Positions 1 through 37,764 of a stretch of DNA of 37,764 nucleotides are shown in pieces (the first letter of the stretch is position 1; each line of letters begins with the position of its first letter). The notes under the pieces are model-generated. The model had not been told where the DNA came from. It did not search any database and worked only from the letters and a program-made list of their open reading frames with translations. Origin of the DNA: Methylococcaceae bacterium (GTDB lineage Bacteria; Pseudomonadota; Gammaproteobacteria; Methylococcales; Methylomonadaceae); assembly GCA_012965425.1 (NCBI GenBank), contig DTSI01000155.1:16197-53960 (forward strand), in the 5' to 3' direction. The position numbers and the translations under genes are program-made.

Positions 1-823
1 CCCGAACATCGACAGAAACCGGAGCGCTGCCGCCCACCCGAAGAAAAGAACTTGAATCCATCGCACTCACTAAACGTAACTGCGTCTCCAAATCCATATC
101 AGCCACTTCACCCAAAAATAGCACTCCGCCATGCGCTCTCTCCAGCAACCCCGGGTACACTTTACCTGAACCCTCTGTACCAAAAAACTCAGTTGCTGCA
201 TTCTCAGGTGCAATACTGCCTACAGATACATCAACAAAAGGACCTGACCGTCGATGGCTATGATTATGCAGGTACCGAGCGAACAGTTCCTTCCCCGCAC
301 CGCCTTCACCTGAAAAAAGCACCCGCGCATCATGCTGAGCCAATCGTTTTAATTGATCTTTTAATTGTTCGATATGTGCCCCACTCCCGATGGGATCAAC
401 CGATTTATTGAGTTGCAGTTTTAACCCTGCATTCTCACTTTGCAACAAACTAGCTTCCAGCCCTCGCTCAACGACTAATAATAATTTCGCCAAAGACAAT
501 GGCTTTTCTAAGAAATCATAAGCTCCTAAACGTGTGGCCTCTACTGCCGTTTCAATAGTTCCATGCCCTGACATCATTATAATTGGTACATTCAGAGCCC
601 CTTCAGAAACCCACTCTTTTAGAAGCGTAATACCATCCGTATCTGGCATCCAAATATCCAACAAGATTAAATCAGGCTGCTCACTTTGCTTAAGCTCTCT
701 TGCCACCTGTGCGTTTTCCGCCATAGCAACCTGATAACCTTCATCCTTAAAGATCTCATAAATCAATTGACGAATATCTGGTTCATCATCTACCACCAAT
801 ACTTTCGTATTATGCTTTGACAT
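1..823 (-). CDS. ntrX: NtrX-like response regulator, partial (C-terminus outside window)
   Basis: This is the output half of a two-component system, lying 26 bases downstream of the NtrY-like kinase. I read 274 residues from the ATG at 821-823; the C-terminal part, where a Fis-type DNA-binding helix would be expected, lies beyond the window edge. The receiver domain (about residues 7-120) has the acidic pair D12-D13, the phosphoacceptor D56 in LLDIWMPD, S85 and K107. An AAA+ sigma-54 activator-like domain follows, with Walker A GEGGAGKE at about 172-179. Two features depart from active sigma-54 activators. The place of the GAFTGA loop reads GSGKVYPG (about 218-225), and Walker B reads GVLFLGE (233-239), with Gly where Asp is normal. 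Some NtrX proteins are known to lack GAFTGA, so the protein may regulate without activating sigma-54. Family assignment is firm; the gene symbol rests on the partner kinase. Confidence 0.88.
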   Translation of the reverse strand, partial: MSKHNTKVLVVDDEPDIRQLIYEIFKDEGYQVAMAENAQVARELKQSEQPDLILLDIWMPDTDGITLLKEWVSEGALNVPIIMMSGHGTIETAVEATRLGAYDFLEKPLSLAKLLLVVERGLEASLLQSENAGLKLQLNKSVDPIGSGAHIEQLKDQLKRLAQHDARVLFSGEGGAGKELFARYLHNHSHRRSGPFVDVSVGSIAPENAATEFFGTEGSGKVYPGLLERAHGGVLFLGEVADMDLETQLRLVSAMDSSSFLRVGGSAPVSVDVR

Positions 824-849
824 AGTTAATCTTGTTCCTAATTATTTAA

Positions 850-2973
850 TTACACGAGCGGTAGTTGAAACACAAAACCAGCCCCTTCGTGATACTTCGT
901 ATCCAACCAAATACTACCTCGATGCTCTTCAACTATTTTTTTCACAATAGCCAAACCCAAACCGGTTCCCTTTTCTTTATGGGTAATATAGGGCTCAAAA
1001 ATATTGTCCATTTGTTCTGACTTAACACCCGGCCCGTTATCATAAACACCGACCTCAACCACCTGCGCATTTTTTTTATCCAAAAACTGCACCGTGATCG
1101 TTATGTGCCCTTCAAAAACTAACGCTTCCAAGGCATTCTTTATCAAATTGTGCAATACCTGTCGAACCTGAATCGGATCAGCTTCAACATCCGGCACAGT
1201 CGCGCCCAACCGCACTCTAAATTCAACTTTCGGCTGTAGGGAGTATAACGCGACCACCTGCTGAATCAAATCAGGTAAAGAAATACTTTCTGTATTTTTT
1301 TGAGAGGGCTTCGCATACTCCGCAAATTCATCCACCATTTTCTTCATAACTTCAACTTGCTGAACAATGGTTTTAGTCGACCGTTCCAACATAGTTGCCG
1401 ATGATTCATCCAGTAATCCAGAAAGTTTTAACTGTAATCTCTCGGCTGATAACTGAATCGGTGTTAATGGGTTTTTTATTTCATGTGCTAACCGCCGCGC
1501 AACCTCACCCCAGGCTGCATTTTTTTGCGCCTGAACCAAATCAGAAACATCATCAAAAACAATAACCGCGCCAATCCGCACATGGTTTTGAGAAAACAAC
1601 GGTGCGCCCCGACAAAGAATTTCCTGCCTTCCCTTAGGCCCTAATAAACTAACATGTTGCTGCCAGGTAAAATTAGCATACTCCATTTTAACGTGAATCA
1701 TCGTCACCAAATGCTGTAAATCCGACCGTCCCTGCGTGAATGCCTGTAATGGTTGACCCGAAAATTGGTTAATCGCACAATGAAATATGGCATCTGCTGC
1801 TTGATTAGCTGTCCGAATATTAAACTCGCCATCCAGACTAATAACCCCGGAAGTTAAACTGGATAAAATCGTTTGCAAATAAGCCCGTTGATCTTCAATT
1901 TCAATACTTGATAATCGCGCCTCATCCCTGGCTAAACCCACCCGTTTACTCATTTTATTAAATGATTCGACCAAAAAGCCCATATCATCATGCACAAGAA
2001 CAGGTAACTTCTGAGAATAATCTCCTGACGCAACGGCCTGTGTTCCTTTCACTAATTGCTTAACTGGCGCAATAATATTTCGAATACTAATAAAAGCTAT
2101 CCAAATAGCGGCCAACAAACTCAACAATAGCACCAAACCCAATGTCAGAGAAAAACTTATCTTCAATGAATTTCTCAAATAAGTCATCTCTTGGTATCGT
2201 ACGAACGCAAACTCAACAGAATCTGCCAGATCAGCTATACGCTGAGAAACCGGGAATAAAGCCTGTAAAAATTGCGGCCTCTCGGCATGAATCCTTACAA
2301 TGACACGCATACTTAAACCCCGATCATTCACAGCATCCAAGCCAATATAATTGTCCCCACTTCCTAAGGTCAGCAAGGTGTTTTCTACATCCGGCAACTC
2401 CATCGTTGACGATATACTGCTGAAAGCCTCAATATGCCCCTGACTGGAAAGCAATGTTAACTCATCTGCCGAAATACTATCTCGCAACATTTCAATATCA
2501 ACCCGTTCGTCAGCCACTATCTGTTCAGCTAACTTTTCCATTTTCTTTAAATGCTCACGCATTTTCTGCTCTAAAGAAACCTGACTAAGCTCCAAAGCAT
2601 CATCCATGGCTCGATCAATTTCAACATTAAACCAACTATCAATACTCTGATCCATAAACTGTACTGAGTAATAAAAAACAATCCCTGCCGGCGCTAATGA
2701 AAGCAACACAAATAACAACACCATTTTTACCGTTAATTGCGAACCAGCCTCACGCTTTCTTATTTGCCTAAACAATGAATAGACATTAGCACCGACCAAA
2801 AACAAAAGGATGACAGAACCAATAGCATTAATGAGTACTAACGAGGAATATAACTGACTTAACTCTGATGACGCCTGAGTAGCTGAACTCATCAAATGAA
2901 GCGACAGCAACACCAAACTCAGCAATAAAAACGCTAAAACACTAACGGGAAGTTTTATTTTTGAAAAGACCAT
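850..2973 (-). CDS. ntrY: NtrY-like membrane sensor histidine kinase
   Basis: Inner-membrane histidine kinase predicted to phosphorylate the adjacent NtrX-like regulator; the family is linked to nitrogen and redox sensing, but the signal here is unknown. N-terminal hydrophobic helices (roughly residues 10-70 and 85-105) precede an extracytoplasmic region and another helix near 275-300. A HAMP-like linker, a PAS-like segment and the kinase core follow. The H-box reads ARRLAHEIKNPLTP, with the phosphoacceptor His near residue 495. The ATPase part shows NLIKNALEA (N box), DNGPGVK (G1) and GTGLGLAI (G2). I chose the ATG at 2973 over an in-frame GTG at 2982 because GTGGGA lies just in front of it. 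The start overlaps the end of the DUF4390 gene by 19 bases, which suggests translational coupling. Length (about 707 residues) fits the NtrY family. Confidence 0.9.
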   Translation of the reverse strand: MVFSKIKLPVSVLAFLLLSLVLLSLHLMSSATQASSELSQLYSSLVLINAIGSVILLFLVGANVYSLFRQIRKREAGSQLTVKMVLLFVLLSLAPAGIVFYYSVQFMDQSIDSWFNVEIDRAMDDALELSQVSLEQKMREHLKKMEKLAEQIVADERVDIEMLRDSISADELTLLSSQGHIEAFSSISSTMELPDVENTLLTLGSGDNYIGLDAVNDRGLSMRVIVRIHAERPQFLQALFPVSQRIADLADSVEFAFVRYQEMTYLRNSLKISFSLTLGLVLLLSLLAAIWIAFISIRNIIAPVKQLVKGTQAVASGDYSQKLPVLVHDDMGFLVESFNKMSKRVGLARDEARLSSIEIEDQRAYLQTILSSLTSGVISLDGEFNIRTANQAADAIFHCAINQFSGQPLQAFTQGRSDLQHLVTMIHVKMEYANFTWQQHVSLLGPKGRQEILCRGAPLFSQNHVRIGAVIVFDDVSDLVQAQKNAAWGEVARRLAHEIKNPLTPIQLSAERLQLKLSGLLDESSATMLERSTKTIVQQVEVMKKMVDEFAEYAKPSQKNTESISLPDLIQQVVALYSLQPKVEFRVRLGATVPDVEADPIQVRQVLHNLIKNALEALVFEGHITITVQFLDKKNAQVVEVGVYDNGPGVKSEQMDNIFEPYITHKEKGTGLGLAIVKKIVEEHRGSIWLDTKYHEGAGFVFQLPLV

Positions 2974-3524
2974 AAATCCCACTGACTAGTAAGCATCCAT
3001 TCCGAATCATAATAAGCAACCGGGCGCAATGGCAACGGTAGCCGTTCTTTATCCAATGCAAACAAAACGCCGAAAATATAATGTTTTTTACTGAAAATAG
3101 ATCTATCCGCCGTAATAAAGATATTATTTAAAATACCCATTTCATTCAGCGCCACCTGTAAACTGGTAAATTTTTTCTCTGTACCACTCTGCTCATTCTT
3201 AATCCGATAGACATCCATCAGCGCATGATAACTAATTTGATACCGGGAAATAACCTCCGCTATTTTTTTATCCCATAAAATTTCACGCTGCCTCCAGACC
3301 CGAACCGTCATCGCCCACACCAAAGGAACTCCGCTTTTCAACGCTTTTTCAGCCTCCGCACTTAACCGCAAAGCTACGACTGCATCCAAAAAAAGGCCCT
3401 GTTCATTACTCCTAACATTTTTTTCCAAAAACCGAATGTTGTTTTGCTCGCCCCTAGCAGAGCATGACAAACACAACAGAACACCTAACAAAACACCCCA
3501 CTTAACGCTTTTCAATGACGGCAT
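2955..3524 (-). CDS. DUF4390 family secreted protein
   Basis: Protein of unknown function of the DUF4390 type, commonly found between rsmB and an NtrY-like kinase in proteobacteria. From the ATG at 3524 the protein begins with a short basic stretch and a hydrophobic core (VKWGVLLGVLLCLSCSARGE), a typical signal peptide that could also be a lipoprotein-like or anchor segment. The mature part is soluble and beta-rich in character, with no enzyme motif that I recognise. Other in-frame starts are an ATG at 3536 and a GTG at 3548; I prefer 3524 because the signal peptide then starts cleanly and GGATGGG lies seven bases upstream. The gene overlaps rsmB at its start and the kinase at its end. A role connected with NtrY signal sensing in the periplasm is plausible from position only. 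Confidence 0.75.
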   Translation of the reverse strand: MPSLKSVKWGVLLGVLLCLSCSARGEQNNIRFLEKNVRSNEQGLFLDAVVALRLSAEAEKALKSGVPLVWAMTVRVWRQREILWDKKIAEVISRYQISYHALMDVYRIKNEQSGTEKKFTSLQVALNEMGILNNIFITADRSIFSKKHYIFGVLFALDKERLPLPLRPVAYYDSEWMLTSQWDLWSFQK

Positions 3525-4791
3525 AATAAAACCCATCCATATTATCACTCCCTGTTAAGATCTGCCGCCCGCACGGTCGTTGTTGGCCCCAAGTAGCGTC
3601 AATAGCAACGGATACAGCATCCTCCTGATGCTCTAAAAACCGCATCACCTGCCTTTCATTTTCCTGCTGTAAAATAGAACAAGTTGCATAGACAAGTCGG
3701 CCGCCCGGTCGCAACAATGCCCAACTGGCCCGCAAAATTTCCTGCTGCACCACTACAATAGCGTCTATATCTTCAAGTTGCCTAAGCCATTTTATATCTG
3801 GGTGTCTCCGCACAACACCGGTTGCGGAACAAGGCGCATCCAATAAAATACGATCAAACAGCACACCGTCCCACCAGTCTTCTGGGCGAGATGCATCGCC
3901 AACTAACAACACTGCATCTAATGCCAAACGCACCAAATTTTCTTTAACCCGCGACAACCGATGGGCATCGATATCTAGCGCTACCACCGACTCGAGCGCA
4001 GGCTCCATCTCTAAGATATGGGTTGTCTTCCCCCCGGGTGCAGCGCAAATATCCAGCACCCGCTGCCCGGGTTGCAAAGCCAATAATGTGGCTGCTAATT
4101 GTGCTGCACTGTCTTGCACAGAAGCACACCCTTCCAAGAAGCCTGGCAAATGCTCTACAACGACGGGTTGATCCAAAATTAATGCTGAAGGACAATGCGG
4201 CGACAATGTAGCACTAATAGCCTGACCGGCTAAAACAGCTTGATATTCTGCGCAGGTATAATGTTTTGGATTCACACGAATAACCATCGGAGGTTGACGA
4301 TTATTTGCCTGCAAAACAGAAAGCGCTTGTTCAGACCACTGCTCGACTACCAAACGAACAAACCATGCTGGATGCGCTTCTCGGACCGACAAATCGCTCT
4401 CATTAACCTGCTTATCAAAAGCCTCTTGCCCTCTAAGATAAGTCCTAAGGATCCCATTAAGCAAGGGCCGCGCCCAACTCTTTTTCCGAACAGCTGAAAC
4501 CGTTTCAGAAACAGCCGCATGGGGTTTAACCCGCATAGATCTGATCTGATACAAACCTATCAAAGCCAGAATCTGAACTTCCAAGTCTTTAATGGGCTTA
4601 CGTGTTAACAAGCCCAGCAAAGCATCCAAATAAAAATACCAGCGCATTACACCAAAACACAAGGCCTGAATAAATGCACGGTCTTTTTTTGATTCAACCG
4701 CTGGTAATAATTCATCCAGAACTGACGTTAAAGACACGCTCTCTTTTAGAACCTTGTGCAGAGCCTGAGCGGCAACATATCTAGAATTCAC
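3502..4791 (-). CDS. rsmB: 16S rRNA (cytosine-967-C5) methyltransferase RsmB
   Basis: Transfers a methyl group from S-adenosylmethionine to C5 of C967 in 16S rRNA. The protein (429 residues, the usual length) has an N-terminal NusB-like RNA-binding domain (about residues 1-135) and a Rossmann-type methyltransferase domain. Motif I is VLDICAAPGGKTTHIL, motif IV is LLDAPCSATGVVRRHPD with the release cysteine, and motif VI is YATCSILQQEN with the catalytic cysteine. The C-terminal MDGFYYAVIEKR is also typical. Translation appears to start at a GTG (4789-4791), since no ATG lies nearby and the N-terminal alignment fits. It is the third gene of the def-fmt-rsmB run, 76 bases after fmt, and its last codons overlap the start of DUF4390. 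Confidence 0.97.
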   Translation of the reverse strand: MNSRYVAAQALHKVLKESVSLTSVLDELLPAVESKKDRAFIQALCFGVMRWYFYLDALLGLLTRKPIKDLEVQILALIGLYQIRSMRVKPHAAVSETVSAVRKKSWARPLLNGILRTYLRGQEAFDKQVNESDLSVREAHPAWFVRLVVEQWSEQALSVLQANNRQPPMVIRVNPKHYTCAEYQAVLAGQAISATLSPHCPSALILDQPVVVEHLPGFLEGCASVQDSAAQLAATLLALQPGQRVLDICAAPGGKTTHILEMEPALESVVALDIDAHRLSRVKENLVRLALDAVLLVGDASRPEDWWDGVLFDRILLDAPCSATGVVRRHPDIKWLRQLEDIDAIVVVQQEILRASWALLRPGGRLVYATCSILQQENERQVMRFLEHQEDAVSVAIDATWGQQRPCGRQILTGSDNMDGFYYAVIEKR

Positions 4792-4867
4792 AATTATTCA
4801 CCCAAAATCCTCTGCTTCTGTAAGCAAAAAAATGAAAAAAAACAATTATGACTGTTCGCTTCTAAAA

Positions 4868-5794
4868 TTACCCAAACGTTACCCCTGTTACGTCATGTGC
4901 ATTCAAAAAAGCGTCACTCGGCATACGTTTTCCACCCGGAAGTTGCACTTCCAATAATTGTAAAACACCCTGACCGGTCACCACCTCCAAAACACGGCCT
5001 TTACCCACCCGAACAGAACCGGGGGTCCCCGTCACAGAAGACTCACAGGCTCTTGCACGCCAAACCCGTAGCACTTGCCCTTGATATAAAGTCTGAGCAA
5101 CAGGCCAAGAATTTAAGGCCAACACTTGTCGGGCTAGGATCACAGCTGATTGATTCCAGTCTATAAGCGCCTCATCTTTCTGCAATTTTTCCGCATAAGT
5201 AACCTCATCCTCATTCTGCTCTATCCGTGTAGCCAGACCCCGCTCAAGCAAAGGTAAAACTTTTTTAAGACCCTCAGCACCCAAAACTGCCAGCCGATCA
5301 TGGAGTTCACTGGCACTCTCATCCGGGTCTATGGTACAAGCTTCCTTGTGTAGCATAGCGCCTGCATCTAGCTTAAGAATCATCTCCATAATCGTTACGC
5401 CCGTTTCATCATCACCGGAAATAATTGCCCGTTGTATCGGTGCCGCGCCACGCCAACGTGGTAATAACGAAGCATGGACATTAATACACCCCAGACCTGG
5501 AGCATCTAAAATAGATTGCGGCAACAATAATCCATAAGCCACAACCACCATCAAATCAGCACCCAAAGCGACTAATTCTGTCTGCGCCTCGGGTAATTTT
5601 AAAGATTCCGGCTGAAAAACAGGAACTTGCTCTGAGAGCGCCAACACCTTGACCGGACTCATTTTCAATCTCCGGCCTCGACCCGAGGGTCGATCAGGCT
5701 GTGTATACACAGCACAAACCTCATGTCCTGAATTTAAAATCATTTGCAATGTCGGCACTGCAAATATAGGCGTTCCTGCAAAAATTACTTTCAT
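4868..5794 (-). CDS. fmt: methionyl-tRNA formyltransferase
   Basis: Formylates the methionine on initiator tRNA using 10-formyltetrahydrofolate, preparing it for bacterial translation initiation. The 308-residue protein has the N-terminal hydrolase fold starting MKVIFAGTPIFAVPTL, the folate-binding and catalytic segment NVHASLLPRWRGAAPIQRAI (including the conserved Asn and His) and the downstream Asp in the GDDETGVTIM region. The C-terminal tRNA-binding OB-like domain ends with the PGGKRMPSDAFLN segment. It starts with ATG, 30 bases after the stop of def, and the two almost certainly share a transcript: Fmt adds the formyl group that Def removes. Confidence 0.98.
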   Translation of the reverse strand: MKVIFAGTPIFAVPTLQMILNSGHEVCAVYTQPDRPSGRGRRLKMSPVKVLALSEQVPVFQPESLKLPEAQTELVALGADLMVVVAYGLLLPQSILDAPGLGCINVHASLLPRWRGAAPIQRAIISGDDETGVTIMEMILKLDAGAMLHKEACTIDPDESASELHDRLAVLGAEGLKKVLPLLERGLATRIEQNEDEVTYAEKLQKDEALIDWNQSAVILARQVLALNSWPVAQTLYQGQVLRVWRARACESSVTGTPGSVRVGKGRVLEVVTGQGVLQLLEVQLPGGKRMPSDAFLNAHDVTGVTFG

Positions 5795-5824
5795 AGCCGT
5801 CCAACTCTCAATTTAACACACCCC

Positions 5825-6340
5825 TTAATTATTACGAGAACGGTAAGTTTTATGTATTTTCTCCAGTTTTTTCTTAATCCGTTGACGTTTAAGCGGCGAT
5901 AAATAATCAACAAACAACTTGCCATTCAAATGATCCATTTCATGCTGAATACAAATCGCTAACATCCCTTCAGCAGAACACTCAAACGCTTCGCCGTCAC
6001 GATTAAGGGCAGAAACGACCACTTTTTTTGCACGCTCAACCTTTTCAAAAAAACCCGGCACAGATAAACACCCTTCTTCAGAAACGTCCACGCCTTCCTG
6101 CTCAATTATTTCCGGGTTTACGAAACAAAATGGTGCATCTTTATCTTCACTGACATCCATCACAATAATCTGCTCATGAAAATCAATTTGCGTAGCCGCA
6201 AGACCTATCCCATTTGATTCGTACATGGTTTCAAACATATCATCAATCAATGTACTACGTGCCGCATCAATAACCTCCACACACGTTGCAATCTTCCGCA
6301 AACGATCATCAGGAAATTCAAGAATCGTCAAAATACTCAC
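5825..6340 (-). CDS. def: peptide deformylase
   Basis: Metal-dependent hydrolase that removes the N-formyl group from nascent proteins at the ribosome. All three family motifs are present: GIGLAATQ (motif 1), EGCLSVPG with the metal-ligand cysteine (motif 2) and QHEMDHLNG, the HExxH-type metal site (motif 3). Length is 171 residues, normal for the family. The start codon is GTG (6338-6340), reading [15 protein letters not shown], which fits the known N-terminus. It is the first gene of the minus-strand operon def-fmt-rsmB-DUF4390-ntrY-ntrX. A good promoter candidate lies at 6375-6403, and the gene is divergent from dprA. Confidence 0.98.
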
Positions 6341-6374
6341 AACTATTTTCTTACCTTAATTTTTAAAAAATATC

Positions 6375-6403
6375 ATTTTATCTGATTTAACCTAAACTTT
6401 GAA
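6375..6403 (-). promoter_or_regulatory. candidate sigma-70 promoter for the def operon
   Basis: Read on the minus strand: a -35 box TTCAAA (4 of 6 consensus bases), a 17-base spacer and a -10 box TAAAAT (5 of 6). Transcription would begin near 6368, leaving a leader of about 28 bases before the GTG of def, with AAGG in front of it. The spacing is ideal and the position is right, but this is inspection only. Confidence 0.5.
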
Positions 6404-6432
6404 TACACAGTCCTAAAAACGCAACGCATTAG

Positions 6433-6444
6433 TGTTAATTAACA
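6433..6444. promoter_or_regulatory. 12-base perfect palindrome between def and dprA
   Basis: TGTTAATTAACA is a perfect inverted repeat placed 43 bases before the dprA start in the 147-base divergent region. It could be an operator half-shared by both directions. AT-rich palindromes of this length also arise by chance in such DNA, so the functional claim is weak. Confidence 0.2.
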
Positions 6445-6487
6445 TTCATTTCTACCTCATAGACAAATCAGGCAACACTTAATTGCT

Positions 6488-7576
6488 ATGAATTCCGCTA
6501 AAAACATTAAATTCTGGTGCGCTCTTTTACGTACCCCTAAAATAGGCTGCACAACATTCAACCAATTACTTTTAAAAATAACGCCGGAAGAATTGTTTCA
6601 CCTGTCAAACAAAGACTTACGACGACTAGGACTCCACCCCTTAAGTATTAAAGCACTTCAGAACCCTGACTGGGTCAATGTTAAAAAAGACTTAAACTGG
6701 TTAAGTCAAGACAACCATCACCTAATAAAAATAACTGACTCACAATACCCCCCGCTGCTCAAAGAAATAACTTATCCACCACCGCTACTCTTTATTAACG
6801 GCAATCCTGCATCACTACTTAAACCCCAATTGGCTATTGTCGGCAGCCGAAACCCATCTATTACAGGTTTAGAGACGGCTCATGAATTTGCAAACTCACT
6901 TTCAAAACTGGGATTCACCATAACCAGCGGCCTGGCACTCGGTATTGATGGTGCCAGTCATGAAGGGGCACTTCATGCACAAAAAGAAACCATCGCTATT
7001 ATGGGTACAGGACTTGATCGTATCTATCCCGCGCGCCATCATTCCCTTGCTCTAAAAATAGCAACGCTAGGCGCATTGGTGTCTGAATTCCCCATCGGAA
7101 CGCCTGCAAAAGCCCATCATTTCCCCCAAAGAAACCGTATTATTAGTGGTCTATGCTCCGGAATTTTAGTTATTGAAGCAACGCACCGCAGTGGTTCACT
7201 CATAACCGCCCAACTGGCTCTCGAACAAAACCGAGAGGTTTTTGCCATTCCAGGCTCAATTAGAAACCCATTAGCACAAGGCTGTAATGCACTCATCCAA
7301 GAAGGCGCGAAACTAACAACCCACTGCCAAGACATACTGGATGAATTCAATATTCAACCGAATTTCGAAGAAAATATACCCCATCAACGTACATCACCGT
7401 CACTCACCATGACCCAAAACACTATCTTAGAAACGGTACAATTTAGTCCGACTCTTATCGACGCTCTTGTTAAACACACCCACCATCCTACCGATTTAAT
7501 ACTGTCAACTTTGTTGCAACTTGAAATCTTAGGGCTCATTTCATCAGAGAATGGATTCTACACACGCATAAAATAA
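6488..7576 (+). CDS. dprA: DNA-processing protein DprA (Smf)
   Basis: Loads RecA on incoming single-stranded DNA during natural transformation; in many non-competent bacteria its role is unclear. The 362-residue protein has an N-terminal helix-hairpin-helix/SAM-like region (about 1-70), then the Rossmann-fold DprA core with VGSRNPSITG, SGLALGIDGASHEGAL and FPQRNRIISGL, the signature nucleotide/ssDNA-binding loop. Residues from about 300 match the C-terminal winged-helix domain. The start is an ATG without a clear ribosome binding site. It is divergent from def and followed after 38 bases by smg, the usual arrangement in gammaproteobacteria. Confidence 0.97.
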   Translation: MNSAKNIKFWCALLRTPKIGCTTFNQLLLKITPEELFHLSNKDLRRLGLHPLSIKALQNPDWVNVKKDLNWLSQDNHHLIKITDSQYPPLLKEITYPPPLLFINGNPASLLKPQLAIVGSRNPSITGLETAHEFANSLSKLGFTITSGLALGIDGASHEGALHAQKETIAIMGTGLDRIYPARHHSLALKIATLGALVSEFPIGTPAKAHHFPQRNRIISGLCSGILVIEATHRSGSLITAQLALEQNREVFAIPGSIRNPLAQGCNALIQEGAKLTTHCQDILDEFNIQPNFEENIPHQRTSPSLTMTQNTILETVQFSPTLIDALVKHTHHPTDLILSTLLQLEILGLISSENGFYTRIK

Positions 7577-7614
7577 CTAGAACACACGAACAAAAACCAT
7601 GTCATAATGAACCC

Positions 7615-8082
7615 ATGAAAGAAAATATCTTTGAAGTTTTAATATATTTATTTGAGAACTATCTTGAAGAAGTTGATGATGCTTTAGCCAATTCAAACAA
7701 AATAAGAGATGAATTGCTTAGCGCTGGCTTTGAACAAAAAGAAGTTGATAAGGCCTTTGATTGGTTAGAATCTCTCTGTGAAGAAAATACAGTTCACCGC
7801 CCAACCACCTCTTCTTTTCGGATCTTTAGCGCGCAAGAAAGCGCCCGCTTAGATACTGAATGCCGTAATTTTATTATTTTTCTGGAACAATCCGGTATTC
7901 TTTCTTCAACCAACCGCGAGTTGGTCATTGATCGATTAATCGCACTGGACAATGAAGATATTTCATTAAAAAAATTACAATGGGTTGTTCTGATGGTGCT
8001 ACTTAGCCAACCGGATGAAGAAGTTGCCTTTACCCAAATGGAAAATATAGTTTACGAAGACAGCTCCCCTTATTTACACTAA
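7615..8082 (+). CDS. smg: Smg family protein (DUF494)
   Basis: Small acidic protein of unknown function (155 residues) of the Smg/DUF494 family, recognised by the start MKENIFEVLIYLFENY and by its position directly after dprA, as in Escherichia coli. It is predominantly helical, with many Glu and Asp residues and no membrane segment or catalytic motif. Probable cytoplasmic location. It likely shares the dprA transcript, since only 38 bases separate them. Family assignment is confident; function is not known. Confidence 0.93.
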   Translation: MKENIFEVLIYLFENYLEEVDDALANSNKIRDELLSAGFEQKEVDKAFDWLESLCEENTVHRPTTSSFRIFSAQESARLDTECRNFIIFLEQSGILSSTNRELVIDRLIALDNEDISLKKLQWVVLMVLLSQPDEEVAFTQMENIVYEDSSPYLH

Positions 8083-8130
8083 AAGGCCGCTTTATTTGAT
8101 CCTTGTTCACGAATCTTGGAATTTCGTTTT

Positions 8131-8136
8131 TATAAT
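8131..8136 (+). promoter_or_regulatory. possible -10 box upstream of topA
   Basis: A perfect TATAAT lies 80 bases before the topA start in the 134-base gap after smg. The best upstream partner, TTCACG, is 19 bases away and weak, so only the -10 element is convincing. The rest of the gap shows no hairpin or small gene that I can support. Confidence 0.25.
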
Positions 8137-8216
8137 TTCAAAAAAGTATCTGGACTTTACCCCTTTGAGTTCTTTATCATTCTCCCAACAAGTAACGGTC
8201 CGCACAGATTATACCC

Positions 8217-10526
8217 ATGAGCAATAATCTCGTTATCGTAGAATCACCGGCTAAAGCCAAAACAATAGAAAAATATTTAGGCAAGGACTTTCATGTTCTG
8301 GCCTCCTATGGACATGTTCGAGACCTAGTCCCCAAAGAAGGGGCTGTTGACACTCAAAATGACTTCACAATGAAATATGAAGTCATAGAAAGAAATCAGC
8401 GACATGCTCAGGAAATTTCAAAAGCCGCCCGAAAAGCAGATGCACTCTATCTTGCCACTGACCCCGATCGCGAAGGTGAAGCGATTGCCTGGCATCTGTA
8501 CGAACTCCTACGAGAAAAAAATATAATCAAGGACAAACCTGTCCACCGCATTATCTTTCATGAAATTACTAAGAAAGCAGTCACTGAAGCCGTTGCATCG
8601 CCTCAAAAATTATCAATAAACATGGTTAATGCCCAACAAGCCCGACGCGCGCTAGATTATTTAGTAGGCTTTAACCTTTCTCCTTTACTGTGGAAAAAAA
8701 TCCGTCGCGGTCTGTCCGCCGGACGCGTACAAAGCCCTGCTCTACGAATGATTGTTGAGCGAGAACTTGATATTGAAAAATTTGTAAGCCGAGAATACTG
8801 GACTGCAGATGCCGCTCTTACCAGTAACACACAATCTTTCAAGGCCAAACTCACCCGCTTTAACGATAAGAAAATTACCCAGTTCAGTATTGAAAATGAA
8901 GTCCAAGCACAAAGCATTCAAGAGACTCTCCTAAAAGCAGCCAACGGCCAATTATTAATTGAGAAAGTTGAAAAGAAACAACGCAAACGCAATCCTGCCC
9001 CACCCTTCATCACCTCCACCCTGCAACAAGAAGCGGCAAGAAAATTAGGTTTCACTACAAAAAAAACCATGATGATTGCTCAGCAACTGTATGAAGGTGT
9101 TGCTCTACAAGGCGAATCAATTGGTTTAATCAGTTATATGCGAACTGACTCTGTCAGTTTAGCAACCGTTGCTGTTGCTGAGATTCGCGAATTAATTAGC
9201 CGTAAATATGGTGCTGATCACGTTCCTGAACAGCCGCGTCAATTTAAAACTAAATCCAAAAATGCGCAAGAAGCACACGAGGCCATTAGACCCACTGAAT
9301 CATCCAGAACCCCGGATGCTATCAAGGATCATTTAACACCCGACCAAGCTAAACTTTATTCGCTGATCTGGAAACGTACCGTTGCATCACAAATGATCCA
9401 TGCCACTATTGACAGTGTTTATGCTGATCTATCCTGTGGCGCACAACATACATTCCGAGCAAATGGTTCGACCATTGCCAACCCCGGATATATGTCAGTC
9501 TATTTAGAAGGAAAAGACGACACTAAAAAAAGCGATGACCAAGAATCATTCCTTCCCCCGTTAACTGAGGGTGAAGCCGTCCAGTTAGACGGCGTCGTTC
9601 TCGGGCAACATTTTACTGAACCGCCGCCCCGATACGGGGAAGCTAGCTTAGTTAAAGCTTTAGAAGAATACGGCATTGGCAGGCCCTCAACCTATGCCTC
9701 TATTATTTCAACGCTACAAAACCGTGAATACGTCACTCTGGAAAAAAAGCGCTTTTATCCCACCGATGTCGGGCGTATCGTCAATAAATTTTTAACGGAG
9801 CACTTTACCCAATATGTTGATTACCAGTTTACCGCCAATCTGGAAGACAACCTTGACGCTGTTGCCCGAGGAGAAAAAGAATGGATACCACTCATGCGAG
9901 AATTCTGGGAACCATTCACTACTCTCATTAAAGACAAAGAAGAAAGTGTTCAGCGTAAAGACGTAACGCAAGAAAGTTTGGATGAAAATTGCCCTAAATG
10001 TGACAGCCAACTTTCCATTCGATTAGGTCGCAATGGTCGTTTTATCGGCTGTACCAATTATCCTGAATGTTCTTATACCCGTAATTTGAATGATGATGCC
10101 CAATCGGCTGAACCCCAAATCATTGAAGGTCGCTCCTGTCCAAAATGTCAGAAGAACCTGATTATTAAAACCGGCCGGTATGGTAAATTTATCGGTTGCA
10201 GTGGTTACCCTGATTGCAAACACATTGAACCCTTAGAAAAGCCCTTAGATACTAACGTACAATGTCCTAAATGCGAAAAAGGTAACATTCTTAAACGTAA
10301 ATCTAGAAATAGTAAGATTTTTTATTCCTGTGAAAAATACCCTAAATGTGACTATGCTATTTGGAACGCACCGGTCAAAGAAAACTGTCCCGAATGTAAC
10401 TGGCCCATACTCGCCTTAAAAACAACTAAAAGGCGTGGTACTGAGAAAGTATGCCCACAAAAAGAATGTAAATTCGCCACCCCTTATGAAGGCGATCCGG
10501 AAGATGTAGAAGGCCCGCAAAGTTAA
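8217..10526 (+). CDS. topA: DNA topoisomerase I (type IA)
   Basis: Relaxes negative supercoils by transient single-strand cleavage. Domains in order: the TOPRIM domain beginning VIVESPAKAKTIEKYLG, with the acidic triad region DPDREGEAIAWHL at about residue 81; the type IA core with the catalytic tyrosine Y307 in ISYMRTDS; GRPSTYASIISTLQNREYV near 485; then four C-terminal zinc ribbons from about residue 595. The first two pair CPKC with CTNYPEC and CSGYPDC; the third pairs CPKC with CEKYPKC, and the fourth pairs CPEC with CPQKEC. Length (769) is near the family norm. It lies between smg and purE. In E. coli the same slot, between smg and tsaC, is held by yrdD, a small protein related to TopA zinc ribbons, so this may reflect the ancestral arrangement. 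Confidence 0.98.
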   Translation: MSNNLVIVESPAKAKTIEKYLGKDFHVLASYGHVRDLVPKEGAVDTQNDFTMKYEVIERNQRHAQEISKAARKADALYLATDPDREGEAIAWHLYELLREKNIIKDKPVHRIIFHEITKKAVTEAVASPQKLSINMVNAQQARRALDYLVGFNLSPLLWKKIRRGLSAGRVQSPALRMIVERELDIEKFVSREYWTADAALTSNTQSFKAKLTRFNDKKITQFSIENEVQAQSIQETLLKAANGQLLIEKVEKKQRKRNPAPPFITSTLQQEAARKLGFTTKKTMMIAQQLYEGVALQGESIGLISYMRTDSVSLATVAVAEIRELISRKYGADHVPEQPRQFKTKSKNAQEAHEAIRPTESSRTPDAIKDHLTPDQAKLYSLIWKRTVASQMIHATIDSVYADLSCGAQHTFRANGSTIANPGYMSVYLEGKDDTKKSDDQESFLPPLTEGEAVQLDGVVLGQHFTEPPPRYGEASLVKALEEYGIGRPSTYASIISTLQNREYVTLEKKRFYPTDVGRIVNKFLTEHFTQYVDYQFTANLEDNLDAVARGEKEWIPLMREFWEPFTTLIKDKEESVQRKDVTQESLDENCPKCDSQLSIRLGRNGRFIGCTNYPECSYTRNLNDDAQSAEPQIIEGRSCPKCQKNLIIKTGRYGKFIGCSGYPDCKHIEPLEKPLDTNVQCPKCEKGNILKRKSRNSKIFYSCEKYPKCDYAIWNAPVKENCPECNWPILALKTTKRRGTEKVCPQKECKFATPYEGDPEDVEGPQS

Positions 10527-10567
10527 CAACAAATCTTCTTTTTCAATCACTTATGCCTTATTCTCTG

Positions 10568-10573
10568 TATAAT
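10568..10573 (+). promoter_or_regulatory. possible -10 box upstream of purE
   Basis: A perfect TATAAT lies 30 bases before the purE start, in the 77-base gap after topA. No good -35 box lies at 16-18 bases. A clear ribosome binding site (GGGAGGT at 10591-10597) follows, ahead of the purE ATG. No PurR-type operator was seen. Confidence 0.3.
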
Positions 10574-10603
10574 TAGCTCTTTTTTGCCAACGGGAGGTCT
10601 TGA

Positions 10604-11101
10604 ATGGCCGCGTTAATTGGAATTATCATGGGTTCAACATCGGACTGGGAAACCATGCAACATGCGGTGCATATACTTGAAAAATTTAATATTCCACATG
10701 AGGTCGAGGTCGTATCGGCTCACAGAACCCCCGACAAATTGTTTTTTTATGCTGAAACAGCTGAAACGAAAGGCATTGAAGTCATCATTGCTGGTGCCGG
10801 CGGTGCGGCACACTTACCGGGGATGACCGCCGCAAAAACGCACCTTCCTGTTCTCGGCGTCCCCATTCAATCAAAAGCATTAAACGGCATGGATTCTCTG
10901 TTATCAATTGCGCAAATGCCCGCAGGCATTCCTGTTGGCACCTTAGCTATTGGTAAAGCCGGCGCTATTAATGCTGCTCTTCTGGCGACAGCAATCCTCG
11001 CCAACAAATACCCCAACTACAGTAGCTCGCTGAAAGCCTACAGAGAAGAACAAAGCAACAAAGTCTTACAATCACCCGATCCACGTCAGGCACAGTCATG
11101 A
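10604..11101 (+). CDS. purE: N5-carboxyaminoimidazole ribonucleotide mutase (class I PurE)
   Basis: Converts N5-CAIR, made by PurK, to CAIR in de novo purine synthesis. The 165-residue protein shows the PurE signatures [10 protein letters not shown] near the N-terminus, SAHRTPDKL with the catalytic His, and [11 protein letters not shown]. Being next to purK marks it as the class I (mutase) type rather than the CO2-using form. The ATG follows a strong GGGAGGT ribosome binding site. The purK start overlaps its stop by four bases (ATGA), showing translational coupling. Confidence 0.98.
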
Positions 11102-12189
11102 AAATTGGCATTTTAGGCGGCGGACAATTAGCACGAATGCTTGCATTGGCTGGCTACCCGCTAGGACTGGACTTTGTCATCATCGATCCCAGTAACGATG
11201 CCGGTGCTATCGGCCTAGCTAACCATCTTCACGGCGCCTACAACGATGAATCCCTGTTACAAGAATTAGCGCAACAAACCGATATTGTCACCTACGAATT
11301 TGAGAATGTTCCCGCCAGTGTCGCTCAATTATTAGCGCGTCATACCAAAATTGCACCTTGTGATCGCGCTCTTGCAATCGCACAAGACCGGTTAATAGAG
11401 AAAAAATTCTTTCACAACCTTAATATTCCTACTACAAATTTCGCCGCAGTCAATTCACTTGACGATCTGGAACAAGCCATTAAAACCATTGGTTTTCCTG
11501 CAATCCTGAAAAGCTGTCGTATGGGTTATGATGGTAAAGGTCAGGTCCCATTACATGGCCCCGAAGATCTGGTCAGTGCTTGGAATTCAATGCGTAACAG
11601 TCCCTCCATTGTTGAAGGATTTGTCCCCCATACCCGGGAAATTTCGATTATCGCCGCTCGCCGCCCCAATGGCGAAACCGTATTTTATCCACTCTCAGAA
11701 AACAAGCATAGCCAAGGGATTTTAAGAGTATCACGTTGCTGTATTGATGACCCAAAACAACACAACGCTGAGCAATATCTTTCCCGCGTTCTGGAAGAAC
11801 TCAATTATGTTGGCATCATCGCTCTAGAGCTTTTCGATGTTCAAGGACAACTGCTGGCAAATGAATTTGCACCCCGCGTCCACAACTCCGGACACTGGAC
11901 CATAGAAGGCGCTGAAACCAGCCAATTTGAAAACCATTTACGTGCCATTTTAGATTGGCCCTTAGGTTCAACTCGAGCTAAAGGCTATTCTGGCATGGTC
12001 AACTTTATTGGCGGCCTTCCTCCAACGGAGCAAGTTTTAGCTATTGAAAACACACATCAGCACCTCTATGCTAAACAACCTCGCGCTGGACGGAAAGTGG
12101 GTCATGCAACCATTAGAACAGACGATCATGCATTATTCGAATCATCTTTAACAAAACTAACACTCTTAGCCGAACAAAACATAGCCTGA
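11098..12189 (+). CDS. purK: N5-carboxyaminoimidazole ribonucleotide synthase
   Basis: ATP-grasp enzyme that carboxylates AIR with bicarbonate to N5-CAIR, which PurE then uses. The 363-residue protein starts with the family signature [19 protein letters not shown], followed by TYEFENVP. The ATP-grasp core contains [17 protein letters not shown], and [18 protein letters not shown] carries the metal and substrate ligands. The C-terminal domain includes GRKVGHATI. The first codons overlap the purE stop by four bases. Confidence 0.98.
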
Positions 12190-12258
12190 ATTCCTGCACA
12201 GAAAAGCCAACAAAAAGTCACCCCTTCTGGTTTTCTTCAATCTTAACAATAAATTGCT

Positions 12259-12816
12259 ATGACACATATTTCAGCGTTTAAAGCACGACTGTTTAAACAA
12301 TATCTCGTGCAAGGTCAGATTATCGCCTACCCAACAGAAGCCGTTTATGGTCTCGGTTGTGATCCTCTCAATGGCGATGCCGTCAAACAATTACTAACCC
12401 TTAAACAACGTCCCGTAGAAAAAGGACTCATCCTGATCGCTTCTTCATTTGACCAACTCAGCCCTTACCTTAACCTTAATGACAGCGATCATCTTCAACA
12501 CATGTTATCCACCTGGCCCGGCCCGACAACCTGGATCGTGCCCGCGCAACACTGGGTTCCAACTTGGCTACGCGGCCAACATGCCAGTTTAGCTGTCAGG
12601 GTTACAAACCACCCTATAGCTGCCGCGTTATGCAAAGAATTTAAGGGTGCTATCGTTTCAACCAGTGCCAATATCAGTAACAAACCCCCGGCTAAAACAC
12701 CGCTAGCCATCAAAAAACAATTAGGCATTGACATCCCTATTTGCTCTGGGGATCTCAGCGGATTACAAAGTGCTACCCCTATATATGACTTAATAACCGG
12801 ACAACAATTTCGTTAA
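12259..12816 (+). CDS. tsaC: threonylcarbamoyl-AMP synthase (TsaC/YrdC type)
   Basis: Makes threonylcarbamoyl-adenylate from threonine, bicarbonate and ATP for the t6A modification of ANN-decoding tRNAs. The 185-residue protein is a single YrdC domain with the motif IIAYPTEAVYGLGCDP near the N-terminus, KQRPVEKGLILI around the substrate pocket, and IVSTSANIS in the second half. It lacks the extra C-terminal domain of Sua5, so TsaC is the right type. It stands 69 bases after purK; a weak long-loop hairpin in that gap lacks a T-run. The ATG has no clear ribosome binding site. It converges with the gene at 12854-13543. Confidence 0.95.
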   Translation: MTHISAFKARLFKQYLVQGQIIAYPTEAVYGLGCDPLNGDAVKQLLTLKQRPVEKGLILIASSFDQLSPYLNLNDSDHLQHMLSTWPGPTTWIVPAQHWVPTWLRGQHASLAVRVTNHPIAAALCKEFKGAIVSTSANISNKPPAKTPLAIKKQLGIDIPICSGDLSGLQSATPIYDLITGQQFR

Positions 12817-12853
12817 GCATCCATGAAACCTTAATCAGCTGCACTACCCTAAT

Positions 12854-13543
12854 TCACGCCCAGTAACGATAAGCCAGTTTATATTCAGGACCATCTACAG
12901 TTAAAGCAGCACTTAATCCAAAAGGAACGTTCAGATCGGTAACGCGCCAATCGGTGGTCTGGCCGCAATCATTTGGCACAGCCAAAATCTTAATAGGTTC
13001 CTGAAGCGACATCTCACAATTTTTAAGACCTAACGAGATGCCTCGTCCCACCGCCTTTACAAAAGACTCTTTACGGGTCCAAATACGATAAAACATGGCT
13101 TTCTGATCATCGGCATCCAGTTGCTGCCAACTATACAATTCTGTCGCTGCAAAACATTTTTCCGCCAAGGCATTTAAATTAATACGCTCCCGACAAACCT
13201 CTATATCTACACCAATTTGCCGCTGACAACCTAAAGCAATCACTAAGTGATCCCCAGTATGGGACAAATTAAACGCAACATCCTGACGGTCACTCCCATG
13301 CACCACATAAGGCTTACCGAAAGGACCCTGAAGCAATTCAATAGCCGCAGCACTGTTAACGGCCATATAATCAGCCAATAACTGCTTTAAAATAGCCCTC
13401 GCAATAACAAACCTTTGCCGTATTTTAACCACCTTAAAACTTTGTGCCCGGCGTTTCTCATGCGGTGATAATAATGTCCAACACATCGTATAATCACCCT
13501 TAGACAAGTCTGCAAACCATAATTGAATGATTGACCTTTCCAC
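12854..13543 (-). CDS. Sfp-type 4'-phosphopantetheinyl transferase
   Basis: Transfers the phosphopantetheine arm of coenzyme A to carrier proteins. The 229-residue protein has the two-lobed Sfp/HetI layout: an N-terminal half containing VKIRQRFVIARAILKQLLA and FGKPYV, and a C-terminal half with the magnesium-binding GVDIEV and the WTRKESFVKAVGRG signature. Length and motifs indicate the Sfp rather than the short AcpS type, so targets are likely the carrier domains of polyketide, nonribosomal peptide or fatty acid synthases; none is encoded in this window. The start appears to be a GTG five bases after the stop of the gamma-glutamyltransferase gene, suggesting a shared transcript. Confidence 0.92.
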   Translation of the reverse strand: MERSIIQLWFADLSKGDYTMCWTLLSPHEKRRAQSFKVVKIRQRFVIARAILKQLLADYMAVNSAAAIELLQGPFGKPYVVHGSDRQDVAFNLSHTGDHLVIALGCQRQIGVDIEVCRERINLNALAEKCFAATELYSWQQLDADDQKAMFYRIWTRKESFVKAVGRGISLGLKNCEMSLQEPIKILAVPNDCGQTTDWRVTDLNVPFGLSAALTVDGPEYKLAYRYWA

Positions 13544-13548
13544 GCTAT

Positions 13549-15255
13549 TTATCTGACCAACGCTAACCCTTCACCACGAAAATCGCTCGCAGCCTTCATG
13601 ACTTGATTATTTTCTTTTTGCCACAACACGGCTTGCATATCCCCATAACGATTATTTTTTTCTTCTAAACGGTGCCCCCGTTGCTTCAATGCTTTAATCT
13701 CATCCCCTGTCAACGCATCCGACTCATACTGCACCTTATCAGGTATAAACTGATGATGAAAACGCGGCGCATCAACTATCGCCTGAATTTCAGTTCCCTT
13801 AGCAAATTCTAAAATAGCCAACAAGACCATTGATATGATACGACTTCCTCCTGGAGTTCCTAGCACAACGATACGGTGTTCATCCTCTAAGAAGGTCGGC
13901 GTCATACTGGATAGCATTCGCTTTCCCCCCACTATTAAATTTGCTGTTCCGCCCATTAACCCATAACCATTTACAGTCCCTATGCGGCTCACAAAATCAT
14001 CCATTTCATTGTTCAAAACAACGCCAGTTCCCGATGCTACAAACCCAGAACCAAATGGAAAATTGATACTTAACGTTGCTGCGACTCGATTACCTTCATG
14101 ATCCATAATTGAAAAATGTGTGGTATCTTCCCCACCCGCTTGATCTGCTAACGGTCCGTTTAATAAAATACTTGGCAACGCCTTTTCTGATTGTATCGAT
14201 ACTCTCAAACCAGCGGCATAATCAGCACTCAATAATTGTTTAACCGGAATCTGAACAAAATCCGGATCACCCAAATAAACCGCTCGATCTCTGTATGCTC
14301 GTCGCATCGCTTCAATAATTAAATGTTTTCGCATGACCGGAGTCATCGTATCCAGCGGATAGCCTGCTAAAATATTGAGTATCTCTACCAAGACAATACC
14401 ACCTGAAGAAGGCGGTGCGGCGCTAGTTATTTTAATGCCTCGGTATTGTCCGAATACGGGTTTACGCTCTACAACTTGGTATGCTGCTAAATCAGCTAAT
14501 GTCCAAATACCCCCTCCCTTTTGAACACTGTCTACAAGCAATGTAGCTATTTCGCCTTGATAAAACCCTGCCCAACCCAGAGCCGAAAGCAATCGTAAAG
14601 TTCGCGCTAAATCCTTTTGCTGTAATAAAAATCCAGTCGCCGGTAATTGTCCCTGATCATAAAAAATAGCTTGTAATTGGCTATTGACGGTCATCTGATG
14701 CGTTCGATACTGCAACAAGCGACGAAACCGTTTCCCCACATGAAAACCTTTTTCAGCCAGATTAATAGCGGGCTTAAGCACTACCGCTAATGGCAAGCGC
14801 CCGTAGTTTTCAGACAAATGCACCAACCCAGCAGGTAAACCCGGCACACCGGCTGCTAAGGGTCCTTGTGTGGATGCATTTTTGATTACCTGTCCCTGTT
14901 CATTTTGAAATAAACCTTGATGGGCTGCCAGCGGCGCCTTCTCACGCGCATCGATCATGACATCGAACTTATCACGTGCCCGGTGCAACAAAAAAAAGCC
15001 ACCGCCACCTAATCCTGAACCTTGCGGTTCAACCACAGACAACACTGCAGCGACAGCCACCGCCGCATCAAAAGCATTCCCGCCCGACGCTAAAATAGCC
15101 AACCCGGCATGGGTCGCTAATGGCTGGGCCGATGCGATAGCCACCTGCTTTGTCTGTGCAAAACAAACTGAATTTATTAATCCATAAACAACCAAAACAG
15201 CTTTCAGCGTTAGCAAGCCAGATGATATAAGTTGCTTAAAGGTCGAAGTACCCAT
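13549..15255 (-). CDS. ggt: gamma-glutamyltransferase
   Basis: Periplasmic N-terminal nucleophile hydrolase that cleaves or transfers the gamma-glutamyl group of glutathione. An N-terminal signal peptide (hydrophobic stretch ending near SVCFA, about residues 18-34) precedes the heavy chain with GLGGGGFFLLHRA. The proenzyme self-cleaves before the conserved Thr in EDTTHFS (about residue 378 counting from this ATG), releasing the light chain, which carries INFPFGSGFVASGTGVVLNN. Length is about 568 residues, normal. I chose the ATG at 15255 over an adjacent GTG at 15258. No strong ribosome binding site is visible. It is divergent from garR by 59 bases and followed by the phosphopantetheinyl transferase gene. 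Confidence 0.96.
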   Translation of the reverse strand: MGTSTFKQLISSGLLTLKAVLVVYGLINSVCFAQTKQVAIASAQPLATHAGLAILASGGNAFDAAVAVAAVLSVVEPQGSGLGGGGFFLLHRARDKFDVMIDAREKAPLAAHQGLFQNEQGQVIKNASTQGPLAAGVPGLPAGLVHLSENYGRLPLAVVLKPAINLAEKGFHVGKRFRRLLQYRTHQMTVNSQLQAIFYDQGQLPATGFLLQQKDLARTLRLLSALGWAGFYQGEIATLLVDSVQKGGGIWTLADLAAYQVVERKPVFGQYRGIKITSAAPPSSGGIVLVEILNILAGYPLDTMTPVMRKHLIIEAMRRAYRDRAVYLGDPDFVQIPVKQLLSADYAAGLRVSIQSEKALPSILLNGPLADQAGGEDTTHFSIMDHEGNRVAATLSINFPFGSGFVASGTGVVLNNEMDDFVSRIGTVNGYGLMGGTANLIVGGKRMLSSMTPTFLEDEHRIVVLGTPGGSRIISMVLLAILEFAKGTEIQAIVDAPRFHHQFIPDKVQYESDALTGDEIKALKQRGHRLEEKNNRYGDMQAVLWQKENNQVMKAASDFRGEGLALVR

Positions 15256-15266
15256 CACGAATTAAA

Positions 15267-15275
15267 TGCTATGAT
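15267..15275 (+). promoter_or_regulatory. candidate extended -10 promoter for the garR-hyi pair
   Basis: TGCTATGAT matches an extended -10 element (TG, one base, then TATGAT, 5 of 6). It ends 39 bases before the ATG of the reductase gene. No convincing -35 box exists at 17 bases, which is tolerable for an extended -10 promoter. It lies in the narrow divergent gap shared with ggt. Confidence 0.4.
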
Positions 15276-15314
15276 AAAGTTCATTATTCTATCACCCTGG
15301 ATATCAATACAGAT

Positions 15315-16199
15315 ATGGCAAAAGCAAAACCTACTCTCGGCTTTATCGGTATTGGATTAATGGGCCAACCCATGGCATTAAACTTTCTAGTTGCTGGTTA
15401 CTCCTTAAACGTTTGGAACCGAACAACTTCAAAATGTCAGCCACTGGTAGCCGCCGGCGCCCATCTTCAGGAAACTGTCGGTCAACTCACTCAAGCCTCA
15501 GATATTATTTTATTATGTTTATCCGATACCGATGCCGTTAAAACCATCATACGCGGTAACGATGGCATCATCCAGTACGGCAATAGCACTCAACAACTGA
15601 TTGATTTATCCAGTATAGATCCCGAAATAACGGTGCAATTAGCCGATGAACTTAATAATAAAACAGGCATGAGTTGGGTTGATGCTCCAGTTTCAGGCGG
15701 CGTTAGCGGCGCACAAAAAGGAACTCTCGCTATTATGGCAGGTGGAACAGTTTCGGCCATTGAAACAGCGCAGTCCGTTTTAAAACCTTTGTATGCGCAA
15801 TTCACCCACATGGGTGCCACAGGTTCTGGACAAATAACCAAGATCTGCAACCAAATGATTGTCAGTTGTAATGTTCTTGTAATCGCTGAAATGATAGCAC
15901 TCGCACAAAATGCCGGTGTGAATGCGGAGAAAATCCCAACCGCGCTTACCGGCGGCTTTGCTGACTCAAAACCATTACAAATTGTTGGCCCTGAAATGGC
16001 TCAAAAAACCTTTGAACCTGTTAAATGGCGGGTTAAAACATTATTAAAAGACTTACGTCTGGCGAACAAACTCGCGAACCGCTATAACAATGCCATACCC
16101 ATGTCTAAACTGGCTGAGACATTACTAACACAGCATGGAAGTCAGGGTTATCTTGAACACGACCCCAGCACACTTATAAAGTTATACCATGGGGATTAA
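15315..16199 (+). CDS. garR: 2-hydroxy-3-oxopropionate (tartronate semialdehyde) reductase-like beta-hydroxyacid dehydrogenase
   Basis: Member of the 3-hydroxyisobutyrate dehydrogenase superfamily, most likely reducing tartronate semialdehyde to glycerate with NAD(P)H. The 294-residue protein opens with the dinucleotide-binding glycine motif LGFIGIGLMGQPMA. The substrate-binding signature DAPVSGGVSGAQKGTLAIM lies near residue 120, and the catalytic lysine segment GSGQITKICNQM near 175. The call as GarR/GlxR rather than a hydroxyisobutyrate enzyme depends on the hydroxypyruvate isomerase-like gene starting two bases after its stop, as in glyoxylate operons. No glyoxylate carboligase gene is in the window. 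The symbol is therefore probable, not certain. Confidence 0.85.
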   Translation: MAKAKPTLGFIGIGLMGQPMALNFLVAGYSLNVWNRTTSKCQPLVAAGAHLQETVGQLTQASDIILLCLSDTDAVKTIIRGNDGIIQYGNSTQQLIDLSSIDPEITVQLADELNNKTGMSWVDAPVSGGVSGAQKGTLAIMAGGTVSAIETAQSVLKPLYAQFTHMGATGSGQITKICNQMIVSCNVLVIAEMIALAQNAGVNAEKIPTALTGGFADSKPLQIVGPEMAQKTFEPVKWRVKTLLKDLRLANKLANRYNNAIPMSKLAETLLTQHGSQGYLEHDPSTLIKLYHGD

Positions 16200-16201
16200 C
16201 G

Positions 16202-17711
<1,510 letters not shown>

Positions 17712-17780
17712 CAAACACACTCAAGAACAAAATAAAGTGGTAATTTTATCTTATTAGTAATCAAAAACGTAGTAAAACCA

Positions 17781-18335
17781 TTACTGCTGATGCTGGAACA
17801 ATTGATAACGTACATCACCGGCTTGTTTATCTTTCAATAATCGCCAGTTATCGGGGATATCTGTCAAGTTCCAAGACCGTTCCGTTTCAATATAAATTTT
17901 AGCGTGACCCGCTAACCATGTCCCCGCTGTCAGTGCCTGACAAGTCACTTCAGCGAGACCCTGTGCAAAAGGCGGGTCTAAAAAAATCAAATCAAATATC
18001 TCATTCTCTCTTTTCAAATATTGCTGAACATCCATTTCAATAATTTGCAATTTCTGTGCCGATAATTGCGCTTTATTAGCTCTCAAACTCTGACAAGCAC
18101 CGGCATCTTTCTCTACCTGAGTGACACTTATTGCGCCCCGTGATAAAGCTTCAAAACCCAATGCCCCGCTCCCCGCAAACAAGTCCAAACAACGACTGCC
18201 AACCACATCATACTGCAACCAATTAAATAAAGTTTCCCGAATACGAACCGGTGTGGGTCTTAATCCCGGGGTATCAGTAAACGTTAACACGCGACTACGC
18301 CACTGACCGCCAATCACTCTGAGCTTATTTGCCAC
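17781..18335 (-). CDS. rsmD: 16S rRNA (guanine-966-N2) methyltransferase
   Basis: Methylates N2 of G966 in 16S rRNA within the assembled small subunit. The 184-residue protein has the N-terminal RVIGGQWRSRVL and GLRPTPVRIRETLFNWL signatures, the SAM-binding CLDLFAGSGALGFEALSRGA and the catalytic LIFLDPPFAQ (NPPY-like) motif. The start is a GTG inside the end of the upstream M16 peptidase gene (11-base overlap). The M16-M16-rsmD-coaD-ferredoxin order is seen in other gammaproteobacteria. Confidence 0.96.
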   Translation of the reverse strand: MANKLRVIGGQWRSRVLTFTDTPGLRPTPVRIRETLFNWLQYDVVGSRCLDLFAGSGALGFEALSRGAISVTQVEKDAGACQSLRANKAQLSAQKLQIIEMDVQQYLKRENEIFDLIFLDPPFAQGLAEVTCQALTAGTWLAGHAKIYIETERSWNLTDIPDNWRLLKDKQAGDVRYQLFQHQQ

Positions 18336-19647
18336 TTTCTGACACTTTATTTCCGACGGTGACAGTTGTTAGCCCTTCAGGCACAATACGACGTTCAAAG
18401 GCTTCTTTGATTTTCGCCCTCGTGACCGCTAAAACCTTTTCAGGATATAAGGTCAAATAATTCAACGGCAAATGATGGAAAGCAATCATTGAAATATATT
18501 CCAATAATTTCTTATTTGTATCAAATCGCATGGCAAAACCACCCGTTATATTTTTCTTTGCAGCTGTTAATTCAGCATCGGTAGGCCCCCGTACCACAAA
18601 ATCCTCCAACGTTTTATGCATGACTGCTAGGGCTTCATCGAGTTGATCATTTCGAGTCTGAGCACCCATAATAAAAGGCCCTTTTCTAGTCATCGGTGAA
18701 AAATAACTATAGGCGCTGTAGGCTAGCCCTCTTTTTTCACGTACTTCTTCAAATAAAATTGAAACCAGACTCGCTCCTCCCAAAATATGATTACCGACCA
18801 CAAGCGGAAAATAATCAGCATCATTTCGATCAATTCCAAGTGCCCCCAACAATACATGAGTCTGCTTGGAGGGGTAGTTAATATGAATATTCTGCTCTGG
18901 TTGTGCAATCACCGGTGGCAACTCGGGTGCTTTATCACCACGATTGATCTTAGCTATTAATTGTTCCGCAATTTTCCGCGCATGATCTTGAGTCACATCA
19001 CCCACAATCACAATGGTCGCATTCTCAGCCACATACCATTTCTGATGGAATGCTTTAACATGATCAAGCTGTATTTTAGAAACCGTTGTTATTTCACCTA
19101 AGGCTGGAAAAGCATATGGGTGATGACCGTATAACGCCTTATAGAAAGATAATTTTGCCAGCGCACCGGGTGATTCTTCACGCTGTTTTAAAACGGTTAA
19201 CACCCTGTTTTTTTCACGATCAAAATCACTGCTGTTAAACGTGGGCTGTGTTAACAACAACCCCATTGTATCCAATGCAGGATTGAGTAATTCCAGAGTA
19301 CTTAATGAACGTAAATCCAACCACACCATATCAACAGAAACACCGGTACTAAAAACGGCACCCACACGTTCAAACTGCGCCGCTATCTCATCTGCATTAA
19401 AAGCACCCGCCCCAGTCTCCAACATCTGTGCCGTTAATGAAGCGAGTCCTGATTTTTCTTCTCCTGGATCACGCGCGCTGCCGGCATCAAACATCACTTT
19501 GACATCGACTAAGGGCAAGCCTTCCGTCTTAACAAAAAAAACAGGTGTGTCTGTAGTCGTCCGCCATTGTTCAATAGTCACTTCGGCCCGCAATGACGAG
19601 CATAAAATAACACCTAAAAATAATATCATAAACCGTTTAGTGACCAT
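18325..19647 (-). CDS. M16 family peptidase-like protein, non-catalytic subunit
   Basis: Member of the pitrilysin/mitochondrial processing peptidase family (440 residues) with a signal peptide (FMILFLGVILCSSLRAE). At the position of the zinc site the sequence reads LTAQMLETG, so the HxxEH motif is absent and the protein cannot bind zinc in the normal way. It does keep the C-terminal domain motif EKRGLAYSAYSYFS, with the Arg-Tyr pair that contacts substrate in the family's non-catalytic partners. The ATG follows a good ribosome binding site (AAAGGAG). It overlaps the stop of the catalytic M16 gene by 11 bases, so a heterodimer made in equal amounts is likely. Location is periplasmic by prediction. 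Confidence 0.93.
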   Translation of the reverse strand: MVTKRFMILFLGVILCSSLRAEVTIEQWRTTTDTPVFFVKTEGLPLVDVKVMFDAGSARDPGEEKSGLASLTAQMLETGAGAFNADEIAAQFERVGAVFSTGVSVDMVWLDLRSLSTLELLNPALDTMGLLLTQPTFNSSDFDREKNRVLTVLKQREESPGALAKLSFYKALYGHHPYAFPALGEITTVSKIQLDHVKAFHQKWYVAENATIVIVGDVTQDHARKIAEQLIAKINRGDKAPELPPVIAQPEQNIHINYPSKQTHVLLGALGIDRNDADYFPLVVGNHILGGASLVSILFEEVREKRGLAYSAYSYFSPMTRKGPFIMGAQTRNDQLDEALAVMHKTLEDFVVRGPTDAELTAAKKNITGGFAMRFDTNKKLLEYISMIAFHHLPLNYLTLYPEKVLAVTRAKIKEAFERRIVPEGLTTVTVGNKVSESGK

Positions 19648-21067
19648 GATTAGCTCCTTTTAATTCATGCGTTGCTTGTAAAACTAAGGCTTGGGGCTCT
19701 AAGACCGCAATATTCAAATGGCGATCAATCAAATATTTTTTAGCAACAGCCTGAATTTGTTCCGCAGTTATTTTATTAATCTGTTCAACATACTCATCAA
19801 TTTTAGACCATCCTAATCCCACCATTTCAAAAATTCCTAATAACATCCCTTGGTAAAACATCGAATCATGTTCATAAACTGACTGGGCTAAAACCTGTGC
19901 TTTTACACGAGACAACTCATCCGGCAACACTAATTCATTTTGTAATCGCATCACTTCTTCTTTAATCGCAGCTTCTATCGTGGCGACTGAAACCCCTTCA
20001 ACCGGCGTTGCTGACAAGGTCAATAAGCTAGATAACCGGGCCGACAAGTCATAACCCGCACTTGCTGAAACGGCTATTTGCCGCCCCCGAACCAATTGCG
20101 TCGAAAATCGGGCACTATTCCCACCGTCCAAAATACCGGCTAATACTTCCAAGGCGTAAGCCTCTTGCTCATTATCGATGGTATTCAATACCGGGACTTT
20201 ATATGCCATAAAGATAAACGGTAATTTAGCCGGCAACTTGACTATCATTCTACGAACACCCTGTTGGGGCATTTCAGTACGCGGCTTTACATCAACTAAT
20301 ACACTCGGTTCTAATGCACCAAAATATTTCTTAGCTAACTGTAAAACATCATCCACATCGACATCGCCAACCACAACCAATGTGGCATTATTGGGCGCAT
20401 ACCAACGCTCATACCATGCTTGTAAGTCAGCAACCTTATAATTCTCAATATCTGCAGGCCAGCCAATCACCGGGTTTTTATACGGGCTATTGGCATAGGC
20501 CATTGCCATCAGGTATTCATACATTTTTGCCTGTGGGTTATCTTCAGTACGCTTACGCCGTTCCTCAAGAACCACCTGCAATTCTTTAGTTAATTCTTCA
20601 TCCAGCAAATGTAAGTTCCGCATTCGATCAGCTTCCATTTCAAAACTAATCGCTAAACGTGATTTATCTAAGGTTTGAAAATACGCGGTATAATCCCGAT
20701 TGGTGAAGGCATTCTCATTACCTCCATTTTCAGCAATGATTCTAGAAAATTCACCGGGCGCATACTTATCTGTCCCCTTAAACATCATATGCTCTAACAT
20801 ATGAGAAATACCCGTTATGCCGCCGTGTTCATAACTAGAACCCACCTTATACCAAACTTGCGAAACCACGACAGGCGATCGATGATCCTCCTTAACTAAA
20901 ATTTTTAAGCCATTCGGTAACTTAAACTCATGAACGGCTAAAGATTGTCCGTAACTCGGTGTTGAAAAAACCACGGCTACCAACAACAACCAAATAGCTG
21001 TCCCTCCGAGCCGTTGTTGGTGGTACAATCGAGCTATATTTCTTAACATTTTATTAAATTTTGGCAC
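19637..21067 (-). CDS. M16 family zinc peptidase, catalytic subunit
   Basis: Zinc protease of the pitrilysin family (476 residues), probably periplasmic or anchored by its N-terminal hydrophobic segment (about 24-38, ending PSYGQSLA). The inverted zinc motif HMLEH is at residues 89-93, with the third ligand Glu near 169 in VVLEERRKRTEDNP. Substrate identity is not evident; it probably degrades peptides together with the partner at 18325-19647. Start choice: the GTG at 21067 is preceded by GAGGAG at an eight-base distance, while the ATG at 21049 has no ribosome binding site, so GTG is preferred. It is the first gene of the M16-M16-rsmD run and is divergent from cyoE. Confidence 0.94.
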   Translation of the reverse strand: MPKFNKMLRNIARLYHQQRLGGTAIWLLLVAVVFSTPSYGQSLAVHEFKLPNGLKILVKEDHRSPVVVSQVWYKVGSSYEHGGITGISHMLEHMMFKGTDKYAPGEFSRIIAENGGNENAFTNRDYTAYFQTLDKSRLAISFEMEADRMRNLHLLDEELTKELQVVLEERRKRTEDNPQAKMYEYLMAMAYANSPYKNPVIGWPADIENYKVADLQAWYERWYAPNNATLVVVGDVDVDDVLQLAKKYFGALEPSVLVDVKPRTEMPQQGVRRMIVKLPAKLPFIFMAYKVPVLNTIDNEQEAYALEVLAGILDGGNSARFSTQLVRGRQIAVSASAGYDLSARLSSLLTLSATPVEGVSVATIEAAIKEEVMRLQNELVLPDELSRVKAQVLAQSVYEHDSMFYQGMLLGIFEMVGLGWSKIDEYVEQINKITAEQIQAVAKKYLIDRHLNIAVLEPQALVLQATHELKGANHGH

Positions 21068-21178
21068 CTAAATAACTCCTCAAAATATAACATTCAATTA
21101 AACTTACCAATGTGAAAAAGACTGCGACCTAAGCCTATTTTATACGATACCTTTAAAATTGATACTCAACTTTAATTT

Positions 21179-22060
21179 ATGTCATCCACACAAATACGAC
21201 CGCCCTGGAAAAACTATTTAGCCCTTTGTAAACCCAAGGTCGTAGCACTGATTATTTTTACAGCGGTTGTCGGTATGTTCTTAGCGACCCCAGACTTTCC
21301 GCCATTACAGCCACTCCTGTTCGGCACCTTAGGCATCGGTTTAGCAGCAGCATCAGCGGCAGCGATCAACCACTTTCTTGATCAAAAGGTCGATGCCAAA
21401 ATGGCCCGAACACAAAACCGCCCGCTTCCTCAAGGCAACATTAGCTCCCAAAATGTTATTATCTTTGCCATTTCATTGGGCGTTATAGCCATGTTAATTC
21501 TGGTTCTTTGGGTCAATTACTTAACCGCCACACTCACCTTTCTTTCTCTGATTGGTTATGCCATTGTCTATACGGTCTACCTCAAACACGCAACCCCGCA
21601 AAATATTGTCATTGGCGGTGCTGCCGGTGCGGCGCCGCCTGTCCTGGGCTGGTGTGCTGTGACCGATACCATTCACCCCTATGCTCTACTCTTATTTCTA
21701 ATCATTTTCATTTGGACACCGCCTCATTTTTGGGCCTTGGCCATTGCAAAAAGAAAAGAATACGCTAAAGCATCAATCCCGATGCTACCGGTCACGCACG
21801 GTGCTGAATTCACCCGACTACAAGTATTGCTGTACACTATTTTACTGCTTATCGTTACCCTACTACCCTATCTGACCGGCATGAGTGGTTTAATCTATTT
21901 AGCCACCGTCATCCCTTTAAACCTTGGCTTTCTTTATTTCGCCGTTCAAATGATCATCACCAAAGAAGACCGTATCGCTATGAAAACCTTTGGCTTCTCA
22001 ATTATTTATCTCACCGGTATTTTTTCGACCTTATTAATTGATCATTACTTTCCACTTTAA
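21179..22060 (+). CDS. cyoE: protoheme IX farnesyltransferase (heme O synthase)
   Basis: Integral membrane prenyltransferase of the UbiA superfamily that converts heme B to heme O for terminal oxidases. The 293-residue protein has about nine hydrophobic helices. The aspartate-rich motif [20 protein letters not shown] sits after the second helix. A conserved glycine/proline-rich segment, [13 protein letters not shown], is near 150, and the second polar loop, [20 protein letters not shown], is near 185. No oxidase genes are adjacent; ctaB is an equally valid symbol. The ATG lacks a strong ribosome binding site. Confidence 0.97.
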
Positions 22061-22137
22061 AAAATCCACAAGAATCCTATTAAAAAAAACGGTAAGATTA
22101 GTCGACTCCCTCGCTAATACAACCACAATTAAAACTT

Positions 22138-22617
22138 ATGAAAATAACAGATAATAGTGTAGTGTCAATACATTACAAACTCAGCAATGATGCCGGTACG
22201 ATTCTTGATCAATCGACTGAAAATAACCCGTTAATTTACCTACATGGTAAAGGTAATATTGTCACAGGACTTGAAAAGGCATTAACCGGAAAAGCTATAG
22301 GCGATACTTTAGATGTTACCGTTACACCTGACGAAGGTTACGGTAACCGAGAAGATTATATGATTGAGACCGTCAACCGCAGCATGTTTGAAGGCCTCGA
22401 CGAAATCAGCATTGGCAAACAATTTCATGCCGAAGGAAATACCGGACCAGTTGTGGTGACCGTTACGAAAATGGAAGATGATGATATCACGATTGATGGC
22501 AATCATCCTTTAGCCGGTGAAAACTTAAATTTCGCTATAGAAGTTGTTGCTATCAGAGACGCAACAGAAGATGAATTAGAACACGGCCATATTCACGGAC
22601 CGGACTGTCAACACTAA
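22138..22617 (+). CDS. slyD: SlyD-type FKBP peptidyl-prolyl cis-trans isomerase
   Basis: Prolyl isomerase and probable chaperone of the SlyD/FkpB group. The 159-residue protein has the FKBP start VVSIHYKLSNDAGTILDQS, the pocket residues in PLIYLHGKGNIVTGLEKAL, an insert-in-flap chaperone domain at roughly 70-120, and the return strand NHPLAGENLNFAIEVVAI. The short C-terminal tail ending EHGHIHGPDCQH is His/Cys-containing and may bind metal, like the longer SlyD tail of E. coli. The symbol is by family; it could equally be called an FkpB-like protein. No Shine-Dalgarno sequence is visible before the ATG. Confidence 0.9.
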   Translation: MKITDNSVVSIHYKLSNDAGTILDQSTENNPLIYLHGKGNIVTGLEKALTGKAIGDTLDVTVTPDEGYGNREDYMIETVNRSMFEGLDEISIGKQFHAEGNTGPVVVTVTKMEDDDITIDGNHPLAGENLNFAIEVVAIRDATEDELEHGHIHGPDCQH

Positions 22618-22732
22618 ACAATTTCACTATCATTACGATCACATAGCACTCGCGTATTTATATACATCAACGCTCAGGAAAAATACAACGTTGCTATGAC
22701 TTACAGACCCACCGACTTAAGGATTGCTCACC

Positions 22733-23047
22733 ATGTCATCGTTTAATAACGTCACTATCATAAAAAAAGCCAATGTTTATTTTAACGGCAATGTTTCTAG
22801 TCGAACCATCCAATTCAGTGATGGCTCAGAAAAAACATTAGGATTCATGCTACCGGGAGAATACCAATTCAATACGGCCAGCAAAGAATTAATGGAAATA
22901 CTAGCCGGTGAATTATCACTCCTTCTCCCTGATACTGATAATTGGAAAACCATTAAAGCCGGCGAGTCATTTGAAGTTCCTGGTGATTCACACTTCACTG
23001 TCAACGTCATTGAAAACTGTGATTATTGCTGTTCTTTTTTAACTTAA
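22733..23047 (+). CDS. ppnP: pyrimidine/purine nucleoside phosphorylase PpnP (DUF1255)
   Basis: Small cupin-fold phosphorylase that splits nucleosides into base and ribose 1-phosphate. The 104-residue protein matches the family by SRTIQFSDGSEKTLGFMLPG, YQFNTASKELMEILAGEL and the GESFEVPGDSHFTV segment, which covers the cupin core. I chose the ATG at 22733, preceded by AAGGA, over an in-frame TTG at 22724. A TGCTATGAC at 22692-22700 could be a weak extended -10. A hairpin with a T-run follows directly after the stop. Confidence 0.93.
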   Translation: MSSFNNVTIIKKANVYFNGNVSSRTIQFSDGSEKTLGFMLPGEYQFNTASKELMEILAGELSLLLPDTDNWKTIKAGESFEVPGDSHFTVNVIENCDYCCSFLT

Positions 23048-23052
23048 TTGCC

Positions 23053-23082
23053 AGAAAAGCATGGCCACCCCCCTGCTTTTTT
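23053..23082 (+). terminator. candidate Rho-independent terminator after ppnP
   Basis: Starting six bases after the ppnP stop, the nine bases at 23053-23061 pair with 23074-23082 (AAAAGCA against TGCTTTT plus two outer pairs, one of them G-T), with a 12-base C-rich loop. The downstream arm ends in six T. The stem is mostly A-T, so strength is uncertain. The remaining gap to 23249 shows no gene that I can support. Confidence 0.4.
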
Positions 23083-23249
23083 CGCTACGTTAGGGGGTCA
23101 ATAACACACAGACCCATTCTTACCAACACCCACACGGTGGGGCTCACCCTTAGCACAACCGTTGATCTGCCTTGTTCATTGAATAACCGAGTCTTACCAC
23201 TATCCTTGGTGCATTCTCAATGCTCATTAATCTCAAAGGATAGACCACT

Positions 23250-24950
23250 GTGTCAAAATCGGCGAAACGATTAATTATTTCAATATGTGTCATTATTATA
23301 TTTATTCTTTTCTTAACCAATGTGACACGTTATCTTTCCGCTAAGAAAAATCTAGACCTATTATCCCTCAATACCAACCAACCGCTAAACAGTCACCTCA
23401 TTTATTCTACGATTCAGGATATATCCAACCTTTTGACCTATAACATTATTTGCGCAACCACAGCTATTTTCTTGATTATCATCCTAATTAATATGACAAG
23501 ACTTAGAAAAACTATTGCGTTACGTAACGATGAATTAACTCAGGAAATATGCCAAAAAGAAACCGCATTAAGACAATTAAAACAAAAAACACATTTTGAT
23601 TCGATCACTCAAGCACTAAACCGCGCCGGCTTACAAAAGCTCTTAACTCATATTATTCATAACAAAGATCAAGGCGTACTTGTCGCCCTCGGAATTATGA
23701 ATTACAGGCAAATTCTTAATATTTTTGGGTTTACAACCAGTGAAACAGTGCTCATTGAATTTACCAACAGAATTTCCAAAATAATACCCAGCGCAACAGG
23801 CATTAGCCGTTTAGATTGCGGCACCTTTTCTTTATTTTTAAAAAATATTTCAATCGAGCACGCTACCACACTTTTTACCAACAATATCGCTAACTTTGAA
23901 ATGGTCATTGACACTGAATCAGGCCCCATTCAAACCCGATGCGCCATCGGTCTGATTCATACCAATGATCTCCCTAAAACCTCTTACCTCATTGAAAAAA
24001 CACAAAAATATAGTTCAGACTCCCCAACTTCCGAACACAGAACAAACCAACAACAAGCCAATAAGTTCTTACACCATCTTATTCATATTCTTCATCTAGC
24101 CCAAGCAAAACCTTCGACCAAAATAGCAACCTACAAAAGTTATTTAGGAAGCGAACATTTAAAAGTCAGCACCCTTCGCACCGAAATGATTGAAGCACTT
24201 GTTCGTGATGAATTCTCATTACGTTACCAACCCCAATTCAACCTTGACGGCTCATCCATACTGGGAATAGAAACATTATTACGCTGGTGCAAAGGCAGTC
24301 AACATTGCATCACTACCCAACAAGTTATCGATGAGCTTGAGCAAAGCGGTAACATCATCTCCGTGGGTGGCTGGGTTCTTCTACAAGCCTGCCAGCAAGC
24401 TACAAAATGGCTAGAAAATGATCCCCAATTACTTAAAACCATTTCCGTTAATGCCTCAGCGAATCAGATCATTAATGGTATTCTGATTAGACAAGTCACC
24501 GATGCTCTTAAAATTACTGGACTCCCTGCACATTTCCTTGAAATTGAACTAACTGAATCAGTATTAATTAAAGATGAAATTAGTGCGCTTGAAACACTCA
24601 CTACACTAAAAGAAATGGGGGTCAAGATTGCTTTAGACGATTTTGGTAAAGGTTATGCCTCTATCGATTACCTAAGAAAATTTCGCTTTGACACAATAAA
24701 AATAGACAAATCGTTTATCAACCAGATTGACACCAATACGGATCACATTGCAATTCTCTGTGCCATACTCGACTTCCTACAATCTTTGCAATACGAAAAC
24801 ATTGTGATTGAAGGCGTGGACTCTGATTTCAAATTAAAGAAATTAAGAGAATTAGGTTATCCAATACTGATACAAGGTTACGTTTTCAGCAAACCCCTGG
24901 TAGCCAGCGAGTTCGAAAATCTTGCCTACCATATTGAAACCAGTCACTAA
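23250..24950 (+). CDS. membrane-bound GGDEF-EAL protein, probable c-di-GMP phosphodiesterase
   Basis: Predicted inner-membrane c-di-GMP enzyme (566 residues). Two hydrophobic helices (about 7-24 and 63-82) flank a short periplasmic loop, followed by a coiled linker. The GGDEF domain (about 115-250) has LDCGT at residues 188-192 in place of the signature, so diguanylate cyclase activity is unlikely. The EAL domain (about 310-560) keeps the active-site residues: E341 (ETL in place of EAL), N401, the ELTES motif around 433-437, D463-D464 in DDFGKGYAS, K484 in KIDKSF, E521 in IEGVDS and Q542 in IQGYVFSKP. Degradation of c-di-GMP is therefore expected, perhaps with the GGDEF relic as a GTP-sensing part. 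The start is GTG with AAAGGA upstream. It stands alone. Confidence 0.93.
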   Translation: MSKSAKRLIISICVIIIFILFLTNVTRYLSAKKNLDLLSLNTNQPLNSHLIYSTIQDISNLLTYNIICATTAIFLIIILINMTRLRKTIALRNDELTQEICQKETALRQLKQKTHFDSITQALNRAGLQKLLTHIIHNKDQGVLVALGIMNYRQILNIFGFTTSETVLIEFTNRISKIIPSATGISRLDCGTFSLFLKNISIEHATTLFTNNIANFEMVIDTESGPIQTRCAIGLIHTNDLPKTSYLIEKTQKYSSDSPTSEHRTNQQQANKFLHHLIHILHLAQAKPSTKIATYKSYLGSEHLKVSTLRTEMIEALVRDEFSLRYQPQFNLDGSSILGIETLLRWCKGSQHCITTQQVIDELEQSGNIISVGGWVLLQACQQATKWLENDPQLLKTISVNASANQIINGILIRQVTDALKITGLPAHFLEIELTESVLIKDEISALETLTTLKEMGVKIALDDFGKGYASIDYLRKFRFDTIKIDKSFINQIDTNTDHIAILCAILDFLQSLQYENIVIEGVDSDFKLKKLRELGYPILIQGYVFSKPLVASEFENLAYHIETSH

Positions 24951-25159
24951 ACTAAAAACAAAATTTATAATTCCTTTAAGCGCACCCTACCAGACACAGT
25001 TACTAACAAATTATAGGCAACTACTCTTAACTCGTTATGACTTACAAGAAAATCTACTCTCACCGCCACTGTCCTCCCAAGAAATAGCTAATAATTACTA
25101 CGTCACCCCCTCTTAGCTATACGTTGGATCAATCATATACAAATACGATCTTATACTTT

Positions 25160-25801
25160 CTAACCCAGAGCGTTTACTAATTTTTTACCCATTCGCCCTA
25201 AAAAACCAGGTTCTAATAATCGCTTGGCTTGCTGTGTCTCAACCCCATCTGGCGAATAATTTTTTAATCCCTGATAAAAACCATTTGCTAAACTATGTTC
25301 CCCTAAAAAATTAAAGTAATAGCACATCACTAATGAAAAAGAATTATATTCTGACGGGTGAAACCGATTACGCCTCGGGTATAACGATTTCAAATCAAAC
25401 TTATTATCAAAAATCTTCGGTATTTGATCAAAATCCTTACGTTTAATACACAACTGCCCATAGTGACAACGGGCGATTAAATTATTACCGTTAACACGAT
25501 AATTTTCTTCAATACAGCGTTCTTGTTGAACAATATCACCGCGGCTATAGGCTGCAGATAAATAGTTATATAAGGTCGGTACTTTAGGATACTTGTTTTT
25601 TAATGCCTCCAGTTCAGGAATAACCAGCTTGCCCTCCTTTTCCATTCGGTCATATAATGCATTAGCTTGTTGTTGAACGGCTTCTGGAAGTTTAAAAAAT
25701 CTAGCATCCATAACCGCATCGTTGCCAATCTCATAAACAGATCGCACTATTTTCTTATTTTGATCCGGTGCCCTATGGACTTTTACTCTATTTTTAGCCA
25801 T
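25160..25801 (-). CDS. TPR-like hypothetical protein
   Basis: Soluble protein of 213 residues with no signal peptide or membrane segment. A basic N-terminus (MAKNRVKVHRAPDQNKK) is followed by a helical repeat-like region, with LEALKNKYPKVPTLYNYLSA and the next helices (about 75-135) having tetratricopeptide-type spacing. The C-terminal part contains EYNSFSLVMCYYFNFLG, also TPR-like. I do not recognise a named family. It is the last gene of the five-gene minus-strand run, 25 bases after the DUF2058 gene. A scaffold or chaperone role is possible but unsupported. Confidence 0.7.
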   Translation of the reverse strand: MAKNRVKVHRAPDQNKKIVRSVYEIGNDAVMDARFFKLPEAVQQQANALYDRMEKEGKLVIPELEALKNKYPKVPTLYNYLSAAYSRGDIVQQERCIEENYRVNGNNLIARCHYGQLCIKRKDFDQIPKIFDNKFDLKSLYPRRNRFHPSEYNSFSLVMCYYFNFLGEHSLANGFYQGLKNYSPDGVETQQAKRLLEPGFLGRMGKKLVNALG

Positions 25802-25826
25802 TATTACTCATCATTTTTACGGTTAG

Positions 25827-26375
25827 TTACCAAATCAAATCATCAGGGATTTTATAATCCGCGTATAAATTTTCATCGTCCGCCGTATTCACTGAAAGAT
25901 CAGGTTCGTTCCATTTAACAATTAAGGTTGTATCGCGTTGCCTTATTTTCTCTGCAACGCCTGCTGGAATTACTTGATACGATTGACCGGAGCTAACAAT
26001 GGCAAGTCGCCCTTTAACTAGATGTTCGCGGACACTATCCGAAAGATAAAGCGTCTTCACCTTCGTACCATCGGAAAAATTAAAAGCCGTCCCTTCAGCC
26101 TCTTGGGGTAATTTATTCAGGTCAATTAATTGTTTAATTTGCGCGGACACTGCATTTTTTTCTGCCTGCTCTTTTATCTGACGGTTAAGTTCGCGGTCCT
26201 TCTCAACCTTCCGTTGTTGCTGCTTTTGAAACTGTTGTGTTGTTTCATTAACCGTTTCTATCTTATGCTTACGCTGTTGTTTTAAGCTTTTATGTTTGTC
26301 TGATCGAACCTTTTTTACTTTAGCATCATTTACCAGACCGGCTTTTAATAACTGATCACTTAACGAATTTCCCAT
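25827..26375 (-). CDS. DUF2058 family protein (YaiL-like)
   Basis: Small basic protein of 182 residues matching the DUF2058/YaiL family, annotated elsewhere as a nucleoprotein or polynucleotide-associated protein of unknown function. Evidence is the start MGNSLSDQLLKAGLVNDAKV, the long highly charged helix with KSLKQQRKHK and EKDRELNRQIKEQAEKNA (about 25-80), and the C-terminal globular part with FNFSDGTKVKTLYLSDSVRE and LAIVSSGQSYQVIPAGVAEKI. It lies 56 bases after the small membrane protein gene and before the TPR-like gene, apparently in the same transcript. Confidence 0.85.
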   Translation of the reverse strand: MGNSLSDQLLKAGLVNDAKVKKVRSDKHKSLKQQRKHKIETVNETTQQFQKQQQRKVEKDRELNRQIKEQAEKNAVSAQIKQLIDLNKLPQEAEGTAFNFSDGTKVKTLYLSDSVREHLVKGRLAIVSSGQSYQVIPAGVAEKIRQRDTTLIVKWNEPDLSVNTADDENLYADYKIPDDLIW

Positions 26376-26431
26376 AACACACCTAACTCATTTCTTATCT
26401 AAGCGTTAAATCAAGCACTGACTAAACATTA

Positions 26432-26968
26432 TTAAAAACAACTCGAATAATCAAAAAACATACCTTGGCAATCAAAAAACACCCGTGGAAATTTAATTCG
26501 AATAAACACACGAAAACCAAAATCCAAAAAGGCTGCTAAGGTCACAAGCCGAGCGGCGGCTGCCCAAATCCGGTGACGCGTATAAATTGACATCCGCCAA
26601 GTCGCTATGGTCCACCAGATGGTTGTGGTCATACACGTCAACAATAATGTATCCCAACTCGGCACACTGAAGGCGGTATTTCGAACCAACCAATCCCCCC
26701 CCGCTAATAATACATTCAATAAAACACAGAAAGGCCAAAAAACCTGCCACAACGGTAATTGGCCATACCAAGCATCGTAAAAGTAAGGCGCTTTACTACG
26801 AATGAGTTCCGAATGTTCATGAAGTTCTGATGGCACCTCAATATGATATTCTTTCATAGGCGTACTAATGTACAAAAGAAACAGGAGCATCAAAGCGATT
26901 GCAAGAAACACCAAAGGATCCAATAAAACGACCTGCTCCGATATAACTGGAAAAGTAAAATAGAACAT
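26432..26968 (-). CDS. small four-helix membrane protein of unknown function
   Basis: Protein of 178 residues that I do not recognise. Hydrophobic segments lie at about 14-34, 75-95, 104-123 and 136-156. Between the first two is a polar loop of about 40 residues with EYHIEVPSELHEHSELI and PYFYDAWYGQLP. The C-terminus is short and cysteine/aromatic-rich (FDCQGMFFDYSSC). It sits 36 bases after the SPFH-like coiled-coil gene and is probably co-transcribed with it and with the polytopic membrane protein gene upstream. It may be an anchor or assembly partner; that is inference from context only. Confidence 0.7.
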   Translation of the reverse strand: MFYFTFPVISEQVVLLDPLVFLAIALMLLFLLYISTPMKEYHIEVPSELHEHSELIRSKAPYFYDAWYGQLPLWQVFWPFCVLLNVLLAGGDWLVRNTAFSVPSWDTLLLTCMTTTIWWTIATWRMSIYTRHRIWAAAARLVTLAAFLDFGFRVFIRIKFPRVFFDCQGMFFDYSSCF

Positions 26969-27004
26969 AGTTAATAAAATAAAGCGTCCATTAAAAAAAG
27001 TTAG

Positions 27005-28363
27005 TTAGCTATTATCGTCTTCTTCTTTAATAAACTCCACCTGTTGTGCTAATTCAGCCCGCTGTTTTTCCAAAACTAACAACTCAATTTCACGGTGTAA
27101 AAATTCATCTGATCTTTGAGTTACCTCAAAACGCTTCCTTTGTTCAATCTGCGTGGCCTCCAACTCAAGATCGAGTAATCGTGAGTCATGTTTTAATTGA
27201 TCAATTTGCAATTTTTCTTCCAGCTTCTGCTTGGCTACCATTTTGAATTCTTGCTCCATGATTTCTTTTTCTAACTGCTTTTCTTTAAAACGATTTTCTT
27301 GTTGAATTTTTTGTTCCTGAATTTTCGCATTGGCTTCTAACCAACGCAATTGCTTGCTCTCATGTTCTTTAAGATCAAAGGTTAACTGTTTTGCATTAAT
27401 TTTCTCGGTATGGGTAAAACCCACCGTTTGCATCTTTTCTTCTGAGGCTTGCTCAACCAACTGTTCTTCATAAAAACGTTCAGCCTTCGCCTTAACTTCA
27501 AGTTGTTTAATCGTAATCTCATGTTCCAATTCACGCTCCCTGAGTTGTCTTTCTACAACAAATTGCGCTTCTTTTTGTTGTCCCCACTCGACTAACTGAC
27601 GCTTCATGCTGTCTGAATTTTGTTCCTGATGCTGACTTCTATAATCTGCTTCTTCAGAAAACTGGTCTAACTGCATTTGCTTTTGCTCCATTTTTATTTC
27701 ATGCAACAACTCGTCTTCACGCAACAATTCTTCCTTCTTTTTCACTGTAAATTCAAAATTCTTACGCATGACTTCCAAATACTGCGTCTGATGTACAAAG
27801 CGGTGATCAAAAACACTGTCCTCTTCTAATTCTTCAAACAACGGCTCTAATTTACAGACTGCACGACACTGAATATCTTGCACCATCAATGTTTCTTGAA
27901 TAATATTTTCCACTTCTTTTTCAGTACTTTCTAACCCACCAGCTATCCAATGACCGTTCTCTAGTTCTCGCAATTCACCCGCTAAAATATCCAAAACCAA
28001 ACCCTGATAATTCTGCTTAATCAATGCCGTCAGTTCCGGAATAAATTCCATATTCGAACGCGCGAATTCATAGGTCGCCTGAAAACGCAATTGTAACGTA
28101 ACACTCACCGTACAAAAACCACCAAATAAAACGTACTTTTCAGTCAGTTCCCAATCTTCAATGGGTAAAGAAAAAGCCCTTCTAAAAAAGCGTTGCACAT
28201 ACTTTTTCGGTTTTGGATAACAGCGCACAAAGGGTCCAAATTGAGCCACCACGATTTGTCTTTCCCCGGAAAAACCAGGCTCCCAGACCGTTCTGGCGAC
28301 AACGTTCTTATTTTTTGTAAGTCCGGCTAAAAACTCATCCAGTGGAAATAATTGATCAGCCAT
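27005..28363 (-). CDS. SPFH-like protein with a very long charged coiled coil
   Basis: 452-residue cytoplasmic-looking protein without signal peptide or membrane helix. Residues about 30-190 have the alternating strand-helix pattern of an SPFH/Band 7 head: QIVVAQFGPFVRCYPKPKKY, FGGFCTVSVTLQLRFQA, ELTALIKQNYQGLVLDILAG and IQETLMVQDIQCRAVCKLEP resemble the core strands and the closing helix of flotillin-like proteins. From about 200 to the end it is an almost uninterrupted coiled coil rich in Glu, Gln and Lys (EELLREDELLHEIKMEQKQM and similar). SPFH proteins form oligomeric cages or fences at membranes. The lack of a membrane segment suggests that the upstream neighbour, five bases away, provides the anchor. 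The SPFH link is my reading of the sequence pattern, not a database match. Confidence 0.6.
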   Translation of the reverse strand: MADQLFPLDEFLAGLTKNKNVVARTVWEPGFSGERQIVVAQFGPFVRCYPKPKKYVQRFFRRAFSLPIEDWELTEKYVLFGGFCTVSVTLQLRFQATYEFARSNMEFIPELTALIKQNYQGLVLDILAGELRELENGHWIAGGLESTEKEVENIIQETLMVQDIQCRAVCKLEPLFEELEEDSVFDHRFVHQTQYLEVMRKNFEFTVKKKEELLREDELLHEIKMEQKQMQLDQFSEEADYRSQHQEQNSDSMKRQLVEWGQQKEAQFVVERQLRERELEHEITIKQLEVKAKAERFYEEQLVEQASEEKMQTVGFTHTEKINAKQLTFDLKEHESKQLRWLEANAKIQEQKIQQENRFKEKQLEKEIMEQEFKMVAKQKLEEKLQIDQLKHDSRLLDLELEATQIEQRKRFEVTQRSDEFLHREIELLVLEKQRAELAQQVEFIKEEDDNS

Positions 28364-28368
28364 CAGTA

Positions 28369-29619
28369 CTACTCATCCACAGGGGCTGGAGATACATTAT
28401 CATCCACCAGCCCTTTTAATTTAGCGCCTAAACGATCAGCGATTAACGGGTACAAATTAGGTGCAAATTCCACCGTTCGTCGATCAATTTTTCGTAAAAA
28501 ACCACGGCTTAATAAAAAACCCACTGCGAACATTCGTGACCAATCTGAATAACGCCGGGCTTTTTCTATCGGACTTTTTTCTATGATCATTTCTAACTCA
28601 TCATTTTCATTAATCCTAAATTCGTTAAACTCACGTATACATTGAAAAACTAAGTCTTCTTCCTGTTCCGACAAGGGTGCGGGCGCTTTAAACTCAAGAC
28701 GATAGGACAGTAACACCGTAAAAAAATCAACCATTGCGGCACACACTAAAGCAAAAATAGATAAGCCCTCCCACAGGGTAAAAGAAGGCTTTACAGCCTG
28801 AGTATATTCCCCATAGGTCATTAACACGGGAGCTTGTGGAATTTCGTGACCCACTTGAAAAGCAACCTGATGAAAATTCAACTGCACCGCTTGCAAACTT
28901 GTCTGAACGGACTGATACCTTTTTTCCATCGCTGTCGACTGAAGCAGTCCCAGATAATTTAAATTAGACTGCACTGTCCGAATCCCCTCATTTAATAAAA
29001 TAAAAGTTTCCTCTAATCGTTTATTTTCCTCGCGCTTGTTCTGGTAAAGTTCGTTAAAACGTTTCCAAAAAGGGCCTTGACCCACTTGATTTTTATAATT
29101 TACCGATATTTCAGGGTGGGTACCAAAATACGCTGCTGAAACCTCTTGTGACGCCTGCTCAAGTTCTGCGCGTTTTTGTTCAAAAATCTCAGTCTTCAAA
29201 CTTACGATACTATTAATATAGTCTTCAATTTGCTGGCGCACCTCTATTAATCGATTATTCTGTATCGTTTCACGCTCTGAAACTTCATAAAATTTAAAAT
29301 ACGAAAAGGAAATTGATGCCGTCAAAGAAATAATCAGTGACAGTAATACGGAGAAATACCTGAAGCGATTTGCGCGCCAATGAATACTAGCTAACTCCAG
29401 CGAACAGATTACAATAATAGATTGAATAGCAATGGTTATAACCAAAGCAATCCAAGGGATAATAAAATGGGACATCCCATAATACGTGGTAAACCCAGAT
29501 GCGATACTTAACATCAAAACAATAGGAATTGTCCAGATTCTTAATGAAGACACAAACAATGTCTGAATCTGATTAATAACCACGCCAAAAGTGCTTTGAT
29601 TTCTGCTCAAAATGTCCAC
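28369..29619 (-). CDS. polytopic membrane protein with a long extracytoplasmic-type coiled coil
   Basis: 416-residue protein of unknown function. Three hydrophobic helices lie at about 27-45, 52-72 and 88-109. A long helical coiled-coil segment follows (about 115-250, with VRQQIEDYINSIVSLKTEI and QNKREENKRLEETF). A fourth hydrophobic helix is at 283-305, then a soluble, possibly winged-helix-like C-terminal part containing DWSRMFAVGFLLSRGFLRK. The topology recalls DUF4407-type proteins, but I cannot claim membership. The start is uncertain: a GTG at 29619 without a ribosome binding site, or a TTG at 29610 preceded by GGGGTGG; no early ATG exists. It leads the five-gene minus-strand run, with five bases to the SPFH-like gene, and is likely its membrane partner. 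Confidence 0.65.
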   Translation of the reverse strand: MDILSRNQSTFGVVINQIQTLFVSSLRIWTIPIVLMLSIASGFTTYYGMSHFIIPWIALVITIAIQSIIVICSLELASIHWRANRFRYFSVLLSLIISLTASISFSYFKFYEVSERETIQNNRLIEVRQQIEDYINSIVSLKTEIFEQKRAELEQASQEVSAAYFGTHPEISVNYKNQVGQGPFWKRFNELYQNKREENKRLEETFILLNEGIRTVQSNLNYLGLLQSTAMEKRYQSVQTSLQAVQLNFHQVAFQVGHEIPQAPVLMTYGEYTQAVKPSFTLWEGLSIFALVCAAMVDFFTVLLSYRLEFKAPAPLSEQEEDLVFQCIREFNEFRINENDELEMIIEKSPIEKARRYSDWSRMFAVGFLLSRGFLRKIDRRTVEFAPNLYPLIADRLGAKLKGLVDDNVSPAPVDE

Positions 29620-29691
29620 CCCGGAATATTAACTGACCCAATTATAACCGCTAGAAACAAGCAAGCAATACTGTTAAATAGCAATAACGAA

Positions 29692-31188
29692 CTAAAACCT
29701 TTCCAAATCTTTATGCGGTAACTCGCCGTGGTGTACATGTAGTGCTCCAAATTCTGCACATCGGCGTAGAGAAGGCAGTCCTTTTCCTGGGTTTAACAGG
29801 CCTTTTTCATCAAAAGCCGCCTTAATCGCATGAAACTGATTTAACGTTGCTAACGAAAACTGAATACACATATGATTTATTTTCTCAACACCGACGCCAT
29901 GCTCACCGGTTATAGTGCCGCCTACGCGTATACTTAACGATAAAATATCACTGCCGAGTCGTTCTGCCTTGTCAAAGTCCCCCGGGACATTACCATCATA
30001 AAGAATTAAAGGGTGCAAATTACCATCTCCGGCATGAAATACATTCGCAACAGGCAAACCATATTTTTCAGATAATCCGGCAATAGACTTTAATACGGCA
30101 GCTAACTGATGACGCGGGATCGTGCCATCCATACAGTAATAATCCGGTGAAATCCGTCCTACTGCCGGAAAAGCCGCTTTTCGCCCAGCCCACATTTTCT
30201 GTCGTGCTAATTCATCGTGTGCTATTTCTACTGTTTGAGCTCCTAAACTCAATAATAGCGGATAAACCTGTTCTAATTGTTCTGTGACTTGTTCAGCCGT
30301 CCCATCGATTTCACATAACAAAATAGCCTTTGCTGTAATGGGGTAACCGGCATGACAAAACTCTTCCGCCGCGCAAATAGCGGTATTGTCCATCATTTCC
30401 AATCCTGCTGGTATTAAGCCTGCTGCAATAACTCCAGCGACCGCTTTACCCGCAATCTCAACACAGTCAAAAACCGCCATCATGACCTGTGCTGACGGGA
30501 CCAGCGGCAATAACTTAACAGAAACCTCGATTATAATCCCAAGCATGCCCTCGGAACCCGTCAAAATAGCTAAAAGATCATAACCCTCACTATCAAAGCC
30601 ATGACTTCCAATCACAACCAATTCACCGGCCATCGTGAGTATTTTTAACCGTAAAATATTATGTGTCGTCAATCCGTATTTAAGACAATGTACACCGCCT
30701 GCATTTTCTGCAACATTCCCGCCAATGGTACAGGCAATTTGAGATGATGGATCCGGCGCATAATACAAACCCTCTTTCGCTACTTTTTTAGATATGGCTA
30801 AATTAGTAACGCCTGGTTCAACTACTGCCAATAAATTATCACAATCAATGGCAAGAATTTTATTAAACTTCACCATCGAGATTAATACCCCATTATCTAA
30901 GGGTAACGCCCCACCCGACAATCCGGTCCCTGCGCCTCTGGCAACCACAGGAATGCCATAATCGTTACAGAGCCTTAAAACCCTTTGAATTGCTTCGACC
31001 GTCTCAGGAAGCACTACAATCCAGGGCATTGTCTGATAAGCCGCCAAAGCATCACATTCATAAGGCTTAAGCATTTCTTGCTCAAAAAGAATCGCATCCC
31101 CTGGTAAAAAAGTCCTCAGTTCTGCCAGAAGCTCAGGTTTTTTCACACGATGGGAGATTCTCTCAGCAGGATGAATTGGTGGTATCAT
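29692..31188 (-). CDS. glcD: FAD-linked oxidase, GlcD-like (glycolate oxidase subunit D family)
   Basis: Flavoprotein of the FAD-binding type 4 family (498 residues), closest in pattern to the GlcD subunit of glycolate oxidase, which oxidises glycolate to glyoxylate. FAD-binding motifs are VVARGAGTGLSGGALP (near 85), AVVEPGVTN, the long PDPSSQIACTIGGNVAENAG and LTGSEGMLGII. The C-terminal substrate domain contains NVFHAGDGNLHPLI and GEHGVGVEK. The N-terminal layout matches E. coli GlcD, supporting this ATG. Neither GlcE nor GlcF is adjacent, so it may instead act alone on lactate, glycolate or a 2-hydroxy acid; GlcD-like proteins of this kind are often over-annotated. It is divergent from the YigZ gene with only 23 bases between starts. 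Confidence 0.85.
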   Translation of the reverse strand: MIPPIHPAERISHRVKKPELLAELRTFLPGDAILFEQEMLKPYECDALAAYQTMPWIVVLPETVEAIQRVLRLCNDYGIPVVARGAGTGLSGGALPLDNGVLISMVKFNKILAIDCDNLLAVVEPGVTNLAISKKVAKEGLYYAPDPSSQIACTIGGNVAENAGGVHCLKYGLTTHNILRLKILTMAGELVVIGSHGFDSEGYDLLAILTGSEGMLGIIIEVSVKLLPLVPSAQVMMAVFDCVEIAGKAVAGVIAAGLIPAGLEMMDNTAICAAEEFCHAGYPITAKAILLCEIDGTAEQVTEQLEQVYPLLLSLGAQTVEIAHDELARQKMWAGRKAAFPAVGRISPDYYCMDGTIPRHQLAAVLKSIAGLSEKYGLPVANVFHAGDGNLHPLILYDGNVPGDFDKAERLGSDILSLSIRVGGTITGEHGVGVEKINHMCIQFSLATLNQFHAIKAAFDEKGLLNPGKGLPSLRRCAEFGALHVHHGELPHKDLERF

Positions 31189-31211
31189 AAATTCTTTTAC
31201 AGAGGCAAGCC

Positions 31212-31772
31212 ATGTATTGTGTCAAAACTCAATCTACCATAGAAGACACGATTAAAAAATCACATTTCATTGGAATTATTGCGCCCTGTCATTCAATCAC
31301 TGAAATCAACCAACAGTACCAGAATATTCAGCAACAACACCCCAATGCAAACCATATTGCCTTTGCCTACCATCTAAAAAATAACGATCAAATATTAATT
31401 CGCTGTAATGATGCTGGAGAACCCAGCGGCACAGCAGGAAAACCCATTTTAAATCACCTCGAAGGCAATCAACTAATCAATGTAATCATTTTAGTAATCC
31501 GTTATTTTGGCGGTATTAAATTAGGTGCCGGAGGACTAAGCCGTGCCTATGGAAACCTTGCTAAAGGTGCCATTGCTAACGCACAATTAATTGAATTTAT
31601 TGACTATGAAGTATTAACGTTGACACTTTCCTACGGACAGTTCAGTAACTTTGAATACCACTTAAAGCAATTTAACGGAACCATTTTAGAACAATTTTTT
31701 ACCGAAACAGTCACCCTCAAAATCAGGCTACCGTTAATACACTGCCGAGAATTTCAAAATTTATTTTCTTAA
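31212..31772 (+). CDS. YigZ/IMPACT family protein
   Basis: Conserved 186-residue protein of the IMPACT (UPF0029) family; bacterial members such as YigZ have no settled molecular role. The N-terminal domain has KSHFIGIIAPCHS, NHIAFAYHL, CNDAGEPSGTAGKPIL and VIRYFGGIKLGAGGLSRAYG, which together are diagnostic. The shorter C-terminal domain (about 130-186) is the second alpha-beta domain of the family. An AGAGG ribosome binding site precedes the ATG. The divergent glcD start is 23 bases away, so its promoter must lie within glcD. It is followed by rapA after a 93-base gap. Confidence 0.93.
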   Translation: MYCVKTQSTIEDTIKKSHFIGIIAPCHSITEINQQYQNIQQQHPNANHIAFAYHLKNNDQILIRCNDAGEPSGTAGKPILNHLEGNQLINVIILVIRYFGGIKLGAGGLSRAYGNLAKGAIANAQLIEFIDYEVLTLTLSYGQFSNFEYHLKQFNGTILEQFFTETVTLKIRLPLIHCREFQNLFS

Positions 31773-31865
31773 AAATCCTTGTTTAAAAATTAACCCACGT
31801 TTAATCAATACAGTTTTTTATTTTTATAGGATAATGCCCTCCATTTCATAAAAACCTAAATCCCA

Positions 31866-34649
31866 ATGGAAAATTGTCACCCTAAGCAACGTTGGATCAG
31901 CCATGCCGAACCCGAGCTCGGCCTTGGTATTATTCTTGACGTGACACCCCACCGCATTACCGTGTCATTCCTTGCTGCCCAAGAGCAACGCGTGTATGCC
32001 CGCCTCAATGCCCCGTTAACACGAGTCAAATACGCACCGGGAGACACCTTTAATACAATAGAAAAGCAATCACTGACCGTTCAAAAAGTTCAAACTATCG
32101 GGAACATACTACATTACCATTGTCTAAACGACCAACAAAAAAGTGTCACCGTAAAAGAAAGCAGGCTCAGCCACTACTTACAATTTAACAAACCGCAAGA
32201 CCGTCTATTTACCAATCAACTTGATGCAGGAAAATGGTTTGAATTACGCTATGAAACGTTACGGCACAGCAACCGACTACAACAACTGAAGGCCCGCGGA
32301 CTGATAGCCGGCCGCACCTCATTACTACCTCATCAACTCTATATAGCACATGAAGTTGCAAACCGTGGTTGTTTTCGTATTATTCTTGCCGATGAAGTTG
32401 GTCTTGGAAAAACGATTGAAGCCGGACTCATTCTTAATCACCGCGTCCTGACTGGTCGTTCGGGACGAACCTTAGTGATAGTACCTGAACCCTTATTACA
32501 TCAATGGCTGGTAGAAATGTTACGTCGTTTCAATCTGAAATTCAGCCTTTTTGATGAAGACCGTTGCCTTGAATTTCCACATGAAAACCCATTCTTAACA
32601 GCACAATTAATTTTATGTAGTCCCCAATTATTTACTGAAAACCCACAGCGTCAACAACAAGCACTGGCTGCTGACTGGCATACTCTGGTTGTTGATGAGG
32701 CTCATCACTTACACTGGAGTGAAACTTCGATCAGCCCTGAATACCAATTAGTCGACAGCCTCAGCCAAAAAACACCAAACATTTTATTACTCACGGCCAC
32801 ACCTGAACAACTGGGTATTCAAAGTCACTTCGCTCAATTACGCCTTCTGGATCCGGACCGTTTTTTCTCCCTGAATGAATTTATTCAGGAAAAACAATTC
32901 TTTCAGCCGGTCGCCGATGCCGCAACACACTTACTTGAAGGAAAATCGCTACCGGAACACCTCATTCAAGAACTAACACCCTTATTAAAACAAGACCAAA
33001 CAGAACAACTGTTAGTAAAAGCAAATAACCATGATTCAATAGCCCAGAATGAGTTGCTCAACATCCTGTTAGAACACCACGGCACCAGTCGCATTTTATT
33101 TAGAAACTCGCGCCAAACTATCGGCGGCTTTCCTTTACGCCAGTGCCACCCCTACCCGCTGCATGCTAACTCTGAACAACAGGCTTACTTAAACGATATA
33201 AGTCTAGAACAGAATCCTTATTTTATCTGGCTCATTGATAGACTCAGAACCCTGAGCACCGAAAAAGTACTGCTCATCTGTCACCGTGCTGAAACGGCTA
33301 TTGCACTAGGGCATCAATTGAAAAACCGCAAAGGCATTAAGGTTGCTGTTTTTCATGAACACCTCAGTATTATTGAACGCGACCGCGCAGCGGCTTACTT
33401 CTCAGACTCTGAGAGCCCCGCTAATATTTTACTGTGTTCTGAAATTGGCAGTGAAGGCCGTAACTTCCAATTTGCCAAACATTTAATCTTATTAGATTTA
33501 CCTGATAACCCAGATTTACTACAACAACGCATTGGTCGTTTAGACCGGATTGGACAGAAACATATTATTCAAATTCATATTCCCTACCTAATCCATAGCC
33601 GACAACATATTCTCTATCGCTGGTATAATGACGGCCTCAATGCCTTTGAACAGAACTGTTCAACCGGTGCGCAACTATTTCAACAGCAACAAAACAAACT
33701 GCACGCAATTAACGACGCGTTTTCACCTGAAAAACTAGAACAATTAATTGCAGAAACAAAGCAGTTACGAAAAGCCATTGAAATTGAATCACAACAAGGG
33801 CGTGACCAGTTACTCGAAATTAATTCTTGTCGAGATGACCTCGCTCAGGCCATTGTTTCTGAGATTATCGCGTTGGAAAAACAAGACCATTTATGGCCTT
33901 TTATGGAGACTTTATTTGATTGTTATGGCGTTAATACCGAATTTCATTCACCGGATTGCTATATTATTACGCCCGGTAACCATTTGCGAATTGCCCATTT
34001 CCCTGAACTCCCCGAAGACGGCTTAACCGTTACCACCCGACGTGAACAAGCGTTAGTCCGTGAAGATAGGCAGTTTCTGAGTTGGGAACATCCCATGACC
34101 GCTGCGGCGATGGATTTAGTCTTATCAAGCAACATGGGTAATGCCACCATTAGTATGATCAGACACCCCGCCTTAACTCCGAATCAATTTTTAATTGAAA
34201 CGCTCTTCATTATCGAATGTAGCGCTCCTAAAGACTTACAGATTGGCCGGTTTTTACCACCGACACCCATCAGAATATTAATTGATCAAAAACAAAATAA
34301 TCTTTCCGGAAAAATACCGCACGCCAGTTTATTCGAAACCAATCCGCCCGTTGAACCTGCAAAGTTCAACGCATTTTTAAACAGTCAACGTAAATTAATT
34401 GAACACCTCATTCAACACGCTCATTCTGAAGCTGAAAAACAACTGCACGTACACACTGAAAAAGCACATCAAGTCATGGAAAAAGAACTTAACAATGAAA
34501 TAGACCGACTGATAAGACTGCAACGTTCTAACCCCAGCATTAAACCTGAAGAAATCAATTATCTTACCGAAGCTAAAGCTTTTTCCGGCCAATGCATTGA
34601 ATTGTCACAACTTAAATTAGATGCCATACGCTTATTAATCACCCAATAA
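31866..34649 (+). CDS. rapA: RNA polymerase-associated ATPase RapA (HepA)
   Basis: Swi2/Snf2-type ATPase that binds RNA polymerase and helps its recycling. The 927-residue protein (E. coli 968) has an N-terminal Tudor-like/NTD region that begins QRWISHAEPELGLGIILDV. The first RecA-like lobe carries LADEVGLGKTIEAGLIL (Walker A, about 173-183) and VVDEAHHL (Walker B). The second lobe has GSEGRNFQFAKHLILLDLP and QQRIGRLDRIGQ, with the arginine fingers. The C-terminal RapA-specific domain ends in a helical region. No key motif is missing. It converges with the esterase gene at 34681 across 31 bases. A small hairpin (CCAAT, AAAA, ATTGG) overlaps its stop but has no T-run. Confidence 0.97.
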   Translation: MENCHPKQRWISHAEPELGLGIILDVTPHRITVSFLAAQEQRVYARLNAPLTRVKYAPGDTFNTIEKQSLTVQKVQTIGNILHYHCLNDQQKSVTVKESRLSHYLQFNKPQDRLFTNQLDAGKWFELRYETLRHSNRLQQLKARGLIAGRTSLLPHQLYIAHEVANRGCFRIILADEVGLGKTIEAGLILNHRVLTGRSGRTLVIVPEPLLHQWLVEMLRRFNLKFSLFDEDRCLEFPHENPFLTAQLILCSPQLFTENPQRQQQALAADWHTLVVDEAHHLHWSETSISPEYQLVDSLSQKTPNILLLTATPEQLGIQSHFAQLRLLDPDRFFSLNEFIQEKQFFQPVADAATHLLEGKSLPEHLIQELTPLLKQDQTEQLLVKANNHDSIAQNELLNILLEHHGTSRILFRNSRQTIGGFPLRQCHPYPLHANSEQQAYLNDISLEQNPYFIWLIDRLRTLSTEKVLLICHRAETAIALGHQLKNRKGIKVAVFHEHLSIIERDRAAAYFSDSESPANILLCSEIGSEGRNFQFAKHLILLDLPDNPDLLQQRIGRLDRIGQKHIIQIHIPYLIHSRQHILYRWYNDGLNAFEQNCSTGAQLFQQQQNKLHAINDAFSPEKLEQLIAETKQLRKAIEIESQQGRDQLLEINSCRDDLAQAIVSEIIALEKQDHLWPFMETLFDCYGVNTEFHSPDCYIITPGNHLRIAHFPELPEDGLTVTTRREQALVREDRQFLSWEHPMTAAAMDLVLSSNMGNATISMIRHPALTPNQFLIETLFIIECSAPKDLQIGRFLPPTPIRILIDQKQNNLSGKIPHASLFETNPPVEPAKFNAFLNSQRKLIEHLIQHAHSEAEKQLHVHTEKAHQVMEKELNNEIDRLIRLQRSNPSIKPEEINYLTEAKAFSGQCIELSQLKLDAIRLLITQ

Positions 34650-34680
34650 AAATTGGCTGACCTCATTCATTTAGCGCTTT

Positions 34681-35517
34681 TTAATAACCGCTAAAAACTC
34701 GATAATCGCAGTAAAGGGTACGTACATTCTGCGCACAATTAGGATAACTAATACAACCATCTGCACGTTTTTCAGGAATAGGGTCACAATCATTACAGGC
34801 GGCCCACCATCCTGACGACTCTACTCCAAACCCGGGAAAAAGACGATCATTAGCACTGTGAATAACCATTACTGATAACGGAGATGGACATACATGTTCG
34901 TACAGTTCACGAAAATTCAGACCCGCAGCACTTGATACAATCGCTGCCGGAATTGCATTATCATCAGACATAAAACCTAATGCCATGGCTACGCTACCAC
35001 CATCTGAATGACCCGAATAAAAAACGCGACTCTCATCTATACACCATTTGTTAATAATCATTCGAGGTATTTCCGCTAACTCAAGAGATGTCGTCGCCGA
35101 TAGTGGCGGGTGATCAGCATAAGCAACAACAAATCCAGCCTGTGTTGCAGGAAAGGTCAACTCCGTTAGAACCTCCGTCTTTGAGCGATTGGCTTTTGCT
35201 GGCGCAAAAACCATTAGCAATGGATGGGCAATCGTTGCATCATAATTTTCTGGTGTACGAACATTAAATTTTATTCCACTAGGAGACTCTTCGCCATAAA
35301 TGACTCCTTTATCACCTAGGCGTGAATTCGCACTACAATGCTTTACTTCTTTCCAATCCAGATAAGGAGCACTACCCAATTGAACCGCATTATCAAATCT
35401 TGAATTAAATGAATAAGTAACAGCGATTAAAACAACGCACACCAAAAAAAACAGAAGAAAAATCTTAGTTTTCAAACTCAAAGATGAAAAAAGTATTTTA
35501 ATCTCTGCCCCAGTCAT
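34681..35517 (-). CDS. polyhydroxybutyrate depolymerase-like esterase, C-terminally short
   Basis: Alpha/beta hydrolase (278 residues) with an N-terminal membrane anchor (about 18-37), likely exported to the periplasm. The nucleophile elbow is GHSDGG (S171) and the acid residue is probably D224 in HSANDRLFP. A Cys-rich segment follows (C241, C244, C255, C261 and C270), as in secreted depolymerase-like esterases. The reading frame ends at YCDYRVFSGY, the point at which such proteins normally run into the Gly-His motif carrying the catalytic histidine, so no catalytic histidine is visible downstream of D224. None of the other frames in the next 20 bases restores one. It may be inactive, or use another histidine. 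It is 17 bases downstream of the secreted protein gene at 35535. Confidence 0.75.
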   Translation of the reverse strand: MTGAEIKILFSSLSLKTKIFLLFFLVCVVLIAVTYSFNSRFDNAVQLGSAPYLDWKEVKHCSANSRLGDKGVIYGEESPSGIKFNVRTPENYDATIAHPLLMVFAPAKANRSKTEVLTELTFPATQAGFVVAYADHPPLSATTSLELAEIPRMIINKWCIDESRVFYSGHSDGGSVAMALGFMSDDNAIPAAIVSSAAGLNFRELYEHVCPSPLSVMVIHSANDRLFPGFGVESSGWWAACNDCDPIPEKRADGCISYPNCAQNVRTLYCDYRVFSGY

Positions 35518-35534
35518 TATCTAACCCTACTGTA

Positions 35535-36092
35535 TTAATTTAGAGGTCTTGCTCGGTAAATCTTGTAGCCATATCCTAATGCTATAATCAGAACTATCAA
35601 CATCAAGAAACGGAAGCCAAGCCCAGATTTGGGCTTAACATTAAAAGGCAAATGTGTATCCAGCGTTTTTCCTTTGTGAAAAATCTTTATATGCGCCAGA
35701 TACGCGCCTACCCCAAAGGTCGTTAAGTCAACATTTTTAGCAAAGGTACCTGAAAGATATTTCTCAGGCTGTTGATAGAAAACACGGGTTCCTTCAGGTT
35801 CTTTTGTTACCTCAAAAGCAATCGTAATCTGCCGTAATTTTTTGCCCTCGTAATCAAACACTAAATTTGTCTGTCCTAAATAAGGAATTTCCTGACAATA
35901 TTGCGTTGATTTAGAAAATTCTGGCGTATAAACGGTAAAGTGCATAGGCTCATAGCCCACTTGAATTCGGCAAGGGTCGCGCTGTTCATCTTGACTGCGG
36001 TGCGCAAAACTATTGCTTACCAAAGAAAAAAACAAAACGACCATAAGACTCACAGGTACTTTTAAAAAAAAACGATTACTTACGACTGACAT
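35535..36092 (-). CDS. secreted protein of unknown function with C-terminal membrane helix
   Basis: 185-residue protein with a signal peptide (VSLMVVLFFSLVSNSFAH, cleavage near residue 31), a beta-rich periplasmic domain, and a single C-terminal hydrophobic helix (about 160-178, LMLIVLIIALGYGYKIYRA) ending in a short positive tail. This is type I topology with the domain outside the cytoplasm. The domain has two cysteines (DPCRIQVGYEP and QYCQEI) that may form a disulfide. I do not recognise the family; CopC/YtkA-like folds are possible. It is probably transcribed together with the downstream esterase. About 230 bases upstream (36093-36325) hold nothing else I can support. Confidence 0.65.
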   Translation of the reverse strand: MSVVSNRFFLKVPVSLMVVLFFSLVSNSFAHRSQDEQRDPCRIQVGYEPMHFTVYTPEFSKSTQYCQEIPYLGQTNLVFDYEGKKLRQITIAFEVTKEPEGTRVFYQQPEKYLSGTFAKNVDLTTFGVGAYLAHIKIFHKGKTLDTHLPFNVKPKSGLGFRFLMLIVLIIALGYGYKIYRARPLN

Positions 36093-36325
36093 AGCTCACT
36101 GAACTTAAAACCTAAACGTAATGTGACTAATTCTAGCCTACTCTCTGAGTAAAAAAATGACATCCTTTTTTTGTTTTTTAACGCACCATTTTTAACCCAT
36201 TCAAACGATGGCTGCTTTATCAAACCAATACAGTTATATGCTGTCGATATATTAAAAATAAGACCACAAGTCAATTGTAAGATTTCCATGAAAAAACCCT
36301 CGCATAGCTGCCAATAAAATAACCT

Positions 36326-36775
36326 TTAGCGATGATCTGCCTGATGTTTAGTCTTAATAAAATGCATGTGTGAGACATGAAGCAAATCAGCTATTTTACG
36401 CACCATATGCTCCTCATAAATGTCTAGTTCACCATCGGCAAAAGCAACGTCCCATAATAACTTAATCAAGGTTATTTTTTGCTCATGAGAAAAACCTCTA
36501 TTAATTAACGACGTAAACTGATAATAATCGGTCGCCTGCGTTCTTTGCTCCGCTGCCAGTACCATTAAGGTATTAGCCGCGTCATCTGAAAGCCCAAAAT
36601 GTTCCTTAATACGGCAGAGAATTATCGCCTTTTCTTCGGGGCGTACCGCATCATCCATATGCATCATTTCTATTAATAAGGCAGCACAGGCAAGATGCAG
36701 ATCAGCATCCGTAACGTGTTCCGACTCACCAGATGCTATATGTTGGTCAAAAAAGGACTTAATTTTATTTAACAT
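36326..36775 (-). CDS. TerB-like protein
   Basis: Small all-helical protein (149 residues) of the TerB/TerB-like family. Recognition rests on the repeated acidic metal-binding pattern: EMMHMDDAVRPEEKAII in the first half and DVAFADGELDIYEEHMVRKI in the second, each having the xDG-xxx-E spacing of TerB repeats. There is no membrane segment. TerB proteins bind divalent metal and associate with stress-response membranes; this copy is solitary, with no TerC, TerD or TerZ neighbours, so tellurite resistance should not be inferred. The gene lies between the secreted protein gene and the GNAT gene, apparently in its own transcript. Confidence 0.85.
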   Translation of the reverse strand: MLNKIKSFFDQHIASGESEHVTDADLHLACAALLIEMMHMDDAVRPEEKAIILCRIKEHFGLSDDAANTLMVLAAEQRTQATDYYQFTSLINRGFSHEQKITLIKLLWDVAFADGELDIYEEHMVRKIADLLHVSHMHFIKTKHQADHR

Positions 36776-36882
36776 GTTAATTACTCATCTTCCAAGTGCG
36801 ATAAACAAAACTTAACAAAGCTCCAAACTACTCAACCTTAACCCCTACAAAAGTATTACGACGCTCCAGACCGACTTTAAAT

Positions 36883-37377
36883 TTATTGTTGTTTCTCGCC
36901 AAGTATCTTTTCTAAAAATACCGCATTACCTAGGGTGGGGTCAAGTTGATAACCGCTAAATCCTGCTTTAAGATAAACCGAATGCGCCGTCTCATTACCT
37001 AATAAAACCTCTAACGTTAATTTACAACATCCGCGCACTATTGCTAATTGTTCTACCCTTTTAAGTAACTGAGTCGCCAAACCTTGACCTCTGAAATCGG
37101 GGTGCACGACAAGGTCATGAATATTCAATAACGGTTTACATTGAAACGTTGAAAACCCTTCAAAACAAGTAATCAACCCGACAGGCGTTTCATCAATATA
37201 GGCCAATATACTTAAAACATCTACACGTTTGGCCAGTTTTTCAACCAAATGTTGCTTTGTATATTCAGATAAGCCTTGACCACCGCCCATGGGGTCAAGC
37301 GCATACCCATCTAATAAGTTTATGACCGTTGATGCATGCTTGGAATTTTCAAAATCAACGGTGACCAATTGCAACAT
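36883..37377 (-). CDS. GNAT family N-acetyltransferase
   Basis: 164-residue member of the Gcn5-related acetyltransferases. The acetyl-CoA binding motif A reads VHPDFRGQGLATQLLKR, preceded by the strand LLNIHDLVV and followed by the motif B region CCKLTLEVLLGNETAHSVYLKAGF. The substrate cannot be told from sequence; small amines or protein N-termini are the usual choices. Its ATG lies three bases after the stop of the small membrane protein gene, so trpS, the small membrane protein and this gene likely form one transcript. Confidence 0.9.
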   Translation of the reverse strand: MLQLVTVDFENSKHASTVINLLDGYALDPMGGGQGLSEYTKQHLVEKLAKRVDVLSILAYIDETPVGLITCFEGFSTFQCKPLLNIHDLVVHPDFRGQGLATQLLKRVEQLAIVRGCCKLTLEVLLGNETAHSVYLKAGFSGYQLDPTLGNAVFLEKILGEKQQ

Positions 37378-37380
37378 AAG

Positions 37381-37584
37381 TTATGAATAGTGCCGGCTAA
37401 TATCGGCAAAAGAGACGAACAGTAATACACCGACAATAATATAAATAAGCGGTGTTAAGAAAGGACCTACTCCCGTTGCAACAATGGCCAAGAGGAGATA
37501 ATTACACCAAACCCCCGGGCGACTCTGCAATAGTCTTAAACCCTCCTTAATCCAGTTTGAAAAAGTGACCTCAAATTGCGTCAT
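37381..37584 (-). CDS. small membrane protein of unknown function
   Basis: 67-residue protein: an amphipathic start with IKEGLRLLQSRPGVWCN is followed by two hydrophobic stretches (about 28-42 and 44-60). The IKEGLRLLQ-RPGVW segment resembles the opening of larger BPSS1780-like or glycerophosphodiesterase membrane domains, so it may be a shortened relative, but I make no assignment. The ATG begins two bases after the trpS stop, and the next gene begins three bases after its own stop. That tight packing is the main support for it being real. Confidence 0.6.
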   Translation of the reverse strand: MTQFEVTFSNWIKEGLRLLQSRPGVWCNYLLLAIVATGVGPFLTPLIYIIVGVLLFVSFADISRHYS

Positions 37585-37586
37585 CG

Positions 37587-37764
37587 TTATAAAGATCTAA
37601 TTTTCTGTATACCCACAGAGGCGCGAATAGCCTGCATAAAAGGGACACTCACCTCCCGTGCTCTTATTCCACCTTCTGTTAATGCCTGCTCTATAACATC
37701 GGGGGATTTAATAAGCTCATCATACCGCTCTCTGGCCGGCGCAATCTGATCATTAATATATTCC
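37587..37764 (-). CDS. trpS: tryptophan-tRNA ligase, C-terminal fragment (runs off window)
   Basis: Last 58 codons of tryptophanyl-tRNA synthetase, read from the window edge to a TAA at 37587-37589. The segment EYINDQIAPARERYDELI, then the helix with EQALTEGGIRAREV, and the ending MQAIRASVGIQ follow the class Ic TrpRS C-terminal pattern (APxRERYxEL, EGaxxAR, xxVRxxVGl). The catalytic HIGH and KMSKS motifs would lie outside the window. It probably heads the transcript with the small membrane protein and GNAT genes. Confidence 0.85.
   Translation of the reverse strand, partial: EYINDQIAPARERYDELIKSPDVIEQALTEGGIRAREVSVPFMQAIRASVGIQKIRSL

Follow-up and report, generated by a model that had tools for sequence, protein, structure and literature searches.

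The locus and its three genes

Three closely spaced genes on the reverse strand of a Methylococcaceae genome raise the question of whether they encode one membrane assembly, as the initial annotation had proposed, or whether evolution has preserved a different unit. The window analyzed here is a stretch of 37,764 nucleotides (assembly GCA_012965425.1, contig DTSI01000155.1, positions 16,197 to 53,960). The positions, strand, and lengths given for the genes (416, 452, and 178 aa) and the gaps of 5 and 36 bases between them proved correct, and the following features were delimited:

28369..29619 (-): gene 1 of the pair, membrane protein of 416 aa (ORF, AF2 model, and loop charges)
28768..29289 (-): gene 1 residues 111-284, predicted periplasmic helical bundle, variable (AF2 helices, conservation, and loop charges)
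28396..28698 (-): gene 1 residues 308-408, conserved cytosolic domain, winged-helix-like in the model (AF2 model and conservation)
27005..28363 (-): gene 2 of the pair, SPFH-fold protein of 452 aa with a coiled-coil tail and without a membrane segment (ORF, model, fold search, and hydropathy)
27839..28267 (-): gene 2 residues 33-175, SPFH domain (model and fold search)
27014..27799 (-): gene 2 residues 189-450, coiled-coil tail (model to residue 231, composition beyond)
26432..26968 (-): gene 3, small membrane protein of 178 aa (ORF), judged to lie outside the conserved unit

None of the 3 genes had a Pfam or NCBIfam match above cut-off, and searches of PHROGs and PADLOC returned none of note. 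Neither promoter-like sites (12 vs 16.0 in shuffles) nor terminator-like sites (4 vs 5.6 in shuffles) were enriched in positions 25000-31400.

Conservation and distribution

Gene 1 was identified in 101 and gene 2 in 102 of the 151 genomes of the order Methylococcales, with presence lists and gene places across genomes entered by hand. In 99 of these 101 gene 1 genomes, gene 1 is the immediate upstream neighbor of gene 2, in the same orientation, and the other 2 are split by contig ends. At all 114 distinct loci, counted after removal of duplicates and of genes under 380 or 300 aa, the 2 genes overlap (109 loci) or lie 3-6 nt apart (5 loci), the overlap being exaggerated by a count that takes the first possible start codon. 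Both genes were present in 78 of 80 loci from named records, the 2 exceptions stopping at contig ends. In a neighborhood count, gene 1 clustered in 120 of 121 loci, with gene 2 next to it in 115; of the 5 loci lacking gene 2 in this count, 2 (L131 and L175) stop at contig ends, and at 3 others (L106, L110, and L112) the gene 2 profile finds a gene 2 that was absent from simple gene picking. No further family was common to more than 13 of the 121 loci.

Gene 3 showed a different distribution, occurring in 69 of the 151 genomes, 58 with the pair and 11 without it, and 43 genomes carrying the pair had no gene 3 match. Gene 2 was followed by gene 3 at 7 of the 103 distinct gene 2 loci where 1,000 bases or more of downstream sequence could be inspected, corresponding to 6 genomes (all five of the same genus as the window, and G048, which is counted twice). 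A single complex of all 3 products, for which this genus-level order, the shared strand, and the 36-base gap would speak, is highly improbable given such a distribution, even if a few further adjacent copies may have been missed at contig breaks. The proposed three-gene assembly fails because related genomes do not retain the 3 genes as a unit, and the suggested genome survey for their co-occurrence found that only genes 1 and 2 stay together. The description of gene 3 as a four-helix protein with a Cys/aromatic-rich tail was partly right: the protein is hydrophobic and an invariant Cys-Phe ends it in 24 aligned sequences, but hydropathy gave three windows over 1.4, not four. No Pfam family above cut-off was found for gene 3 or its homologues, its product matched no PDB sequence profile, and its 30 loci contained no widely common neighbors. 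We judged gene 3 to be a chance neighbor; the conserved unit is the pair of genes 1 and 2, not the trio.

Beyond the order, the search for gene 1 in a class sample of 369 genomes returned three Methylococcales and one coil-like fragment, and the gene 2 head had 1 match in a phylum sample of 299 genomes, in its own genome. The pair is confined to Methylococcales in the samples searched. Two candidates were set aside as coil noise, namely, the class-wide gene 1 match in G446, which is partial, weak, and contains stops, and the partial and weak match in G112.

The pair is dispensable, because it is missing from 21 of 91 genomes of its own family, four of them less than 90% complete; the family counts (91 genomes, 21 without the pair, and 16 with PF02461 only) were compiled by hand from the presence lists. 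The gene 1 tree (41 rows) requires 5 family changes, which is the minimum, and the pair looks ancient and vertically inherited in the main group of Gammaproteobacteria that oxidize methane aerobically. It is present in Methylotuvimicrobium buryatense 5G (L142), which is genetically tractable, and our searches of the open-licence PMC literature found no paper naming it.

Gene 2 has a predicted SPFH head and lacks a membrane anchor

The suspected SPFH-like head was borne out by the predicted structure and the fold search, which give an SPFH fold to residues 33-175, and the confident model matched flotillin, erlin, stomatin, HflK/C, and prohibitin structures. The best 24 Foldseek rows were all from SPFH entries, row 16 being a chain of a stomatin-aquaporin entry. 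Whole-model TM-scores for the SPFH rows were low (0.28-0.42 by query), partly because the model contains a long helix. Structural alignment gave Z 10.4 for prohibitin 9unl_E (rmsd 3.0, 137 residues aligned), Z 9.1 for flotillin 9l3g_A, and Z 8.9 for HflK/C 7wi3_D, against Z 8.2-8.4 for unrelated ribosomal and aldolase chains, such that only the prohibitin rows stand approximately 2 Z units above unrelated chains and flotillin and HflK/C less than 1; an SPFH family missing from the VIA list is not thereby excluded.

The fold emerged only through structure, and descent from SPFH proteins is not shown by sequence. An alignment was built from the window protein and 80 homologues, which were selected from 183 loci carrying a gene 2 ORF by leaving out L114, near-duplicates, and rows of low coverage, with eight references trimmed by hand. 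Pfam Band_7 (PF01145) matched 1 of the 81 heads, at an E of 0.056, a score that does not reach the curated cut-off. Comparison of the heads by hhalign with 22 Band_7 proteins, retained from 29 picked ORFs after exclusion of wrong-frame picks and near-duplicates, gave a probability of 0.9% and an E of 0.063, in register, and the search against PDB sequence profiles yielded a single match, with an E of 1.9. Because the Band_7 score is under the cut-off, we file gene 2 as an SPFH-fold protein and not as a Band_7 member. SPFH scaffolds are usually recognized through the Band_7 profile, and since the gene 2 group escapes it, annotation probably underestimates the size of the SPFH superfamily.

The C-terminal tail comprises 264 residues with 0 Pro and 2 Gly, is modeled as a helix over residues 189-231 and assigned as coiled coil beyond by composition, and ranges from 148 to 373 residues across 114 distinct homologues. 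No hydrophobic or transmembrane (TM) segment was identified in gene 2 (maximum 19-residue Kyte-Doolittle value, 1.17), in agreement with the earlier description of approximately 250 residues of coil and no membrane segment. An N-terminal TM helix or hairpin of their own is usual, not universal, among SPFH proteins. YdjI and the mammalian flotillins are likewise described as lacking one (PMC8581546, PMC12624060).

Gene 1 is predicted to span the membrane and present a conserved cytosolic domain

Hydropathy analysis identified four hydrophobic stretches in gene 1, with 19-residue windows beginning at residues 21, 53, 90, and 286, and the AF2 model (mean pLDDT 81.3) placed helices at 85-165, 183-223, and 231-256, which agrees with the four hydrophobic helices and long coil first noticed, the long helical region lying between the third and fourth windows. 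Loop charges place the N terminus and the TM2-TM3 loop inside, which would put the hairpin of residues 111-284 on the periplasmic side. The predicted topology is thus 3 TM helices, a periplasmic helical hairpin, TM4, and a conserved cytosolic C-terminal domain. In an alignment of the window protein with sequences from 68 of the 179 loci that carry a gene 1 ORF, the mean majority frequency was 0.55 in the bundle vs 0.83-0.86 in the TM helices and the cytosolic domain, where 43 of 89 columns (308-396) were at least 90% conserved; judging by this pattern, the TM helices and cytosolic domain could be where a cytosolic partner binds.

In the whole-protein AF2 model, the element order of the cytosolic domain, alpha-beta-beta-alpha-alpha-beta-beta-alpha, fits a winged helix. 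Many winged-helix regulators appeared among the top Foldseek rows, none of them significant (best E 0.13), and the Foldseek and VIA lists were not taken as identification. Searches against PDB sequence profiles gave 43 weak matches over coil or helical stretches (best E 0.0078). The domain resembles a winged helix more than a known SPFH partner, a point that counts against the scaffold reading set out below.

A promising candidate origin for gene 1 is DUF4407 (PF14362), with which it shares a layout of three TM helices, a coiled coil, and a TM helix. The comparison set comprised four loci exceeding the family cut-off; hydropathy gave four windows each in the DUF4407 proteins of L246 and L247, five in L248, and only three in L265. 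Weak DUF4407 matches were found in 37 of 69 gene 1 sequences (best E 2.7e-6), some running collinearly from TM1 into the coil, and 4 of 10 homologues examined in detail scored 20.3 to 26.6 bits vs a cut-off of 31.3. Coil bias is a real worry for these 37 matches because sub-threshold matches in 16 other genomes cover mostly coil. The window protein itself was not matched by PF14362 in the Pfam scan, comparison of the gene 1 profile with that of the 4 DUF4407 proteins gave a probability of 3%, and the reverse profile search found nothing. The three DUF4407 neighborhoods examined were without a gene 2-like protein. NCBIfam SLATT_4 matched 12 of 69 gene 1 sequences (best E 1.9e-5), the window protein scoring 10.9 bits against a cut-off of 55.

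A proposed two-protein scaffold and its alternatives

We propose, with a probability of roughly 0.55, that the two proteins encoded by genes 1 and 2 form a lineage-specific SPFH membrane scaffold of methanotrophic Methylococcales, with gene 1 as the anchor. The SPFH fold, the lack of an anchor, the gene 1 layout, the constant pairing, and the lineage restriction in the samples searched come from computation. Gene 2 would be a cytosolic protein without its own membrane anchor, whose aromatic and basic SPFH1 edge may contact the inner leaflet and whose coiled-coil tails may line up side by side to give a ring or dome like those of flotillin and prohibitin. Gene 1 would serve as dedicated anchor and receptor, its four TM helices and conserved cytosolic domain holding the ring and its variable periplasmic hairpin meeting a client or an envelope signal, and together the 2 proteins would delimit a patch of inner membrane. 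We infer the physical interaction, ring formation, side of the hairpin, and function from these features. The suggestion that neighboring membrane proteins replace the missing SPFH anchor stands for gene 1, where it is well supported by constant adjacency and the interaction is putative, and falls for gene 3, which is not kept adjacent. Overall, most of the methane-eating bacteria examined retain these 2 genes as neighbors, and the genes appear to encode a membrane scaffold in which gene 1 probably anchors gene 2.

The variable bundle and conserved cytosolic domain of gene 1 would also suit a receptor, and the pair may instead be an envelope sensor, in which the hairpin senses, the winged-helix-like domain relays, possibly to DNA, and gene 2 clusters the receptors. 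Helical sensor domains (McpZ, TorS, and McpS) and winged-helix regulators (CooA, CRP, and MarR type) rank high among the structural matches to gene 1, but with the best Foldseek E at 0.13, helical Z values under approximately 13 common for the tool, and no widely conserved candidate target gene nearby in 121 loci, we regard a sensor as unlikely. A defense or conflict module, in which a SLATT/DUF4407-type membrane effector is joined to a scaffold, would accord with the SLATT_4 matches described above; it is very unlikely, as the gene tree follows taxonomy, plasmid records gave no match, none of 32 viral stretches matching a pattern encodes a relative, PADLOC yields only a 38-residue gene 1 match (E 1.4e-4), and conserved defense-like neighbors were absent.

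The pair is also a compact, testable candidate regarding the stacked internal membranes of methanotrophs, the biogenesis of these intracytoplasmic membranes (ICMs) being described as not known in mechanism (PMC9445010). That it organizes or quality-controls ICMs or pMMO arrays of type I methanotrophs is possible, and we hold it to be rather doubtful. The pair was found in Methylococcales only in the samples searched, PF02461 (PmoA-type) occurs in 82 of 101 genomes with the pair (some of the other 19 are incomplete), and none of the 18 genomes in family f7, which we take to be Cycloclasticus, carries the pair, 12 of the 18 having PF02461. Against this, 16 genomes of the window's own family have PF02461 without the pair, an absence confirmed by profile search (one of them, G077, is 73% complete), and proximity of the pair to pmoA, at 15-19 kb, was seen by eye in four genomes of one genus only. 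More speculative still, the pair may represent a previously undescribed SPFH subfamily and matching partner family that form large cages on both the inner membrane and the ICMs of type I methanotrophs and would help to shape or police the pMMO-containing membranes. Were all 264 residues of the tail to form a single CC1 helix, the published length rule (subunits = 0.1782 x length + 10.22; PMC12624060) would suggest a gene 2 ring of approximately 57 subunits, an upper bound that is larger than the 44 of the flotillin cage (PMC12624060).

Comparison with known systems

Prohibitin and HflK/C cages share the SPFH fold with gene 2 residues 33-175, and a dome would be expected by analogy (PMC12624060), although prohibitins are described as carrying an N-terminal TM helix, which gene 2 lacks (PMC12624060). 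Flotillins and the prokaryotic SPFH2 proteins (FloT and YqiK) resemble gene 2 in their SPFH head, long coiled coil, and partner gene in the operon, as described in PMC2636767. The SPFH2 partner is NfeD, from which gene 1 differs in architecture, and gene 2 is without a Band_7 score above cut-off. No NfeD match was obtained for window genes 1 and 3 at E values up to 1, nor among the best 25 of 152 families for gene 1 homologues or all 9 for those of gene 3.

In Bacillus subtilis, YdjI, an SPFH protein without a TM segment, needs YdjG and YdjH, membrane proteins encoded in its operon, to form foci at the membrane (PMC8581546). This system, encoded in the pspA-ydjGHI operon, resembles gene 2 by description as an anchorless SPFH protein beside genes for integral membrane proteins; it comprises two membrane genes, PspA, and a zinc-finger motif in YdjI, whereas the pair described here has one membrane gene. 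PspA was found in none of the seven window proteins scanned, and the 121 loci held no further widely conserved neighbor. On balance, our best reading, favored by somewhat better than even odds and drawn by analogy, is that the pair represents a Methylococcales-specific SPFH scaffold in which the partner would supply the absent anchor, as YdjG and YdjH do for YdjI.

Gene content and surroundings of the locus

The window lies on contig C155 of a 2.32-Mb genome in 155 contigs that also carries a PF02461 (PmoA-type) gene. Among named relatives, the closest are Methylococcales MAGs, for example OPU3_GD_OMZ, with 96% identity in gene 1. We identified the following features:

28369-29619, minus strand: gene 1, four-helix membrane protein, 416 aa, GTG start
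27005-28363, minus strand: gene 2, predicted SPFH-fold protein, 452 aa
27668-28363, minus strand: predicted cytosolic SPFH head of gene 2
26432-26968, minus strand: gene 3, small membrane protein, 178 aa
29692-31188, minus strand: FAD-linked oxidase (GlcD-like)
25160-25801, minus strand: uncharacterised 213-residue protein
23250-24950, plus strand: GGDEF-EAL protein

Genes 1 to 3 had no match at curated cut-offs in Pfam or NCBIfam, and nothing notable in PHROGs or PADLOC. Beyond gene 3 lie a DUF2058 gene and then the 213-residue protein, which was without any match in Pfam or NCBIfam and stood next to DUF2058 in 5 of 5 genomes of its own genus. The GGDEF-EAL protein matched EAL strongly and GGDEF less so. 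In the own genus and a few other loci, the oxidase gene is directly upstream of the pair (gene 1 and gene 2), so that the three genes may share a transcript in those places.

The conserved unit is a gene pair

Among 151 genomes of the order, gene 1 was identified in 101 and gene 2 in 102; the one genome that accounts for the difference, G127, has a gene 2 truncated by the start of its contig. In 99 of the 101 genomes, gene 1 immediately preceded gene 2 on the same strand; in 2 genomes, G003 and G039, the matches were on separate contigs. Across 114 distinct loci, the 2 genes overlapped in 109 and were 3-6 nt apart in 5. Further, both were present in 78 of 80 loci from named records, the other 2 being at contig ends. 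The next most common neighbour family occurred in only 13 of 121 loci, while the adjacency of gene 1 and gene 2 was constant; the conserved unit is therefore the pair, which moves between genomic places together.

The initial annotation had proposed all 3 genes as one assembly, but the co-occurrence survey found only gene 1 and gene 2 kept together, and not gene 3. Gene 3 was found in 69 genomes, 58 with the pair and 11 without, and 43 pair genomes had no match to it. Of the 103 distinct gene 2 loci for which 1,000 or more bases of downstream sequence could be read, only 7 had gene 3 following gene 2, comprising 5 own-genus genomes and 1 other (G048) counted twice. Gene 3 represents a separate family of small membrane proteins (69/151 genomes) that reached the cut-off of no Pfam family; its gene neighbourhoods, compared in 30 loci, were not widely shared. 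Its C-terminal Cys-Phe was invariant in 24 aligned sequences, as were further Trp, Arg, and Cys residues.

Distribution and descent

A GTDB species scan found 167 encoding stretches, and the best 80 had titles of Methylococcales, of methanotrophic genera or symbionts, or of unnamed MAGs. When 369 genomes sampled from the class were searched by profile, the matches were 3 Methylococcales (the own genome, 1 of the same family, and 1 of the same order) and 1 coil-like fragment with stops. Of 299 genomes sampled from the phylum, the own genome alone had the gene 2 head. As far as sampled, the pair appears confined to this one order. The gene 1 tree (41 rows) agreed with taxonomy, with family changes at the minimum number, although 3 families have 1 row each and family f6 falls among rows of f1. 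Profile re-search of the 50 genomes without a gene 1 match remained empty, except for 1 weak coil match. Pair-less members of the own family were spread over 8 genera, 6 of which also hold pair-bearing members, suggesting repeated loss, with a few absences possibly due to incomplete assemblies.

Gene 2 and the SPFH fold

We modelled residues 1-232 of gene 2 with AlphaFold2 from an alignment of 81 sequences (mean pLDDT 82.3; block means 82-93 over residues 31-180). Against the PDB, the first 24 Foldseek rows were all SPFH entries, flotillin being best (E 2.0e-4), and all 5 rows with E < 0.001 were SPFH. VIA-align matched human prohibitin (9unl_E; Z 10.4, rmsd 3.0, 137 residues), flotillin (9l3g_A; Z 9.1), and HflK/C (7wi3_D; Z 8.9), all inside residues 33-177. 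Unrelated ribosomal and aldolase chains start at Z 8.2-8.4, leaving a margin of about 2 Z units for prohibitin and less than 1 for flotillin and HflK/C, so the assignment depends on the uniform Foldseek list and the prohibitin rows together. The model thus places an SPFH fold in the head, as initially annotated from sequence. The Band_7 profile matched only 1 of 81 heads (E 0.056), and comparison with a profile of 22 ordinary Band_7 proteins gave only E 0.063, yet in the expected register. Ordinary Band_7 proteins were also present in 31 of 31 genomes searched, and gene 2 was not among the 3 Band_7 matches listed for its own genome.

The absence of a membrane segment, also initially annotated, was confirmed, as gene 2 has no hydrophobic segment. 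Its tail spans 148-373 residues across 114 distinct homologues (median 246.5; 264 in the window protein). Trp27, Phe31, Gln95, and Cys170 were invariant in 81/81 sequences, and Trp71 and Cys84 in 80/81. Cys84 and Cys170, the almost fully kept cysteines of the head, could form a disulfide, a metal site, or a lipidation site. In the Band_7 profile comparison, the consensus RPxxFxxRFYH aligned to the stretch preceding the central strands, and probably corresponds to the part facing the membrane in other SPFH proteins.

Gene 1 architecture

The gene 1 model (69 sequences, mean pLDDT 81.3) agreed with the four hydrophobic helices and long coil described initially, having 3 N-terminal TM helices, of which the third extends into a long helix; 2 more helices and TM4 follow, and the chain ends in a compact domain. 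Lys/Arg averaged 2.9 per sequence at the N terminus and 2.8 in the TM2-TM3 loop, which places both inside, and 0.0 in the TM1-TM2 loop, which places it outside; on these grounds, the hairpin (residues 111-284) is expected in the periplasm and the C-terminal domain in the cytosol. Conservation was high in the TM helices and cytosolic domain, but not in the hairpin. In the model, the elements of the C-terminal domain are ordered as in a winged helix, and many winged-helix regulators stood among the top 50 Foldseek rows, none significant. The layout is that of DUF4407 proteins, with weak matches in 37 of 69 sequences, some of them running collinear from TM1 across the coil. We did not file gene 1 under DUF4407 because neither a profile-profile comparison nor a search with the profiles reversed supported kinship.

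Relation to methanotrophy and proposed mechanism

The pair and PF02461 occurred together in 82 of the 151 genomes, the pair alone in 19, PF02461 alone in 37, and neither in 13. The own family includes 16 of the PF02461-only genomes, and methanotrophy in itself therefore does not depend on the pair. An appealing idea is a link to intracytoplasmic membranes, since PMC9445010 describes the way these form as unknown, but the genomes with PF02461 and without the pair count against it. In 4 genomes of one genus (G014, G040, G062, and G079), the pair was about 15-19 kb from pmoA; no such proximity was seen by eye elsewhere.

SPFH proteins assemble as membrane rings or domes, and in solved complexes the number of subunits tracks CC1 helix length (PMC12624060). 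In Bacillus subtilis, membrane proteins of the same operon recruit the anchorless SPFH protein YdjI to the membrane, where it links PspA to it (PMC8581546). The SPFH fold, pairing, missing anchor, and layout of our pair are computed; its interaction, oligomerisation, and function we infer. By analogy with YdjI, the conserved cytosolic face of gene 1 would recruit gene 2, which would build a ring, while the variable periplasmic hairpin would meet clients or envelope signals.

That an SPFH protein has a membrane partner is already known. What is new here is a group that has the SPFH fold but lies outside the Band_7 profile and whose partner, gene 1, shows no NfeD match, in one order as far as sampled.
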